Assembly: GCF_000758665.1 (NCBI RefSeq)
Contig: NZ_CP009285.1
Coordinates: 7,750,001-7,814,000, forward strand
Length of the DNA stretch: 64,000 nucleotides
DNA from: Paenibacillus borealis
GTDB taxonomy: Bacteria; Bacillota; Bacilli; Paenibacillales; Paenibacillaceae
Reading direction: 5' to 3'
The first letter of the stretch is position 1. The number at the start of each line of letters is the position of its first letter. A program made the position numbers and the translations under genes. Positions 1 to 64,000 of this stretch are shown here, piece after piece. The notes beneath the pieces are model-generated. The model had not been told where the DNA came from, searched no databases, and saw only the letters and a program-made list of their open reading frames with translations.

Positions 1-1344
1 CGGATGATCGATTCACTGGAACAGGTCCAGGACGAGCTGCGGCAGCAATCCCTGCTGGACCCGCTGACCCAGCTCCCCAACCGCTCGCTCTTTTTTGCCA
101 AGCTGAATGAAGCCATCGCTGCGGCCAAAGTGATCAACCGGCAGATAGCCCTGGTATTTATTGATCTGGATCATTTCAAGACGGTGAACGACACGCTCGG
201 CCATGATTTCGGGGATGCCATCCTCAAGGAGACGGCCTTCCGGATCTCACAGGTTGTCGGCAAACATGATGTGGTCTCCCGGCTCGGGGGGGATGAATTC
301 ACCATTCTCCTCTCCGATGTTCCGGATGCCGGCAGCATTCACACCCAGCTGTCACGGATTCAGGAAGCCCTCTCCATGCCGCATCATATTAAGGGACATC
401 TTCTATATAATACGGCCAGTATCGGCGTCAGCATTTACCCGCAGAACGGTGAAGACGCCGATTATCTGGTCAAACAGGCAGATCTGGCCATGTTCCATGT
501 CAAGGAGTCCGGCCGCAATAACATCTTCCAGTATTCAGAGGACCTTGAGGCAGGCATCCGGCGCAAGAAGGTGCTGGCCCAGCAGCTGCTCTCTGCCGCA
601 GTCGCGAACGAATTCGAGGTTCATTATCAGCCTATCCTCGGTGCAGGTACTTTGCAGGTATCCAAGGTGGAGGCGCTACTGCGCTGGACTAGTCCGAGCT
701 ACGGAATTATCTCCCCAGCCGAGTTCATTCCGCTGGCCGAGAGCAGCGGCTCGATTATCGGCATCGGCGGCTGGGTACTGCGGCAGGTCTGCTCCGATAT
801 GCGTGAATTCCGCAGCCGGGGGCTGGAGGTTACAGCCGCGGTTAATATCTCTGCTCTGCAGCTGATGCAGCCCGGTCTTCTCGAGCTGCTGCTCGACCTG
901 CTCCACGAATATGATCTGCCTGCGTCGAGTCTGGAGCTGGAGATCACCGAAAGCGTCCTGGTCTCCGGGGACAGCATCTTCCGGTCACTGCAGCAGTTAA
1001 GGGCCCACGGGTTCCGGATCTCGCTTGATGACTTCGGCACAGGCTTCTCTTCCTTAAGCTATCTGCGCCGCTTCCCTGTCGATGTGATTAAGATCGACCG
1101 TTCCTTCATATCCGAGATGTCTCCGGCCCCGCCGGGTGATGTGCTCGTCAAGGCGATTATTGAGCTCAGCCATAACCTCGGGCTGCGGGTCGTTTCCGAA
1201 GGCATTGAGCATCAAGAGCAGTTCGATATGCTGCGCGCGCTGGGCAGTGACGAGCTGCAGGGATACTATATCAGCAGACCTCTCCAGGTCTCGGCACTTT
1301 ATTCTTTTTTAGAGCAGGGAAATTACTTTCCGGAGTCAAAATAA
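1..1344 (+). CDS. GGDEF-EAL cyclic-di-GMP protein, 5' end missing
   Basis: Tandem diguanylate cyclase and phosphodiesterase domains that make and break cyclic-di-GMP. The frame is open to the window edge, so the start and any N-terminal sensor domain lie outside. Numbering from the ATG at base 4, the GGDEF motif is intact at residues 95-99 (RLGGDEF). The usual inhibitory RxxD site just before it lacks its arginine (GKHD). The EAL domain has EALLRW at about 223-228, the NISALQL and EITES stretches and DDFGTGFSS, so the phosphodiesterase core looks complete. A short coiled region (SLEQVQDELRQQSLLDPLT) joins the GGDEF domain to whatever precedes it. The net activity cannot be told from sequence. 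Confidence 0.93.
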   Translation, partial: RMIDSLEQVQDELRQQSLLDPLTQLPNRSLFFAKLNEAIAAAKVINRQIALVFIDLDHFKTVNDTLGHDFGDAILKETAFRISQVVGKHDVVSRLGGDEFTILLSDVPDAGSIHTQLSRIQEALSMPHHIKGHLLYNTASIGVSIYPQNGEDADYLVKQADLAMFHVKESGRNNIFQYSEDLEAGIRRKKVLAQQLLSAAVANEFEVHYQPILGAGTLQVSKVEALLRWTSPSYGIISPAEFIPLAESSGSIIGIGGWVLRQVCSDMREFRSRGLEVTAAVNISALQLMQPGLLELLLDLLHEYDLPASSLELEITESVLVSGDSIFRSLQQLRAHGFRISLDDFGTGFSSLSYLRRFPVDVIKIDRSFISEMSPAPPGDVLVKAIIELSHNLGLRVVSEGIEHQEQFDMLRALGSDELQGYYISRPLQVSALYSFLEQGNYFPESK

Positions 1345-1394
1345 GCAGTAATTTCATAGGCAAGTTACGGGCGATATGATATGATAGGCAAGCT

Positions 1395-1425
1395 GATAAC
1401 AGCACCCGCTTCGGGTGCTGTTATC
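1395..1425. terminator. Perfect 14-bp hairpin after the GGDEF-EAL gene
   Basis: GATAACAGCACCCG, a three-base CTT loop, then the exact complement. It sits between the stop of the GGDEF-EAL gene and the ribosome binding site of the next gene. No T-run follows, so it may be a weak terminator or a stabilising structure. Confidence 0.55.
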
Positions 1426-1464
1426 CTATGCGAACAATTATGAAAATTGGAGGCTTTAATTGTT

Positions 1465-2088
1465 ATGTCAGCGCAACCGCAAACAACTCAATCCGTCAAA
1501 ATCGTCACCGCCGACCCCAGCGCCATCGGCTTGTTCGGATTGGCTATCGTCACCTTGGTCGCTTCTTCACAAAAGCTCGAAATTACAACAGGTCTGAGCT
1601 ACGCTATTCCATGGGCTATCTTCCTCGGAGCCTTTGCCCAGCTGTTCGCATCCATCCAGGATGCCAAGCACAACAACACCTTTGGCATGACTGCTTTTGG
1701 TGCCTATGCATTCTTCTGGTTCGGCATGGGCGCAAGCTGGCTGATCAAGCTCGGTGTATTCGGTACAGTGCTGGCAGAAGGCGTTGATCCCAAGCAGCTC
1801 GGATTTGTTTTTGTAGGATATCTCGTGTTCACCCTATTCATGACGCTCGGTGCCGTTGAAGCGAACCGCGTCCTGCTGGTCATCTTCATTCTAATCGACT
1901 TCCTCTTCCTCGGCCTCGCTATGGATTCCTTCGGAGTCGCTGCAGAATTCTTCCACAAGCTGGCTGCCGTTTCGGAAATGGCTATCGGAATTGTATCGCT
2001 CTACGGCTGCGGCGCTTCTGTGCTCAATGCTCATTTCGGACGTACTTTCCTGCCGATTGGCGCACCACTGGGCATCTTCAAGAAGTAA
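1465..2088 (+). CDS. GPR1/FUN34/YaaH (SatP) family acetate/succinate permease
   Basis: A 207-residue membrane protein of the acetate uptake transporter family, with about six hydrophobic helices. The N-terminal signature of the family (NPAPLGL) appears here as ADPSAIGLFGL at about residues 17-27, directly before the first helix. The likely role is proton-coupled uptake of acetate or a related short acid. The ATG at 1465 is chosen because TTGGAGG lies at 1447-1453, about 11 bases upstream; an in-frame TTG at 1447 is part of that Shine-Dalgarno. It is a single gene between two hairpins. The substrate is inferred from the family only. Confidence 0.88.
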   Translation: MSAQPQTTQSVKIVTADPSAIGLFGLAIVTLVASSQKLEITTGLSYAIPWAIFLGAFAQLFASIQDAKHNNTFGMTAFGAYAFFWFGMGASWLIKLGVFGTVLAEGVDPKQLGFVFVGYLVFTLFMTLGAVEANRVLLVIFILIDFLFLGLAMDSFGVAAEFFHKLAAVSEMAIGIVSLYGCGASVLNAHFGRTFLPIGAPLGIFKK

Positions 2089-2131
2089 TTACAGTTCAAG
2101 CGCAAGTTCATTGGGCTCCAATCTCAAGAGC

Positions 2132-2180
2132 AACGGATAAATACTTGCTGTCCTTAGGCAGAGGTGTTTATCCGTTTTGA
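2132..2180 (+). terminator. Rho-independent terminator of the YaaH-family gene
   Basis: AACGGATAAA at 2132-2141 pairs with TTTATCCGTT at 2167-2176 and is followed by TTGAATTT. The loop region is long. Confidence 0.7.
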
Positions 2181-2343
2181 ATTTACACGGCTGTTTGTTA
2201 GGTTTTTCCTTGCGCAAAGACGATAAAAATGACATGCTATAGAGACACCTACGACATATCTCGACATTTTTCTGCGGTGCAGGAACCGCTTTTTATGAAT
2301 AGCAAATCTACTGCTTTAATTTTTCGGGTATCGGAGGCAATCC

Positions 2344-4488
2344 ATGGCTTTCATTAATAAAAAGCCTTTAACGATTATTGTCGGCTTCTTAGTCGTCCTG
2401 CAGCTCTCTCTATTCTATTATTATTCCTTATCCGTGAACCGGGAATACAGGGCTGAGAAGGCCGATCTGTCCTCACAGGCAGTCATGCTGACCTCGAATA
2501 TCGAGGAGAGAGTGGCAATTGTCAAAGGCGTAAGTTCCTTTATTCAAACGGTCGGCTTTGATGCTGATCCCGCACTTATCAATAACTATCTGGTAACGGC
2601 ACACAACAACAACTCAAGCAATGTCACGAATATTATGATCGCTCCTGATGGCCTTATCCGCTACCTCTACCCTCTTGAAGGCAATACAGCAATTCTGGGC
2701 AAAAGCCTGCTGCTGGATGCCTCCCTGGCCTCCCCCGGTATGATCCAAGAAACGATACGTTCCCGCGGCATTACGGTAGACGGACCCCGTACATTAGCCC
2801 AAGGCGGCTATGGAATGGTGATCCGGCAAGCTATTTACCAAGGCAACTCTTTCGAGGGCATCGTCTCGGTTACTGTGAAGATCGATAGCATTGTGAACCA
2901 GCTTGCGCTTGAGGACAGCAATATTTATGTTGCGTCTGAGGACCACACCTTCCTCTTCGGCAACGAATCCCGTACGGATGACGTGCAGCTTACTGTTCCT
3001 GTTCAGGCTTATAATCAGCATTGGCTGATGGGGATATCCCTGCCTTCCTATAAGAAATGGCAGGTGTTCCGCAGCGTGCTGTGGATTGATGTTGCCTTCC
3101 TGCTTGTGATTGCTTTCATTCTCTATGTTTTCTGGCATCAGAGCCGCTTCAACCGTGAGCTGGAGCGTGTAGTCAGTCTCCGGACCCGTGATCTGAGCAT
3201 CTCCAAGCGTTTATATGAAAAGCTCGCGCATTACGACAGTCTGACTGACATTCCGAACCGGCGTTATTTCATGGATGAATTCGAGCGTCTGCTGCAATGC
3301 TCTGACCCTACGCAGACTTATACCTTATTTTTTTTCGACTTGAACCGGTTCAAGGAAATCAATGATACGCTTGGGCACTCTACGGGGGATCAGGTAATCA
3401 AAACACTGGCCGGCCGGCTGAAATCCGGTGATCTGCCCTTCAAGCTGTTCGCACGTACCGGCGGAGATGAATTCGTCATGATCTTCCCTGACTTGCCGCG
3501 TGAGCAAATTCCTGTGATTGCCGAACAAATCAGCCTGTTAATCTCGCAAACGCTGCTGATCTCAGGAGCACATCTCAGCTTGTCCACCAGCATCGGTGTC
3601 TCCCTGTACCCGGAGCATTCGAAGAATAAAGATGATCTGCTGAAATTCGCGGATATGTCGATGTACCAGGCCAAGACACAGGAAGACGCCAATTTCTTCA
3701 TCTTCGACTGGGAGCTGCGCGAGAAGCTGGAGCAGAAGACGATGATAGCTAAGTATTTGCATTCTGCACTGGAGCGGGAAGAATTCGTGCTCTATTATCA
3801 GCCGCAGATCAATGCCGTCACAGGTAAAATGATCGGTATGGAGGCGCTGATCCGCTGGAACCATCCCGAGAAGGGTCTGATCGGACCAGGCACCTTCATC
3901 GCCGCCGTGGAAGAGGCCGGACTGATGATCCAGCTGACCGACTGGGTGCTGCGTGAGGTATGCCGCCAGCTCTGCGAGTGGCGGAACCTGGGAATGCCGC
4001 TGCTGCGGACATCGATTAATATCTCCAACAGCTGGTTCTACAACCGTAATCTGATCGAGAATCTGCTCTCCGTGCTTGACCAGTACGGACTGGATACCGA
4101 TATGCTGGAATTCGAAATTACAGAGAGCACAGCGCTGCTGGAAGAGCATTATCCGCTGCTGCAGCAGATGCGCGATCACGGAATCATCGTCTCCATTGAT
4201 GATTTCGGCACGAAATATTCTTCATTGAATTATCTGAAGCATTTTCCCGTGAACAAAATCAAAATTGACCGGACCTTTATCACCGGCATTGGTGTCAGCT
4301 CCATTGATGAGACCATCATCAAATCCATCGTCTTTGTCGCCTCACAGCTTGGCTATGACCTGATTGCCGAAGGGGTAGAGACGCCGGAGCAGCTCGCCTT
4401 CCTGGTGAAGCATGATTGTCCGCATATTCAGGGATTCCTGTTCTTCCCGCCGCTGCCTGCCGACGAAATCCGCAAGCTGGCTTCGTAA
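2344..4488 (+). CDS. Membrane-bound CHASE-like sensor with GGDEF and EAL domains
   Basis: 714 residues. An N-terminal membrane helix (about 9-29) is followed by an extracytoplasmic region of about 210 residues resembling a CHASE ligand-binding domain. A second helix lies at about 246-266, then a short coiled linker. GGDEF is intact at 373-377 (RTGGDEF) and EAL near 499 (GMEALIRW), with the NISNSW, EITES and DDFGTKYSS segments of an active-type EAL core. It should sense an external small molecule and alter cyclic-di-GMP. The start is the ATG after a TCGGAGGC ribosome binding site. It has no obvious operon partner, and is one of three GGDEF proteins in the first 33 kb. Confidence 0.92.
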   Translation: MAFINKKPLTIIVGFLVVLQLSLFYYYSLSVNREYRAEKADLSSQAVMLTSNIEERVAIVKGVSSFIQTVGFDADPALINNYLVTAHNNNSSNVTNIMIAPDGLIRYLYPLEGNTAILGKSLLLDASLASPGMIQETIRSRGITVDGPRTLAQGGYGMVIRQAIYQGNSFEGIVSVTVKIDSIVNQLALEDSNIYVASEDHTFLFGNESRTDDVQLTVPVQAYNQHWLMGISLPSYKKWQVFRSVLWIDVAFLLVIAFILYVFWHQSRFNRELERVVSLRTRDLSISKRLYEKLAHYDSLTDIPNRRYFMDEFERLLQCSDPTQTYTLFFFDLNRFKEINDTLGHSTGDQVIKTLAGRLKSGDLPFKLFARTGGDEFVMIFPDLPREQIPVIAEQISLLISQTLLISGAHLSLSTSIGVSLYPEHSKNKDDLLKFADMSMYQAKTQEDANFFIFDWELREKLEQKTMIAKYLHSALEREEFVLYYQPQINAVTGKMIGMEALIRWNHPEKGLIGPGTFIAAVEEAGLMIQLTDWVLREVCRQLCEWRNLGMPLLRTSINISNSWFYNRNLIENLLSVLDQYGLDTDMLEFEITESTALLEEHYPLLQQMRDHGIIVSIDDFGTKYSSLNYLKHFPVNKIKIDRTFITGIGVSSIDETIIKSIVFVASQLGYDLIAEGVETPEQLAFLVKHDCPHIQGFLFFPPLPADEIRKLAS

Positions 4489-4546
4489 ACCGGGGATCGT
4501 TATAATAAAGGTAAGACTGAAGTTAACCCGAAAGGATTATGAGAAC

Positions 4547-4870
4547 ATGAATGGATTATCTACCGGCGAAATTGCCGGAACCGTTATATTTGCGCTGATC
4601 CTGGCCTTACTTGCCTACCGCATTATCCGCGGCATGCCGAAGATGGCCGGAGATATTACAGCCTTCCGCAAACGCACACTCGTCTGGACCCAGGTGGCAC
4701 TGGTACTTACGGTTCTCCAGTTGAACTTCAAAGCAGGGGACTGGCGTTTCGGAATTATTCTTGGACTGATTGTCCTCTTTACCGGAAGCATCTGGCTGTC
4801 CGCGCGCCGTTATGATAACGCCCGTCTGGCTGAGTCAGCTGCAGAGCCGCAGGAGAGCACCAAAGAATAA
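4547..4870 (+). CDS. Small three-helix membrane protein, unknown function
   Basis: 107 residues with three hydrophobic segments at about 8-26, 46-62 and 70-88, then a charged Ala/Glu-rich tail. The ATG at 4547 is chosen because the protein then opens with a soluble MNGLSTGE and its first helix; an AAAGGA site lies about 10 bases upstream. A terminator follows at once. I do not recognise a named family, and no function is proposed. Confidence 0.72.
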   Translation: MNGLSTGEIAGTVIFALILALLAYRIIRGMPKMAGDITAFRKRTLVWTQVALVLTVLQLNFKAGDWRFGIILGLIVLFTGSIWLSARRYDNARLAESAAEPQESTKE

Positions 4871-4890
4871 CACACTAATCTATGATTCTG

Positions 4891-4915
4891 AAGCTCCCGT
4901 ATGGGGGCTTTTTTT
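4891..4915 (+). terminator. Rho-independent terminator
   Basis: AAGCTCCC, a GTAT loop and GGGGGCTT (one G-U pair), then a run of seven T. It separates the small membrane protein from the AraC-type regulator; the T-run runs into that gene's AGGAGG site. Confidence 0.85.
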
Positions 4916-4928
4916 AGGAGGAGTCACT

Positions 4929-5813
4929 GTGGGCAGTACACAAGAATTGGGCATCTACGGTTTCCGCTTCAGTGAACCGGACCGGCTGCCGCTGCTGAAT
5001 CTGTTCGCAGCCGGGCATTCGGTTGAGCTAAGCCCGGATTATGACTGGAACGGCATGGAGCGCAGTGATGGTCCGCTGCTGCTCTTCCAATATACCGTAT
5101 CGGGAAGAGGGATCTATGAACTTGACGGGGAGAGCTTCAGCGTCGGCCCCGGACAGGCCTTCATGGCCGAGATTCCCGGCAGCCACCGGTATTATTATCC
5201 CGGCGGCACGGAGCCGTGGGAGTTCTATTTCCTGCTCTTCCGGCCGCAGCCGCTGCTGCCGCTCTGGAATGATATTAAGTCCAGAACCGGGGCAACCCCG
5301 GCTCTGGATTCCGGCAGCCCGCCGGTCCGCATGCTGCGCGATATCGTCCGTGAAGCCCATGCCGGGCGGATTACCGATCCTTACTCGGCTTCCTCGCTGC
5401 TTCATCAATTCATGATGGAGCTTGGCAGGTATACCTCGGGCGGCCCGCGTGACGCGGCCGGCTGGCCGCCGGCCATCCGCGAATGCGTCCGGTTCATCGA
5501 GGAGAATTACAGCTCCATGATCGGTCAGCAGGAGCTTGCCGGGAAGCTGGGCCTCTCGAAATTCCATCTGCTGCGGACCTTCAGCAAGGCAGTGGGTGTT
5601 ACCCCCAATGACTATTTGAACCGGGTCCGCATTGAGCATGCCGTGGAGCTGTTGAGAACAACAGACTGCAGCATCGAAGCCATTGCCGGCCAGATCGGCT
5701 ATTCCTCAGGCAGTTACTTCATTAAGGTATTCCATAAGCTTACCGGACAGACGCCGGGTGCCTTCCGCTCAGGGAACGCCAGCCTGAACTACAGCCGCCT
5801 GTTCTTCAGCTGA
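4929..5813 (+). CDS. AraC family transcriptional regulator with N-terminal cupin
   Basis: 294 residues from a GTG start. AGGAGG lies 7 bases upstream, at 4917-4922. The first half is a cupin-type sugar or effector-binding domain (ELDGESFSVGPGQAFMAEIPGSH). The last hundred residues are the two helix-turn-helix motifs of the AraC family (QELAGKLGLSKFHLLRTFSKAVGVTPNDYL and the IEAIAGQIGYSSGSYFIKVFHKLTG segment). Such proteins usually control nearby carbohydrate genes, but no such target adjoins it. It is convergent with the next small gene. Confidence 0.9.
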   Translation: MGSTQELGIYGFRFSEPDRLPLLNLFAAGHSVELSPDYDWNGMERSDGPLLLFQYTVSGRGIYELDGESFSVGPGQAFMAEIPGSHRYYYPGGTEPWEFYFLLFRPQPLLPLWNDIKSRTGATPALDSGSPPVRMLRDIVREAHAGRITDPYSASSLLHQFMMELGRYTSGGPRDAAGWPPAIRECVRFIEENYSSMIGQQELAGKLGLSKFHLLRTFSKAVGVTPNDYLNRVRIEHAVELLRTTDCSIEAIAGQIGYSSGSYFIKVFHKLTGQTPGAFRSGNASLNYSRLFFS

Positions 5814-5825
5814 CACTTGAAAGTG

Positions 5826-6050
5826 TTACCTTTTCCGCACCCCGTAAAGGATCAGACCGAGCAGGCTCAGCAGGATTGGAAAGCCGGTGAGCAGCATAAG
5901 AGAAGAGGTCATTCCCTCGTATGAGGTGGTGCCCACTACAATCGGAATCTCAAACACTCCGGATTGGGTGAGTAGGAACATAATGAAGCCGATACCTAGT
6001 CCGATTAGCGCCATTCTGGTCATGTGTCTGGAAAATGATGCGGATTTCAT
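5826..6050 (-). CDS. Small two-helix membrane protein, unknown function
   Basis: 74 residues with two hydrophobic stretches (about 13-28 and 51-69) separated by a loop IPIVVGTTSYEGM, ending in a basic tail (YGVRKR). The ATG at 6050 is chosen because GGAGG precedes it by 8 bases; a longer frame to 6125 reads through that site. It is a single gene, 12 bases from the convergent AraC stop. The family is not recognised. Confidence 0.65.
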   Translation of the reverse strand: MKSASFSRHMTRMALIGLGIGFIMFLLTQSGVFEIPIVVGTTSYEGMTSSLMLLTGFPILLSLLGLILYGVRKR

Positions 6051-6186
6051 GTGGATTTCCTCCATTTTTTCTCTGCTGGCACAGCCTGAATCCGTCTGTG
6101 TATGTTGTATTCGCCGGACAGGCATACTTTACCTCTGCGTAACCATACTAATGACATTCTATGAATAACTATGGAGGGGTAAGGAT

Positions 6187-6663
6187 ATGAGCAAAAAACT
6201 GAATCTGCTGATGTTCAGCGGAGAATATGACAAAGCCATGGCGGGGCTGATTCTGGCGAATGCCGCACGGGATATTGAGGTTGAGGTTACGATGTTCTTC
6301 TCCTTCTGGGGGCTGTTCCTCATCCGGGACCCGGAGACAATGACGCTGGAGGATAAGACGATCTATGAGAAGCTGATGGATGTCATCACACCCAAAGGAC
6401 CGGAGCAGCTGCCGCTCTCGCGGATGAACTTCAGCGGGCTAGGCAAGCTGATGCTGGAGGAGATGATCGAGGAGCAGGGAGCGCCGAAGCTGATTCATTT
6501 CCTGAAGGGCGCGCGCAAAAAGAACATCAAGTTCTATGCCTGCAAGCTCTCTGTGGAAATCATGGGCTTCAAGCCGGAGGAGCTCCTGCCTGAAGTGGAG
6601 ATTATCGACGCTGCCGCCTACCTGAAGGATGCGCTGGAGAGCGATATTCAGCTCTTTATCTGA
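6187..6663 (+). CDS. DsrE/DsrF-like family protein
   Basis: 158 residues. The opening KKLNLLMFSGEYDKAMAGLILANAA and the VEVTMFFSFWGLFLI segment match the DsrE/DsrF/DrsH-like fold, a small alpha/beta fold seen in sulfur-relay and peroxiredoxin-like accessory proteins. Cys119 (FYACKLSVEIMGF) lies where the family often has a reactive cysteine. The following gene is a cysteine-desulfurase-like PLP enzyme, so a sulfur-handling link is possible but inferred. The start follows TGGAGGGG at 6171-6178. Confidence 0.82.
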   Translation: MSKKLNLLMFSGEYDKAMAGLILANAARDIEVEVTMFFSFWGLFLIRDPETMTLEDKTIYEKLMDVITPKGPEQLPLSRMNFSGLGKLMLEEMIEEQGAPKLIHFLKGARKKNIKFYACKLSVEIMGFKPEELLPEVEIIDAAAYLKDALESDIQLFI

Positions 6664-6726
6664 GCAGGCATTAAGTCTGGCATGGGCTTTAACCTAATTC
6701 CAGGCGCGGGCATATACTGGGCAAGT

Positions 6727-6809
6727 GGAAACGGCTTTGCCGTCCTTTAAATAAGGGCGGTACCGAAACAGCTGCGCCATCCCTCCAAGGACGGTACTCT
6801 TCCGTTTCC
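6727..6809 (+). promoter_or_regulatory. Large nested hairpin in the leader of the PLP enzyme gene
   Basis: GGAAACGG (6727-6734) pairs perfectly with CCGTTTCC (6802-6809). Inside this, CCGTCCTT (6740-6747) pairs with AAGGACGG (6787-6794). The enclosed 39 bases hold a further GGCG/CGCC pairing and an AGGGCGGTACCG stretch that recalls the T-box core. A second small hairpin (GACAA/TTGTC, 6812-6829) ends beside the ribosome binding site GGAGGG. This looks like a structured 5' leader; its class is not identified. Confidence 0.5.
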
Positions 6810-6843
6810 GCGACAACAGATTCATTGTCTGGAGGGATTATCC

Positions 6844-8355
6844 GTGCTGAGTATCCACCACGCCGCTGCAGCAGAGGTGCCGTCTTCACTGCAGGGGCAT
6901 TTCGCGGCTTTCCGCGAGCATATTATAGGAAATCGCCATATGATTTCTACGCCGTACGGCCGGCAGCCGCTGCTGTATGCCGACTGGACGGCCAGCGGCC
7001 GGCTGTATGAGCCAATTGAGCGCAGAATGCAGGAGAGCTTCGGCCCCTATGTCAGCAATCCGCATACTGATTCTAATACTACAGGGCTAACGATGACCCT
7101 GGCTTATAATGAAGCACGGCAGATCATCAGGGAGCATGTGAATGCCGGTCCCGGCGACGCTTTGCTCTTCTGCGGCAACGGCACTACAGGAGCGGTGAAC
7201 AAGCTGCAGCGGATCATGGGCCTTAAGCTGCCGGAGTGGCTGCAGCAGAGCTACGTCTGTCCGCCGGAAGAACGCCCGGTCATCTTCATCAGTCATATGG
7301 AGCATCATTCCAATCTGTTGCCCTGGCAGGAAGGCATCGGCGATGTCATCACTGTTCCATCCGGACCGGGCGGGCTGGTTGACCTTGAGCAGTTAGAAGA
7401 GCTATTGATACGCTACCGGCACCGCCGCTTCAAGATCGGCTCCTTCACCGCCTGCTCCAATGTCACCGGCATTCAGACACCCTACCATCAGCTTGCTGCC
7501 GTCATGCACCGGCATGGCGGAGTTTGCTTTGTGGATTTTGCTGCGAACGCACCTTATGAGGAGATCAATATGCATCCTGCATCCCCGCTGGAGAAGCTGG
7601 ATGCCATCTTCTTCTCTCCGCACAAATTCCTCGGCGGTCCCGGAACCGGCGGAGTGCTGCTGTTTGATACCGCGCTCAGCACAGGCAGCCTGCCGGATGA
7701 ACCCGGCGGCGGCACTGTGGTATGGGTCAACCGCTGGGGCGGACGGCGCTATATCGCAGATGTGGAAGTACGCGAGGACGGAGGCACCCCCGGATTCCTG
7801 CAGGCCATCCGCACAGCCCTGTGCATCAGGCTGAAGGATCAGATGAACGGACCCGGACAATATATGGTGGCCCGGGAGCAGGAGCTGTGCCGGAAGCTGC
7901 TCTCGGAGCTTGCACAGATTCCAGACTGCTCCGTACTGGCAGGCGCTCAAACTGAGCGCCACGGGATCATCTCCTTCACCCTGAAGGAGATCCACTACAA
8001 TCTCGCCGTCCGGCTTCTGAATGACCGCTTCGGCATTCAAGCACGCGGAGGCTGCTCCTGCGCCGGCCCGTACGGCCATCAGCTGCTCGGGCTGGACCCT
8101 GCGCATTCGCAGGCATTCATCCAGGCGATCCACGCCGGTGACCAGTCGCTGAAGCCGGGCTGGGTCCGCCTGTCCCTGCACCCGGTTATGACTGACCGGG
8201 AGGTGGAGCATATGGCCTTCGCTGTCCGCTCCATCGTCAGCCGCATCGACGAATGGAGCAGCGACTACCGCTATAGCTCTGCCACCAACAGCTGGCTTCA
8301 CACCGGCGATACAGGGGAGACCGAGGGGGCTATACGCGAATTATTCTCTCTGTAG
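6844..8355 (+). CDS. Class V aminotransferase / cysteine-desulfurase-like PLP enzyme
   Basis: 503 residues, fold type I PLP enzyme of the SufS/CsdA-like branch. The PLP-binding lysine is Lys261 in FFSPHKFLGGPGTGG. HMEHHSNLLPW and VDFAANAPYE are the usual cofactor-contact stretches. RGGCSCAGPYGH near residue 400 puts a cysteine where desulfurases carry the persulfide cysteine. It is longer than SufS (about 410), with N- and C-terminal extensions, so the substrate may differ. The GTG start has GGAGGG at 6831-6836. The last 15 bases overlap the convergent TVP38 gene. Confidence 0.82.
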   Translation: MLSIHHAAAAEVPSSLQGHFAAFREHIIGNRHMISTPYGRQPLLYADWTASGRLYEPIERRMQESFGPYVSNPHTDSNTTGLTMTLAYNEARQIIREHVNAGPGDALLFCGNGTTGAVNKLQRIMGLKLPEWLQQSYVCPPEERPVIFISHMEHHSNLLPWQEGIGDVITVPSGPGGLVDLEQLEELLIRYRHRRFKIGSFTACSNVTGIQTPYHQLAAVMHRHGGVCFVDFAANAPYEEINMHPASPLEKLDAIFFSPHKFLGGPGTGGVLLFDTALSTGSLPDEPGGGTVVWVNRWGGRRYIADVEVREDGGTPGFLQAIRTALCIRLKDQMNGPGQYMVAREQELCRKLLSELAQIPDCSVLAGAQTERHGIISFTLKEIHYNLAVRLLNDRFGIQARGGCSCAGPYGHQLLGLDPAHSQAFIQAIHAGDQSLKPGWVRLSLHPVMTDREVEHMAFAVRSIVSRIDEWSSDYRYSSATNSWLHTGDTGETEGAIRELFSL

Positions 8356-8976
8356 CGGTTTGCTGTTCACTTCCCGTTCCCGGGCCAGCCGGGCGAATCT
8401 GGACTCGATCGCCTTAACCCCCCAGAGTGACACTCCGATGAACAGCAGCACGTAGACAATCTCTCCCGGATGACGGATGAACCGGTCCACATCATTGCCG
8501 ATGTAGGAGACCGCAAACACCATAATGGCTTTGCCGGCGCATAGGGCAATCAGGTAGGAACGAAGGCGCATGGAGGCAAGCCCTGCAGCCATGTTAATGA
8601 CTACGAATGGGCCTACCGGAAACAGACTGAGCAGAAAAACATAGCTGAACCCGCTCTGGCGGACCCAGGTCATGCTTTTGGCGACCTTGGGCCGCTCCGC
8701 CCATTTACGCAGATAGCGGTGGCTGCCGATTTTACGGATAATCAGGAATGTAGTTACACAGCCGGCTACAAGACCGATCCAGGAATACAGGAACCCAAGC
8801 CATAACCCGTATACTGCCCCGTTAAGCCCTACAATCGCAATGGTCGGCAGCGGCGGCACGAATGATTTCATGAAGGTAAGGCCAACCCCGGGCAGCGGCC
8901 CAAGCGAGCGGTATTGCTCCAGTAGAGTCCGCAGCCGCTCCTCCGTCAGCCATGACATTATATCTAAAAAGAACAT
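8341..8976 (-). CDS. TVP38/TMEM64 (DedA-like) membrane protein
   Basis: About 211 residues. The core FMKSFVPPLPTIAIVGLNGAVYGLWLGFLYSWIG, and later FPVGPFVVINMAAGL, are typical of the VTT/SNARE-associated domain, which includes candidate lipid scramblases. Five to six membrane helices, C-terminus basic. The ATG at 8976 is chosen because AGGAGAG lies about 11 bases upstream; an ATG at 8994 sits inside that site. The 3' end overlaps the convergent PLP enzyme gene by 15 bases. Confidence 0.85.
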   Translation of the reverse strand: MFFLDIMSWLTEERLRTLLEQYRSLGPLPGVGLTFMKSFVPPLPTIAIVGLNGAVYGLWLGFLYSWIGLVAGCVTTFLIIRKIGSHRYLRKWAERPKVAKSMTWVRQSGFSYVFLLSLFPVGPFVVINMAAGLASMRLRSYLIALCAGKAIMVFAVSYIGNDVDRFIRHPGEIVYVLLFIGVSLWGVKAIESRFARLAREREVNSKPLQRE

Positions 8977-9197
8977 TTCTTCAGCTCTCCTCATTACATG
9001 GTGGAATAGTTCCCTATAATATAGGGCGGTGAGTATCAATTATACAATACTTTGCATCCGCCTGATGCTAAAACGTCAACTGACTGGACAAGCACGAGCT
9101 GCCGGGGATATGATGAATTCAACTAGTAACAGAGTCGGCGTGAACCTGGATTTACTCTTATTTTGTGAACAATCAGCCAGCCCGAAGTGAGGTCTTC

Positions 9198-12100
9198 ATG
9201 AAAACATTTGATTATAGCCTGCTGGCCAAAAGAGTGCTTGCCCTGCTGTGCATCTGCCTGCTCGCAGCAGCCGCTCTGGTGCCCCTGCTGGACAAATCCC
9301 CTTCCGCCTGCTCCACCCGCCAGTCCGGGTGGGCGGATTTATCCGCCTGCACCTTCGATGATGCATCAGTCTTCCCGCTGGACGGAGAATGGGAGTTCTA
9401 TTGGCAGCAGCTGCTGGACCCGCAGGACAACCGCTCTGGCAGCGCGGAAGCTCCGGCTTTTATGGCGGTTCCCGGATCTTGGGGCCCGGGTACAGAGGTT
9501 ACCGGCTTCTCACGCTACGGGTATGCAACCTACCGCCTGATGCTCCAGCTTCCGCCGGATGTTCCTGCCTTTGCCCTTAAGGTGAACAACATCCGCAATG
9601 CCAGCCAGGTATTTGTGAACGGCGAGCTTCTGGGACACAGCGGAACACCGGGAGTGTCCCTTCAGAGTACGGAGCCGCGCAACAACCCGTATTCCTTCAC
9701 TTTCAGCGCGAAGGATAATCAGGCTGAGATTCTTATTCACACTTCCAACTTCACCTATGCGAACGGAGGTATTGCCGAATCCATCCGGATCGGCACCCCC
9801 TCTTCCATCGGGGCGGTAGACCAGCGGAACAGTACTTACGATATATTGCTGGTGGCAGGTTTTGCTTTTATTGGCTTCTACTTTCTGGGGCAGGGATTCC
9901 AGCGCAAAGAGGACAACTCTTCGCTGCAGCTGGCTATGTACTGCTTCACAATCGCCCTATATATGCTGACGCACAGCGAGAAGCTGTTGTTTCAATATCT
10001 TCCTTCCATCTCTTATGAAGCGTTCAGCAAATTGCAGGTCATGTCCTGCGTGATCGGGTTCTATTTCGTATCCAGCTATACCTATTCCCTGTTTCCCGCA
10101 CTCTATTCCCGGCTCTTCCGGCGGATCACCTTCGCCTATTCGCTCGGCTTCTGTATTATTGTGCTTATGAGCACGATTCTTATTTACTCGCGGATCGCAA
10201 GCATAATGCTGTTCTTCAGCTTCATTTCCGTCTGCTATACCTTCTATGTGATGGCCAAGGCAACGTGGCAGCGTGAGATCGGCTCCTATTATTTGCTCAT
10301 CGGTGTTATTGCCGCGGTTATGTTCACCTTCTCTGTGGCCAGTAATCTGTTCCTGGGCACGGGACTCTATGCCATTCCGCCTGTATCCGGCCCGATCTTC
10401 ATCCTTGCCGAGGGACTATTCCTGTCTGCACGCCATGCACATGCCTACCAGACAATTAAGCAGCTCTCCCTTCAGCTCGAACGCAAGGACAGAGACAAGG
10501 ATGAGTTCCTGCTCAAGACTTCGATCGAGCTGCGCACCCCCCTGAATGCTATCATCAATATCTCATTGTCTATGTATGAGGGGGCAGGCGGGCCGCTTAC
10601 CCCTTCACAGCGTGAGGATATGCGGCTGATCCTCGGAACCGGAAGACGGCTCGCCTTCCTGGTCCGGGATATTCTTGATTATGAACAGATCAAGCGGCAG
10701 CGCATCATCCTGCACTGGGGTGCCGTTGATCTTCAAGGCGTTGCGGAAATTGTAATTGAGGTCTTCCAGTTTCTGAACAAGAACGGCGAGATCCGCATCA
10801 AGAACCGCATTCCGCCGGGTGCATTTCTGGTCCAGGCCGATGAACAGCGCCTGATGCAGATCCTCTACAATCTGCTGGACAATGCGCTGAAATTCACCGA
10901 TCGCGGCAGCGTGATTATCGAGGCCGTGCAGCTTGATGAATCCGTATCGGTTACGGTATCCGACACGGGCCGGGGAATTCCCCCGGAGCAGCTGGAGAGC
11001 ATCTTCCGGGATTATGAACAGGTTAACGAAGCTGACTCGCTGGAAGCAGGCGGACTGGGTCTGGGACTGGCCATCACCCGCAAGCTTGTAGAATTGCATG
11101 GGGGAAGCATTTCCGTGTCCTCCACGTTTGGCCGCGGGAGCAGCTTCACCTTCACACTTCCCGTCCAGCAGGCCGGCGCCGCTGTTACGGAGGAACCGGA
11201 GGACCGTCAGCTGCTGCTTATGCCGGTGAAGGCACCGCCGGAAGCTACGGATGAGGATTGGAAGTACAGGACAATTCCCGTAATGCACTCCACCGCACAG
11301 GCAGGTCCGTATGCCCCCCGCATTCTGATTGTGGATGACGATTATGCCAACCTGAAGGCACTGACCAACCTGCTGTCTCTGGAGAATTATACAATCTCCA
11401 GTATGCGCAGCGGTAAGGATGCACTGGCTGTGCTTGCCGAAGATCGTGATTTCGACCTCTGCATCATCGATGTCATGATGCCGGGAATGTCAGGCCTGGA
11501 GCTGTGCAGGAGGATCCGCCAGACCTATACGCCTCTGGATCTGCCAATCCTGATGGCTACCGCCGGGCAGCAGCTTCACTTCAACGAAGCAGCATTCCGC
11601 GCCGGCGCTAACGACTTCATCCATAAGCCTTATGCCTGGAGTGATCTCAAGGGACGCGTCAATACGCTGGTACAGCTGAGAAGGTCGGTCTCCGACCGGT
11701 TAAGTTCAGAGATCGCCATGCTGCGTGCGCAGATCAAACCGCATTTTCTCTACAACGCCATTAATACAATCATCTGGATGAGCACGCGCGACAATGAGAA
11801 GACCCGGCATCTGCTATACGATTTGAGTCACTTTCTGCGCGGCAGCTTTGATTTCAGCAACCAGGAAACGGCAATCCCGTTTGATAAGGAGCTCGAACTG
11901 ATCGAGGCCTATCTGTCGCTGGAGCAGGCCCGGTTCGGCAAGCGGCTCAATGCCCAGTACAATATTGAAGTTAGTGAATTTTCACTGCCGCCGCTGATTG
12001 TGCAGCCGATCGTGGAGAATGCTGTCCGCCACGGATTGATGGAGAAGATCGACGGCGGGACCGTACTCCTCTCCACCAGACAGGAAGGCAATGCGATCCT

Positions 12101-12323
12101 CATTACCGTCACCGATAACGGTAAAGGCATGAGCGATGAGCAGCTCTCTTCCTGGATGAAGGAGGACTACCATTCCCCGCATGGAGAAGGCACCGGGATC
12201 GGCCTGCGGAATATCAACCGGCGGCTGTTGACACAATTCGGCTATCCGCTTGTCATTACACGCGGGAGCAACGGAGGCATTGAGGTACTTATAACAATCC
12301 CATGGAAGGATGAAATCTCCTGA
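9198..12323 (+). CDS. Hybrid sensor kinase: 7TMR-DISM, HisKA-like, receiver and LytS-type kinase
   Basis: 1041 residues from the ATG at 9198 (GTGAGG upstream). Order: membrane helix, extracytoplasmic sugar-binding-like domain, seven-helix DISM region (about 215-410), HisKA-like helix pair, first HATPase (NLLDNALKF, DTGRGIP, GLGLAI), receiver with Asp758 (CIIDVMMPG) and a second kinase unit of the LytS/YesM type with His849 (IKPHFLYN) and a second HATPase (ENAVRHG, GIGLRNI). The canonical phosphoacceptor of the first kinase, SHELRTP, reads SIELRTP: residue 443 is Ile (ATC), so this module should not autophosphorylate normally. It is followed directly by its response regulator gene. Confidence 0.9.
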   Translation: MKTFDYSLLAKRVLALLCICLLAAAALVPLLDKSPSACSTRQSGWADLSACTFDDASVFPLDGEWEFYWQQLLDPQDNRSGSAEAPAFMAVPGSWGPGTEVTGFSRYGYATYRLMLQLPPDVPAFALKVNNIRNASQVFVNGELLGHSGTPGVSLQSTEPRNNPYSFTFSAKDNQAEILIHTSNFTYANGGIAESIRIGTPSSIGAVDQRNSTYDILLVAGFAFIGFYFLGQGFQRKEDNSSLQLAMYCFTIALYMLTHSEKLLFQYLPSISYEAFSKLQVMSCVIGFYFVSSYTYSLFPALYSRLFRRITFAYSLGFCIIVLMSTILIYSRIASIMLFFSFISVCYTFYVMAKATWQREIGSYYLLIGVIAAVMFTFSVASNLFLGTGLYAIPPVSGPIFILAEGLFLSARHAHAYQTIKQLSLQLERKDRDKDEFLLKTSIELRTPLNAIINISLSMYEGAGGPLTPSQREDMRLILGTGRRLAFLVRDILDYEQIKRQRIILHWGAVDLQGVAEIVIEVFQFLNKNGEIRIKNRIPPGAFLVQADEQRLMQILYNLLDNALKFTDRGSVIIEAVQLDESVSVTVSDTGRGIPPEQLESIFRDYEQVNEADSLEAGGLGLGLAITRKLVELHGGSISVSSTFGRGSSFTFTLPVQQAGAAVTEEPEDRQLLLMPVKAPPEATDEDWKYRTIPVMHSTAQAGPYAPRILIVDDDYANLKALTNLLSLENYTISSMRSGKDALAVLAEDRDFDLCIIDVMMPGMSGLELCRRIRQTYTPLDLPILMATAGQQLHFNEAAFRAGANDFIHKPYAWSDLKGRVNTLVQLRRSVSDRLSSEIAMLRAQIKPHFLYNAINTIIWMSTRDNEKTRHLLYDLSHFLRGSFDFSNQETAIPFDKELELIEAYLSLEQARFGKRLNAQYNIEVSEFSLPPLIVQPIVENAVRHGLMEKIDGGTVLLSTRQEGNAILITVTDNGKGMSDEQLSSWMKEDYHSPHGEGTGIGLRNINRRLLTQFGYPLVITRGSNGGIEVLITIPWKDEIS

Positions 12324-12334
12324 GTATATCTGTA

Positions 12335-13432
12335 ATGGTTATTGATGATGAATGGCCGGCGCTGGAGCAGATGCGTGAGCTGCTGCTCCAGTGTGAGGGC
12401 ATTTCCTCTGTTCTTGTATATGATAATCCGCGCGAAGCTTTTACGGCTGCCGTAGAACATAAGCCGGACATTCTATTTCTGGACATTCAGATGCCTGAGC
12501 TGTCCGGATTGGCTTTTGCCGAGAAGCTGCTGCCCTTCTCGCCGGATACGGATATCGTATTCGTGACGGCTTACCGGAATTATGCCGTTGAAGCCTTTGA
12601 GCTGTCGGCGGTGGATTATCTGCTGAAGCCCGTAGATCCCTCCCGCCTGCTCAAGACTTGGAACAAGCTTCTCTCCAAGCGTATATCGCCCGGTACAACC
12701 GGGACAAGAACTACGGCGGAAACATCCTTCCGCCTCCTGGGCGGTTATGAACTGTCCGGTCCGCAGGGGCCGGTGAAATGGAGCACTCATAAAGCGGAGG
12801 AGTTATTCGCCTATCTATGGATTCACAGACAGGGCAGCGTAAGCGTAATTCTGAATGATGTGTTTCCGCAATGGAACTATGAGAAGGGCAAGCAATATCT
12901 GCACACCACTGTCTATCAGATCCGCAAAACCTTAAAGAAGGCTGCGCTGGAGGACAGTATTGAGCTGACCTTCGACAGGGAGAACTACCGGCTGGAATCC
13001 AGGGGAATTGAAGGCGATACCGAGAGGTTCCTCGACGCAGCCACGCTGGCGCTGCAGAACAATCATCTGGAGGAGATGCGTGATGCTGCCGCCCAGTACA
13101 AAGGGGACCTGCTGCAATCGCTGGACAGCCTCTGGGTGTATTCCTCCCGCGATAAATACCGCCGGATCTACCTCAAGCTGCTGGAGCAGCTGGCCCTGGA
13201 GCTGATACAGTCCGGGCGTCATTATGAAGCTGAAGATTACGCCGTACGCCTGGCCGAGCTGGAGCCGCTGGATGAGAGTTATGCCCTGCAATTGATCTCC
13301 ATTTATTACGAAATCGGCAAGCCCCTGAGGGCACAGCGCAAGTTCACCCAATTCAGAGACTCCTACAAAGCTGAGATGGGTGATGAACTGCCGGAATGGT
13401 TCCTGGAAGTGTACCTGAGTCTGGGTAAATAG
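12335..13432 (+). CDS. Response regulator with winged-helix DNA-binding and BTAD domain
   Basis: 365 residues from the ATG at 12335. Receiver domain at 1-115 with Asp50 (ILFLDIQMPELSG) and Lys98 (LLKPVD). An OmpR-like winged helix follows at about 130-225 (KAEELFAYLWIHRQG, then YQIRKTLKKA), then a TPR-like bacterial transcriptional activator domain as in SARP regulators. It would carry the signal of the hybrid kinase just upstream. The ATG lacks a clear ribosome site and trims the first beta strand. An in-frame CTG at 12320, overlapping the kinase stop and about 10 bases after GGAAGGA, would give SISVMVIDDE, a fuller receiver start. Confidence 0.88.
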   Translation: MVIDDEWPALEQMRELLLQCEGISSVLVYDNPREAFTAAVEHKPDILFLDIQMPELSGLAFAEKLLPFSPDTDIVFVTAYRNYAVEAFELSAVDYLLKPVDPSRLLKTWNKLLSKRISPGTTGTRTTAETSFRLLGGYELSGPQGPVKWSTHKAEELFAYLWIHRQGSVSVILNDVFPQWNYEKGKQYLHTTVYQIRKTLKKAALEDSIELTFDRENYRLESRGIEGDTERFLDAATLALQNNHLEEMRDAAAQYKGDLLQSLDSLWVYSSRDKYRRIYLKLLEQLALELIQSGRHYEAEDYAVRLAELEPLDESYALQLISIYYEIGKPLRAQRKFTQFRDSYKAEMGDELPEWFLEVYLSLGK

Positions 13433-13500
13433 GGGCTGAAGCCTGGCCTGCGGTTCCGCTATCTGCTACCACTGCGGGAAATCCGCTGATATAAAGCACA

Positions 13501-13541
13501 CTAAAAAGCAGCTCCGGATTCCTGTCCGGGCTGCTTTTTAG
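13501..13541 (+). terminator. Strong terminator of the kinase-regulator operon
   Basis: CTAAAAAGCAGC at 13501-13512 pairs with GCTGCTTTTTAG at 13530-13541, enclosing CCGGA/TCCGG. The T-stretch lies in the right arm, and the element could work in both directions. Confidence 0.88.
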
Positions 13542-13692
13542 CGCAAATATGTATATTTTGTGCAAATTATTTCGCTATTTTATGTCAAAGTTCGACGTTT
13601 ATCAGTGTTTTATCAGTGACAATTGTTACCATTGTTCTTACACAGGTTGATTCAGGCACAGGATGCATGATTAGAGCTATGGAGGTTGTATA

Positions 13693-14367
13693 ATGAACAA
13701 ATGGCCCGGATTCAAAAAGGTTGTCAAAACCACCCGATTATTGCCGCTTATGATGTCGATGATTCGTGAAGTTACTGTAGATAATACGCCTCCTGCGATG
13801 TCCGTAGAGGTTACCACTGATAAAAGCTCCTATCTGCCCGGCGAGGAAGTAACCGTACTGGTTCTTTTGCGTGATTTCGCCCCCAATGACCAAGGATACA
13901 GTTACTTCAACTTTATTGTGCAGTATGATAGTCAGGTATTTGACAACGCCGAATACACGCAGCATTCTGTCTATACTGACGCAAGCTATACACCCGGCGA
14001 TGAAGTGAGCAATATCTTTCAGTTTAATTTCCAGAATCCGGTTGACGGAAGCATCTATCTCGGAATGAACACCACCATGCGCGGAATCGATATTCAGGTC
14101 GAAGCGGCCAGTAAACTAAGCTGCATTCCGGCTGTAGACCAGACGCTTGTAACTTTCAAGCTGCGGGTCAGAGAACAGACACTAGCGTCCTCCTCGACCA
14201 TCGGCCTTGCTAATGAATTCACCAGAATCAGAACTTCTGAAGCAGGCAACAGCTATTATCTATACTCGCCCGATGTCACTGAAATCACTCCCGCCCCTGT
14301 TGAAATTACCCGATCCCCGTCTGTATCTGTCTTCTCATCCTTAGAGTCAACCAACCGTCTGGCGTAG
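13693..14367 (+). CDS. Cohesin-like domain protein, unknown function
   Basis: 224 residues. After a basic N-terminus (MNKWPGFKKVVKTTRLLPLMMSMIREV) comes a beta-rich domain starting SVEVTTDKSSYLPGEEVTVLVLL with the YFNFIVQYDSQVFD stretch. This resembles cohesin or related carbohydrate-associated folds (LPGEEVTV and internal hydrophobic strands). No convincing signal peptide, transmembrane anchor or dockerin partner is visible. It has its own good ribosome site (TGGAGG) and sits alone between terminators. The function is unknown and the fold call is by motif resemblance only. Confidence 0.6.
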   Translation: MNKWPGFKKVVKTTRLLPLMMSMIREVTVDNTPPAMSVEVTTDKSSYLPGEEVTVLVLLRDFAPNDQGYSYFNFIVQYDSQVFDNAEYTQHSVYTDASYTPGDEVSNIFQFNFQNPVDGSIYLGMNTTMRGIDIQVEAASKLSCIPAVDQTLVTFKLRVREQTLASSSTIGLANEFTRIRTSEAGNSYYLYSPDVTEITPAPVEITRSPSVSVFSSLESTNRLA

Positions 14368-14478
14368 CAGAGGCCCCTTAAGATATCCATATCCGCTTCC
14401 AAGCACCTTACAAATTGGCAGCCGCCTATACTTCCTGTAGTATAACTGTATACATACTCAGGAAGCAGGTGGCTTATA

Positions 14479-14976
14479 ATGCTGCATTCAGAAATTATAA
14501 ATTTACGGGCAACGACCCTGGAAGATCTCGATTTTGTCCTGGATGCCGAAGGGGCAGAGCTAAACCGCCGGTTCATCGGCCAGTGGAGCAGGGAACAGCA
14601 CACAGCAGCTTTGGATAACGGGGACATTATGCATCTGATTGTTCAAGACTCCGCCGGGGAACGGGCAGGGTACGTGATTCTCACGGGGATTCAGGACCGT
14701 AACCTCACGGTCTGTATCAAGCGGATTGTCATTCAGACCAAGGGCTGCGGCTATGGAAAAATGACGCTGAAGCTGCTGAGCAGCTGGGCCTTCACCCATA
14801 CGGACACTCACCGGCTGTGGCTGGACGTCAAAGATCATAATGCCAGAGCACAGCATGTGTATGAGGGGGCCGGCTTCAAACTGGAAGGCACCCTGCGCGA
14901 GTGTGTACGGACTGAGGAAGGATTCGAATCGCTGCAGGTCATGTCTATGCTGCGGCATGAATACATATACGAATAG
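14479..14976 (+). CDS. GNAT family N-acetyltransferase
   Basis: 165 residues with GNAT fold features: the acetyl-CoA loop at VIQTKGCGYGKMTLKLL (R/Q-x-x-G-x-G/A type) and the C-terminal ARAQHVYEGAGFKLEG stretch typical of RimJ/RimL-like acetyltransferases. The substrate (protein N-terminus, amine or drug) cannot be told. AGGTGG lies 8 bases upstream of the start. It shares a bidirectional terminator with the convergent metQ. Confidence 0.88.
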   Translation: MLHSEIINLRATTLEDLDFVLDAEGAELNRRFIGQWSREQHTAALDNGDIMHLIVQDSAGERAGYVILTGIQDRNLTVCIKRIVIQTKGCGYGKMTLKLLSSWAFTHTDTHRLWLDVKDHNARAQHVYEGAGFKLEGTLRECVRTEEGFESLQVMSMLRHEYIYE

Positions 14977-14986
14977 TTACAGCAAA

Positions 14987-15034
14987 ACAGCCGGTCAGCC
15001 CACGTTCAGGAGCGATCCGGCTGTCTTTATTTTA
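14987..15034. terminator. Bidirectional terminator between GNAT gene and metQ
   Basis: ACAGCCGG (14987-14994) pairs with CCGGCTGT (15017-15024). It is followed by CTTTATTTTA on the plus strand and by TTTTG on the minus strand, so it can serve both convergent genes. Confidence 0.8.
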
Positions 15035-15886
15035 GAATGCCGGAACTACCGCCACTCCATATTTGTCTTCAATAAACTTCTTGACGTCGGGACTGGTGAG
15101 TGCCGCATCCAGCTTCTTAATCTCGTCCCTGTTCTCATCCCCGCTGCGCACCACGATAATATTGGCATAAGGTGAATTGGCATCCTCACGGAACAGCGCC
15201 GACTCAGGATCTATCCCCGATTCAAGCACGATATTCGTGTTGATGACCGCACCATCCAGATCAGGAAGGGCCCGCGGCAGTGTAGCGGCGTCGGCTTCTA
15301 CGAATTCGAAGTTATGCGGATTGTCAGCGATATCCTTCGGCGTGGCCTCATACGTGGTCAATCCGTCCTTCAGTTTAATCAATCCCTGCTGCTGCAGCAG
15401 GACAAGTGCCCGGTATTCATTAGAAGGGTTGTTCGGAATCCCGATCTTGGCCCCGTCCTTGAGCTCCTCCTTCGACTTCAGCTTCCCGGAGTAGAATCCA
15501 ATCGGCTCCACATGCACCTTGGCAGTCACGGCAAAGTCGTAGCCCTTCTCTTCCTTAATCGAATCAAGATAAGGCACATGCTGAAAATAGTTCGCATCAA
15601 TCTGCTTCTCCTGCAGTGCCGGATTCAGCTGGCCTTCATCGTCAAGTGTAACGATCTCCAGATTGATTCCCTCTTCCTTCAGCGCTGGTTTGATAAACTC
15701 CAGAATTTCGGCATGCGGAACGGCTGCCGCCCCCACCTTGAGTGTAATCTCTTTGCCTGCCTTGCCGTCCGAAGAACCCTCTGCCGCTGCTGCCCCGTCA
15801 TTCCCCTTGTCAGAACCGCAGCCTGCGAGCACCCCCGCCAGAACAATCGCCAATGCGACCAGTACGCTGCTTGCTTGTTTCTTCAC
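15032..15886 (-). CDS. metQ: Methionine ABC transporter substrate-binding lipoprotein MetQ
   Basis: 284 residues, NlpA/MetQ family. The signal peptide ends in the lipobox LAGC (Cys23), so it is a membrane-anchored lipoprotein. The core EITLKVGAAAVPHAEILEF and QIDANYFQHVPYLD are diagnostic of methionine-binding proteins, and NTNIVLESGIDP is close to the family's usual NANYALDAGL segment. It delivers D- or L-methionine to MetI/MetN, encoded just upstream on the same strand. GTG start with a GGGATTAGG-type weak site. A gap of 158 bases separates it from metI. Confidence 0.93.
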   Translation of the reverse strand: MKKQASSVLVALAIVLAGVLAGCGSDKGNDGAAAAEGSSDGKAGKEITLKVGAAAVPHAEILEFIKPALKEEGINLEIVTLDDEGQLNPALQEKQIDANYFQHVPYLDSIKEEKGYDFAVTAKVHVEPIGFYSGKLKSKEELKDGAKIGIPNNPSNEYRALVLLQQQGLIKLKDGLTTYEATPKDIADNPHNFEFVEADAATLPRALPDLDGAVINTNIVLESGIDPESALFREDANSPYANIIVVRSGDENRDEIKKLDAALTSPDVKKFIEDKYGVAVVPAF

Positions 15887-16044
15887 CCTAATCCCGCCTC
15901 TCGAACATATATATTTACAATCATTACTGCCTTAATAACAGCTATATTTCGTTGTTATACGAATGGATGCGATTTGAAAGTATAGCATGAACCTGAGATT
16001 CTTCCACTGAATGAAGCCATCGTTCATAACTGCGGCACTTGGAC

Positions 16045-16713
16045 TTATCCGCTTTTACAGCGTTTCCTGTCGATAGACCCGGCAATATAATCACCGCTCC
16101 ATTGCAGGACCTGGACGATTAGAATGATCAGCAGCACAGTCCCCAGAAGAACGTCCGTGCGGAAACGCTGGTATCCGAAACGGATCGCCAGGCTGCCCAG
16201 CCCTCCGGCACCTATGGCCCCGGCAACTGCCGTAAATTCCGTGATAGAGATTACAGCAATCGTAACCCCGCGTACCAGTGCAGGCAGCGCCTCGGGAACA
16301 ATGACTTGTGTAATAATCGTTAAGGGATGGGCACCTACCGATTTGGCTGCTTCAATCTTTCCCGGCTCCACTTCCCGCAGCGCACTCTCGATAATTCTCC
16401 CCAGGAACGGAGCCGCCCCGATGGATAAGGATACAATCGCCGCTGTCGGGCCGAGCGAGGTTCCGACAATCAGCCGGGCCAGAGGCAGCAGCAGCACAAT
16501 AAGAATAATAAACGGAATGGAGCGTATCCCGTTAATTGCCGTGCTGATCACCCTGTTCAGCCGGGGAACGGGAAGTACTCCCCCTTTCTCCGTGACCACC
16601 AGCGTTATACCCAGCAGCGCCCCCAGAATAAGGGCAAATACAGAAGACCAGGCCACCATATACAGCGTCTGCAGCAGGCCGCCCCACAGAAGCTCTACCA
16701 TATCCTCTTTCAT
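16045..16713 (-). CDS. metI: Methionine ABC transporter permease MetI
   Basis: 222 residues with five to six hydrophobic helices and the cytoplasmic EAA-type loop [22 protein letters not shown] that docks on the ATPase. [17 protein letters not shown] is highly typical of MetI. Its ATG overlaps the metN stop as ATGA, so the two are translationally coupled. C-terminus basic. Confidence 0.95.
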
Positions 16714-17492
16714 CGTAGAATGACCGCCTTTTCTGCTCCATTGGCATCCTTGTAGTAGTTGAATATATTCACAAACTGCTTAGCCGTCTCGCTCTCCGGA
16801 CGGTAGAACAGCTGCTCAACCGGTCCGTTCTCCACGATCCGCCCGCCCTCGATAACAGCGGCATTGACACAGATATGGCGCAATACATCCATTTCATGCG
16901 TGATCAGCACGATGGTCAGATTCAGCTTCCGGTTGATCTCCTGCAGCAGCTCAAGGATCGAATACGTCGTCTGCGGATCAAGTGCCGAGGTGGCCTCATC
17001 GGAGAGGAGCACATCAGGCTGAGCGGCCAGCGCCCGGGCGATCCCCACCCGCTGCTTCTGGCCGCCGCTCAGCTGCGACGGGTATACATTAAGCTTATCG
17101 CTTAACCCGACGAGCTCCAGAATGTCATGCACGCGCTCACGGGTCTCCTGCTTGGAAAATCCTGCGACTCTAAGCGGAAAAGCGACATTTCCGTATACTG
17201 TCTTGGCCTCCAGCAGATTGAACTGCTGAAAGATCATCCCGATCCGGCGGCGGGCGAGCCGCAGCTCCTTGCCCTTAAGCTCTGTTATGTTCGTGCCCGC
17301 TACCTCCACGCTCCCGGAATCCGGCTGCTCCAGACGGTTGAGACAGCGGATCAGGGTAGACTTGCCGGCGCCGCTTGCACCGATAATTCCGAAGATCTCA
17401 CCTTTCTTAATGCTCAGATTAATATCCTGCAGAGCGGATACCTTGCCGTCCCGGGTAGCGTAGCTCTTGTTCAACTCTTTAACAACAATCAT
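16710..17492 (-). CDS. metN: Methionine ABC transporter ATP-binding protein MetN
   Basis: About 260 residues. Walker [10 protein letters not shown], signature [15 protein letters not shown], Walker [14 protein letters not shown] and the H-loop THE, all intact. The Walker B has Ser rather than Leu before Asp, common in MetN. A C-terminal tail of about 40 residues ([13 protein letters not shown]) is shorter than the full ACT-like NIL domain of MetN proteins of about 340 residues, so allosteric methionine inhibition may be absent. The ATG at 17492 is chosen for its GAGGAGGGGG site; a longer frame to 17513 reads through it. Confidence 0.93.
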
Positions 17493-17561
17493 CCTGCCCC
17501 CTCCTCCCCTCATAACTCCGCCTGATAAGCTGCCCTCATATTCCTGCCCCGTTTAGCCATC

Positions 17562-17605
17562 AAAAAAGACCAAGCCAACGCCACTTCGGGCGGTCAGGCT
17601 TGATC
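17562..17605 (-). terminator. Leader terminator upstream of metN
   Basis: On the minus strand GATCAAGCC pairs with GGCTTGGTC (17568-17605, one wobble pair) through an inner CCGCC/GTGGCG stem, followed by six T (17562-17567). It lies between the metN promoter and metN, so it should act as an attenuator or read-through control. It is not preceded by a recognisable S-box. Confidence 0.7.
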
Positions 17606-17640
17606 TCCAGTCTGCTGGTCAATCAATTATTAATATTCCG

Positions 17641-17686
17641 ATTAAATCCATGGGATTAATATAGACCAACCGTAAAAAACTGTCAA
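17641..17686 (-). promoter_or_regulatory. SigA-type promoter of metNIQ with overlapping palindrome
   Basis: On the minus strand, -35 TTGACA (17681-17686), exactly 17 bases, then -10 TATATT (17658-17663). A near-palindrome centred on CCATGG (17641-17660, 16 of 20 positions symmetric) overlaps the -10 and start region and may be a repressor site. Confidence 0.75.
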
Positions 17687-17704
17687 TCCTAATCTTCGTA
17701 CCTA

Positions 17705-17740
17705 ATATATAAAAAGCCGCGATCCTAAGATCGCAGCCCC
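17705..17740 (-). terminator. Terminator of the preT-preA-hydA operon
   Basis: On the minus strand GCTGCGATC, loop TTAG, GATCGCGGC, then TTTTTATATATT. It lies just after the small gene at 17757 and before the metN promoter. Confidence 0.82.
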
Positions 17741-17756
17741 TATCCGTGATGCTGAT

Positions 17757-17996
17757 TTACGTATGGGTTCCAATCGGAGACGCCGGCTTACTGCCGCCAA
17801 AAATCAGCGTCGTCACATGCTTGCGCGCGTCCGCCGTGAGCAGAAGCAGTTCTACCGGTTCTCCGGCCGGCTCACTAGGGATAAACCTAACCCTGGCGCC
17901 GTCCAGATCCTCGAAGATGCCGGTAACGGTATATCCCTGCAGCAGGAGGCTGTCGATCGCCTGCCGCTCTTGGTCGAACTCGTCGAATGCCGACAT
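17757..17996 (-). CDS. Small soluble protein at the end of the pyrimidine operon
   Basis: 79 residues, acidic, no membrane segment (MSAFDEFDQERQAIDSLLLQGY at the start, then GIFEDLDGARVRFI and VELLLLTADARKHVTTLIFGG). Its ATG lies one base after the hydA stop (TGAGATG), so it is probably translated by coupling with the hydantoinase-family gene. I do not recognise a family. Position suggests an accessory or regulatory role in pyrimidine breakdown; that is inference. Confidence 0.68.
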   Translation of the reverse strand: MSAFDEFDQERQAIDSLLLQGYTVTGIFEDLDGARVRFIPSEPAGEPVELLLLTADARKHVTTLIFGGSKPASPIGTHT

Positions 17997-17997
17997 C

Positions 17998-19425
17998 TCA
18001 GATCACTCCCCCGCTGATTTCCGCTTTGGCCGGACGGGGCGCTTCCGCCTCGAAACGCTTGCGGTGCAAATATTGGCCCGCACCAGCTGTGCCGACGAAC
18101 GCCTTGTCGCGGATAACGAATTCGCCGCGGCTAAGGACAGACACCGGCTCCCCCTTAACCTGCATCCCTTCAAAGGCATTATAATCCACGTTCATATGAT
18201 GAGTCTCAGCGGAGAGCGTTCTTTCGACCGTAGGATCGAAGATGACAATATCTGCGTCACTGCCTACAGCAATTGTACCTTTCTGAGGGAACAGGCCGAA
18301 CAGCTTGGCGCTGGAGGTGGAGATGATATCCACGAACTTATTCAGCGAGATGCGTCCCTTCTGCACACCCTCGGAGTAGAGGACGCTGAACCGGTCTTCG
18401 ATGGTTGGTCCCCCGTTCGGGATCTTCGAGAAGTCACCAAGCCCGAGATCCTTCTGTCCCTTGAAGTTAAACGAGCATTGGTCAGAGCCGATGGTCTGCA
18501 GCGTTCCGCTCCAGAGGGCATCCCACAGCACATCCTGGTTCCACTGTTCGCGCAGCGGAGGAGACCAGACATACTTCGCACCCTCGAAATCCGGCTTCTC
18601 AAGCGCTGACTGGTCCAGCACCAGATACTGCGGGCAGGTCTCGCCGTAGACGCGCAGCCCTTTTTTGCGTGCTTCAGCGATCTTCCAGGCAGCTTCGGCG
18701 CAGGTGACATGCACCACATAGAGCTGCGAATCCGTCAGCTCGGTCAAATACGCCGCCCGGCCGGTAGCTTCGCCTTCCAGCTCGGGAGGCCGGGTCAGCG
18801 CATGATAGATCGGATCGGTATTGCCGGCGGCCAGCGCCTGATCCACCAGATACTCAATCACATCGCCGTTCTCGGCATGCACCATTACAAGTGCACCTTC
18901 GCGCTTCGCGGCCTGCAGCGTCTTGTACAGCACACCGTCATCAGCCTGGAAGGTGTTCTTGTAGGCCATGAATACCTTCAGCGAGGTGATGCCTTCCCTC
19001 TCAATAATCTGCGGCAGCTCACCAAGCACCTTGTCATTCAGCTCCGACACCATGAGGTGGAAGCTGTAGTCAATGACCGCTTTATCCTGCGATTTGTTAT
19101 GCCAGGTGTCGACGGCCTGCTGCAGCGGCTGGCCCTTGGTGGTCAGGCAGAAGTCGATAACCGTTGTGGTTCCGCCATAGGCGGCGGCAATCGTGCCGGT
19201 CTCGAAGTCGTCAGCAGTGACGGTACCGCCAAAAGGCATATCCAGATGTGTATGCGGGTCAATCCCCCCAGGAAATACGTAACAGCCGGAAGCATCGACA
19301 ATCTCTGCTCCCGGCGATTCAAGATTCAGGCCAATCCCGGTAATTACGCCTTCCTCAATCAGTACATCTCCTGTATAAGTATCCGCTGCTGTGACGATAA
19401 TGCCGTTCTTGATGATCTTCTTCAT
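17998..19425 (-). CDS. hydA: Dihydropyrimidinase (D-hydantoinase family)
   Basis: 475 residues, cyclic amidohydrolase superfamily. It opens the ring of 5,6-dihydrouracil or dihydrothymine to the N-carbamoyl beta-amino acid. The metal ligands start with His58 and His60 (GGIDPHTHLDMPFGGT), and the carbamylated lysine is Lys150 (SLKVFMAYKN). VMVHAENGDVIEYL and IGSDQCSFNFKGQK are typical of dihydropyrimidinases. It begins one base after the preA stop (TAAGATG), so the preT-preA-hydA order is a true operon. GGAGGTG precedes the start. Confidence 0.94.
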   Translation of the reverse strand: MKKIIKNGIIVTAADTYTGDVLIEEGVITGIGLNLESPGAEIVDASGCYVFPGGIDPHTHLDMPFGGTVTADDFETGTIAAAYGGTTTVIDFCLTTKGQPLQQAVDTWHNKSQDKAVIDYSFHLMVSELNDKVLGELPQIIEREGITSLKVFMAYKNTFQADDGVLYKTLQAAKREGALVMVHAENGDVIEYLVDQALAAGNTDPIYHALTRPPELEGEATGRAAYLTELTDSQLYVVHVTCAEAAWKIAEARKKGLRVYGETCPQYLVLDQSALEKPDFEGAKYVWSPPLREQWNQDVLWDALWSGTLQTIGSDQCSFNFKGQKDLGLGDFSKIPNGGPTIEDRFSVLYSEGVQKGRISLNKFVDIISTSSAKLFGLFPQKGTIAVGSDADIVIFDPTVERTLSAETHHMNVDYNAFEGMQVKGEPVSVLSRGEFVIRDKAFVGTAGAGQYLHRKRFEAEAPRPAKAEISGGVI

Positions 19426-19426
19426 C

Positions 19427-20716
19427 TTAACCCACCTCCGCTTCCGAATAAGAACCGTTTAAGCCGCTAATGACCTGATTGCGCTGATTCCAGGTCATCG
19501 GCGCCACACCGCTATCCAGTGCAACCATATCAATCGCACCGTCTGCCGGGCAGACAATGGAACATAAATTACAGCCTACGCAGTCTTCCTCACGCACCTG
19601 CAGAATCGCCTTACCCTCAGCATTCGTCAGCATATCGATACATTGATGCGAGGCGTCTTCACAGGCAATATGGCATTTATTGCAGTTGATGCAGTTATCC
19701 TCGTTAATCCGGGCAACCACTTTATAGTTAAGGTCGAGATCGCCCCAGTTGGAATACTTGGGCACCGATTTGCCGACCAGTTCCATCACTGAAGCCAGGC
19801 CCTTCTCATCCAGGTAATTATTCAGACCGTCAATCATCTCCTCCACGATCCGGAAGCCGTGATGCATAACCGCCGTACAGACCTGAATCCCGGTGGAGCC
19901 CATCAGCATGAACTCTACGACATCCTGCCAGGTGGAGATGCCTCCGATTCCGGAAATCGGAACACCGACTGCGCGGTCACGCGCACACTCCGCCACCATG
20001 CTGAGGGCAATCGGCTTCACCGCCGGGCCGCAGTAGCCGCCGTGCGCCCCCTGGCCGCCGACATTCGGAATCGTGTTCCAGCTGTGGATATCGACTCCGG
20101 CAAGGCTGTTGATCGTATTGATCAGGCTGATCGCATCCGCTCCGCCCTTGACGGCATGCCGGGCAACGACCGTGATGTCGGTGATATTCGGTGTCATCTT
20201 CACAATAACAGGCGTTGTCGCCACTTCCTTGACCCAGGCGGTCTGCGCCTGCACCAGATCAGGCTGCTGGCCGGAAGCTGCGCCCATTCCCCGCTCGGCC
20301 ATACCGTGCGGACAGCCGAAGTTAAGCTCAAGGCCGTCTACACCGACCGCTTCGACGCGCTTGACAATTTCATGCCACTTTTCCTGCTTGGGCTCTACCA
20401 TCAGGGAGGCGATAATCGTGTTGTTGGGGAATCTTTTCTTCGTCTCATAGATTTCCTTGAGGTTGACCTCCAGCGGACGGTCGGTAATGAGCTCGATATT
20501 ATTGAAGCCCGCTACACGCTGCCCGCCAAAATGAACGGCGGCAAACCGCGAGGAGGTGTTAATGACCGGCTCGCCCAGCGTTTTCCACACCGCGCCTCCC
20601 CAGCCCGCTTCGAATGCACGCTGCACCTGATAGCCTGTATTGGTAGGCGGTGCCGAGGCCAGCCAGAACGGATTCGGTGACTTGATTCCTGCAAAATCAA
20701 TACTGAGATCTGCCAT
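19427..20716 (-). CDS. preA: NAD-dependent dihydropyrimidine dehydrogenase subunit PreA
   Basis: 429 residues. The N-terminal two-thirds is an FMN-binding barrel of the dihydroorotate-dehydrogenase type (DLSIDFAGIKSPNPFWLASAPPTN, GLELNFGCPHGM, SGIGGISTWQDVVEF). The C-terminus carries two 4Fe-4S motifs (CINCNKCHIACEDASHQC and CVGCNLCSIVCP). With PreT it reduces uracil and thymine to the 5,6-dihydro forms. GGGAGGG lies 7 bases upstream of the start, and 27 bases separate it from preT. Confidence 0.95.
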   Translation of the reverse strand: MADLSIDFAGIKSPNPFWLASAPPTNTGYQVQRAFEAGWGGAVWKTLGEPVINTSSRFAAVHFGGQRVAGFNNIELITDRPLEVNLKEIYETKKRFPNNTIIASLMVEPKQEKWHEIVKRVEAVGVDGLELNFGCPHGMAERGMGAASGQQPDLVQAQTAWVKEVATTPVIVKMTPNITDITVVARHAVKGGADAISLINTINSLAGVDIHSWNTIPNVGGQGAHGGYCGPAVKPIALSMVAECARDRAVGVPISGIGGISTWQDVVEFMLMGSTGIQVCTAVMHHGFRIVEEMIDGLNNYLDEKGLASVMELVGKSVPKYSNWGDLDLNYKVVARINEDNCINCNKCHIACEDASHQCIDMLTNAEGKAILQVREEDCVGCNLCSIVCPADGAIDMVALDSGVAPMTWNQRNQVISGLNGSYSEAEVG

Positions 20717-20743
20717 AGTAAATCCCTCCCTGTCATATGAAAT

Positions 20744-22132
20744 CTATACCGCAGAGCCAACCACACTATCCTGATGGCCCGACATTTGCTTCACAATCGC
20801 ATAGGCGGCATCCTTGCCCTGCTGGGCGGCGGAGACGACCATCGCTTCACCTGCACCGGATCCGAAGACGATATCACCCGCGGCATAAATCTGCGGATCA
20901 GAGGTGCGGCCGGTCTTCCCGTCGATCTTCACTACACCCCGGTCATGCTCCAGGCCCAGCGCCTCAATCAGGTCAATCCGCCGCTTCTGCCCGATAGCCA
21001 CGACCACCGCGTCCACGGGCAGGATGAATTCGGATCCCTCCACTGGCATTGGCGCGAGGCGGCCGTCCGGGCCGGCTTCGCCCGTCAGCTTCATCTGCAC
21101 ACATTCCAGCCCGGTCACATTGCCGAGCTCGTCCCCGACAATCCGCTTCGGCAGGGTCAGCCAGTTGAACTCCACACCTTCCTGCTTGGCGAATTCATAT
21201 TCGAAGTCATACGCCGTCATCTCCGTGCGGGTCCGGCGGTAGACCATCTTCACATTCGCTGCGCCAAGCCGCACGGAGCAGGTGGCCGCATCGATAGCCG
21301 TGTTGCCTGCACCGATGACAGCAACGCGCTGGCCCATCAGCTCCAGGGTAGGGATGCCTGTCTTCGTAGTTTCTACCAGCTCTATCGCATCGTAGACACC
21401 GGACAGCTTCTCGCCTTCAATGCCCAGCGGAGGAACGTACCCCATGCCTGCAGCCAGCACAATGGCATCATATCCGGCCTTCAGCTCTTCTACAGAGATA
21501 TCCACTCCTACCTTCATTCCGGTGCGGATTTCTACGCCAAGCTTCTCTACCTGCTCTACTTCCCACAGGGAGATGGACTGCGGCAGCCGGAACGAGACAA
21601 TCCCGTGGGTATCCAGGCCCCCTGCCAGCTGCTTCGCTTCATAAATCACGACCTGGAAGCCCGCGCGTGCCAGCTCCCTGGCTGCGGACAGCCCTGCCGG
21701 ACCGCCGCCGATCACGGCGGCTTTTTTGCCGTTTGGACTGCCAGCCTTGAATAACTGGACCCCGCTGCTGATAGCCCAGTCGGTGGCATAACGCTGCAGC
21801 AGGCCAATCTGAATCGGCGCCGAAGCATCATTCAGGACACAGGCGCCTTCGCACAGCTCCTCAGTCGGACATACCCGGGCGCAGCTGGCGCCTACCGGAT
21901 TGGAATCCATAATGGTCTGCGCCGAGCCCTTCAGGTTATCGGTAGCGATTCTTTTGATGAAGGAAGGGATATTAATGCTGGTCGGACAGGCCTTAATACA
22001 TGGCGCATCATAACAATACAGACAGCGGTTGGATTCCTCGATTGCACCTTTGCGGGTAAGTCCCGGCTCAGCCTCGGCAAAATTGCGCATGAACATATCA
22101 GGTGTGAATGTTAACGGTGAAGCATGCTCCAT
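20744..22132 (-). CDS. preT: Dihydropyrimidine dehydrogenase subunit PreT (GltD-like flavoprotein)
   Basis: 462 residues. An N-terminal cysteine-rich Fe-S region (CLYCYDAPCIKACPTSINIPSF, then CARVCPTEELCEGAC) is followed by two nucleotide-binding folds (VIGGGPAGLSAARELARAG for FAD, AVIGAGNTAIDAAT for NAD). It passes electrons from NADH to PreA. First gene of the operon; GAAGGAGGG lies 6 bases before the ATG. The 334-base divergent region to the PucR-type regulator holds a GlnR-like box. Confidence 0.95.
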   Translation of the reverse strand: MEHASPLTFTPDMFMRNFAEAEPGLTRKGAIEESNRCLYCYDAPCIKACPTSINIPSFIKRIATDNLKGSAQTIMDSNPVGASCARVCPTEELCEGACVLNDASAPIQIGLLQRYATDWAISSGVQLFKAGSPNGKKAAVIGGGPAGLSAARELARAGFQVVIYEAKQLAGGLDTHGIVSFRLPQSISLWEVEQVEKLGVEIRTGMKVGVDISVEELKAGYDAIVLAAGMGYVPPLGIEGEKLSGVYDAIELVETTKTGIPTLELMGQRVAVIGAGNTAIDAATCSVRLGAANVKMVYRRTRTEMTAYDFEYEFAKQEGVEFNWLTLPKRIVGDELGNVTGLECVQMKLTGEAGPDGRLAPMPVEGSEFILPVDAVVVAIGQKRRIDLIEALGLEHDRGVVKIDGKTGRTSDPQIYAAGDIVFGSGAGEAMVVSAAQQGKDAAYAIVKQMSGHQDSVVGSAV

Positions 22133-22181
22133 CGGTGATCCCTCCTTCTGTATGATAGCTTCCGCTTTCGAATCAGGTTTG

Positions 22182-22198
22182 TGTTATATAATATAACA
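22182..22198. promoter_or_regulatory. GlnR/TnrA-type box upstream of preT
   Basis: TGTTATATAATATAACA is a perfect 17-bp palindrome that meets the GlnR/TnrA consensus TGTNAN7TNACA at every fixed position, 50-66 bases upstream of preT. GlnR and TnrA are the nitrogen regulators of Bacillus and Paenibacillus. The rest of the 22133-22466 gap is AT-rich without an obvious gene. Confidence 0.7.
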
Positions 22199-22354
22199 TT
22201 ATTACGATGATTGCCTTAATATTTTACTTACTTATAAGGATTATTGTAGTAAAATGAACTCTAAGCCAACATCAACACTGATCCGTCTTCAATATTAAGT
22301 CATATTTCCTGACATTCTATATTCAAACTATAGTCAATTCATTTTTTCGTTACA

Positions 22355-22371
22355 TTAGACACATTGTCTAA
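22355..22371. promoter_or_regulatory. Perfect palindrome in the preT-pucR divergent region
   Basis: TTAGACA, CAT, TGTCTAA: two perfect 7-bp arms, 96 bases upstream of the PucR-type regulator start. The same TTAGACA and TGTCTA half-sites recur upstream of the ABC importer operon of the same cluster, so it is a candidate operator for the local regulator. Confidence 0.5.
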
Positions 22372-22466
22372 TTTCAAAAGTCTATTTTTTACCTGTGAGA
22401 ATGAATTGAGAATGGGGAAGCCGCAAAACGGGCTGCTAAGGCATACGTTCAACGAGGGGGAAGCTT

Positions 22467-24155
22467 ATGGATTGGGAACTTGTATTTACGATCCGCGACG
22501 CGCTGAAGAGACCGCTGTTTGCGGAAGCTGAACTGATTGGAGGAAGAAACGGCCTGAACCGGGCGGTCCGCTGGGTACATGTGCTGGAGAGCCCAAGCTT
22601 CGACAGCCTGATTCACGGAGAAGAGATGATTCTGACCACGGGGATGAGCGCAAGCAGTGATTTAGCCGCTTCATTATCTTTTATGCAGAATTTGATCGAT
22701 AAGAACGCCGCCTGTTTATGCATTGAGCTGGGTGCTTATTTCAGCTCGATTCCGCAGGAAATGATTGATCTGGCGGGCCATCATGACTTCCCGCTGATAC
22801 AGTTCACCCGCACTGTGCGTTTCGTCGATATCACACTCGATCTGCATTCCCTCATCATCAACCGCCATCACCGCATGCTGCAGGAGCTGGAGAGCATCTC
22901 CCGAGAATTCCACCGTCTGACGCTGACTTCCCAGGGGACCCTTAAAGTACTGCAATTATTATGCAAAAGCACCCGCACACAGATTGTCTATATGCAGATT
23001 CAGGGTAAACCCCTGTTCTTCCCGGCTCTGCCGCCCGAGGAGCAACAGCCGCTGCTGAATTTCTTCGAGGCCTTCAGCGAAGAGATGGAGGGCGTCCAAC
23101 CGGACGCCGCGCCGCATATCCGGGAATACGGCCATAAGACCATTGCCCTGAAACCAGTCGGAGCCTTGGACCAGACCTGGGCTTACATCCTGATGGTCTG
23201 CAATCATAAGCCGCAGGAATTCGACTGCCTGCTGCTGGACTCCGCCTCCCTGTCGATCGCGCAGGAGCTGCTGCGCACGCGGTATATGGAGGAACGCAAG
23301 CTTTTCTCCGAGAACCTGTGGGTGGATGAGCTCGTGGGCGGCCGCGGCCAGGATGATAACCGGATCAAAGGTCTGGTGGGCCCTGATTTCAACGTGGTTA
23401 ACGAGCTGCCGTACCGCGTATGCCTGATCGAGATTGAGAACCCCCGCGATGTCAAATGGAACAGCTCGGAGAATGATTGGGAATCGATCACCTTCCACCT
23501 CTCCCTCATTCTGCGTTCGATCTTCGAGAAGTACTCCCTCCGTCCGCTGATTACACTCAAGAACAACCGGCTGACCGTCATCGCGCTGGATATCCAGTCC
23601 AAGCTGCCCGGCAAGCTGCGCCTGCAGCAGGCGCTCGATGCCCTGCAGCATATCCGCTCCGACGAGAAATTGAAGGACCTGCAGCTCGTTACCGGAGTCA
23701 GCAAGTCCCACAGAGGTCTGAAACATGCCCATGCCGGCTACCAGGAAGCCGTACAAGCGCTGTCTCTCTATTCTTGTTACCAGAAACCAGTCCTCTTCTA
23801 TGAAGAGCTCGGCGTCTTCCAGCTGCTGCTGAACCTGAACGACGGCAAGACGCTGGAGAATTTCATCCGCAGCTATCTCGGCCCGCTGATTGACCACGAT
23901 GAAGCCAAGGGCAGTGAGCTGATGCTGACGCTGCGCGTCTATCTCGACCACGACGGCTCGAAGCAGATTGCCGCCAGGAATCTGTTCATTGTACGGCAGT
24001 CACTCTACTACCGGCTGGACAAAATCACCGAGCTGCTCGGCGAGGACTTCATGCAGCCGGAGAACCGGATCTCAATCCAGGTGGCTCTGCGGGCCTACCA
24101 GTTCCTATACCCGGAGAAGTTCAGTCTGCCCAGCTCCCGTTCAGCACAGCTTTGA
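22467..24155 (+). CDS. PucR family transcriptional regulator of the pyrimidine cluster
   Basis: 562 residues. An N-terminal purine-catabolism (PucR) domain (about 5-125, IRDALKRPLFAEAELIGG, HVLESPSFDSLIHGEEMILTTG), a central CdaR GGDEF-like region and a C-terminal helix-turn-helix (LRVYLDHDGSKQIAARNLFIVRQSLYYRLDKITELLGED). Such proteins activate nitrogen-compound breakdown genes. It is divergent from preT and convergent with the aminotransferase gene, overlapping its end by 35 bases, so it sits in the middle of its likely regulon. The ATG is preceded by GAGGGGG. Confidence 0.92.
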   Translation: MDWELVFTIRDALKRPLFAEAELIGGRNGLNRAVRWVHVLESPSFDSLIHGEEMILTTGMSASSDLAASLSFMQNLIDKNAACLCIELGAYFSSIPQEMIDLAGHHDFPLIQFTRTVRFVDITLDLHSLIINRHHRMLQELESISREFHRLTLTSQGTLKVLQLLCKSTRTQIVYMQIQGKPLFFPALPPEEQQPLLNFFEAFSEEMEGVQPDAAPHIREYGHKTIALKPVGALDQTWAYILMVCNHKPQEFDCLLLDSASLSIAQELLRTRYMEERKLFSENLWVDELVGGRGQDDNRIKGLVGPDFNVVNELPYRVCLIEIENPRDVKWNSSENDWESITFHLSLILRSIFEKYSLRPLITLKNNRLTVIALDIQSKLPGKLRLQQALDALQHIRSDEKLKDLQLVTGVSKSHRGLKHAHAGYQEAVQALSLYSCYQKPVLFYEELGVFQLLLNLNDGKTLENFIRSYLGPLIDHDEAKGSELMLTLRVYLDHDGSKQIAARNLFIVRQSLYYRLDKITELLGEDFMQPENRISIQVALRAYQFLYPEKFSLPSSRSAQL

Positions 24156-25488
24156 AGGTGTCGATGATGAACTGAATGTCCTCATCAGTAGAGGATAGAG
24201 GCGGAGCGAACGTGAGAACGTTGTTGAAGCCCGCTACTGTATCCCCGTTCTTGCCGATGATCAGCCCCTTGGATTTGCATTCAGCGATAATCCCCTTGAC
24301 CACACTGAGGTCAGCAGGCTGTTTGCTGGCTTTATCCGCTACCAGCTCAATGCCTATCACCAGCCCGAAGCTGCGGATGTCGCCTACCAGCTTGTGATCC
24401 TGGAGACCAGCGAATTCACCGGCCAGCCTTTGGCCCAGAACGGCGGCGCGCTCCACCAGATTCTCCTGCTCCAGAATCTCCAGGTTGCGCAGCGCGAGCG
24501 CACAGGCGGCCGGATTGCCGCCGAAGGTATTCACATGACGGAAGTGGCCGTAGTCATCGCTGTTATCCTTGAAGGCTTCATAGATCTCCTTGCGCACCGC
24601 CGTGGCCGACAAAGGCAGATAGGCACTCGTCAGCCCCTTGGCCATCGTGACAATATCCGGCTTGATTCCGAAGTTGTGGTGGCCGAACTTACGGCCCGAC
24701 CGTCCGAAGCCGCAGATCACTTCATCGATGATCAGCAGCACGCCGTGGGCGTTGCAAATCTCCTGCACCCGGTCCAGGTAGACCTGATGCGGCACAATGA
24801 CGCCGCCGCCGGTAATGACCGGCTCCATAATCACAGCCGCAACTGACTCTACGCCCTCCCAGATAATCATATCCTCAATAGCCTGCGCACTTTGGAGATT
24901 AAACGCTTCTTCCGTCATGCCATCAGGACGGCGGTAGCTGTCAGGCGGAGCCACATGCAGGAATCCGCCGCCCAGCGGTTCATATTTGTATTTGCGCTGC
25001 GCCTGGCCGGTCGCTGACAGGGAGCCCATCGAGCTTCCGTGATATCCGCGGTAGCGGGCAATGAATTTATGGCGGTAAGGCTGGCCGGTCTGCTGCTGGT
25101 ACTGGCGGGCGATTTTGAAGGCAGCTTCATTAGCTTCCGAGCCGCTGTTGGAGAAGAAGATGACATAATCGTCCTCCAGCCATTCGTTCAGCTTCTCCGC
25201 CAGTGCAATCGCCGGCATATGACTCTGTGTCAACGGGAAATAAGGCAGGGTCAGCAGCTGATTGTACGCCGCTTCCGCCAGCTCCTTGCGCCCGTATCCG
25301 ACATTCACACACCATAGCCCGGACATCCCGTCCAGAAATTTGTTGCCATCGATATCTGTAACCCATGAACCGCTTGCGGATGCGGCTATCATTGGCGGGT
25401 TCTTCTCACTGTAGGGTGTAATATTATGCCATAAATACTGCTGATCCTTCTTGACCGCCAGTTCACTTTCTTTGCCCAGGCTCTGCAC
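24121..25488 (-). CDS. Class III aminotransferase, likely beta-alanine transaminase
   Basis: 455 residues, PLP fold type I, omega-aminotransferase group. The PLP pocket shows SGSEANEAAFKIARQYQQQTG, YHGSSMG, LIIDEVICGFGRSG and the lysine in TMAKGLTSAYLPL. In this context it would convert beta-alanine or beta-aminoisobutyrate, the end products of pyrimidine ring opening, to the semialdehyde used by MmsA. The start is GTG with GAGAGGAG upstream. It follows mmsA by 46 bases in the same direction. The substrate is inferred from context. Confidence 0.9.
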   Translation of the reverse strand: MQSLGKESELAVKKDQQYLWHNITPYSEKNPPMIAASASGSWVTDIDGNKFLDGMSGLWCVNVGYGRKELAEAAYNQLLTLPYFPLTQSHMPAIALAEKLNEWLEDDYVIFFSNSGSEANEAAFKIARQYQQQTGQPYRHKFIARYRGYHGSSMGSLSATGQAQRKYKYEPLGGGFLHVAPPDSYRRPDGMTEEAFNLQSAQAIEDMIIWEGVESVAAVIMEPVITGGGVIVPHQVYLDRVQEICNAHGVLLIIDEVICGFGRSGRKFGHHNFGIKPDIVTMAKGLTSAYLPLSATAVRKEIYEAFKDNSDDYGHFRHVNTFGGNPAACALALRNLEILEQENLVERAAVLGQRLAGEFAGLQDHKLVGDIRSFGLVIGIELVADKASKQPADLSVVKGIIAECKSKGLIIGKNGDTVAGFNNVLTFAPPLSSTDEDIQFIIDTFKAVLNGSWAD

Positions 25489-25534
25489 GGCACTCTCTCC
25501 TCTCGGAATCCCATTTGATATTTGAATGAATCAT

Positions 25535-26998
25535 CTAATAACGCGCGGTGACCATTTTCTTGCGGGTGTAGAATTCAACACCGTCACGGCCATTGGCATG
25601 CAGATCGCCATAGAAGGACTTCTTGTAGCCCGAGAACGGGAAGAACGCCATCGGGGCAGGCACGCCCAGATTAACTCCCAGCATCCCGGCATCAATCTCT
25701 TCGCGGAATTCGCGGATCGCCTTGGCGCTGTCGGTATAGATACAGGCACCATTGGCAAAAGGCGACTCATTCGTGACGGCTATCGCCTCCGCCAGATCCT
25801 TAACCCGCACTACAGACAGCAGGGGCGCGAAGATTTCATCACGCCAGATCGTCATGCCTGTCTGCACATGGTCAAAGATCGTCGGGCCGAGGAAATAGCC
25901 GCCGCCTGCTGCCGCAGCGTCCTTCCTGCCGTCCCGCACCAGTTCAGCCTTCTCGGCAAGCCCTGTCTCGATGTAGGCAATCGTCCGGTCCTTGTTCGAC
26001 TGCCGAATCACCGGCCCCAGGAACACGCCATCCTCCTTGCCGTCCCCGATCTTCAGCCCGTCAGCTGCCGCAGTCAGCCGGCTCACCAGCTCATCGGCAA
26101 CCGTCTCATGCACCACGACTACGGAGCAGGCCATACAGCGCTCACCCGCCGAGCCGAAGGCGGCGGAAATGATATTCTTCACCGCGTTGTCTAGATCCGC
26201 ATCAGGCAGCACGATCGAATGGTTCTTGGCTCCGGCCAGCGCCTGGACCCGCTTGCCATGCGCCGTGCCCTGCTTATATACATATTCCGCCACCGGCTGC
26301 GAGCCGACGAAGGAAATCGCCTTCACTTCTTCATGTTCCAGCAGACCGTTCACCACCTCATGTGCTCCGTGCACGACATTCAGCACACCCGGAGGGAAGC
26401 CCGCCTCTGCGAACAGCTCCGCCAGCCGGCCTACCAGGAGCGGTGTCCGCTCGGAGGGCTTCAGCACAAAGGTATTGCCGCAGGCAATCGCCAGCGGAAA
26501 CATCCAGCAGGGCACCATCATCGGGAAGTTGAATGGGGCAATGCCGCCGATCACCCCCAGCGGGTAGCGGTACATCCCGGACTCAACACCTGTAGCGATG
26601 TCCGGCAGCTGACTGCCCATCATGAGTGTGGGAATGCCGGCGGCAAATTCCACACATTCGATGCCGCGCTGCACCTCGCCCAGCGCTTCCTCCAGGCTTT
26701 TGCCGTTCTCCAGCGTGATCAGCTCCGCCAGCTCATCCCAGTGCTGCACCAGCAGCTGCTGGTACTGGAAGAAATAGCGCGCCCGGCGCGGTACGGCTAC
26801 TCTTTTCCAGGACTGATATGCTCCAGACGCCGCCTGGACCGCAGCATCCAATTCTTCGCGGCTGGAGATCGGCACATAAGCAATCACCTCACCCGTAGCC
26901 GGATTGAACACTTCCTCTTCCTGCCCGGATGAGGATTCTACCCAAGCGCCATTCACATAGTTCTTCACTTTACCGGCCTGCCCCACGAGCAGAGACAT
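25535..26998 (-). CDS. mmsA: CoA-acylating (methyl)malonate-semialdehyde dehydrogenase
   Basis: 487 residues, aldehyde dehydrogenase superfamily, MmsA/IolA branch. The catalytic cysteine is in [14 protein letters not shown], and [17 protein letters not shown] is the usual MmsA stretch. It turns malonate or methylmalonate semialdehyde into acetyl- or propionyl-CoA with CoA and NAD, the last step for beta-alanine and beta-aminoisobutyrate carbon. The ATG at 26998 is preferred, with AGAGGTG 6 bases upstream; the GTG at 27007 lies within that site. It lies between the ABC importer genes and the aminotransferase, all minus strand. Confidence 0.92.
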
Positions 26999-27033
26999 AG
27001 TCTGCACCTCTTTCCATATTCTGGGCTGTTAAT

Positions 27034-27074
27034 TATAATAGATGACCGCCGTGCCCGGGCGGCCATCTATTATA
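27034..27074 (-). terminator. Hairpin between the ABC importer operon and mmsA
   Basis: TATAATAGATGACCGCC on one arm and GGCGGCCATCTATTATA on the other (one unpaired base). No T-run follows on the minus strand. It may end most ABC-operon transcripts while allowing some read-through into mmsA, or act as an mRNA 3' end stabiliser. Confidence 0.6.
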
Positions 27075-27092
27075 GATATGAAAGAATTTTCG

Positions 27093-28196
27093 TTATTTTG
27101 CCGCCATCTCGACAATTTCGTTCGTATAGGCTGCATTCACATCAGATGCCGTCTTGATAACACCGAACTTGAGCGCAATATCAGCTGTCTGCTGGAATGC
27201 CGCTGCATCCGTATAACCCAGCTTGGAAGCATCGAAGCCCTCCGGCTGAATCAGCTTGGCAACTTCAGTCATCATCGTCAGCTGATGTTCGCGGGTTGTG
27301 CTGCCTTCTTCCGCAAGCTTCATTACGCTGTCTACTGCCGCTTCAGGATCGGCAATGGCATCAGCCCAGCCTTTCAGGGAAGCACGGACGAACTTGGCCG
27401 CCGTTTCTTTATTGGCTTCCAGCCATTCCTTGTTGGCAAACAGGTTGTCTTCGAGCATCGCCACACCTTCATCGTTCATGTCAATCACGTTCAGATCCTC
27501 TGCCTTGATACCCGATTCCAGCACCACCTGATATTCATTGTAGGTCATAGCCGATGCCGCATCGATCTCACCGCCGAGGAATTGGTCCATGGTGAAGCCC
27601 TGCTTGGTGAAGTTCAGATCCTTATTAGAATTCAGTTTGTATTTATCAAATAGTGCCAGAATTTCGAACTCGTTACCGCCCATCCAGTTGCCAACCTTCT
27701 TGCCCTTCAGGTCTGCCGGTGTACTGATTCCCGCATCCTTCTTGGATACCAGCACCAGGCCGCTCTTCTGGAAGATCTGGGCGATCTGCACCAGCGGCAT
27801 TTCCTGCTCCTGGCTGGTCAGCAGACTCGCTACCCAGTCCACGCCGATGTCAGCGGAACCGCCGGCCACCTGCTGCTCAGGTACGATATCCGGCCCGCCG
27901 GGCAGAATCTCAACATTCAGCCCCTCCTCGGCATAATACCCTTTGTCCTGGGCCAGGAAGTATCCGGCGAACTGTGCCTGAGGCACCCACTTAAGCTGTA
28001 ATTTCACTGTAACCGGATCAGCCGCCGGCGCTGTAGTTGCCGCCGCTTCCGGTGAAGCCGCAGCCGCATTGCCCGCTGTCGCCTCTGCCGCCGGAGCATT
28101 ATTGTTGTTGCCGCCGCAGCCCGCCAGTAAAGAGATCACCATAATGACCGCCGCCATCATTAACCCGCCACGAAATTTTCTTTTTTTACCCTTCAT
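27093..28196 (-). CDS. ABC importer substrate-binding lipoprotein, NMT1/THI5-like
   Basis: 367 residues. The signal peptide ends in the lipobox SLLAGC, followed by an Asn/Ala/Glu/Pro-rich spacer and then an NMT1/THI5-like (SsuA/ThiY) binding domain (VKLQLKWVPQAQFAGYFLAQDKGYYAEEGLNVEILPGG). The family binds pyrimidine-like compounds, riboflavin or sulfonates. Together with the neighbouring catabolic genes this suggests uptake of a pyrimidine or its precursor; inference. The ATG at 28196 has GGGGGAG upstream. The gene ends the four-gene transporter operon. Confidence 0.87.
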   Translation of the reverse strand: MKGKKRKFRGGLMMAAVIMVISLLAGCGGNNNNAPAAEATAGNAAAASPEAAATTAPAADPVTVKLQLKWVPQAQFAGYFLAQDKGYYAEEGLNVEILPGGPDIVPEQQVAGGSADIGVDWVASLLTSQEQEMPLVQIAQIFQKSGLVLVSKKDAGISTPADLKGKKVGNWMGGNEFEILALFDKYKLNSNKDLNFTKQGFTMDQFLGGEIDAASAMTYNEYQVVLESGIKAEDLNVIDMNDEGVAMLEDNLFANKEWLEANKETAAKFVRASLKGWADAIADPEAAVDSVMKLAEEGSTTREHQLTMMTEVAKLIQPEGFDASKLGYTDAAAFQQTADIALKFGVIKTASDVNAAYTNEIVEMAAK

Positions 28197-28361
28197 CTTA
28201 GCAACTCCCCCTACCAAATTGAGTTTTGTAATCCGGCCAAACACAGCATGGTTGCCATCGTGGTGCTCTATGCATACGGTCATGCGTTGACAGCTTCTCT
28301 ATATCCCGTCAGCGCAGAAGCCGGATGTAACAGGTGCAGGGTGTTACGGTTGTTGCAAGTG

Positions 28362-29261
28362 TTACGCACGCTGGGAGGGATGCCACTTGATGAATGCCTT
28401 CTCCAGCCGTTCCACGACCAGGTAAAAGATGACGCCGGCAATGGCTGCCAGCACTATACAGGACCAGCCCAGCGGCATTTTGGCCACCTTGATGGAGTTG
28501 GAGAGCAGATAACCAAGCCCCCGCGAGGAGAAGAAGAACTCCCCGACAATAGCCCCGATCATACTCGCCGTAGCATTGATCTTCAGTGCGGTGAATACAT
28601 ACGGCAAGCTGTTCTGAATCCGCAGATAGCGGAATACTGCCGGTTTGCCTGCCGCATAGGAATGCATCAGATCCAGCGCCAGCGGATCAACAGCCGCCAT
28701 GCCCTTGTAGGCATTGATGGCCATGGCCGCCATCGTGGTCGCGGTAACAATAGCAGCCCGCGAGCCGATGCCGTCACCGAACCACAGGTTCATAATCGGA
28801 GCAAGCGCCACGATCGGCACCGCGTTCAGTGCAGCCACCATGGTCAGGCTTCCTCCGCCCCAGCGTGGCCAGGCCGTTGCGGCCAGAGCAATAAGGAAGC
28901 CGCAGGCTGAACCGATCAGCATGCCAAGGACAGCTTCAGTGAGGGTATATCCGGTATAAGAGAGCAGCAGGCTGAAGTTGTCCCGCATAGCTTCCGCTAT
29001 TGCTGAGGGCAGCGGCAGCTGATATTTCTTCAGATCGAAGATTCTGTGAAATACTTGATATTCCCATAACAGCAGGAACAGCACCCCGGCAAAGAGGGGG
29101 AGAATGATTCCGGGATTCAGCCAGCGCAAGGGGCGGCGCGGACTCTCCGGCCTCCCCGGATCTGACGAAATACGGTTGTTAGCTGCCGGGATAGGAGCTG
29201 AATCCGCCTCTTTGCCGGCAGAAGCAATAAACGTTGCGTCTCGGACAGGACTGCTCTCCAT
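28362..29261 (-). CDS. ABC importer permease, SsuC/ThiX-like (second)
   Basis: 299 residues from the ATG at 29261, which overlaps the stop of the preceding permease as ATGA, with AAAGGAGGGAG upstream. A polar N-terminal stretch of about 45 residues precedes about six hydrophobic helices. The cytoplasmic loop ALDLMHSYAAGKPAVFRYLRIQNSLPYVF is the EAA-type contact with the ATPase. It pairs with the 270-residue permease. A 165-base gap precedes the binding-protein gene. Confidence 0.88.
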   Translation of the reverse strand: MESSPVRDATFIASAGKEADSAPIPAANNRISSDPGRPESPRRPLRWLNPGIILPLFAGVLFLLLWEYQVFHRIFDLKKYQLPLPSAIAEAMRDNFSLLLSYTGYTLTEAVLGMLIGSACGFLIALAATAWPRWGGGSLTMVAALNAVPIVALAPIMNLWFGDGIGSRAAIVTATTMAAMAINAYKGMAAVDPLALDLMHSYAAGKPAVFRYLRIQNSLPYVFTALKINATASMIGAIVGEFFFSSRGLGYLLSNSIKVAKMPLGWSCIVLAAIAGVIFYLVVERLEKAFIKWHPSQRA

Positions 29262-30073
29262 CAGCGGCTCCCTCCTTTGGGACGGAATTCCGGCTGCCAC
29301 GGCGCCACCAGACGTTCGGCCAGGCTCATCAGCCAATAGCTTGCCATGCCGAGCAGGGCTCCGACCAGCACGGTGGACCAGAACATATACGTATGAGAAG
29401 GGCCATAGTAGAGATTGCGAAGCATAATTACACCGATACCGTGCTGCGCACCCATCAGCTCAACGAGAATAGCACCCGTTACAGCCAGCGGTGCAGCAAT
29501 CTTCAGGCCGCTGAACAGACCCGGCAGCGCTGCGGGGAAACGCAGCTTCCAGTATACAGCCCAAGGCTTCACGGCATAGGAATGCATCAGCTCCAGTGCG
29601 GATAGATCGACACTGCGCAGTCCGCGCAGCATATTAAGTGCCACCGGAAAAAAGGTAATGTACCCGGATATGATAATCCGCGACACCTGCTCGTCGCGTA
29701 CAATGCCATAGATAATCGGCGCCAGCCCAAGGATGGGAATCATCTGCGAAGCGATGGCATAGGGGAAGGCAAGCTGTTCTATTGTCTTCGACAGGCTCAT
29801 CAGCACTGCCAGAATGACCCCAGCCAGCGCTCCGATCAGAAATCCGACACCGGCGTTGCCGAAGGTGGCCCCTCCCTCTTTCAGGAGCGTCCCGCTATAC
29901 TTCCAGAGGGTTGAGGCCACTTCATGGACATAGGGCAGCTTGGACTGGGCCAGCGGCGTCTTCGCTACATTAAGCAGCCACCATGAGACAGCCTCCCAGA
30001 TTACCAGCAAACCAAAGATCCAGACGAACAGCGGCAGCACGCGCTCCCGCATAAACGCACTGTTCTGCTTCAT
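29261..30073 (-). CDS. ABC importer permease, SsuC/ThiX-like (first)
   Basis: 270 residues with about six hydrophobic helices. The EAA-type loop reads SALELMHSYAVKPWAVYWKLRFPAALPGLFSGLK, close to that of its partner, so the two likely form a heterodimeric channel. It begins two bases after the ATPase stop (TAGGCATG), so translation is coupled. Confidence 0.9.
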   Translation of the reverse strand: MKQNSAFMRERVLPLFVWIFGLLVIWEAVSWWLLNVAKTPLAQSKLPYVHEVASTLWKYSGTLLKEGGATFGNAGVGFLIGALAGVILAVLMSLSKTIEQLAFPYAIASQMIPILGLAPIIYGIVRDEQVSRIIISGYITFFPVALNMLRGLRSVDLSALELMHSYAVKPWAVYWKLRFPAALPGLFSGLKIAAPLAVTGAILVELMGAQHGIGVIMLRNLYYGPSHTYMFWSTVLVGALLGMASYWLMSLAERLVAPWQPEFRPKGGSR

Positions 30074-30075
30074 GC

Positions 30076-30858
30076 CTACACCCCTTCGAAGCTGTCGCGG
30101 ATGCGGGCGATCAGTTCAAAAAACTCCGGACTGTTTCTCATCTCCGCCGTACGCGGGCGCGGGAGCGGAATATCAACAATCGCCGACAATCTTCCGGGAT
30201 GCGGAGATAGCACGAACACTCTGTCCGACAGGAAAATGGATTCCGGGATGCTGTGAGTGACGAATACGATCGTGCTCTGGACTTTGCTCCAGACGGAGAG
30301 AAGCTCTTCGTTCAGGCGTTCACGGGTAAATTCGTCCAGCGCAGAGAAGGGTTCATCCATGAGCAGAATTTCCGGCTCCATCGAGAGCGCTCTGGCGATG
30401 GCTACACGCTGCTGCATTCCTCCGCTCAGCTGCCAGGGGTACTTATCTGCGAAACCCTGCAGCCCTACGAGATCCAGCAGCTCCAGTGCTTTATCCTCAC
30501 GGACCGATTTCTTAACGCCCATCAGCTCCAGCGGCAGCGTAATATTATGTTTGACCTTCCGCCAGTCGTACAGCACGGGACTCTGAAAGACAATCCCATA
30601 CTTCTGCGCCAGCCGCGCTTCCTTTGCCGTCTTTCCGGCCACCATAATATTACCGGCAGTTGGTGTTATAAGATCTGCCATCAGTCTCAAGAGTGTAGTT
30701 TTACCGCATCCGGAGGGCCCCAGCAGGGACACGAACTCTCCTTTGGCAATATCAAGGCTTACCTGATGCAGCGCAAGCACGTCAGCCGTTTCCGTCTTAT
30801 AACGCATCTCGACGCTCTCCAGCTGTATTTCAGGAATTTTTGTCGCTACTAATGACAT
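30076..30858 (-). CDS. ABC importer ATPase, SsuB/TauB-like
   Basis: 260 residues. Walker [10 protein letters not shown], signature [15 protein letters not shown], Walker B ILLMDEPFSALDE and H-loop THS are all intact. The SsuB/ThiZ-type C-terminus ends DIPLPRPRTAEMRNSPEFFELIARIRDS. First gene of the importer operon. The ATG at 30858 is chosen for the GGGGGAG 7 bases upstream. The promoter region holds a GlnR-like box. Confidence 0.92.
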   Translation of the reverse strand: MSLVATKIPEIQLESVEMRYKTETADVLALHQVSLDIAKGEFVSLLGPSGCGKTTLLRLMADLITPTAGNIMVAGKTAKEARLAQKYGIVFQSPVLYDWRKVKHNITLPLELMGVKKSVREDKALELLDLVGLQGFADKYPWQLSGGMQQRVAIARALSMEPEILLMDEPFSALDEFTRERLNEELLSVWSKVQSTIVFVTHSIPESIFLSDRVFVLSPHPGRLSAIVDIPLPRPRTAEMRNSPEFFELIARIRDSFEGV

Positions 30859-30892
30859 TTCCAGCTCCCCCTTCATCCCTGAATCTATAATA

Positions 30893-30909
30893 TGTTAAAT
30901 AACATAACA
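30893..30909. promoter_or_regulatory. GlnR/TnrA-type box upstream of the ABC importer operon
   Basis: TGTTAAATAACATAACA meets TGTNAN7TNACA, 35-51 bases upstream of the ATPase start. It includes the 14-bp palindrome ATGTTAAATAACAT shifted by one base. The spacing to the gene is similar to that of the box before preT. Confidence 0.65.
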
Positions 30910-30988
30910 CATATGTTCGAAAAAAACGTCCTTTTCTTATCTCATGTTCGATTAACTAACATCTTACACTTTGCGCTACAGACCCACA

Positions 30989-31037
30989 TTAGACAAATCG
31001 TAAAATGGACTCTGAGAAATTCCGTCACTTTGTCTAG
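30989..31037. promoter_or_regulatory. TTAGACA / TGTCTA half-sites upstream of the ABC importer
   Basis: TTAGACA at 30989-30995 and TGTCTAG at 31031-31037 face each other with 35 bases between, a centre-to-centre distance of 42 bases or about four helical turns. They match the arms of the palindrome before the PucR-type regulator. The rest of 30910-31228 is AT-rich with no clear gene. Confidence 0.4.
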
Positions 31038-31228
31038 GAGCCCGTTTGCATTGTTAATAATTAAGAATGGTACCGATAAAGATAGTATGTATTCTTTCGC
31101 TCCGCTGTCCGGATTCCCGGCAACTGTTATCTATGCAGATGTGTGATATCATTTAACTATATTTACTTTTATATAGGAGACTCTTAGCCAATGTTCAAAG
31201 CCTATTCCTACACATGGAGGCGCTATCC

Positions 31229-32821
31229 ATGGAGTCCATGATTTCCAACTATATAGTCATCGTCTCTATTTCAGGTGTGCTGAGCGCATTACTCGCATTG
31301 TTCGCCTATTATAGGAAGACGGATTTTTCCGGACTAAAAGCATTTATTGTAAGCTCAGCTGCTTCGGCGATATATACTTTCGGGTTCGCGCTGGAACTCT
31401 CCGGCAACTCCCTGCAGGAAATAGGGCTATGGATTAAGGTGGAGTATCTCGGTATGCCTTACATAGCTCCCTCCAGTATGCTTATGATTATGCATTTTGT
31501 AGGTCTGGAACGGCTGATTTCCAAAAAACTGCTGACCGTCCTGTATTCCGTGCCCCTGATCTCTACCGTGCTCGTATGGACCAATGAGTCCCACCACCTG
31601 TTCTATCAGTCCATCCACTTCCGGGAAGGTGCACCCGCGCCTCTGGTGGATATCGTTATGGGCCCCTGGTATATCGTGCAGGGCAGCCTGACTTTCGGCT
31701 GCATGCTGGCCGGGATGTGCCTGATTCTCTGGCGGTGGAACCGGATGAAGCGGGCCTACCTCCGGCAGATGCTGATCATCTTCATCGGGCAGTTTCTGCC
31801 CGCACTGGGTGCGTTCCTCTATCTGATGGACGCGACCCCGTATGGCATGGACCCTGTGCCCGTAATCATGAGTGTAACGTCCACCCTGTATATATGGGCT
31901 ATTCTCTCCCGGGGCATGCTTACCGCTGCGCCCATTGCCCGCGAGAATCTGTTCGAGAGCATGCGCGACGGCGTGCTCGTCATGGACCTCTCCGACAAGC
32001 TCGTGGACTATAACCGGGCGGCTGCGGAGATGCTGCAGGATCTGGATGCTTCTGCAATCGGCAGGCCGCTGGCCCAGCTGTTCCTTCCAGCCGGCAGGGA
32101 AGCGGTCGATTATGTGATGAATTCCAATCCCCGGGACAGCGAGGAGCAGGAGCTTGTCTGGAATACAGATGAGGGTGTCCGTTATTACCAGATCCGCTCC
32201 TCTCCGGTGCAGAAGCATGACGGGCATCTTGCCGGACGGATGATCATGCTCATTGATGTCACGGAACGCACGCTGCTCCAGGAGAAGCTGCTGCAGCTTG
32301 CCACCATCGACAGTCTTACCGGTATTTACAACCGGACGCATTTCATGGAACTGAGCCGGAGTCTGCTCGAGGAAGCGGCCGAACGGTCCGCCCCCTTTTC
32401 AATCATCCTGCTGGATATTGATTTCTTCAAAAGCATCAATGACCGGTACGGACATCAATATGGAGATATGGCCCTGCAGCATGTAGTGGCTGTGTGCAAC
32501 CGGCATGTGCGGGAAGAGGATATCTTCGGCCGCTATGGAGGCGAGGAATTCGTCTTATGTCTGCCGGACACCCCTTTGAAACAGGCGGCAGTCATCTCGG
32601 AGAAGATCCGCGGGGATATCGAGCGGAGTGCTTTCTACACGCTGTCAGGCTCCATCAATGTAACGGCAAGCTTCGGCGTAGTGGAAGCATTCCGCAGTAA
32701 CATATCGCTGGAAGAGCTGCTCTCCGAGGCTGATCACGCACTCTACACCTCCAAGCGGAACGGCCGCAATGCCGTCCACCTGTCCAGCGGGTCCGCTATA
32801 ACGCATTTCAAGCCAGTATAA
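31229..32821 (+). CDS. Membrane diguanylate cyclase: 7TM, PAS, GGDEF
   Basis: 530 residues. Seven hydrophobic helices (about 5-225) resemble the N-terminal 7TM region of some histidine kinases. A PAS-type domain (ENLFESMRDGVLVMDLSDKLVDYNRAA) follows, then a GGDEF domain with GGEEF at 437-441 and DSLTGIYNRTHF before it. No EAL domain, so it should only make cyclic-di-GMP. The ATG at 31229 is chosen because GGAGG (31216-31220) is 8 bases upstream; the ATG at 31214 is in the same frame but overlaps that site. Confidence 0.9.
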   Translation: MESMISNYIVIVSISGVLSALLALFAYYRKTDFSGLKAFIVSSAASAIYTFGFALELSGNSLQEIGLWIKVEYLGMPYIAPSSMLMIMHFVGLERLISKKLLTVLYSVPLISTVLVWTNESHHLFYQSIHFREGAPAPLVDIVMGPWYIVQGSLTFGCMLAGMCLILWRWNRMKRAYLRQMLIIFIGQFLPALGAFLYLMDATPYGMDPVPVIMSVTSTLYIWAILSRGMLTAAPIARENLFESMRDGVLVMDLSDKLVDYNRAAAEMLQDLDASAIGRPLAQLFLPAGREAVDYVMNSNPRDSEEQELVWNTDEGVRYYQIRSSPVQKHDGHLAGRMIMLIDVTERTLLQEKLLQLATIDSLTGIYNRTHFMELSRSLLEEAAERSAPFSIILLDIDFFKSINDRYGHQYGDMALQHVVAVCNRHVREEDIFGRYGGEEFVLCLPDTPLKQAAVISEKIRGDIERSAFYTLSGSINVTASFGVVEAFRSNISLEELLSEADHALYTSKRNGRNAVHLSSGSAITHFKPV

Positions 32822-32930
32822 TTTCATACACTGCCACAACAACCCCCGCGCCGGACAGAAAATCTGAGTATGGGGGTAGTTGTGGTTTATTTCAAATATT
32901 CATATCTGGTTTCAAGGGAGAGGTGATGTC

Positions 32931-33136
32931 GTGGATAAGTTAATGGAAGTATTAGAGGCCAAGAATGCGGTATATGTAATAATCCATCATGAAAGGCAGA
33001 TCCGTACAGCGCAAGAAGGCGCCGAATTCTTCGGCATTGAGCCCGGTCAAACGGCACAGGCGTGCCGGCGTCCACACTCAAGCTTAATCCGCATGACTTG
33101 GAGAAGCTGAATCAAGTGATTGCTTTTCTGGAATAG
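32931..33136 (+). pseudogene. Remnant of a YbaK/EbsC-type aminoacyl-tRNA deacylase gene
   Basis: A GTG start with GGGAGAGG upstream opens LMEVLEAKNAVYVIIHHERQ and TAQEGAEFFGIEPGQTA, the N-terminus of the YbaK/ProX-like editing deacylase family. After GQTA the frame turns to nonsense. In the next frame the family C-terminus appears (TGVPASTLKLNPHDLEKLNQ, then VIAFLE and a stop at 33134). The middle, about 90-100 residues, is missing. The remnant is 206 bases against roughly 480 for an intact gene. The junction lies at the short stretch ACGGCACAGG. Internal deletion with frameshift; surely non-functional as the enzyme. Confidence 0.78.
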
Positions 33137-33152
33137 TATTGGCTGCGGAGTA

Positions 33153-34007
33153 TCACCTTGCGCCCTCCAGGAAATATTCCACACTCCGCAATAAACCCGG
33201 CGGCAGCTCCTCCAGCTGAAGATACGCCTTAAGCTCCAGCAGTACCCGTTCACGGTTATCTCCGAAGACATCCACGATCCGGGCAAGACGTTCCCAAGGG
33301 ACCAGGTCTGCACGGAATTCCTGTTCCGTCATTGGTACTCCATGTGATTCTACAAGCAGGGCAGCCTTATAGCCGTAGATACGCTCCAGCAGCTTGAGGA
33401 ATCCGGTACTGCTGTAACGGCGCGGCCCGCCATATACGGACGGTCCCAGTGCATCTCCCAGGAAGAGAACTTTATCTTCTATAACATGCAGCACGCAGGA
33501 ATCGGCTGAATGATCACCGCCCACATGGCTTAGCTCACAAGTGACTCCGCCCAGATCTACTGTAATGCTTCCGTTAAATATAATATCCGGCGTAGACACG
33601 GTGATTACCCGCGGGGAGCCATATTCCAGGCGGATATGCTCTGCACTCCCCTCACTGATGGCCCCCTCCCGAACCAGGTGCTCCAGCTCTTCATCACTTC
33701 CGCTCAGCCCTCCGAGCCGGTTAAGTGCCTGCGCCGTTTCTTCATGCGCAATCACAGGGACGTTCCAGGCTGTCATCCCGAAGGAATGATCCCAATGCCA
33801 ATGCGTCAATACCAGCAGATCAGGCTGACGCCAGCCCCTTCTTGCCAATTCTTGCCGGAACAGCTCCGCATGGGCCGGGGAATTCCCCGCATCCATCAGC
33901 AATGTCCGGCGTGAGCCGGTGACAGCCGCCAGGATCGGGCGGTCCGTGTCATGCTCCGCATGCATGATAAGAATATGCCGGCTTAGCTCCTGAAATTTAT
34001 GTTCCAT
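33153..34007 (-). CDS. MBL-fold metallo-hydrolase
   Basis: 284 residues. The metal-binding signature is THWHWDHSFG, with a downstream His in SHVGGDHSADSCVLHV and Asp in FLGDALGPSVYGG, so the beta-lactamase-fold active site looks complete. The substrate is unknown; this broad family includes lactonases and glyoxalase II-like enzymes. The ATG at 34007 has GGAAAGG about 9 bases upstream; a frame to 34025 reads through it. It ends 16 bases from the convergent YbaK remnant. Confidence 0.85.
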   Translation of the reverse strand: MEHKFQELSRHILIMHAEHDTDRPILAAVTGSRRTLLMDAGNSPAHAELFRQELARRGWRQPDLLVLTHWHWDHSFGMTAWNVPVIAHEETAQALNRLGGLSGSDEELEHLVREGAISEGSAEHIRLEYGSPRVITVSTPDIIFNGSITVDLGGVTCELSHVGGDHSADSCVLHVIEDKVLFLGDALGPSVYGGPRRYSSTGFLKLLERIYGYKAALLVESHGVPMTEQEFRADLVPWERLARIVDVFGDNRERVLLELKAYLQLEELPPGLLRSVEYFLEGAR

Positions 34008-34270
34008 GCACAACTTCCTTTCCATTTTATATCTTAAGGGTAAGCAGAATAAAAGGCCTTCCGCCGGAGTATATCCTCTTCCTCTTTTGGTGATAACAGC
34101 ACCATTAGCGGTTTTTCATTCACGGTAATTATTCTCCAATTCCTGTCTTTATGTTGCCTGAGTTTCAGGCATTAATCAAATGCTCTTGTTTGCTTTGACG
34201 GGTTTTCAGTTTAATAAGAGTTAGCCAGTGTTGGAACCGGCGCAGATTAGGCTGACAAGGAGGGCGTTCT

Positions 34271-35116
34271 ATGATTAAGATCGGGCTTACCGGCTTCGGC
34301 GACCACGAGGAGCTGTATGGCAAAATCAAACCCGCCGACCGGCTTTCTGCATATAGCGCTTATTTTTCCATCGTTGAGATCGATAGTTCTTTCTATGCCG
34401 TACAGCCGGTCAAAAATTACGTGAAGTGGGTTAACCAGACGCCGGAGCAGTTCAAGTTCATCGTGAAGGCTTACCAGGGAATGACCGGACATCTCCGTAA
34501 TAAAAAAAATTATTACGATACGCCGGAGGAGATGTACCGTGCTTTCCATACCTCCATCGCCCCTGTGCGTGCGGCAGGCAAGCTGGCTATGACGCTATTC
34601 CAATTCCCGCCCTGGTTCGACTGCACCAAGGACAATGTGGAATTCTTGCGCGAGATTAAGGAGAGAATGCTGGATGTACCTTCCGCCATCGAATTCCGCA
34701 ACGATTCCTGGTACAGTCCTGAGCTGCGCAGCAGAACCCTGCAGTTCCTGGAGCAGGAGGGCTGGATTCATACGGTAGCCGATGAGCCGCAGGCTGGTTC
34801 AGGCTCAATCCCGATTGTACCTGTCGCTACTTCGCCGGATATCACCTATGTGCGGCTGCACGGCCGCAATACCGGAGGCTGGAACCAGAGCAGTCACCCT
34901 GATTGGCGCAAGCTGCGCTATCTATACCGTTACAGCACCGAAGAACTGATAGAGTGGCAGAGCCGTCTGCTTGAACTTGAGCAGAGCTGCCGTGAAATCT
35001 ACGTAGTCTTCAATAATAATTCCGCCGGCGATGCTACCCCCAATGCGCAGGAGCTGCAGTCACTGCTTGGGATTGACGGCGGTTTGGCCCCGCGCCAGCT
35101 GGACTTATTCACCTGA
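34271..35116 (+). CDS. DUF72 (YecE-like) protein
   Basis: 281 residues, DUF72 family with a TIM-barrel-like fold of unknown function. Typical stretches are the start IKIGLTGFGDHEELYG, YSAYFSIVEIDSSFYAVQP, VEFRNDSWY-like IEFRNDSWYSPE, YVRLHGRN and the end VFNNNSAGDATPNAQEL. No signal peptide. AGGAGGG lies at 34258-34264. It is 100 bases upstream of the alpha-amylase gene in the same direction and may share its transcript. Confidence 0.88.
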   Translation: MIKIGLTGFGDHEELYGKIKPADRLSAYSAYFSIVEIDSSFYAVQPVKNYVKWVNQTPEQFKFIVKAYQGMTGHLRNKKNYYDTPEEMYRAFHTSIAPVRAAGKLAMTLFQFPPWFDCTKDNVEFLREIKERMLDVPSAIEFRNDSWYSPELRSRTLQFLEQEGWIHTVADEPQAGSGSIPIVPVATSPDITYVRLHGRNTGGWNQSSHPDWRKLRYLYRYSTEELIEWQSRLLELEQSCREIYVVFNNNSAGDATPNAQELQSLLGIDGGLAPRQLDLFT

Positions 35117-35215
35117 GGTTCGGAGGTCTACATAAATCTCTTCCACTCCTTGCTGAAGCAACAAACCCAAGAATTATTCCATTCGTTTCACAACCACAAA
35201 GGAGGCTAACCAGGA

Positions 35216-36700
35216 ATGAAGAGAAATCATACAATGATGCAATTTTTTGAATGGCATGTTGCCGCAGACGGAGAGCACTGGAAACGCCTCGCCCAAATGG
35301 CCCCTGAACTGAAGGCCGCCGGAATCGATTCCGTATGGGTCCCACCTGTAACCAAGGCTGTCTCCGCCGAAGATACCGGTTACGGCGTATACGATTTATA
35401 TGATTTGGGCGAATTTGATCAAAAGGGTACCGTGCGCACGAAATACGGTACAAAGCAGGAGCTGGTCGATGCGATTGCCGAGTGTCTGAAGAACGGCATC
35501 GCCGTCTACGTGGATCTGGTCATGAATCATAAGGCCGGAGCGGATGAGACAGAGGTCTTTGAGGTCATCGAAGTTGATCCTAACGACCGTAATAAGGATA
35601 TTTCCCAGCCATTTGAGATTGAAGGCTGGACCAAGTTTGATTTCCCGGGGCGCGGGGATGAATATTCCAGCTTCAAGTGGAACCATACCCACTTCAACGG
35701 CACGGATTTCGATGCCAAGGCAGGCCGGAACGGTGTATTCCGGATTGACGGCACGAATAAGGGCTGGAATCAGAACGTAGATGACGAATTCGGCAACTAT
35801 GACTATCTGATGTTCGCCAACATTGATTACAGCAATGAAGACGTGAAGAACGAAATGCTGAACTGGGGCAAATGGCTGGTCGATACCCTGCAGTGCAGCG
35901 GCTACCGCCTGGATGCCATTAAGCATATCAACCATGAATTCATCAAGGAATTTGCGGCGGAGATGAAAAAGAAACGCGGCGAAGACTTCTACATTGTCGG
36001 CGAATTCTGGAACTCCAATCTGGAAGCCTGCCGCGAATTCCTGAACACAGTCGATTACCAGATTGATCTGTTCGATGTGTCGCTGCACTACAAGCTTTAC
36101 TCGGCTGCGCTGGGGGGCAGGGATTTCGATCTGACGCATATCTTCGACGATACGCTGGTCCAGACGCATCCGGCCAATGCCGTCACCTTCGTCGACAACC
36201 ATGACTCCCAGCCGCATGAGGCGCTGGAATCATGGGTCGGCGACTGGTTCAAGCAGAGCGCCTATGCCCTGATCCTGCTGCGGAGAGACGGATATCCCGT
36301 CGTCTTCTACGGGGACTATTACGGTATCGGCGGACCAGCCCCGGTGGAGGGCAAGAAGGACGCTATCGATCCTCTGCTCTGCGCCCGCTATAACAAAGCC
36401 TACGGTGAACAGGATGATTACTTCGACCATCCCAACACCATCGGCTGGATGCGGCGCGGCGTTCCGGAGATCGAAGGCTCCGGCTGCGCCGTAGTGATCT
36501 CGAACGGGGACAACGGAGAGAAGCGGATGTTCGCCGGCGAAGAGCGCGGCGGGGAAGTATGGGAGGATCTGACCGGTAACCGCCAGGAGACTGTCACGAT
36601 CGGAGAAGACGGCTGGGCGGTATTCCCGGTTAATGGCGGAAGCGTCTCGGTCTGGGCTCTGCCTGATCCGGAGCCGGAGGACGATTGCGTGAAAGAGTGA
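35216..36700 (+). CDS. Cytoplasmic alpha-amylase (GH13)
   Basis: 494 residues, GH13 family. The conserved regions are all present: VDLVMNHKAGAD, the nucleophile Asp in GYRLDAIKHINHEF, the acid Glu in IVGEFWNSN and FVDNHDSQP. There is no signal peptide (MKRNHTMMQFFEWH), so it acts inside the cell on maltodextrins or stored glucan. The length fits the cytoplasmic AmyA-type amylases. The start is well supported by AAAGGAGG. It is followed by a 1.2-kb gene-free repeat region. Confidence 0.94.
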   Translation: MKRNHTMMQFFEWHVAADGEHWKRLAQMAPELKAAGIDSVWVPPVTKAVSAEDTGYGVYDLYDLGEFDQKGTVRTKYGTKQELVDAIAECLKNGIAVYVDLVMNHKAGADETEVFEVIEVDPNDRNKDISQPFEIEGWTKFDFPGRGDEYSSFKWNHTHFNGTDFDAKAGRNGVFRIDGTNKGWNQNVDDEFGNYDYLMFANIDYSNEDVKNEMLNWGKWLVDTLQCSGYRLDAIKHINHEFIKEFAAEMKKKRGEDFYIVGEFWNSNLEACREFLNTVDYQIDLFDVSLHYKLYSAALGGRDFDLTHIFDDTLVQTHPANAVTFVDNHDSQPHEALESWVGDWFKQSAYALILLRRDGYPVVFYGDYYGIGGPAPVEGKKDAIDPLLCARYNKAYGEQDDYFDHPNTIGWMRRGVPEIEGSGCAVVISNGDNGEKRMFAGEERGGEVWEDLTGNRQETVTIGEDGWAVFPVNGGSVSVWALPDPEPEDDCVKE

Positions 36701-36815
36701 AGAGTGCAGATGAAGAGTCCAGAGTGAAGAGTGAGTATTGGAGCTTGGCCAGCAATAGCCATATACGTCCATAACACAGCCCTCCTAACGGCAGAGTACG
36801 GGTTAAGCATATCCC

Positions 36816-36888
36816 TTCTCGCAGATTCTCTGCGAGAACCTACGGTATTGCTTGAGCCATCAGCTAGTCCGGCGGACTGAAAGTCCGC
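36816..36888. repeat. Two perfect small hairpins in the repeat-rich gap
   Basis: TTCTCGCAGA / TCTGCGAGAA at 36816-36838 with a three-base loop, and GCGGACT / AGTCCGC at 36872-36888 with a three-base loop. No T-run follows either. They lie in the 1.2-kb gap 36701-37890, where I see no convincing gene. Confidence 0.5.
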
Positions 36889-37030
36889 TATGAGCAAATC
36901 AGGCAGATTCATGCCAACCTGACCCGGTTTCCGTTGATTGACTGCTTGCAGCCAATTTCGGAAATGATTGAGTAAGCTACGGATTTCCAGTCCGAACAAA
37001 ATTGCCCTAACGGGTGGATCAGGCTGAGTT

Positions 37031-37093
37031 GTGCGGTCTGTGCGGTCTGTGCGGTCTGTGCGGTCTGTGTGGTCTGTGCGGCTTGTGTGGCTT
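37031..37093. repeat. 9-bp tandem repeat, seven copies
   Basis: GTGCGGTCT repeated seven times, four copies exact and the last three drifting (GTGTGGTCT, GTGCGGCTT, GTGTGGCTT). On the minus strand it would read as an Asp-Arg-Thr run, but no gene context supports translation. Confidence 0.85.
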
Positions 37094-37156
37094 GTGTAAA
37101 CTATAAAGGCCACTTAGTATTGCTGCTCCATTCAGACTGCTACTAAGGCAACCTTC

Positions 37157-37726
37157 TGGTGAAATCAGGGGCACTTTTGCTCCTCATTTCTTCCTTTGGC
37201 CCGCATCCGGCGAAATCAGGGGCACTTTTGCTCTTCATTTCTTCCTTTGGCCCGCATCCGGTGAAATCAGGGGCACTTTTGCTCCTCATTTCTTCCTTTT
37301 GCCCGCATCCAGTGAAATCAGGGGCACTTTTGCTCTTCATTTCTTTCTTTGACCCGCATCCGGCGAAATCAGGGGCACTAATGCTCTTCATTTCCACTTT
37401 GAGTTCACCCGACCGCTCACTTTCGGCGGGATTAGAGGGATTTATCCATTTGATTTTTCCATTTCGCCCACTTTCGGCGGGATTAGTGGGATTTATCCAT
37501 TTGATTTCTTCAGACCGCCCACTTTCGGCGGGATTAGTGGGATTTATCCATTTGATTTTTCCATTTCGCCCACTTTCGGCGGGATTAGAGGGATTTATCC
37601 ACTTGATTTCACCATACCGTCCACTTCCGGCGCGATCAATGGGATTTATCCCTTTAATTTTTCCATTTCGCCCGGTTTCTGGGGGATTCAGTTGGATTTC
37701 TGATACAAGAACACTTTCGTCCCTCA
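37157..37726. repeat. 51-bp tandem repeat array, about 11 units in two subtypes
   Basis: Subtype A (marker GAAATCAGGGGCACTTTTGC) recurs at 37161, 37212, 37263, 37314 and 37365, always 51 bases apart. Subtype B (marker CGGCGGGATTAGNGGGATTT) recurs at 37424, 37475, 37526, 37577 and, decayed, at 37628 and about 37679, again 51 apart. The step from A to B is 63 bases. The subtypes align (CGGCG start, a central T-rich part, CCC near the end), suggesting common origin. Because 51 is a multiple of 3 both strands stay open for about 200 codons, but neither frame has a ribosome binding site. Confidence 0.92.
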
Positions 37727-37818
37727 AGCGGATCTGCTCCAATTCCAAGAAACTTATCCAAGACATTAAGCACGTTTTATCGACTACAGACGGATATCAT
37801 AATTTCCCAAACACACAC

Positions 37819-37872
37819 AAATAAAAGAGGCGAATCCCGGCCGCAATGGCTGTGGAGTCACCTCTTTTATTT
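37819..37872 (-). terminator. Terminator of bioY
   Basis: AAATAAAAGAGG at 37819-37830 and CCTCTTTTATTT at 37861-37872 form a perfect 12-bp stem. On the minus strand the T-rich end follows the stem, 18 bases after the bioY stop. Confidence 0.8.
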
Positions 37873-37890
37873 GATCTGTGCTGTTACGGA

Positions 37891-38499
37891 TTAACGGCTG
37901 ATGGTTGACTTCTCCCCGTCTGCCCAGACACCGGTATCACTGTTTAAAATACGGTCGATCGGATATACCTTCCACACTGCCGTCACTACAGCTGAGCATA
38001 GGATTGCCTTGGTCAGATCGCCCGGAATGAACGGCCACATCCCTGCGGTCAGAGCCTTGGACAGCGAGTCCATACCCAGGGAATGGGCTAGCCACCACAC
38101 ACCGCCCGGGTAGACAAGCAGCGCACCGAAAATAAAGTTGGCCGCAAGCAGCTTCACAAAAGTATATTTATCCTGCTTAATACGCTGGGCGAAGAAGCCG
38201 ATCAGCCAGGCTACGAACGGCCAGGAGAATATATAGCCTGCGGTCGGGCCAGCCAGCACCGCGAGTCCGCCGCTTCCGCCCATCACCGGGAAGCCGGCAG
38301 CAGCAAGTCCGATCACGATCAGCACGGCGAGCGTGCCGTAGCGTGCTCCCAGGATGGAACCTGCCAGCATAACAGCCAGGGTCTGCATTGTAATAGGTAC
38401 TGTGGAGAAAGGCAGCGAGATCTTCAAATAGCTCAGGGCTATCATGACTGCAGCGAATAATGCACTGAATATCAGGCCGCGGGTCGTCCATTTCTTCAT
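37891..38499 (-). CDS. bioY: Biotin transporter substrate-binding component BioY
   Basis: 202 residues, five to six hydrophobic helices. PFSTVPITMQTLAVMLAGSILGARYGTLAVL and GGSGGLAVLAGPTAGYIFSWPFVAWL are characteristic of BioY, the biotin-capturing S-component of ECF transporters. The ATG at 38499 has GGGAGG upstream. It is divergent from two ECF module genes, so the full transporter is encoded here in two transcripts that face away from each other. Confidence 0.94.
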   Translation of the reverse strand: MKKWTTRGLIFSALFAAVMIALSYLKISLPFSTVPITMQTLAVMLAGSILGARYGTLAVLIVIGLAAAGFPVMGGSGGLAVLAGPTAGYIFSWPFVAWLIGFFAQRIKQDKYTFVKLLAANFIFGALLVYPGGVWWLAHSLGMDSLSKALTAGMWPFIPGDLTKAILCSAVVTAVWKVYPIDRILNSDTGVWADGEKSTISR

Positions 38500-38530
38500 T
38501 GCCGGGATTACCTCCCTTTTTTTAAGGATC

Positions 38531-38559
38531 ACTATAACATCCCCCTCCGGATACATCAA
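38531..38559 (-). promoter_or_regulatory. Promoter of bioY
   Basis: On the minus strand -35 TTGATG (38554-38559), 17 bases, -10 TATAGT (38531-38536). On the plus strand a TATAAT lies at 38575-38580, probably the -10 of the divergent ecf operon. No clear BirA operator was seen. Confidence 0.6.
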
Positions 38560-38619
38560 TCCTTAAATCTTTGTTATAATGGGTAGCGATTGTTGACTAG
38601 AGCTGTAAGGAAAGCGGGC

Positions 38620-39438
38620 ATGAGGATGATCAGGGCGCATAATTTGACCTTGTCTTTACGGGATGGCCAGCACAGGCGCCCGGTACTGCAAGGGATTAGT
38701 ATCCATATCGGGCGGGGAGAATGGGTTGCGCTCACAGGAGCCAACGGCTGCGGCAAAACCTCGCTGATCCGCACCTTCAACGGACTGAATACCCCGTCAG
38801 GAGGCAGTCTGTCCGTCGCCGGACTGGATCTGCGCTTGCCTCAGAACCGCGCGGCTGTGAAGCAGCATGTCCAACTGGTATTTCAGAACCCCGAGGCACA
38901 GACGGTTGGTTCTACGCCTTTTGAGGACATTGCTTTCGGGCTGGAGAACCGCGGTCTGGACCGGAGTCTGATGATTGCGCGAATCCATGATATTCTGCAG
39001 CAGGTAGGACTGGCCCACAAAGCAGAAGCGGATGTCGCCAGTCTGTCAGGCGGGGAACGCCAGCGCCTGGCTGTCGGCTGCTGCCTTGCACTGGAAGCCG
39101 GCATGATCATCTTCGATGAGGCCACCTCTATGCTGGACCCTGCGGGAAGACGGGATATTCTCGGGCTGGCCCGGGAATTATGGAAGAGCGGCACAACCGT
39201 GCTCTGGGTCACGCAGCGGATGGAGGAACTGGCCGAGAGTCCGCGCATTGCCGTTATGGGCGATGGCCAGCTGCTCTATGACGGCGATCCGCGCACCCTG
39301 TTCTACGCCTCGGAACTGCCGGATACGCTCGGCTGGACTCCATCCCCTGTAGTGCGCATCGGAAGACTGCTGCAGCGGCAGGGCTGGCCGCTCCATCTGC
39401 TCCCGCTGACCGAGCCGCAGCTGGAGGCGATGTTATGA
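38620..39438 (+). CDS. ECF transporter ATPase EcfA (first)
   Basis: 272 residues. Walker A GANGCGKTS, the Q-loop VFQNPEAQTVGSTPFEDIAFG typical of EcfA, signature SLSGGERQRLAVGC and Walker B MIIFDEATSMLDP. The ATG at 38620 has TAAGGAAA upstream. The stop overlaps the next gene as ATGA. With the fused EcfA-EcfT protein and BioY it should drive biotin uptake; use with other S-components is possible. Confidence 0.92.
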   Translation: MRMIRAHNLTLSLRDGQHRRPVLQGISIHIGRGEWVALTGANGCGKTSLIRTFNGLNTPSGGSLSVAGLDLRLPQNRAAVKQHVQLVFQNPEAQTVGSTPFEDIAFGLENRGLDRSLMIARIHDILQQVGLAHKAEADVASLSGGERQRLAVGCCLALEAGMIIFDEATSMLDPAGRRDILGLARELWKSGTTVLWVTQRMEELAESPRIAVMGDGQLLYDGDPRTLFYASELPDTLGWTPSPVVRIGRLLQRQGWPLHLLPLTEPQLEAML

Positions 39439-41219
39439 GGATTGTGGCAGAGCATCTCTCCTTCCATTACGACGGCAGGTACGCAGTGCAGGATATCTCA
39501 CTAAATATCCATGCAGGCACGCTGACAGTCCTCTGCGGAGTTAACGGAAGCGGCAAGTCCACCCTGCTGCGCCTGCTCGCCGGACTGGAGCAACCGTCGT
39601 CCGGCAGTATCATTCATGAAGATACGGAGCCCGCGGACCGCAAGGCCGGAGAAACCGTATCTATGGTATTTCAGCAGCCGGAAACCCAGCTGTTCGCGGA
39701 CAGCGTATACAAGGATATCGAATACGGCCTGACACAGCGCGGTGTGCCTAAGGTGCAGCGGGACGGTATCATCCGCAGCGCCCTCGCCCAGACCGGGCTG
39801 CCTTATGACGAATACGCGGCACGTTCCCCCTTCCTGCTAAGCGGAGGCGAGAAACGGCGGGTCTGCCTTGCGGGAGCAATAGCCTCCCGGCCCGGGTTTC
39901 TCATTCTCGATGAGCCGACCGCAGGACTGGACCCGCAGGCGGCACAGTCGCTGCTGGAAATGGTACAGGAGCTGCGGCAGAGCGGCCTGACTCTAATCAT
40001 CGGCACACATGATCTGGACAGCTTTCTGCCGGTTGCCGACGGGGTGATCGTGATGAAGCAGGGGGCTGTCCATTATGACGGCCCTGCTCCGGCGCTGACA
40101 GCCGATCCCAGTCTGCTGACCGGTGCCGGTCTCACGCCTCCGGCTTATGCCTCGATAGGCCGCAGGCTTGTGGAACGCGGCCTGCTTGAAGTATTGCCGG
40201 ACACTCTGGAGGAGCTGCTGGCCGGACTGGGTGAGCATCCACTGCCCGTTCCGCAGTTTGTCAGCACTCCTGCGGACGCCCGCAGGGAGCCAGGCGAAGG
40301 ACAACGAAGCGAGACGGAATCTCCCCCGCCAAGCGGAGCCGCACCGGGTCTATCGGACGCCACGCAAGGCCCGTCAAGCGAGGCCTTGGCTTCAATGATT
40401 CCTCAGGCAATTTACGGGGAGCCCGCAACATCTGAACCCTTATCAATCAAACAAGCCCCTGGCCAATCACGCTGGCAGGGACTGGACCCCCGGGTCAAAT
40501 GGCTCGGGATGATTATCGGTTCATTGACCGTACTGGGCATGGATACCTTTCTCCCGCTGCTGCTGACCGCTGGCCTGCTGGCCGGGCTTACGGTTTCGGC
40601 CGGGATTTCCTGGCGGAGAGCCTTCCGCTTCTTCCGCCCGTTCCTCCTCATGTTTCTGTTCCTCTGGCTGCTGTCCGGGCTCAGCTGGAACTCGCCCGGC
40701 TTCAGCCTCGGGCCGCTCGGCTTCAGTTCTGCGGGACTTGAGCGCGGAGGGATCAGCGTGCTGCGGTTTCTGCTGCTGATCGTCCTCGGCTTCCTGTTCA
40801 CCGAGACGACTACCGGCGCTCCGCTGCGCGAAGGGCTGGAATGGGGAATTGCTCCGCTGAGACATCTTGGAATCCGGACCCGCAACTGGTCGCTGGCTGT
40901 ATCCGTGACCCTGCAGTTCGTGCCCTGGATTCTCGGCAAGTTGACACAGCTGCAGCTGGCGCTGAGTTCACGGGGCAGACGGGCCCGCGGACTGACGCGC
41001 TGGTCTCCGCGGCAGATTGCTTTGATTATCGTGCCGCTGCTGATTCTTGTCCTGGCCCTGGGCGACGAGCTGGCTACAGCCGTTGAATCGCGCGGGTATG
41101 ATCCCGCTAAGCAGCGGACCCCAGTCTATCAGCTCGCCTGGAACAAACGCGATACATGGGTTGCGCTATGTATCCTGACGGCAGCGGGCCTGTTATGGTG
41201 GGTTTCCCGGATCAGCTAA
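39435..41219 (+). CDS. Fused ECF ATPase (EcfA) and transmembrane (EcfT) protein
   Basis: 594 residues. The N-terminal 250 are a full ECF ATPase (GVNGSGKST, VFQQPETQLFADSVYKDIEYG, LLSGGEKRRVCLAGA, LILDEPTAGLDP). Then follows a Pro/Ser/Glu-rich linker (about 275-345), then an EcfT domain with about five helices and both coupling motifs (ALSSRGRRARG and ESRGYDP). In most Firmicutes these are two genes; the fusion fixes one ATPase to the membrane subunit. The linker codons are in frame and show no sign of a recent join. The last 8 bases overlap the convergent nitroreductase gene. Confidence 0.93.
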   Translation: MRIVAEHLSFHYDGRYAVQDISLNIHAGTLTVLCGVNGSGKSTLLRLLAGLEQPSSGSIIHEDTEPADRKAGETVSMVFQQPETQLFADSVYKDIEYGLTQRGVPKVQRDGIIRSALAQTGLPYDEYAARSPFLLSGGEKRRVCLAGAIASRPGFLILDEPTAGLDPQAAQSLLEMVQELRQSGLTLIIGTHDLDSFLPVADGVIVMKQGAVHYDGPAPALTADPSLLTGAGLTPPAYASIGRRLVERGLLEVLPDTLEELLAGLGEHPLPVPQFVSTPADARREPGEGQRSETESPPPSGAAPGLSDATQGPSSEALASMIPQAIYGEPATSEPLSIKQAPGQSRWQGLDPRVKWLGMIIGSLTVLGMDTFLPLLLTAGLLAGLTVSAGISWRRAFRFFRPFLLMFLFLWLLSGLSWNSPGFSLGPLGFSSAGLERGGISVLRFLLLIVLGFLFTETTTGAPLREGLEWGIAPLRHLGIRTRNWSLAVSVTLQFVPWILGKLTQLQLALSSRGRRARGLTRWSPRQIALIIVPLLILVLALGDELATAVESRGYDPAKQRTPVYQLAWNKRDTWVALCILTAAGLLWWVSRIS

Positions 41220-42075
41220 GTGTATAGCTGAGCATGTATTCCGTATGCGGGCTGCCGGCCTCTATGCCCGGATCTTGGATAGTCCAGGTTCCGGCGATAT
41301 CCAGCTCCCGGCAGGCCAGCTCGAAATTGCAGGCGGCAATGCCGATATCTATCCGCTGCATCTGGAACCCAAGCTTGTTACCGCTGTAATTAGGCGTATG
41401 CTGCAGATAGAAATGCACCATCTGCCGGTCTGGAGACAAGACAAGTCTCCAGGGCTGCTTGTTGGAGGCTGAAGGTCCGATCCGGACCATCTCGATGGGG
41501 ACGGCCAGCTTTCCGGCGGCTTCCGGTGTCAGCTTTTTGCTGAAATCACTGTCGCAGAAGAGCTCCTGCCAAGGCTTCTTATTGTCAGCTCTGACCACAT
41601 AACGCATCGTCGTATCCAGCAGGCGCTGCTTCTCCCGTGCGTAGCCAAGCGGCGTAATGCAGGGAATAATCTCCCCTTCGGCAAGCTCAAGCTCACGGGT
41701 GAAGGATTTGCGGTTGAAGGTTCCGCCAATCCAGCAGGTTCCAAGCCCCAGCCCGGTCGCAAAAAGAATCAGCTTCTGAAAAGTATATCCGAACTCCAGC
41801 AGTGCCAGCTTCTCATTACGCACGGAGCCTACCAGATAAGCCTGCGGATTCATAATGATCCCGTAAGCGCCCAGCTTCATACCCTTGCCTTCCCCCGCCC
41901 CGCCTTTGGCCCAGATCCATTCAATCCCCGATATCCCGCCAAAAGGACCGCGCAAATTCTCTTCCTTATCCAGGTACTCCATAATAGAGTTATGGGCTGC
42001 CGTATCAATCGGTGTGGTTTCATAAGTCCGTACAGACTTGCGTTTCTCCATAATTTCCATTACTGCATTCCCCAT
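41212..42075 (-). CDS. Nitroreductase family protein
   Basis: 287 residues. FMN-binding nitroreductase fold: the start IMEKRKSVRTYETTPI carries the usual basic-Ser flavin contact, then LATGLGLGTCWIGGTFNRKSFTREL and IGPSASNKQPWRLVL. It is larger than typical nitroreductases (about 200) and of the two-lobed type annotated as nitroreductase-like. The ATG at 42075 is chosen for GAGGAGG upstream. The substrate is not evident. It is separated from the mprF-like gene by a terminator. Confidence 0.85.
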   Translation of the reverse strand: MGNAVMEIMEKRKSVRTYETTPIDTAAHNSIMEYLDKEENLRGPFGGISGIEWIWAKGGAGEGKGMKLGAYGIIMNPQAYLVGSVRNEKLALLEFGYTFQKLILFATGLGLGTCWIGGTFNRKSFTRELELAEGEIIPCITPLGYAREKQRLLDTTMRYVVRADNKKPWQELFCDSDFSKKLTPEAAGKLAVPIEMVRIGPSASNKQPWRLVLSPDRQMVHFYLQHTPNYSGNKLGFQMQRIDIGIAACNFELACRELDIAGTWTIQDPGIEAGSPHTEYMLSYTLS

Positions 42076-42150
42076 ATCAGTCCGCCTCCTCAAATTATCC
42101 TGCAACCCTGCCCTGCCTGTTTCAGCATCCCCGTTACAGCTTCAAGCTTA

Positions 42151-42182
42151 AAAAGAGGGCTCTGCTAAGAACAGAAGCCCTC
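42151..42182 (-). terminator. Terminator of the mprF-like gene
   Basis: On the minus strand GAGGGCTTCTG pairs with CAGAGCCCTC (42155-42182, one bulge), followed by TTTTTAAG. It lies about 90 bases after the stop. Confidence 0.82.
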
Positions 42183-42272
42183 CTAAAATGATGCCTAGTC
42201 TATAGTTGACTGTTCTGCGGTCCGGTTACTGGTAAAATTAGTATCTCCCATTTCAGGGGAACCGTCCAGTTC

Positions 42273-44924
42273 TTATTCCTTATCTTCCGGATGACGGGAC
42301 ACCAGCCTGACCAGATCCAGCGTTAAGAGATAAAGGGGAAGTGAAGCAGGATACGCCAGATACCGCGGCTCCCACTGGGGACCGAATTTCTCCTTATACC
42401 GCCGCAGGCCGGAGAATCCGTACCAATGGCCGCCGCGTTCAAAGACCAGGCGGGCCACCTTCTCCTCACGCAGCGCTCCGGTATTCCGGCCGACGCTGGA
42501 CAGCGGGGCATGCCCCAGATTAAAGCTGCGGAACCCCCGTGACTTCGCCCACTCCAGCAGACACAGGAACAAATAATCCATAGTCCCGTTTGGGGTATTC
42601 TTGCGGTGGCGCATGAGATCAATGGACACAGTCTTGTGTCCGTCATAGCCCGGGGCAATGGAGGCAAAAGCCAAAATATGCCCGTCAGCTGCGCGCAGCA
42701 GCGCCAGCGGGGCCAGCTGCAGATACGGCTTGCTGAACCAGCCCAGCGAATATCCTTTTTCCAGGCGTCCGCCCAGCCATTCCTCGGACAGTGCCCGGAG
42801 CTCCTGCAGCAGGTCAGGGGAATGTGTTGGCTCAGCAATCTCAAAGACATATCCCTCACGTTCAAACCGGCTTCTCACACTGCGCAGGTTGGCATTCCGG
42901 GGGCCGCTGACCTTGAAGTCCTCAAGCGGCACCAGTGCTTCCTCACCCAGCTTGAAGAACCGGTAGCCATGCTCGTGGTACACCGGAAGGTAGGCCGGTG
43001 TAGCCTGGTAGAACACTAAGGAGAGTCCATACAAATCCGCCGCCTGGCGGAACTCGCTGATTGCATCATTGGCCAGGCCCACCGGCCCCAGCGGATCGCC
43101 AAGTACCACCAGCTTGTCCCTCACTCTGGTAAAAGCGAATAATACTCTGCCCTCCCGGGCCCAGTAGAAGCTTTTGTCGCCCAGAAACAGCATATGGCTT
43201 AAGGCATTGCCCCAGCCTTCCGCCAGAAACTGCTCCAGCCGCGCCATATCCTTATCCGCGAAGAGCCCATCTGCCTTGCGCTGCGGCCTGAGGGCTGCAA
43301 GCATCGTCAGCAGCAGCCAGGAGAGGATCAGCCCGCCTGCAGCCGTAACCGCAACATTACTGTGCTGCCGCAGCCATTCCGGCCGGATCCCGGCAGGGAG
43401 ATGCTTCAGGAAGCCGTGGTGCGAATAGCTCCCCAGCCAGTAATAACTGAGCGCTACAGCTGAGGTCAGGGCCAGCCACCATAGAATACTTCTGGTACTG
43501 AACGGTACACTGATCCGGTAGAACCGGGTCCGTGAGATCCAGAGGATCAAGGCTACCAGCAATAGGAACAGAGCTTCCTCATAATCGAATCCCTTTGTAA
43601 AGGCAAATACCGCTCCGCCGAAGAGCAGCAGACTGGTCCAGACATAGGCCCTGTAGACACGCAGGGAGATGCCCCGCGACAGCAGGATCAGCATGAAGCC
43701 GATCAGCACGGACAGATGATGCGAGATCTGCATGACCGGCAGGGACAACAGCTCCTCCGTGATCCGCAGCCGGTAGAGCAGCTCAGGCGTAGCTGCGGAC
43801 AGCAGCAGAATCAGGCCGCTGGCCAGCACCAGCTTGCCGAGTGCCCAGACTCCCAGGTCACTGAGGAAGGTGTATTGGCCGGGCCAGCCCCATATTCTCT
43901 GCCATACTGTAACGGGAGTTTCGACTCTGTCTCCGCTGCGTTCAGTCCCCTTCTTACCAGGCAGGCCGATCTCCAGCGCTGCCAGCGCCAGTCCGATCAG
44001 CCAGGGCACAATATAATAGAATAATCTGTAGATGACGAGCACAGCCATAGCCTGATCGCTCCGGATTCCCAGCTGGGTAAGCCCAAGCAAGGCAATCAGG
44101 TCGAAGGCGCCGATGCCTCCGGGAGCCATGCTTAGAATGCCTGCAATGGCGGCAACGACATAAATACTGAAGACCGTAACAAACGGGGCACCTCCGAGCA
44201 GCTGACCGGCAATCATCCAGAAGGTCAGTCCGGCAAAAGCCCACTCCAGGAAGGAAGCTCCTACGGAAGCCGCTACCGTAAGCCATGAGGTTCTGCCCTG
44301 CCCCCGGTTAATCCACTTGGCGAACAGCGAGGAACGCTGGAGAATCACAAATAACGGCAAATAGAGGGCCATTCCCCACACCGCAAATACCAGCCAGCGA
44401 TGTTCATGCAGAAGGGCATCCGCCGGAAGGAGTCCGGTAAGGGTGCCCCAGGAGAGCAGCGACAGCCCTGTAATCATCAGCGGTGACAGAAATACGATGG
44501 CCGGTGCCAGCACGGACGAAGGCACACCGTTCTTCTTGTAGAGCAGTGTCCGTAGGCCGGCTCCGGCCAGACCGGCAAAGCCGATCATGTTATTGAACGT
44601 ATTAGCAATCCAGGCATAGCGGAAGGTGCTTAAGTAACTGGTCTGCAAGCGGAAATGCCCGCGGATTAAATAATCATAAGTACTCATGACCGCAACGGAG
44701 AGCAGGGAAATACCCAGCATCTGCAGAATGTCCGGCGCGGGGACTGCTTTTAATTCATGAATGATCTTCCCCAAATGAATCTGCTTCAGCTCATTCTGCC
44801 CTTCCCAATAGACAAGGCCGATAATCAGCAGCGGAAAAAGCGCCCTTACCGCCTTAATCCGGTAGATGGATAGAAGCAGCCGCACGAATCTGAAGCGTTC
44901 CAGTCTCTGTTTCATAGAATGCAT
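42273..44924 (-). CDS. mprF: MprF-like lysylphosphatidylglycerol synthase and flippase
   Basis: 883 residues. The N-terminal half has about 14 hydrophobic helices of the MprF flippase. The C-terminal third is the DUF2156 aminoacyl-phosphatidylglycerol synthase domain (DKSFYWAREGRVLFAFTRVRDKLVVLGDP, SIDLMRHRKNTPNGTMDYLF, RSFNLGHAPLSSVGR). It would transfer lysine or alanine from tRNA to phosphatidylglycerol and lower the net negative charge of the membrane, giving resistance to cationic peptides. The ATG at 44924 follows AGGTGA; an ATG at 44915 is also possible. A single gene with its own terminator. Confidence 0.9.
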   Translation of the reverse strand: MHSMKQRLERFRFVRLLLSIYRIKAVRALFPLLIIGLVYWEGQNELKQIHLGKIIHELKAVPAPDILQMLGISLLSVAVMSTYDYLIRGHFRLQTSYLSTFRYAWIANTFNNMIGFAGLAGAGLRTLLYKKNGVPSSVLAPAIVFLSPLMITGLSLLSWGTLTGLLPADALLHEHRWLVFAVWGMALYLPLFVILQRSSLFAKWINRGQGRTSWLTVAASVGASFLEWAFAGLTFWMIAGQLLGGAPFVTVFSIYVVAAIAGILSMAPGGIGAFDLIALLGLTQLGIRSDQAMAVLVIYRLFYYIVPWLIGLALAALEIGLPGKKGTERSGDRVETPVTVWQRIWGWPGQYTFLSDLGVWALGKLVLASGLILLLSAATPELLYRLRITEELLSLPVMQISHHLSVLIGFMLILLSRGISLRVYRAYVWTSLLLFGGAVFAFTKGFDYEEALFLLLVALILWISRTRFYRISVPFSTRSILWWLALTSAVALSYYWLGSYSHHGFLKHLPAGIRPEWLRQHSNVAVTAAGGLILSWLLLTMLAALRPQRKADGLFADKDMARLEQFLAEGWGNALSHMLFLGDKSFYWAREGRVLFAFTRVRDKLVVLGDPLGPVGLANDAISEFRQAADLYGLSLVFYQATPAYLPVYHEHGYRFFKLGEEALVPLEDFKVSGPRNANLRSVRSRFEREGYVFEIAEPTHSPDLLQELRALSEEWLGGRLEKGYSLGWFSKPYLQLAPLALLRAADGHILAFASIAPGYDGHKTVSIDLMRHRKNTPNGTMDYLFLCLLEWAKSRGFRSFNLGHAPLSSVGRNTGALREEKVARLVFERGGHWYGFSGLRRYKEKFGPQWEPRYLAYPASLPLYLLTLDLVRLVSRHPEDKE

Positions 44925-45155
44925 GACTTCACCTGCCCTTACTGCTGAATTCATCCTTGTTGCCTGAATAATATTCAGCATTTTCCATAAAACCTATTAT
45001 AGCAATATCAGCAGCAGATGACCCGTATAACGGTTATATGTTCACCAGAGTTAGACAGCCGGCAAAGTATAAATCACTGCAGACCCCGGAGAAACCGAAG
45101 GAAACTCTTAAAATTCCAGTAAGAGTTCGAAAGATGATTGATCCTCGAGTACAAA

Positions 45156-45195
45156 AAATAGGCACCCGGACTGCAATCAGTCCAGATGCCTATTT
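45156..45195 (-). terminator. Terminator downstream of the FlxA-like gene
   Basis: On the minus strand AAATAGGCA, CTGGACTG and CAGTCCGG, TGCCTATTT form the stem, followed by TTTG. It lies about 90 bases after the stop. A second hairpin, AGAGAACC / GGTTCTCT at about 45227-45260, lies between and lacks a T-run. Confidence 0.78.
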
Positions 45196-45283
45196 CTTAC
45201 TGCACAAGGGTTACCATACCGCAATAGAGAACCAGTCACCACGGCAATGGCGGTTCTCTTCTCAGGCATGCTGTTCACTGGGG

Positions 45284-45643
45284 TTATACCCGAATGTCAA
45301 ATCTTCCTTCGCTGTCAGTGGTTGCGGTAGCGATTTCCTGCGCAGATGCCGCTGCCAGCTTGCTGCTGTCAGCAGGCTTCTCCGGTGTTGCAGCTGCGCT
45401 TCCAGCCGAAGAGGCGCTGCTGGCGCTCTGTGACTTTTGGGCAATTTGCGCTTCGATCTGCTTGATCTGCTGCTCAAGCTGTTTGGTCTTGGTTTCCTTG
45501 GTCTTCTCGTCGTCTTTGCTGGAGCTCACCTTCTCAAGATCAGCTTCCAGCTTCGCCTTCTGCTTCTCAAGCGCAGCTGTATCCGTTGCACTGGAGGAAG
45601 TATACGTGGTAGATGTTGAAGCGGATACGGATGAAATATTCAT
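45284..45643 (-). CDS. FlxA-like coiled-coil protein
   Basis: 119 residues. A Ser/Thr-rich start (MNISSVSASTSTTYTSSS) precedes a long charged coiled coil (about 25-75, ALEKQKAKLEADLEKVSSSK, KQLEQQIKQIEAQIAQKSQ) and an Ala/Ser-rich tail. The layout matches the FlxA-like family, small proteins of unclear role. The ATG at 45643 has AAAGGAGGG 7 bases upstream. No flagellar genes adjoin it. Confidence 0.72.
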   Translation of the reverse strand: MNISSVSASTSTTYTSSSATDTAALEKQKAKLEADLEKVSSSKDDEKTKETKTKQLEQQIKQIEAQIAQKSQSASSASSAGSAAATPEKPADSSKLAAASAQEIATATTDSEGRFDIRV

Positions 45644-45732
45644 ACTTGTCCCTCCTTTCACCTATCCAATATATCTCTTTCACCCAAGCAGAACGTTAAA
45701 ATGCGCTGAAAGTTTGCTGAATGTCTGTTACT

Positions 45733-46599
45733 TTACGACTTGCCCGGCTTCCGGTTAACCAGTGTTACGCTCAGCAGGATGATAACCAGCCCGGCAAGGG
45801 TATTCGCATAGACCGGCTCATGCAGGAAGATCACTCCCCATAACAGACCGAATACCGGCACGAGAAACGTGACGCTGACGGTCTTGACCGGGCCGACGCT
45901 GGCGATCAGCCGGAAATACAGCAGATAAGCCACCGAGGTACAGATCAGCGACAAACCGAGTACGGAATATACAGCGGCGGCAGACGGCAGATGATCCGGG
46001 GCAAAAATAACCGCCAGCGGCAGCAGCACCACGCTTGCCCCCAGCTGTTGTCCGGCAGCAAGCGCTAGCGGTGTGAGGCCGGAGCCTACACGTGAAGCGT
46101 ACAATCCTCCGAATGCATAGGACAATGCGGCGCAGAGAGAGAAACCTGCAGACAAGAGTACTGTACTTGTGAGCGGCACCGGACTCCAGCCGACCAGAAC
46201 AGCTACGCCGACTAAACCAAGGACCAGTCCGGCCGACTTGGCCAGGCCCGGCTTCTCCTGCCGGGTTCCCCAGACGGCAAGGGCCGCAAACATCGGAGTC
46301 GTGGTATTAAGGATTGCCGCCAGCGAAGCACTCAGATGCAGCTCAGCCATGCAGATCAGGGTGAACGGAAGCGCGGCATTAATGGCACCGAGCAGCAGGA
46401 ACTGCTTCCAGTGCTTCAGGATGCCCAGCTTGCGCCGGGTCACAAACGCATAGAGCAGCAAGGCCGCTCCGGCAAGCGTAACACGCAGCTCGGTCGTGAA
46501 GACCGGTCCGAGCTCCGGAGAAGCGATCCGCATGAACAGGAAGGAGGCTCCCCAGGCGAAGGCAAGCAGCAGCAGTACCGAGAAATCCTTGCGGCTCAT
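45733..46599 (-). CDS. EamA (DMT superfamily) transporter
   Basis: 288 residues with about ten short helices, made of two EamA repeats (start FSVLLLLAFAWGASFLFMRIA, second repeat ALSYAFGGLYASRVG). Likely an exporter of metabolites or amino acids, direction and substrate unknown. Its ATG overlaps the stop of the upstream MFS gene as ATGA, so the two are in one operon. A hydrophobic C-terminus ends in a basic tail (NRKPGKS). Confidence 0.9.
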   Translation of the reverse strand: MSRKDFSVLLLLAFAWGASFLFMRIASPELGPVFTTELRVTLAGAALLLYAFVTRRKLGILKHWKQFLLLGAINAALPFTLICMAELHLSASLAAILNTTTPMFAALAVWGTRQEKPGLAKSAGLVLGLVGVAVLVGWSPVPLTSTVLLSAGFSLCAALSYAFGGLYASRVGSGLTPLALAAGQQLGASVVLLPLAVIFAPDHLPSAAAVYSVLGLSLICTSVAYLLYFRLIASVGPVKTVSVTFLVPVFGLLWGVIFLHEPVYANTLAGLVIILLSVTLVNRKPGKS

Positions 46600-47825
46600 G
46601 GCTTGTCCGTCCTTCTGCAGAGCAGCGCATACGATAGAATGGACAGGGCGCCTGCTCCCGCAATGACCAGCGCCATCGGCACTGCAGAGCCGCTGCCGCC
46701 AAGTCCAACTAACGGTGCAGCACAGCTGCCCAGCAGCAAGGGGAGCAGACCCAGAAGCGCAGAGGCACTCCCTGCCGTTTCCCCCTGATCCTGCATGGCA
46801 AGCGAGAAGCTGGTTGTGCTCACAAGACCCACACTGGAGACCACAGCGAACAGGCAGACCAGAATCGGCAGCAGTCCGCCTCCGGCAAGGAGGGTAACCA
46901 GCAGCAGGACACCGCCGGATGTACAGAGCAGCAGGCCGCTAATCAGCAGCTTGCGCTCCCCGACTCTTCCCGACAACCGGCCGGCAATCTGCCCGGAGAT
47001 AATAATGCCGAGCCCGTTAACAGCGAAGATCAGGCTGTACATTTGCGGCGATACCCCGTAAATAATCTGCAATACGAAGGAAGAACCGGATATATAAGCG
47101 AACATGGCTGCTGTAACAAAGCCCTGGGAGAGGGCATAGCCCATAAACTTGGCATTGCCGAGCAGGATACGGAAGGTGAGCAGCGTTCCTTTGAGTCCGC
47201 TTTTGATCCGGCGTTCTTTGGGCAATGTCTCCGGCAGACGCAGCAGAATAATGGCCGCAAAAAGCAGTCCGAACACAAACAATACTATAAACACGCCCTG
47301 CCAGGTGGTTACTCTCAGCAGCTGTCCCCCGATGACAGGAGCGAAGATCGGCCCCAGCCCGTTGACGATCATCAGCAACGAGAAGAACTTGGTTAATTCC
47401 GAGCCGCTGTACATATCACGGACCGCCGCCCGGGAGATGACCACACCCACCGATCCGGCCAGCCCCTGGATGAACCGCAGAAATACCAGCAGGCCGATAG
47501 AAGGACTGAACGCACAGAGCAGTGACGATAACGCGTAAATCACCATACCGATAAAGAGCGGAACACGGCGTCCATGCACATCGCTGAGCGGTCCGGCCAC
47601 CAGCTGGCCCGAGGCCAGTCCCAGCAGGAAGAAGGTCAGGCTGAGCTGCACCATGGCCGGGCTGGTAGCGAAATGGGCGCTAAGCGCAGGCAGAGCAGGC
47701 AGATACATATCAATCGACAGAGGGCCAATCGTGGCGATGGCCCCCAGAATGACCGCCAGCTGCAGCCGCTGTTTCTTCGATGGCCCGCCCTCCGCAAGGC
47801 TTGAAATATGGTTTTGCTTAATCAT
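46596..47825 (-). CDS. MFS multidrug exporter, Bcr/CflA family
   Basis: 409 residues, 12 hydrophobic helices. Loop 2-3 motif DVHGRRVPLFIG and the helix-4 stretch VVISRAAVRDMYSGSELTKF are typical of Bcr/CflA drug exporters. The start has only a weak, distant AAAGG site, so the true start is uncertain by some residues. First gene of the two-gene exporter operon with the EamA gene. Confidence 0.9.
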   Translation of the reverse strand: MIKQNHISSLAEGGPSKKQRLQLAVILGAIATIGPLSIDMYLPALPALSAHFATSPAMVQLSLTFFLLGLASGQLVAGPLSDVHGRRVPLFIGMVIYALSSLLCAFSPSIGLLVFLRFIQGLAGSVGVVISRAAVRDMYSGSELTKFFSLLMIVNGLGPIFAPVIGGQLLRVTTWQGVFIVLFVFGLLFAAIILLRLPETLPKERRIKSGLKGTLLTFRILLGNAKFMGYALSQGFVTAAMFAYISGSSFVLQIIYGVSPQMYSLIFAVNGLGIIISGQIAGRLSGRVGERKLLISGLLLCTSGGVLLLVTLLAGGGLLPILVCLFAVVSSVGLVSTTSFSLAMQDQGETAGSASALLGLLPLLLGSCAAPLVGLGGSGSAVPMALVIAGAGALSILSYALLCRRTDKP

Positions 47826-48006
47826 GAATAGTGACGCAACCTTTCTCTTGGCACCCCTTTAAAAGACAGCAAATCTGTTTTGCTCAGGTCCGTTTTTTAT
47901 TCTTCATACTACCTGATCGCAGCCTGAAAGTTCAATGCTTTTATGCATTAACGGGGAATAGAAGAGGGAAGCAAATGTATCGGACCTATACCTTTATATC
48001 GCAAAT

Positions 48007-48067
48007 AACCGCCTGCAGGAACCGGCCAGCCGATCATATCACTGATCAGCAGCTCCTGCAGGCGGTT
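48007..48067. terminator. Long perfect hairpin after mhqD
   Basis: AACCGCCTGCAGGA (48007-48020) and TCCTGCAGGCGGTT (48054-48067), a 14-bp perfect stem with an inner GATCA/TGATC hairpin in the loop. It lies 16 bases past the mhqD stop. No T-run on the minus strand. Confidence 0.6.
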
Positions 48068-48083
48068 GTCTGTATCGTTATAT

Positions 48084-48707
48084 TTATTGTCCGGAAACTG
48101 TGAGACTGGCCAGCCAGTCCCTGGCCGCTTCAGCTTCGGCGGTGCTCAAGCGGTGTCCCTGATTGCCCCAGTGCGAGGTGACTTCGGCTCCCGCGCCGCT
48201 CAGCAGGGATTCCAGCTCACGGGTCTCTTCAGAGCGGATAATCGGATCATTGGTCCCTGCCCCGATAAAGACCGGAACCCCCTGCAGCGACGGAATCGCA
48301 AGGCCCCGCAGCGGAACCATCGGATGCAGCAGGACCGCCGCGCGGAAGAGGCCTCCGTAGTGGAAGAGCAGGCTGCCTGCGATGTTCGCACCGTTGGAGT
48401 AACCCACAGCAACCAGATTGCCTGAATCGAATCCGTACTTCGCTGCAGCCTCATCCAGGAACTGCTTCACCTCGTGAGTGCGGAAGATCAGATCCTCCTC
48501 GTCGAATATTCCTTCAGCCAGCCGCCGGAAGAAGCGCGGCATGCCATTCTCCAGCACATTGCCGCGAATGCCCAGTACCGAAGCGCCGGGAGCCAGCAGC
48601 TCGGCCAGCGGCAGCAGATCATGCTCGTTGCCGCCTGTACCGTGGAATAACACCAGTGTCGGCAGCTTCAAATCGGTACCTTGATGGAATACATGAGTCA
48701 TACTCAT
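48084..48707 (-). CDS. mhqD: Carboxylesterase-like hydrolase MhqD
   Basis: 207 residues, alpha/beta hydrolase fold. The nucleophile Ser lies in VAVGYSNGANIAGS, Asp in GTNDPII and His in GNQGHRLS; the oxyanion stretch is LVLFHGTGGNEHDLL. It matches the MhqD/YodD-type hydrolase that accompanies the ring-cleaving dioxygenase in quinone detoxification. The ATG overlaps the mhqO stop as ATGA, so it is coupled. A second ATG two codons on is possible. Confidence 0.9.
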   Translation of the reverse strand: MSMTHVFHQGTDLKLPTLVLFHGTGGNEHDLLPLAELLAPGASVLGIRGNVLENGMPRFFRRLAEGIFDEEDLIFRTHEVKQFLDEAAAKYGFDSGNLVAVGYSNGANIAGSLLFHYGGLFRAAVLLHPMVPLRGLAIPSLQGVPVFIGAGTNDPIIRSEETRELESLLSGAGAEVTSHWGNQGHRLSTAEAEAARDWLASLTVSGQ

Positions 48708-49654
48708 TTCTGCGTCACCCCGATTTCGCGGATTTCAAACGGGCTTAGGTTCTGTTCTATCACCGCACGCTGCGGCTCGAACCATGCCGGAAGCATCAGC
48801 TTCTGGCCCAGTGCATCCGGTGCTTCGTCACGGGCGAAGCCGGGAGGATCGGTCGCAATCTCGAACAGGATTCCGCCTTCCTCACGGAAGTAGATGGCAT
48901 TGAAGTACTGGCGGTCCTGCACCGGAGTCGGCTGGTAGCCGTGGCTCTGTACGCGGCGGCCCCATTCCAGCTGCTCGGCATCATCTTTGGCGCGCCAGGC
49001 GATGTGATGGACGGTACCTGTGCCGCCAGCCCCCTGGGGAACCGGAGTAGCCTTCAGATCGATGATATTCCCGATATCACCGGCAGCTCTGTACCGGATG
49101 TAGCCGTCACCTTCAGCAATCCGCTCCATTCCCAGCGTACGGGAGAGGGTATCTGCTGTTTTGTCCGGTGCAGTGCTGTATAGGACAGCCCCTCCGAAGC
49201 CTTTGATCGCATGCTCTACGGGTACTCCGGCGAAGGACCAGGTGCTCAAGGCACCCTCTTCACGTTCCACCAGCTCAATCCGCAAACCGTCGAAGTCCGC
49301 GAAGGAGAGATAAGACTCGCCAATCCGGCTTGCCTTGGTAACCGGAATCTGATAAGCGGCCAGCCGCTGCTCCCAGAACCCGATGGAGCCTGCCGGCACA
49401 GCATAAGTGGTTACGCCCACCTGACCGCCGCCGATTCTTCCCTTGCGTCCGGTTGACCAAGGGAAGAAGGTAATAATGGTACCCGGCGCACCCTGCTCAT
49501 TGCCGAAGTAGAGGTGGTAAACCTCAGGCGCGTCGAAGTTGATGGTTTTTTTGACAAGGCGCAGTCCAAGAATTCCGGCATAGAAATCAGCGTTACGCTG
49601 GGCGTCTCCTACAAAAGCGGTGATATGATGAATTCCTGCAGTTTGCATAGTCAT
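48704..49654 (-). CDS. mhqO: Ring-cleaving dioxygenase MhqO (VOC fold)
   Basis: 316 residues with two VOC (glyoxalase/extradiol-type) modules: the first begins GIHHITAFVGDAQRNADFYAGILGLRLVKKT, the second HAIKGFGGAVLYST. Metal ligands include the His of the first GIHHIT and TVHHIAWRA, and Glu in GGILFEIATDPPGF. It cleaves hydroquinone or catechol-type rings in the quinone-stress response. AGGAGG is 8 bases before the ATG. It follows mhqP by 93 bases. Confidence 0.93.
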   Translation of the reverse strand: MTMQTAGIHHITAFVGDAQRNADFYAGILGLRLVKKTINFDAPEVYHLYFGNEQGAPGTIITFFPWSTGRKGRIGGGQVGVTTYAVPAGSIGFWEQRLAAYQIPVTKASRIGESYLSFADFDGLRIELVEREEGALSTWSFAGVPVEHAIKGFGGAVLYSTAPDKTADTLSRTLGMERIAEGDGYIRYRAAGDIGNIIDLKATPVPQGAGGTGTVHHIAWRAKDDAEQLEWGRRVQSHGYQPTPVQDRQYFNAIYFREEGGILFEIATDPPGFARDEAPDALGQKLMLPAWFEPQRAVIEQNLSPFEIREIGVTQK

Positions 49655-49747
49655 AATAATTACCTCCTGAAATTGGGTGTGTTGTACAATCTGTTCTTTC
49701 GTAAAATGAGGATGCTATCTTGACGTCTGCCTGGCGTACCCGCTATT

Positions 49748-50149
49748 TTATTTAAAGAAAAGTGCATCAAGTGAAATCGAACCCGGACCCGCCAGTGCCA
49801 CTCCGACCGCAACCACCAGCACCGTTAATGGAAACTCGATCCCGTTAGCCGTAGACCAGAATCCGTTAGGAGCATGGACTTTGACAATCGCGCCAAGCAT
49901 GGTTGCGGCAATCAGCACAGCAGCCACCGGAGTCAGCAGACCAAGTGTGAACAGCAGGCCTCCGATCAGCTCCATCAGACCTGCCAATACTGCCATCCGT
50001 ACGCCGGGCTTAATGCCGATCGACTCCATCCAGCCGCCTGTACCTTTGGGGCCGTAACCGCCGAACCAGCCGAACAGCTTCTGTGCACCATGCCCGATAA
50101 ACGCTACACCAATTACCAATCTCATCAACAATAAACCTACACTAACCAT
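49748..50149 (-). CDS. mhqP: DoxX family membrane protein MhqP
   Basis: 133 residues with four hydrophobic helices and the DoxX core (RLVIGVAFIGHGAQKLFGWFGGYG, AVLAGLMELIGGLLFTLGLLTPVAA). First gene of the mhqP-mhqO-mhqD operon in this genome. The ATG at 50149 has GGAGAG 8 bases upstream; the GTG at 50158 lies within it. It has a perfect MhqR-type palindrome upstream at 50181. Confidence 0.9.
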   Translation of the reverse strand: MVSVGLLLMRLVIGVAFIGHGAQKLFGWFGGYGPKGTGGWMESIGIKPGVRMAVLAGLMELIGGLLFTLGLLTPVAAVLIAATMLGAIVKVHAPNGFWSTANGIEFPLTVLVVAVGVALAGPGSISLDALFFK

Positions 50150-50180
50150 TTTAAACACTCTCCATTCTCTCGATTTTAAT

Positions 50181-50198
50181 TATCTTAACGTTAAGATA
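50181..50198. promoter_or_regulatory. MhqR-type operator upstream of mhqP
   Basis: TATCTTAACGTTAAGATA is a perfect 18-bp palindrome 32 bases before mhqP. It shares the outer TATCT and AGATA with the MhqR operator I recall from Bacillus subtilis, and overlaps the likely -10 (GATAAT on the minus strand). Probably the repressor site for the operon. Confidence 0.75.
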
Positions 50199-50417
50199 TT
50201 GGCTAAAAAATTTTGGGTCCTGCTGATCTATATATAATTCGCCCGCCATTCGGGGACTTGGCATTTCATTGAATACCAATTCAGTATTACACTGTTAAAT
50301 TTATGGACGGCCTGTGCCTGATCATCAATGCTCATCTTGCTGCTAAAGCTAAGCTAACAGTCAGCTATCGAGATCCAGCCGGCCGTTTCAGAAACCCGCT
50401 GTGCTATTCCCGGTCTT

Positions 50418-50909
50418 CTATACGCCCTTGCCCAGCTTCTTCAGCAGCTGAGTCGCCTGAGCCTTCTCTTCACTGTCCAGTCCGCCCATCAGGCTGTGTA
50501 TGGAACTGACATGACGGGGGAAAATATCATCGAACAGCTCGCGCCCTGATTCCGTAATCTCGGCATAAGTTACACGGCGGTCGTCCTCGCATGGAACGCG
50601 CTTCAGCAATCCGCGCTTCTCCAGCTTATCGATGTTATAAGTGATGCTGCCGCTGGTGACCAGAATCTTCTCGCCAATCTGCTGTAGTGGAATCCGTGTT
50701 CTATGATACAGGACTTCCAGCACCATGAACTCCGCCGATGCCAGCCCGTGGCTCTTCATATCCTTCACCGCCTGATCCATCAAGCTCTTGTAAGCCTTGG
50801 ATAGAACAACGAATAATTTCAGTGATGCCGCCTGCTCCTGATCGATTGTACTGTCAGTTGCTGTGCCTGCTGCGTTTGTTGTGCCTATTGTCTCCTTATT
50901 GCCGCTCAT
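50418..50909 (-). CDS. mhqR: MarR family repressor MhqR
   Basis: 163 residues. A MarR winged helix (HGLASAEFMVLEVLYHRTRIPLQQIGEKILVTSGSITYNIDKLEKRGLLKRVPCEDDRRVTYAEITESG) is preceded by an Asn/Thr/Ala-rich N-terminus. A single cysteine lies in the wing (PCEDDRR). In Bacillus subtilis MhqR represses mhqNOP and mhqED under quinone stress; here mhqP-mhqO-mhqD lie just downstream. The ATG at 50909 has AGGAGGTG upstream. An operator lies upstream of the gene too, so it is likely self-repressed. Confidence 0.92.
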   Translation of the reverse strand: MSGNKETIGTTNAAGTATDSTIDQEQAASLKLFVVLSKAYKSLMDQAVKDMKSHGLASAEFMVLEVLYHRTRIPLQQIGEKILVTSGSITYNIDKLEKRGLLKRVPCEDDRRVTYAEITESGRELFDDIFPRHVSSIHSLMGGLDSEEKAQATQLLKKLGKGV

Positions 50910-50936
50910 TATGTGCACCTCCTATCGTGTTCGCGT

Positions 50937-50970
50937 TTATCTTTAAGTTAATTATCTTTAAGTTAAGATA
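50937..50970. promoter_or_regulatory. MhqR-type operator upstream of mhqR
   Basis: TTATCTTTAAGTTAA is repeated directly at 50937 and 50952, and the second copy runs into AGATAA, giving the imperfect palindrome TATCTTTAAGTTAAGATA (50953-50970). It lies 28-61 bases upstream of mhqR. The rest of the gap to 51280 holds the mqnB promoter and no other gene that I can support. Confidence 0.65.
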
Positions 50971-51196
50971 AATATACAGCATGCTGATTTTATTGTCAAC
51001 TGATTAGGGGAAGATTTTTTAAATACCAGATTGTATATGGTGACTATATAGGAAGTTGTGTGAAAATAACACCAGGCCTGGGCTTAGGATGATTTAATTA
51101 CAGTTCGACTAAACATCTGTTTCAGAAATTCCTTCAAATCAATCTAGATACAGCTTGAGTTCGCTTAATAAAGACAGGTTACAGCAAGGACTCGGT

Positions 51197-51225
51197 TTGA
51201 CCTCACTCCCAAAACGGCGTATCCT
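51197..51225 (+). promoter_or_regulatory. Promoter of mqnB-mqnD
   Basis: -35 TTGACC (51197-51202), 17 bases, -10 TATCCT (51220-51225), 56 bases upstream of the mqnB start. Confidence 0.6.
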
Positions 51226-51280
51226 TTTGGGTGCGAATATAAGGAAGCAGTTCATTACATATAAAGGAGGCAATACTGGG

Positions 51281-52090
51281 ATGGGTTCAACGGAACTACC
51301 AGAATGGGAAGCCCGGGGCCGCGATACAGCGGAAGGGAATTCTGCTGTACTGGGTACAGCAGAGCAGGATTTAGCAGAACACGGTTCAGCCGTGCTGGAT
51401 GGGGCGGTGCGGGACGCGTCCGGTAATGCTGCCCGGCTTATCCCACCGGGTGCTAATGTGCTGATCGTGACCGCTGTCGCGGCCGAGCGGGATGCCGTCC
51501 TGCTCGGCCTGCAGGGCAGCCGCAGGTTCCATGTCATCGCAGCGGGCGCCGGCACCGCTGCGGCTGCGGCGGGAACCGCCGCAGCTCTGGCAGCCGGTTC
51601 CTACGGCTGCGTCATCAGCGCCGGGATCGGCGGCGGCTTCCCCGGCCGGGCGCCCGTAGGCTCGCTGGTCGTCGCCAGCGAGATGCTTGACGCGGCCCTC
51701 GGCGCCGAGACGCCGGTGGGCTTCCGCAGCGCTGCCGAGCTCGGCTTCGGCAGCGTGTCCGTGCTTGCGCCGGGCGGCACGGTCCAGGCCCTTGCGGCCG
51801 CGCTGGCAGCGGCCGGGCTCACGGTAAGCACGGGCACCGTGCTTACCGTGTCGACCGCGACCGGCACCGCCGGGACGGCCGCGGAGCTTGCCGCGCGCCA
51901 TCCGCAGGCGGCGGCGGAAGCGATGGAAGGCCACGGGGTCGCCGTGGCCGCCCAGGCGCTGGGGATCGCGGCGCTGGAGCTGCGCGCGATCTCGAACCCG
52001 GTCGGCCCGCGCGACCGGGCCGCGTGGAAGATCAAAGAAGCCCTGGACGCCCTCACAGCGGCAGCGGCTATTCTACTGGAGGTGCTGTAA
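51281..52090 (+). CDS. mqnB: Futalosine hydrolase MqnB
   Basis: 269 residues, nucleoside-phosphorylase-like fold. VLIVTAVAAERDAVLLGL, VISAGIGGGFPGRAPVGSLVVASEM and the C-terminal VAVAAQALGIAALELRAISNPVGPRDR match futalosine hydrolase, which removes hypoxanthine from futalosine in the menaquinone route. The ATG at 51281 has AAAGGAGG at 51263-51270. About 50 residues precede the usual start of the domain; they are polar and Ala/Glu-rich, unusual for the family. Very GC-rich and Ala-rich. The stop overlaps the mqnD start (TAATG). Confidence 0.9.
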   Translation: MGSTELPEWEARGRDTAEGNSAVLGTAEQDLAEHGSAVLDGAVRDASGNAARLIPPGANVLIVTAVAAERDAVLLGLQGSRRFHVIAAGAGTAAAAAGTAAALAAGSYGCVISAGIGGGFPGRAPVGSLVVASEMLDAALGAETPVGFRSAAELGFGSVSVLAPGGTVQALAAALAAAGLTVSTGTVLTVSTATGTAGTAAELAARHPQAAAEAMEGHGVAVAAQALGIAALELRAISNPVGPRDRAAWKIKEALDALTAAAAILLEVL

Positions 52091-52941
52091 TGACAACCGA
52101 ACTTCATATTGCTTTTTCTCCATGCCCCAATGATACCTTCGTATTTCATGCCTGGGCGCACGGGCTGGTGCCGGATGCTCCCAAGCTGGAGGTGACCTTT
52201 GCGGATATCGATATTACCAACGGGCTGGCTGCAGACGGCACCGGGCCGGAAGTGCTTAAGATTTCCTACGCCGCCCTTCCCTGGGTGCTGGAAAAGTACA
52301 AGCTGCTGCCTTGCGGCGGTGCGCTTGGACGGGGCTGCGGCCCGCTCGTGCTGACGCGCAAAGGCGCAGGCGCCATCAAACATCCGCGCGAGCTGTCCGG
52401 CCGCCGCATAGCCGTGCCGAGCGAGCGCTCCACCGCCTACCTGCTCTTCCGGCTGTGGGCCGCACAGCAGGTACCGGACGGCCCGGCCGAGATCGTCGTC
52501 ATGCCCTTCGATGAGATCATGCCTGCTGTACAGAACGGCTTGATCGATGCCGGACTGGTTATTCATGAAGCACGCTTCACCTACCCTTCCTATAATCTTA
52601 ACCTGCTGACTGATCTCGGCAGTTGGTGGGAAAGCGACACCGGCCTGCCTATTCCGCTCGGTGCAATTATCGCCCGCCGTGACCTGGATCACGAGGCCAT
52701 TACCGGCTGGATCCGCAGTTCTTTGCAATATGCATGGGATCATCCGCTGGTCTGCCAGGAATATGTCCTAAGCCATGCCCAGGAGCTCTCCCCGGAAGTA
52801 GCCAAATCGCATATTGATCTCTACGTCAACGAGTTCACGATGAATCTGGGCGAGGACGGCTACGCGGCAATCTCTGCCCTGCTGACCCGTGCCGCTGCCG
52901 AAGGCCTTGTACCTGCTATTGATCCGGAATTGCTGCGCTAG
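52090..52941 (+). CDS. mqnD: 1,4-dihydroxy-6-naphthoate synthase MqnD
   Basis: 283 residues, periplasmic-binding-protein-like fold used as an enzyme. The start HIAFSPCPNDTFVFHAWAHGLV is diagnostic, with YAALPWVLEKYKLLPCGGALGRGCGPLVL and the conserved IPLGAIIARRDL region. It converts cyclic dehypoxanthine futalosine to 1,4-dihydroxy-6-naphthoate. The ATG shares its A with the mqnB stop, and GGAGGTG lies 7 bases before it. mqnA and mqnC are not in the window. Confidence 0.95.
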   Translation: MTTELHIAFSPCPNDTFVFHAWAHGLVPDAPKLEVTFADIDITNGLAADGTGPEVLKISYAALPWVLEKYKLLPCGGALGRGCGPLVLTRKGAGAIKHPRELSGRRIAVPSERSTAYLLFRLWAAQQVPDGPAEIVVMPFDEIMPAVQNGLIDAGLVIHEARFTYPSYNLNLLTDLGSWWESDTGLPIPLGAIIARRDLDHEAITGWIRSSLQYAWDHPLVCQEYVLSHAQELSPEVAKSHIDLYVNEFTMNLGEDGYAAISALLTRAAAEGLVPAIDPELLR

Positions 52942-52995
52942 CTTGGACTATTTATATTAAAAGAACAAACAAAACTCATATGGAGGCTGATTCCT

Positions 52996-53820
52996 ATGAT
53001 TCCAACAGGCAACAGCAAGGCCAATATTGACCGTTTCCTGGGATACCAGGACGAGTACGACCGTTACCGGCCCGAAGCGCCCCCGCTGGTTATTGAACTG
53101 CTGAGCAATTACCTGGGCCGCCGTCCGGCCGTGGTCGCTGATATAGGCTGCGGCACCGGTCTATCTACCTTCCTGTGGAAGGAAGCCGCCGAATCCGTGA
53201 CCGGGGTGGAACCTAATCCCGATATGCTGAGCAAGGCAAAGGAGAAGCTGAACCGCCTGGAAAATGGCACGGAGGTGCTGTCTTTTGTGCAAGGCTTCTC
53301 CAATCAGCTTCCCTTCGCCTCAGAGAGTGTGGACATCATCACCTGCTCACAGTCATTCCATTGGATGGACCCGGACAGCACACTTCAGGAAATCTCCCGC
53401 TGCCTGCGTCCGGGTGGAGTGTTCGCGGCCTATGACTGCGATTGGCCTCTGGTACTGCACCCTTCTATTGAAGTCCGATACAATGGGCTGATTGCCACTT
53501 CAGACGCCCTGCTTACGGAGCTCCAGCCTGATTCCGATCAGGCCCGCAAATGGGACAAGGAAGGACATCTGGGCCGGATCAAAGCCAGCGGATGCTTCAC
53601 TTACGCGAGAGAAATTGTTTTTCACAACACAGAAGCCTGCGATGCAGAGCGCTATATCGGATTGGCCCTCAGCCAAGGCGGGATACAGACTGTCCTGAAG
53701 CTTAGCCCGGCCTCACTTGAGCAAGAGATTGCTCAGTTCTCGGCAGAGGTTAAGAACTACTTCCGAGGCCGGACATTGCAGGTGCTGATTAGCTACCGGA
53801 TGCGGGTCGGTGTGAAATAG
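52996..53820 (+). CDS. Class I SAM-dependent methyltransferase
   Basis: 274 residues. SAM-binding motif I VADIGCGTGLST, then TGVEPNPDM and the CSQSFHWMDPDSTLQEISRCLRPGGVFAAYD stretch of small-molecule methyltransferases. The substrate is unknown. TGGAGG lies about 10 bases before the ATG. It follows mqnD by 54 bases in the same direction, so it may share the transcript, but the distance is open to either reading. Confidence 0.88.
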   Translation: MIPTGNSKANIDRFLGYQDEYDRYRPEAPPLVIELLSNYLGRRPAVVADIGCGTGLSTFLWKEAAESVTGVEPNPDMLSKAKEKLNRLENGTEVLSFVQGFSNQLPFASESVDIITCSQSFHWMDPDSTLQEISRCLRPGGVFAAYDCDWPLVLHPSIEVRYNGLIATSDALLTELQPDSDQARKWDKEGHLGRIKASGCFTYAREIVFHNTEACDAERYIGLALSQGGIQTVLKLSPASLEQEIAQFSAEVKNYFRGRTLQVLISYRMRVGVK

Positions 53821-53888
53821 GAGCTTTATCTTCTGCATTCTGGTCATACTCAAGCTTTTAACCTATACTTAATAACAGCGAGACGAAG

Positions 53889-53932
53889 AACGTCCCGGTT
53901 GCCCCCATTGGGGAAGCCGGGGCGTTTTCTAT
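53889..53932 (+). terminator. Terminator after the methyltransferase gene
   Basis: AACGTCCCGG and CCGGGGCGTT enclose a GCCCC/GGGG stem, followed by TTCTATTTTT. Confidence 0.85.
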
Positions 53933-53955
53933 TTTTCCGGGGAGGTTGGAGCGTA

Positions 53956-54629
53956 ATGATATTTGAAGAAGCGCATTTGAAATTTATCAACGGGCATCTG
54001 AGCAGCAGACCTGATGGAGAACGCCGGGCGCGCTTGGAGCGGGGGCTCAGGCATGCCGAGATCCTGTTTCTGAATAAAGTCTGGTGGCCGCTGCGGGGAC
54101 ATTTTGAAGGGCTGCATCCGGAATACGAGGTCATGGACTGGCGGGGAAGATCTTATTACGCAGATTTTGTCTGGCTGCCCGGATACGTAAAGCTGCTTAT
54201 CGAGATCAAAGGGTATTCTTCCCATGTACGCGACATGGACCGTCAAAAATACTGCAATGAGCTAAACCGCGAAACGTTCCTGTATGCCATGGGCTATCAT
54301 GTGATTTCATTCGCGTACGATGATGTTGAGCAGCGTCCTGAGCTTTGTATGACCCTGCTGCGAATGGTGCTGGGCAGATATCAGCCTGCTGATGCACCTG
54401 TATCCCGTGTGCAGCTTATGGAACAGGAGGTACTCCGGCTGCCATTCAACTCGCCCGGCCCATCCGTCCTCAGGATGTTAAGCAGCATTTCACCGTCGAT
54501 TACAGAACTGCGGTCCGTACTCTACACAATCTGGCTGACAAAGGCTGGCTCCTTCCCGTCCCCACCAGCAATCAGGAACGGACCGCAAGGTATGAGCTGA
54601 GGACCGGTGTGCTGGAATACTTTAATTAG
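53956..54629 (+). pseudogene. Frameshifted endonuclease-like gene
   Basis: The frame from the ATG at 53956 encodes a nuclease-like core (YYADFVWLPGYVKLLIEIKGYSSHV, a D-x(n)-E-x-K pattern as in restriction-type endonucleases). From about 54440 it loses sense and runs to a stop at 54600. In the neighbouring frame the sequence resumes sensibly from AIQLARPIRPQDVKQHFTVD, then YRTAVRTLHNLADKGWLLPV, a winged-helix-like tail, to a stop at 54627-54629. One missing base near CGGCTGCC (54437-54444) would restore one protein of about 224 residues. The first part has a GGAGG site. Either a recent loss or a sequencing error. The family is known to me only as a Paenibacillus hypothetical. Confidence 0.7.
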
Positions 54630-54698
54630 CTTGCCAGGTCAACATTCATGGGTAATCTGCAATCTGCAGCGGGGCCTGTGATCAACTGCTGTAACAGT

Positions 54699-54913
54699 AA
54701 GTGGAAAAAGGTACCTTAATTTATCGATTTCGTAGAATCGTGTGCAAGCAAGTGGAAAAACAGCATCTAATTCGGGTGATTTCAGCTACTTTGGGTGAAA
54801 TGTAATCATTTAAGTGCTATTTATCCAACTGCTGTATTCGCAGGGTTTATTTGTTCATCAGCAAGTGGAGAAAATCCAACTAATACTGCCTCCTATAGCT
54901 TCAGTAGCGGGTG
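54699..54913. repeat. Degenerate 51-bp repeat units, four copies
   Basis: The marker AAGTGG(A/G) recurs at 54699, 54750, 54812 (as AAGTGC) and 54863. Steps are 51, 62 and 51 bases. Copies share CTAAT or TCCAACT further in but are strongly diverged. No gene is seen between 54630 and 55211 apart from this and the pyrimidine-rich tract. Confidence 0.65.
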
Positions 54914-54954
54914 AGGGCCATACGATTCTTCAACAAGTCATGTCCCCCACCTGT

Positions 54955-55156
54955 GCTCAGGCCCTAGCCTCCGGCTTCGCTCTTCTAGCCCCCCTCCGGC
55001 CCTATCCCTCCAGCTTACTTCCCGCCCTCTTTCCGTCCTTATCCTTCCTGCTTCGTCCTTCCCGCCCTCCTTCAGGTCCTAGCTTTCCAGCCTCACCTTA
55101 CTCCCCTCCCCTTCCAGCCATCCCGCTCCGCAGAAGCTCCCCCTACCCCCCCCCAG
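54955..55156. repeat. Pyrimidine-rich tract
   Basis: About 200 bases with a strong C/T bias on the plus strand, with CTTCC, TCCTTCC and CCCGCCCTC words recurring and a run of C near 55147-55154. It ends beside the potD terminator. An open frame across it encodes only Pro/Ser/Leu low complexity and is not believable as a gene. Confidence 0.6.
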
Positions 55157-55157
55157 C

Positions 55158-55193
55158 AAAAAAACACCCGCATGCGAAACCTCCGCATGCGGG
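55158..55193 (-). terminator. Terminator of the potABCD operon
   Basis: CCCGCATGCG (55167-55176) and CGCATGCGGG (55184-55193) form a perfect 10-bp stem. On the minus strand a run of seven T follows after TG. It lies 18 bases past the potD stop. Confidence 0.9.
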
Positions 55194-55211
55194 CACTCAA
55201 TGACCAACAAC

Positions 55212-56285
55212 CTACTTCTTATTCATCTTAAACTTCAGGAACAGCTCGTTATAATGGGCAAGCATCCGCTTGCCGAGGTTGTCGTAGACCTCCAGCCGGT
55301 CTGTGATCTCGGCGGGCGGGTAGAAGCGCTCGTCGCCGGAGATGTCCTCCGGCAGCAGATCCAGGGCAGGAACGTTCGGCGTAGAGTAGCCGACGTATTC
55401 CGTATTCTGCGCCGCCACATCCGGGCGGAGCATGAAGTTAATGAACTCATGGGCGCCTTCGATATTGGCTGCTCCGCGAGGAATGACCATGTTGTCGAAC
55501 CATATGTTCGAGCCTTCCTCCGGCACAACGTAATCCAGCTTGTCGTTCTCATCCATAATCTCCGAAGCGTCACCGGACCAGACGATTCCGACAGCTGCCT
55601 CTTCGTTCGCCAGCAGCATCTTGATCTCGTCGCCGACGATCGCCTTCACATTCGGCGACAGCCGGTTCAGCTTGGCCAGCGCTTCCTGCAGATGCTCTTC
55701 ATTCCTGTCATTGACGGAATAGTGCAGACTGTTCAGCGCCATGCCCATAACCTCGCGTGCTCCATCGACCAGGAAGATATTATTGTCCAGCCGCTTATCC
55801 CACAACGAATTCCAACTGCTGAAATCGATGCCCTCCGTCATCTCGGGGTTGTAGATGATACCTACCGTCCCCCAGAAATAAGGCACCGAATACAGGTTGC
55901 CGGGATCAAAGGACAGGTCCATGAATTTGGAACCGATATTGGCCAGATTCGGAAGCTTGCTGTGATCCAGCGGCAGCAGCAGGTTTTCTTCGCGCATTTT
56001 GGCAATCGCATAGTCGGAAGGGACCACGACATCGAAGACCGTACCGCCCTGCTCAACCTTGGTCAGCATCGCCTCATTGGAGTCAAAGGTCTGGTAGATC
56101 ACCGTAATGCCGGTCTCCTCCTGGAACTGCTCCAGCAGCTCGGGATCGATGTAATCGCCCCAGTTATAGATCGTCAGCGTATTGCCGCCGGAATAGCCTT
56201 CGGCCGAGTTCAGCCGGGAGGCCAGGAACATCAGCCCGAATGCGACGATCAGAATCGCCAGAAACGTATTTACCAGCTGTTTCAT
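55212..56285 (-). CDS. potD: Spermidine/putrescine-binding protein PotD
   Basis: 357 residues. LTIYNWGDYIDPELLEQFQEETGITVIYQTFDSNEAMLTKVEQGG is the classic PotD/PotF start, and VGIVWSGDASEIM and FDNMVIPRGAANIEGAHEFINF follow. The N-terminus has a hydrophobic helix (about 3-22) but no lipobox Cys, so it is either anchored by the helix or cleaved by signal peptidase I; most Gram-positive binding proteins are lipoproteins. The ATG overlaps the potC stop as ATGA. Confidence 0.93.
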   Translation of the reverse strand: MKQLVNTFLAILIVAFGLMFLASRLNSAEGYSGGNTLTIYNWGDYIDPELLEQFQEETGITVIYQTFDSNEAMLTKVEQGGTVFDVVVPSDYAIAKMREENLLLPLDHSKLPNLANIGSKFMDLSFDPGNLYSVPYFWGTVGIIYNPEMTEGIDFSSWNSLWDKRLDNNIFLVDGAREVMGMALNSLHYSVNDRNEEHLQEALAKLNRLSPNVKAIVGDEIKMLLANEEAAVGIVWSGDASEIMDENDKLDYVVPEEGSNIWFDNMVIPRGAANIEGAHEFINFMLRPDVAAQNTEYVGYSTPNVPALDLLPEDISGDERFYPPAEITDRLEVYDNLGKRMLAHYNELFLKFKMNKK

Positions 56286-57133
56286 CTAGGCACCCCCGCT
56301 TCTGCTACCTGTTCTGCAATATGCATAGCCGGGCGGCTCTTCCGCTGGTTAAGGTAGTAGTAGCCTATTACCAGCAGGATCGTGAAGAGGAAGATCAGTG
56401 TCGACAGTGCGTTAATCGACAATGAGACCCCTTGGCGCGCCCGGGAATAGATCTCAACGGACAGTGTGGAATATCCGTTACCTGTTACGAAGAAGGTTAC
56501 TGCGAAATCATCCAGGGAATAGGTCAGGGCCATGAAGAATCCGCTGAAGATCCCCGGCTTGATGATCGGCAGAATCACCTTCGTCAGCACATCGCGGCGG
56601 GTAGCCCCAAGGTCACGGGCGGCGTCGGTCAGTGTCGGACTCATCTCCTGCAGATGCGGCAGGATCATGATAACGGCAATCGGAATGCTGAATGCCACAT
56701 GCGAGAGCAGAACGGAGGTGAAGCCCAGCTTGATCCCGACAATCGTGAACAGGATCAGGAATGAGGCTCCGATAATTACATCCGGGCTGACAATCAGCAC
56801 ATTATTCAGCGAGAGCAGCGTATTCTTGGCCCGGCGGCTGCGGACATGCTGAATCGCCAGTGCCCCGATGATCGCAATCAGCGTTGCAATCGCCGAGGAC
56901 AGCAACGCAATGACCAGTGTGTTAATCATAATAATCATCAGCCGGGTATCGGCCACGACTTCGCGGTAATAATCCAGCGTGAAGCCCTCGAATTCATGCA
57001 TGGTGCCGCCGCTGTTGAACGAGTAGTACATCAGATAGAAAATCGGCGCGTACAGAACCAGGAAGACCAGCACCAGATATATATTTGCGATCCCGTTTTT
57101 ATTTTTAATTTTGTTTCTATTCTTGCTCTTCAC
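56282..57133 (-). CDS. potC: Polyamine ABC transporter permease PotC
   Basis: 283 residues, about six hydrophobic helices. The cytoplasmic coupling loop reads [29 protein letters not shown], and YSLDDFAVTFFVTGNGYSTLSVEIYS is typical of PotC. The start is GTG at 57133 overlapping the potB stop (GTGA), with AGGAGG 6 bases upstream; a longer frame reads through that site. The N-terminus is very basic ([12 protein letters not shown]). Confidence 0.92.
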   Translation of the reverse strand: MKSKNRNKIKNKNGIANIYLVLVFLVLYAPIFYLMYYSFNSGGTMHEFEGFTLDYYREVVADTRLMIIMINTLVIALLSSAIATLIAIIGALAIQHVRSRRAKNTLLSLNNVLIVSPDVIIGASFLILFTIVGIKLGFTSVLLSHVAFSIPIAVIMILPHLQEMSPTLTDAARDLGATRRDVLTKVILPIIKPGIFSGFFMALTYSLDDFAVTFFVTGNGYSTLSVEIYSRARQGVSLSINALSTLIFLFTILLVIGYYYLNQRKSRPAMHIAEQVAEAGVPR

Positions 57134-57936
57134 GCGCGTCCTCCTTTCCGCGAGCTGCCCGTAAGAATCATGAACAGCGCCATAATGGCGATCAGGAATA
57201 CCGCTACCGTGGAGCCCATGCCCCAATCCTGTGTGACCAGGAAATGCTGCTCAATGGCGGTGCCGAGTGTAATCACCCGGTTGCCGGCAATCAGACGCGT
57301 AATCATAAACAGCGACAGCGCGGGAATGAATACCGCCATGCAGCCAGAGCGGACCCCGGAGATCGTGAGCGGAAATACAACCCGCCGGAATGTCGTCCAG
57401 CCGGAGGCGCCCAAATCACGCGCGGCATCCACCAGCGACAGATTCATCTCATCCAGTGCACTGAAGATCGGCAGTATCATGAATGGAATGAAAATATAGA
57501 CAGATACAAACACAAAGCTGAAGCCTGTGAATAGGATCTGCTGCTCCCCGAGCCCCACCAGATCAAAGAAATTGTTGACCGGGCCGAAGGTGCCGAAGAT
57601 ACCGATGAAGGCATATGTCTTCAGCAGCAGATTGATCCATGTCGGCAGAATAATCAGCAGCAGCCACAGCTGCTTATGCTTCGTACGCGTCAGCAGATAG
57701 GCTGCCGGGTACGCCACCAAGAGTGAGAACAGCGTGATCAGGAAAGCATACCAGAAGGAATTCATCATCATTCTCATATATACCGGTGTGAAGAAATTGA
57801 CGTAGTTATCCAGCGTCAGCTTTCCGTCCAGATCGAACAGGGAATAATAGATAACCAGCAGCACCGGTGCGATGACAAACAGCGCGATCCACAGGTAATA
57901 CGGGATGAGATAATACGACTTGCCCTTACTCTTCAT
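57130..57936 (-). CDS. potB: Polyamine ABC transporter permease PotB
   Basis: 268 residues, about six hydrophobic helices. The coupling loop is [33 protein letters not shown]. The ATG at 57936 has GAGGTGGAG upstream and overlaps the potA stop by 11 bases. Partner of PotC in the channel. Confidence 0.92.
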
Positions 57937-59050
57937 GGCTCTCCACCTCGCCGTAAGCCTCCAGACGTTTGTCGAACTCTTCCTCCGTTTCACCGAAGCG
58001 CATAACATGGATCGCCTCCGGATCAAAATACAGCCCGATTTCGCTGCCTACCTCCGCCTTGCGGGTGGAATGGACCAGCCATTCGTGGCCGGAACCGTCA
58101 TAACAGCTGATCTCATAATGCACACCGCGGAACAGCTGGGAATCCACGCGCACCTTCAGTTTGCCCGCTTCTACGGTGGCAATCTCCAGATCCTCAGGGC
58201 GGATCACAATTTCCACCGATTCATTCGGTTTCAGACCGGCATCGACACACTCGAAGCGATGGCCGTTAAATTCAACCACATAGTCCTCAATCATTACGCC
58301 CGGCACGATGTTCGACTCGCCGATGAAATCCGCCACGAACCGGTTGATCGGCTCATCGTAGATATCGTTAGGCGTACCGCTCTGCTCAATCTTTCCGCCG
58401 TTCATGACGAAGATCCAGTCTGACATCGCCAGCGCCTCTTCCTGGTCATGGGTAACGAAAATGAAGGTGATGCCCAGCCGCTGCTGCATCTCTCGCAGAA
58501 TATACTGCATCTCCGTGCGCAGCTTAAGGTCCAGTGCCGATAACGGCTCGTCCAGCAGCAGAACCTGCGGCTCGTTGACAATCGCGCGCGCAATCGCGAC
58601 CCGCTGTCTTTGCCCCCCGGACATTTCATTAATGGCCCGCTGGTCATAGCCGACCAGATTGACGAAGCGCAGCGCCTCCTGCACCTTTTGATTAATGACA
58701 TCCTTCTTAAGCTTCTTAATCCGCAGTCCGAAAGCCACATTCTCAAATACGTTCAGGTGCGGAAACAGCGCATAGTCCTGGAATACCGTATTAACCTGCC
58801 GTTCGTTGGCGGGAATGTGGTTGATGATTTTACCGTTCAGATAAATGGAACCTTCAGTCGGCTCGGCGAAGCCGGCGATGAGTCGCAGAATGGTCGTTTT
58901 CCCGCAGCCCGAGGGGCCCAGCAGAGTATAGAATTTACCGCGTTCAATTTCGAAGCTCACGCCTTTGAGTACAGCCTCTTCGTCGTCATATTGCTTGATA
59001 ACCTGATCAAATGAAATAATAGTGCCTTCCGGGGTAGCTATAGCTAACAA
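57926..59050 (-). CDS. potA: Polyamine ABC transporter ATPase PotA
   Basis: 374 residues at most. Walker [10 protein letters not shown], signature [14 protein letters not shown], Walker [14 protein letters not shown] and the C-terminal TOBE domain ([26 protein letters not shown]). The start is odd. The only GGGAGG (59051-59056) touches an in-frame TTG at 59050 with no spacer, and no ATG or GTG follows before the conserved [19 protein letters not shown] rare ATA codon at 59039-59041 is at the ideal distance. The 3' end overlaps potB by 11 bases. Confidence 0.92.
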
Positions 59051-59344
59051 CCTCCCTTACCTTATGTAGTACAACCTATTTTACCCGCTTCTTGCGGGAG
59101 ACAATCCATAAGCAGCATGCCCAGCGCGGATAAGCGACAATTCCTCCCCTGGTTCGACAGACTTCAATATATATAGCATAAAGGAATCATTCGATATATG
59201 CGATAGCTTACAATGTTAAATCCAGCACATAAACTTAACAAGTTCGTAAAAAATGGACCCGGCGGGGCCTGTTTTGAGGTGCTATAATGAAAACGGCTGA
59301 AAAACATAAAATTTTTCTTACATTTGCGAAAGAAGATGACTACC

Positions 59345-60445
59345 ATGAACGAGGGGTTACAAGACCGCCTTGAGAAGTTCGGATTATCCCTTTATATGAT
59401 ACGTGTTACCCTTGCTGCATCACTATCCTGGCTCGCGGTACACAGCCTGTATGGCGACCGTTATCTGTACTTTGCGCCGCTTGCGGCGATTCTTATCACC
59501 CAGAGCAGTGTCAAAGCCTCCCTTGAAAAAGGGGCATACCGGCTGCTCGGTATTGTGCTAGGCGGAATCGCCAGCCTGGTCGTGGGCCGCTTCTTCGATG
59601 TTGGTGCGCTCTCGATCCTGCTGATGCTGCTGCTCGGCATAGGCGTAGCCACCGCCTGCCGGATTAATATCCAGGCCGTTTCACAGGTTGGCGTCACTTC
59701 CGTTCTGGCGCTCACCTTCTATCATGATGGGTACATCGTCTGGAGAGTCGCCGAGACCCTGATCGGCGTGCTGATTGCCTTAATCATAAATATGATTATC
59801 GTTCCGCCCAAGAGCTTCGTCAAGGTCAAGGACTTGGCACTGAAGGGCAGCCTGACACTGTCTGATGCCTTAACCGGTCTAACTTCCGGGGGACGGGATG
59901 CCGCACAGGCGCTGACCGCACTTAAGCTTTCCGGTGAACTGCTGGGCAAGAGTACGCAGCTGCAGAAGGAGCTGCACTTCACGCTCTCCCATTACCAGTG
60001 CCGCAAAGAGCTCGGTACGCTGTCACAGGCAACCTCCCATCTTAGCAGGGTGCATTCCTACGTCAAAGGCATTGCCGAGGAGATCTCTCTGCTGCCCGCC
60101 CATTATGCCGCAGCCGACTGGATGACAGAGGTGGTAACGGCAACGGCAGACTGCATTGCCTTATACGGCACCCGGACGCTGTCGGATGCGGAATGCGGAC
60201 GTTCGCTCCCCGAGAGCCTGCGCCGCGCCCGTGATGTGCAGCTGGCCTGGTTCTCTGAGCTGCAGGGCCAATGCCCGCTCGCCGCATTCCGTGATCTTGG
60301 CGCGGTGTTCTCGCATCTGAACCGGATTCTTGAAGAGATCGAACGTGCCGATTATGCGGCAATCTCCGCCGCAGCTCAGCCGGCCAAGGCTACACCGGCG
60401 CGCGCTATACGCTTCATACAAAAAGGACTCTCCCACAAGCTATAA
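59345..60445 (+). CDS. Aromatic acid exporter family (FUSC-like) membrane protein
   Basis: 366 residues. The N-terminal half has about six helices of the aromatic-acid-exporter family 1 type (MIRVTLAASLSWLAVHSLYGDRYLYFAPLAAILITQSSVKASLEKGAYRLLGIVLG). The C-terminal half is soluble and helical. The substrate is unknown; the name rests on the family. The ATG at 59345 is preferred over 59336 and an upstream TTG; the ribosome site (AGAAGATG) is weak. It is divergent from potA. Confidence 0.85.
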   Translation: MNEGLQDRLEKFGLSLYMIRVTLAASLSWLAVHSLYGDRYLYFAPLAAILITQSSVKASLEKGAYRLLGIVLGGIASLVVGRFFDVGALSILLMLLLGIGVATACRINIQAVSQVGVTSVLALTFYHDGYIVWRVAETLIGVLIALIINMIIVPPKSFVKVKDLALKGSLTLSDALTGLTSGGRDAAQALTALKLSGELLGKSTQLQKELHFTLSHYQCRKELGTLSQATSHLSRVHSYVKGIAEEISLLPAHYAAADWMTEVVTATADCIALYGTRTLSDAECGRSLPESLRRARDVQLAWFSELQGQCPLAAFRDLGAVFSHLNRILEEIERADYAAISAAAQPAKATPARAIRFIQKGLSHKL

Positions 60446-60468
60446 GCTGGGGAGCGTCCTTTTTTTTG
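60421..60468 (+). terminator. Terminator overlapping the end of the exporter gene
   Basis: AAAAGGACTCTCCC and GGGGAGCGTCCTTTT enclose an AGCTATAAGCT loop, followed by a T-run. The left arm lies inside the last codons. Confidence 0.88.
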
Positions 60469-60567
60469 GGTGGGGGCTAGTACAACATCAGAACTAAAGA
60501 AGTGATCCATTCAACAATTCATCAATTATGTGAAGTTCAGTTCTAAGTGAACGTTCAGTGATAGTTC

Positions 60568-60755
60568 TATTCTGTACAATTAAAAACAGCAAAAAGGATG
60601 GCTTTCCTCTAATAACTGTATTCTGTACAACTAAATTTGCCCTAATGAGTGAAACCCAATCTATATAGAGCAGTTTAGTTGTACGAAATACAACTAAATG
60701 GAGGATCAGTCGTAATTCAGAGGATTTAGTTGTACAAAGTGCAATTAAGCATACC
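60568..60755. repeat. Third 51-bp-period repeat locus, four copies
   Basis: The marker TACAACTAAAT (variants TACAATTAAAA, TGCAATTAAGC) recurs at 60575, 60626, 60689 and 60740, steps 51, 63 and 51. The first two are preceded by TATTCTG. The third and fourth each sit inside a TTTAGTTGTAC inverted copy. No gene is seen in 60469-60942 otherwise. Confidence 0.75.
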
Positions 60756-60942
60756 GCTTACCGCATACCGCATGCACCGCAATCGGGGCACTGCGTAATT
60801 ATTATAGCTTGCCTTCTTCCGGAATATCCAAAAACCCCCATGAGCAGCCTGGAATCTACACCGCTTATCAGGCATATCAAATCGCCCCGCAAGCAATACT
60901 TCTGCTTGCGGGGCGTTCGCGCGCTCCAACAGGAACCATCTT

Positions 60943-62715
60943 TCAATTCACAGGAAGATATCTCCAGCCCCCGTACGCCGTAATGTTCTCGGCTCCGGCG
61001 GCGGCATAGCCTTCGCAGATGAAGCCGGTCACTTCCCGGCCGTCTTCGAGCACCACCCGCCCCAGGCCCAGCGGAGCGGGTATGAGCGACGCGAATGCGC
61101 CCAGCGATGCCGCCGGCATCCGCCACAGCTCCAGCTCGACAGAGCCTCCGCCTGCCGCTTGTCTGAGCAAGCCGGGCTTCGGCGGCACCGTCTGGAGCTT
61201 GACCAGCTCATAGCACGGGGCCGTCCGCGCCTCCTGCCAGAACCGGGCGCCATGCTCCAGCATCTGCTTCTCCAGCGGGAAGCCGCGCATATGAAGACCG
61301 CAGACAGCCAGTGTCATCATACCGGGAGATGCCGCCTCGTCAGCAGCACCTTCCGGCGGACCGCTCTCTCCAAGAAGCTCTGCGCCCGCTCCGGCCAGCA
61401 GATGCTCGCTGTCCGCCAGCGCGAACATCGTGATGCCGAACGGCAGGCCCTCCGCCGCATCCCCGGCAGGAACCGCCACGGCTGACAGATCAAGCAGGTT
61501 GCAGTGGTTGGTATAGCGCCCCATATCGGAGTTGGCCCCTACCGGATTACCAGCAACCTGCTCCCGGGTCCAGGTTCCGCCGCAGGTCGGGAGCACCAGC
61601 ACGGCATCCTTCAGCAGCAGCTCCGCTTCCCGCTTATAACGCTGCAGCAAGTGCATGGCCTGGAACAGGCTCGCGGCCGTATGGCGCCCGGCCGCCCCGG
61701 AAGACAAGATGGACTCCGTAACCGGCAGCACAGCTTCACGGTGATTCTCCACGAACTCACCCAGACCGGCCCAGCGCTCGGCTACCCAGGGACCCTCGTA
61801 CAAGATAGCTGCCGCTTTGGAGAACAGCGTACAGTCCACCCGTTCAACCGGCAGCCCCAATGCCTGCACGGCTGCTTCGGCCCGCCCCCAGGCCTCCCGG
61901 TATTCTCCGGCATGGGGGCCATAGAACTCTGGCGGGGCTTCCGGAAGCAGCAGCTTCGCCGGAAGAGCGGCGGGCCCCAGCTTCACGGAACGCGACCAGG
62001 GGTCAGCTTCATCGAAGCCGCGCGCGGCGCGGTCCACCGCGAGGGCATCCTCCAGATTGTGCGCGAACACGGTGACGCAGTCCAGGCTGGCACAAGCGGG
62101 CACTACCCCGCGCACCGGCCAGGCGCCCAGGCTGGGCTTATAGCCGACCAGCCCGTTCAGCGCGGCAGGCACGCGGCCCGAGCCGGCGGTATCGGTGCCC
62201 AGGCTGAACACGGCCTGGCCGCGGGCGACGGCCACGGCTGATCCGGCGCTGGAGCCGCCGCTGATGTATTCCGGGCGCAGGGCGTTATGCGTCTCGCCAT
62301 AAGGGCTGCGCACACCGACGAGACCGGTGGCGAACTGGTCCAGGTTGCTTTTGCCGACAGGGATCGCACCCGCAGCGACCAGCCTCGCGACTACCGCCGC
62401 ATCGTGATCCGGCTGATAGGCGAATTCAGGACAAGCCGCCGTTGTAGGCAGCCCCTTCACATCGATGTTATCCTTCACCGCGAACGGGATTCCCCACAGC
62501 GGATGGCTCTGCGGGTCCATCCCTCTGAGCCTCTCAAGAAAGGGAAGGATATGCGCCTCGGCGGGCGGCTTAATCCAGATGTTCATTCCCTTGTCGCGTG
62601 CAGCGCGGCGGATGATCTCCCGGACCACCTCCTCCGGGTCCAGCGCACCGCTCAAATATTGCCCGCGCAGCCAGCCTGCGGTCAGCCTGGCGGGAAATTC
62701 AGTTGTTGCCGTCAT
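60943..62715 (-). CDS. atzF: Allophanate hydrolase (amidase signature family)
   Basis: 590 residues. The Ser-Ser-Lys amidase triad is visible: Lys81 in FAVKDNIDV, the cis-Ser in SGGSSAGSA and the nucleophile Ser179 in GTDTAGSGRVPA. A C-terminal domain of about 150 residues (from about 440, with CYELVKLQTVPPKPGL) is typical of allophanate hydrolases and absent from simple amidases. It splits allophanate to ammonia and carbon dioxide. Urea carboxylase is not in the window. The ATG lies six bases after the PucR stop, with its AAGGAGATG site inside that stop, so the two are coupled. Confidence 0.9.
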   Translation of the reverse strand: MTATTEFPARLTAGWLRGQYLSGALDPEEVVREIIRRAARDKGMNIWIKPPAEAHILPFLERLRGMDPQSHPLWGIPFAVKDNIDVKGLPTTAACPEFAYQPDHDAAVVARLVAAGAIPVGKSNLDQFATGLVGVRSPYGETHNALRPEYISGGSSAGSAVAVARGQAVFSLGTDTAGSGRVPAALNGLVGYKPSLGAWPVRGVVPACASLDCVTVFAHNLEDALAVDRAARGFDEADPWSRSVKLGPAALPAKLLLPEAPPEFYGPHAGEYREAWGRAEAAVQALGLPVERVDCTLFSKAAAILYEGPWVAERWAGLGEFVENHREAVLPVTESILSSGAAGRHTAASLFQAMHLLQRYKREAELLLKDAVLVLPTCGGTWTREQVAGNPVGANSDMGRYTNHCNLLDLSAVAVPAGDAAEGLPFGITMFALADSEHLLAGAGAELLGESGPPEGAADEAASPGMMTLAVCGLHMRGFPLEKQMLEHGARFWQEARTAPCYELVKLQTVPPKPGLLRQAAGGGSVELELWRMPAASLGAFASLIPAPLGLGRVVLEDGREVTGFICEGYAAAGAENITAYGGWRYLPVN

Positions 62716-62721
62716 GATGCT

Positions 62722-64000
62722 TCATCTCCTTCTCTGCGAATCCTGCGAATCCGTACGCATCCTGCGGCCGCTGCTCATCTCGTGCAGCTTAAGCGCAAGC
62801 TGCAGCTCCAGCATATCGTCACCGTCATTCTGGCTGAGTCCCAGCAGCTCACAGGCCCGTTCTATCCGGTAAGTGACCGTATTATAATGGGTGAACAGCT
62901 CGGCTGAGGTCCGTTTGATGTTGCGGTTGCACTTGAAATACAGCTGGAGCGTCTGCACGAGGGACACGCCATGCTTGCTGTCATACTCCAGCAGCGGAAC
63001 GATGTACTGGTCCCTGTACCCGCTGATCTCCGCAAGCTCCGGCAAATGGTACAGCAGCCGGAAGACACCCAGCTTCCGGTAATCCACATAAGCCCCGCTG
63101 TAACCGCTGACCTCGCGGATACGGGCGATTTTGCGGGCGGACTCATAGCTGAAGCGCACCTGGTCGGGACCTTCCGCAAGATCTCCGATGCAGAAGGCGC
63201 AGCTCTGCTTGGCAAACACCCGGTTCATCTCAGCCAGCAGTCGTCCCAGGGTTTCCTCCAATGGAATATCCGGTTGCTCCGGAACCGTCAGAACCAATTC
63301 TCCTTCAAGGATCGTAAGCTTCACATGCTGAAGATCCCCCCGGGCCCGCACACGCTTCACCGCCTGCTGCAGCTGCTTAAGCTCCGGCTTCTCCTCCAGC
63401 CAGCCGACGGTTACGGCGCGCAGCGGGCGCTCAGGAAGCGGGCAGCCGCAGGCCTCGGCCCGCAGCTTCAAATCCTCGGCTGCGGCAATCCGCCCGCTGA
63501 TCCAGTCCTGCAGGAACTGGTCCACATACTTCAGTTCAACCTCCCGGCGGGCACCGGCATTGATCATCTCCAGCCCGACCAGTACCCCCACCCGGTCAAT
63601 GGTTAACTGATCTACAACCGCCAGCTCGCGGTTCCACTCCAGCAGCACCAGCAGGCATTGATCCACTCCCTTGTCATGGACGGACGATACATAGGCGCGG
63701 ATCCGCCGCTCTCCCACCGTCAGGAAGGTAATCCCGAGACTGCCCTCCTGGCGCAGCTGCATCCATAACGGAAGCTGCTCTGCCAGCTCCAGCGCCTCTG
63801 CCTGCGGGGAACAGAGGACCTGATCGGTATCATCCAGCAGCACAACCGGATTATGCAGCATACCATCCAGCGTCAGCAGGAAATCCTCGATGCCGTCGCC
63901 ATGCAGAAGCTGCTTGGACAGCTTCTGGAAGCGGCTCTGCAGCTGGGAGAGCTCCCTGGCCTCCTGCACAAGCACCCGTTCCATAATGTCACGTACAACG
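62722..64000 (-). CDS. PucR-type helix-turn-helix regulator, 5' end missing
   Basis: At least 426 residues; the frame is open past the window edge, so the ATG at 63984 is not the true start. The C-terminal helix-turn-helix (LQLYFKCNRNIKRTSAELFTHYNTVTYRIERACELLGLSQNDGDD) and central CdaR-like region place it in the PucR/CdaR group. It is the first of a two-gene unit with atzF, and would be expected to control nitrogen-compound use. An N-terminal PucR domain would lie beyond the edge. Confidence 0.88.
   Translation of the reverse strand, partial: VVRDIMERVLVQEARELSQLQSRFQKLSKQLLHGDGIEDFLLTLDGMLHNPVVLLDDTDQVLCSPQAEALELAEQLPLWMQLRQEGSLGITFLTVGERRIRAYVSSVHDKGVDQCLLVLLEWNRELAVVDQLTIDRVGVLVGLEMINAGARREVELKYVDQFLQDWISGRIAAAEDLKLRAEACGCPLPERPLRAVTVGWLEEKPELKQLQQAVKRVRARGDLQHVKLTILEGELVLTVPEQPDIPLEETLGRLLAEMNRVFAKQSCAFCIGDLAEGPDQVRFSYESARKIARIREVSGYSGAYVDYRKLGVFRLLYHLPELAEISGYRDQYIVPLLEYDSKHGVSLVQTLQLYFKCNRNIKRTSAELFTHYNTVTYRIERACELLGLSQNDGDDMLELQLALKLHEMSSGRRMRTDSQDSQRRR

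Follow-up and report, generated by a model that had tools for sequence, protein, structure and literature searches.

The 51-bp repeat array downstream of a bioY-like gene is one copy of an element that is multi-copy, non-coding and intergenic at the loci examined, lies 3′ of leading-strand genes, is oriented with replication and is missing from orthologous sites in more distant relatives. The copy described here lies in the window, by which we mean the whole stretch of 64,000 nucleotides analysed, positions 7750001-7814000 of the single 8,156,808-base contig of the host genome (G000). The best explanation, to which we give a probability of roughly 45%, is that the element is a non-coding, modular interspersed repeat, similar to BOX, which was dispersed by replication-coupled insertion downstream of leading-strand genes and whose copies are by now for the most part inherited in place, with rapid turnover of units. 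Interspersed bacterial repeats are usually described as mirroring gene strand bias; in the nine genomes examined this family, with dozens of loci in each, holds to a single orientation on each replichore, far beyond gene bias.

Throughout, U denotes the plus strand of the window and T its reverse complement. Tandem Repeats Finder (TRF) reported two 51-bp arrays, at 37161-37394 (4.6 copies, 92% matches) and 37414-37699 (5.6 copies, 82% matches), and a profile HMM found 10 units with steps of 51 bp plus a single 63-bp step; a further B-type unit, the sixth, is degenerate and lies at the 37650-37699 end. The two programs together place the two blocks of 51-bp units at 37149-37699, in the approximately 1.2 kb between the end of an amylase ORF at 36700 and the end of the bioY ORF at 37891. 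The initial annotation's account of about 11 units of 51 bp, in two subtypes with one 63-bp step and within a 1.2-kb gap, is thereby confirmed. Its delimitation of the feature as the block 37157-37726 was not borne out, as a leader at 37681-37800 and a tail at 37006-37145 are common to other loci. The whole element extends over approximately 36994-37873, the 51-bp array being its core, and in the T sense the order is bioY, its intrinsic terminator, leader, B-type block, A-type block and tail:

37891..38559, minus strand: bioY-like gene on the leading strand, T-upstream of the element (ORF and gene context)
37819..37873, minus strand: bioY's own intrinsic terminator, immediately T-upstream of the element; hairpin AAAAGAGGTGACTCC..GGATTCGCCTCTTTT and a T-rich tract, read from the sequence
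37681..37800, minus strand: leader, the conserved 5′ module, consensus ATGATATTCGTCTGTTGTGGATAAG... (leader HMM, E 2.3e-21)
37414..37699, minus strand: B-type block, five to six 51-bp units with T-sense core GGGATAAATCCC (TRF, unit HMM, subtype string BBBBB)
37395..37413, minus strand: joint of the B and A blocks, where the step is 63 bp instead of 51 (unit HMM spacing)
37149..37394, minus strand: A-type block, five 51-bp units with T-sense core GAGCA..TGCCCC or GGGGCA..TGCCCC (TRF, unit HMM, subtype string AAAAA)
37006..37145, minus strand: tail, the conserved 3′ module, including a 9-bp tandem repeat TGTGCGGTC at 37030-37097 (TRF and HMM)
36994..37021, minus strand: terminator-like end of the tail, hairpin CACCCGTTAGGG(C) then AATTTTGTTC, read from the sequence

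The gene at 37891..38559 is called bioY-like here in part from its position. Its terminator was scored at -26.4 kcal/mol by a terminator detector, with the stem ending 20 nt before the leader. The leader was first spotted as a flank repeated 10 times in the host genome, and the degenerate outer end of the B-type block overlaps it. The tail HMM matched twice in the window (E 8.5e-12 and 3.2e-6), and the terminator-like hairpin of the tail is followed by TTTTGTTC, an ending also found in other tails. An imperfect short repeat, AAGAGTG, was noted where the amylase gene ends and immediately beyond (window 36693-36734).

A search for marker copies, their strand and their context, as the initial annotation had suggested, uncovered a genome-wide, multi-species, intergenic family. 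The 14-base marker GAAATCAGGGGCAC occurred 412 times in the host genome with up to two mismatches, against 19 occurrences of its reversed control; the array as a BLASTN query gave 73 matches, and the host family comprises at least 45 located loci. A survey of 40 fetched 20-kb regions plus the window yielded 49 clusters with approximately 390 units, many of these clusters being pieces of one array split by an insertion sequence (IS), such that 41 clusters remained once pieces within 3 kb were merged. The unit step was exactly 51 bp in 297 of 344 cases, and steps of 50 and 52 bp occurred 27 times. None of the host clusters overlapped a gene called by a simple codon-score caller, which misses some genes, including IS genes. 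Of 100 genomes of the genus, 23 contained the A-type pattern. A tandem B-type pattern, which presupposes the core and a 50-52 bp period and so cannot by itself show their conservation, was found in 30 of 394 genomes of the family, representing 4 of 19 genera, with no control matches.

The modular layout of an end module, a variable tandem module and another end module recurred in the host: HMMs of the leader and of the tail each matched approximately 20 host loci, on the same strand as the array and never on the opposite strand. Neither module could be seen by eye in 20 array regions fetched from five other genomes. In the fetched loci only two leaders and one tail lay more than 250 bp from any array, one of these two leaders, at L071, being upstream of an array, and no autonomous partner was seen between leader and tail; at L105 a leader stands without units, likewise behind a terminator. 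Modular hairpin repeats are a kind already known from BOX of Streptococcus pneumoniae, which the available excerpts of PMC3049150 describe as boxA-boxB(n)-boxC, intergenic, hairpin-forming, enriched between convergent genes and variable in unit number. These traits, and the arrangement of two end modules around variable tandem modules of similar size, are common to both; two ordered unit subtypes and a terminator-adjacent leader, in contrast, do not appear in the BOX descriptions of those excerpts (PMC3049150). The likeness rests on architecture and not on sequence, and we claim no kinship. Consistent with the initial annotation, which knew of no family that fits, we found no published description of this one in searches of one open-access literature library.

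The orientation of the arrays follows replication, a feature that the initial annotation had missed together with the terminator adjacent to the leader. All 175 located loci in nine genomes, taken among the matches listed and from our own array calls, fit one orientation per replichore. In the host genome, U lies on the minus strand from 0.27 to 4.31 Mb and on the plus strand from 4.53 to 7.83 Mb; the orientation thus switches somewhere between the arrays located at 4.310 and 4.527 Mb. Both the sign of the GC skew and the strand carrying most genes flip at 4.39-4.44 Mb, as mapped in 20 independent regions together with the array regions. All 45 of the host loci located have T as their leading sense, while leading genes make up 457 of the 588 called (77.7%), and gene bias alone would give such a result with a probability of approximately 1e-5 (0.777^45) if the loci are independent. 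By comparison, the excerpts of PMC3049150 give 60.8% of BOX insertions as leading, mirroring gene bias. The other eight genomes fit the two-arc model without exception among the matches listed (G058, 23 loci; G045, 16; G059, 15; G084, 20; G066, 21; G086, 18; G080, 5; G087, 12), the model being free to place the switches in these genomes, where origin and terminus were not mapped. The orientation of two host entries was set by majority: L092, which contains an inverted unit block and a plus-strand match, and L106_6840, which is nearly symmetric (scores 218 and 212). In G085, which is outside the nine, a B-type tandem row (G085:C1:1700645) is opposite in strand to its listed neighbours and may be an exception to the polarity. 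The arrays listed also seem to avoid a broad region around the presumed origin, which measures 0.6 Mb for the host (7.83-8.16 plus 0-0.27 Mb) and up to approximately 1.7 Mb among the matches listed for G066, G086, G084 and G087.

The arrays are equally constrained with respect to genes. In 48 of 49 clusters the gene on the T-upstream side is directed towards the array; these are not 49 independent cases, given the 41 clusters left after merging. The exception is L090, and it too has a hairpin and T-tract terminator. On the other side of the array the gene is co-oriented in 28 of 49 clusters and convergent in 21, and although either orientation would suit the genes of a convergent pair, the arrays follow the leading-strand gene. 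With duplicate L073_9689 and internal matches left out of the leader rows, a strict terminator detector placed an intrinsic terminator before 11 of 20 leaders, 10 of them within 30 nt, against 6.8% of controls. A looser detector, written after the strict one and looser on controls as well, found a terminator whose stem ended 15-41 nt before the leader in 19 of 20 cases (15 of the 19 at 15-22 nt), while 112 of 448 control points (25%) had one within 45 nt. As leader and tail were unseen in the five other genomes, the terminator rule is shown for the leader-bearing subfamily only. The array beside the UDP-glucose dehydrogenase gene begins 35 nt past the stop codon with no terminator seen between.

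Comparison between species pointed to both copying and inheritance in place. At seven genes the sister species G058 and G040 hold units at the same place and in the same sense (14 of 14 cases), with unit counts that differ between them at all seven loci. In the more distant G080 only one of six tested loci was occupied and five were empty; arrays beside the UDP-glucose dehydrogenase and helicase genes were present also in G084, G066 and G045. A bioY relative stood beside the amylase gene in 21 of 80 fetched amylase loci, and the amylase-bioY spacer carried units in three of these 21 syntenic relatives (P. phytohabitans, P. tritici and P. piscarius) and none, at the sensitivity of the HMM, in the other 18. 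The unitless spacers that were inspected were mostly 97 to 190 bp long, leaving no room for an array, with longer ones at L214 and L220 (approximately 770 bp) and in P. silagei (449 bp). Unit identity was 0.873 within an array, 0.819 between orthologous arrays and 0.724 and 0.716 between loci. This gradient, combined with the empty orthologous sites, argues that new loci were gained by copying and then evolved locally. Neither a target-site duplication nor a clean pair of empty and filled sites was obtained at the loci compared. In P. phytohabitans (L209) another tandem repeat, GGCTGGCTGAGGTGGCGAAT-like, was observed between the bioY stop codon and the terminator.

Each unit has the potential to form a hairpin, the dyad of an A-type unit on the plus strand being GAAATCAGGGGCACTTTTGCTCCTCATTTC. 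Using one unit per array and subtype (93 rows), the nine stem pairs were 81.5% Watson-Crick, a value that fell to 46.9% or less when the partner column was slid by 1-3 and that was reached in 0 of 500 shuffles. Changes between the two subtypes come in pairs: at columns 33-40 the pair is C-G in 261 units but G-C in 86, and at columns 30-43 it is G-C in 260 units but A-T in 88. Thus the initial annotation was mistaken in seeing no terminator-like dyad in the units inasmuch as a dyad exists; no T-run follows it, so the judgement that the units are not like a terminator stands. With wobble pairs allowed, stem pairing in the alignment was 0.907 on U against 0.847 on T; U was favoured in the alignment and in host B units, and T in the B units of other genomes. 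Better pairing on the U strand is not what an RNA intermediate of T sense predicts. Strict B-then-A order in the T sense was seen in 33 of 42 two-subtype arrays, counted after removal of overlapping windows, and seven were strictly reversed; in other genomes the order was B then A in 13 of 16 arrays. Seven arrays have an IS in the hairpin loop, six in the host (L073, L081, L085, L089, L100 and L110) and one in G086 (L300). This IS, which we take to be of the IS3 type, carries rve/HTH_21 and HTH_Tnp_1 domains and was found in both orientations among the seven sites. Because it inserts in the hairpin loop, it suggests that the dyad matters as DNA.

Several explanations other than replication-coupled insertion could account for part of these data. 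The main rival, which we consider rather unlikely, is a functional polarity mark, whereby a DNA-binding protein would read the B and A hairpin sites in the order in which replication passes them and selection would keep their orientation; segregation, nucleoid organisation, fork passage and spore chromosome translocation are among the roles that could be proposed for it. A mark of this kind would explain the orientation equally well, without exception at the 175 loci of nine genomes among the matches listed, and the B-then-A order of 33 of 42 arrays perhaps better, and it agrees with persistence at orthologous loci and with the recurrence of the hairpin core and 51-bp period in 30 genomes and four genera even though the sequence between the cores differs. 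On the other hand, it leaves the empty orthologous loci of near relatives unexplained, 364 of 394 sampled genomes are without arrays by one strict B-type pattern, and the freedom of unit number to vary (between 3 and 18 at some loci) would be surprising in a mark that the cell needs. Less probable again is a role in the transcript, in which a REP/BIME-like 3′ element would stabilise or end the upstream mRNA. The location of all arrays 3′ of genes, with the upstream gene pointing in, would suit such a role, as would the folding of host units, which is somewhat better than that of shuffles (mean z -1.65 to -3.24). The A units of other genomes, however, fold weakly (z -0.67 and -0.93), many arrays follow a complete terminator, and with approximately 22% of genes on the lagging strand a transcript role alone would put about a fifth of the arrays behind lagging-strand genes, yet none of the 45 located host loci has the lagging orientation. 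REP/BIME elements with their RAYT proteins are also intergenic palindromic units in arrays 3′ of genes with IS in hairpin loops, but the host has no Y1 transposase, and the arrays described here have strict replication polarity and head-to-tail units of 51 bp.

We regard as very improbable that the arrays are independent local satellites, formed by slippage without copying between loci and polarised by strand-biased slippage or composition: identity is indeed higher within arrays than between loci, and the units of the T strand are purine- and G-rich, as is the leading strand, but many loci share both subtypes, mostly in one order, as well as a common leader and tail, and this cannot arise without copying. 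Slightly less credible still is a cluster of DnaA boxes that titrates or regulates DnaA. The leader consensus contains the DnaA-box-like TGTGGATAA, one exact box occurs in 9 of 49 host clusters, always in the T sense, and exact boxes number 0.209 per kb in host elements compared with 0.0107 per kb in a background of 1.118 Mb, an approximately 20-fold excess; several such boxes are also seen in the bioY spacers of three relatives, P. tritici, P. silagei and P. piscarius, and exact boxes in the T sense were noted in the bioY-amylase spacers of L210, L211 and L212, several of them approximately 12 bp apart in P. tritici. Against this, the box is mutated in the window copy and no exact box was found in 22 array clusters of five other genomes, so that boxes are not a constant part of the element, and the leader boxes, being homologous by descent, are not independent evidence for a DnaA role. 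A repeat-protein gene on either strand is scarcely conceivable and was rejected. ORFs of 207 aa (minus strand) and 221 aa (plus strand) cross the array, and three database proteins resemble the minus-strand ORF; the substitutions nevertheless fit no reading frame. The initial annotation had suggested looking for coding bias in the substitutions between units, and the outcome was negative, with observed/expected nonsynonymous/synonymous ratios between neighbouring units of 0.90-1.15 whichever of the six frames was used. Even the best frame is uninterrupted in just 16 of 43 arrays, no Pfam or NCBIfam family scored above the cut-off, and the 27 steps of 50 and 52 bp mentioned above also count against a gene. 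A known RNA family was likewise rejected, as Rfam had no match to the window at gathering level and none to 36900-37900 even at E up to 1. CRISPR arrays also consist of a leader followed by regularly spaced units; the window array differs in having no unique spacers, since the entire 51-bp unit repeats.

The closest behavioural parallel to the replication-coupled insertion that we favour comes from group IIC introns, which the arrays resemble in behaviour and not in sequence. According to the available parts of PMC4424553 and PMC3898094, IIC introns insert at intrinsic terminators, and introns without an endonuclease prime from nascent strands at replication forks; PMC8919778, in the part available, describes bacterial-C introns as strand-biased and relates the way they expanded in Firmicutes to terminators and to genes on the leading strand. 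Profile PF08388 matched 60 of 100 genomes of the genus. In six multi-copy genomes, 49 of 50 group II intron copies among the matches listed fit the two-arc rule with the protein sense leading, and a terminator-like hairpin stood directly before the intron in 11 of 12 fetched copies (L197-L208). Eleven of these 12 align to two reference copies with 86 to 99.9% identity over approximately 1.9 kb, and Rfam group II intron domains were present in all six introns scanned. Like the arrays, these introns therefore lie directly after intrinsic terminators, in one orientation relative to replication and in the same genus; unlike them, the window element has no reverse transcriptase, no Rfam intron match and different end sequences. 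The host genome had no match to PF00078 (RVT_1), PF08388 or PF01797 (Y1 transposase), the controls of the PF01797 search being positive, and hence no known machinery for retrotransposition or single-strand transposition is at hand. Mobility of the RAYT/IS200 type was rejected on the lack of PF01797 matches. A resident group II intron acting in trans was rejected on the lack of an intron protein or RVT_1 match in the host and on the lack of association across the 100 genomes, where introns do not track arrays (14 of the 23 genomes with arrays have introns, as do 60 of 100 overall); an extinct or foreign intron may have been the mobiliser.

Replication-coupled insertion into the lagging-strand template would be expected to produce strict orientation, 3′ placement and the terminator junction, and the introns show that such insertion happens in this genus. 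New copies would enter via single-stranded DNA of the lagging-strand template, and leader-bearing copies would insert next to an intrinsic terminator, beside its hairpin and T-tract, in a manner resembling that of group IIC introns. Unit number would then grow or shrink locally through slippage or recombination between the hairpin units; most loci would by now be inherited in place, and the mobilising enzyme may be gone from the host. Among the structural, RNA-based and selfish functions that the initial annotation had left side by side, copying to new loci with internal order kept fits the selfish or mobile one. More tentatively, we propose that this is a replication-locked family, consisting either of B-then-A arrays that enter only via the lagging-strand template, with machinery distinct from known group II introns and from Y1 transposases, or of long replichore polarity marks in Paenibacillaceae. 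If the pattern arose by insertion, the arrays would be a record of a terminator-aimed, replication-coupled mobility pathway acting on a non-coding element, whose machinery can be sought; if it arose by selection, they would reveal a replication-polarity signal.

Other tandem repeats were observed next to members of the family. A second repeat of roughly 52 bp (AAATGTATGCGAAAAACCGAATACAATGTGCC...) adjoins some of the arrays (L071, L073, L102, L294 and L300). At approximately 9500-9900 of L105, the unitless leader is followed by a tRNA-like gene and then by a longer unit, repeated in tandem, that includes its 3′ end (GGGACGTCAAGTAACAGCC...).
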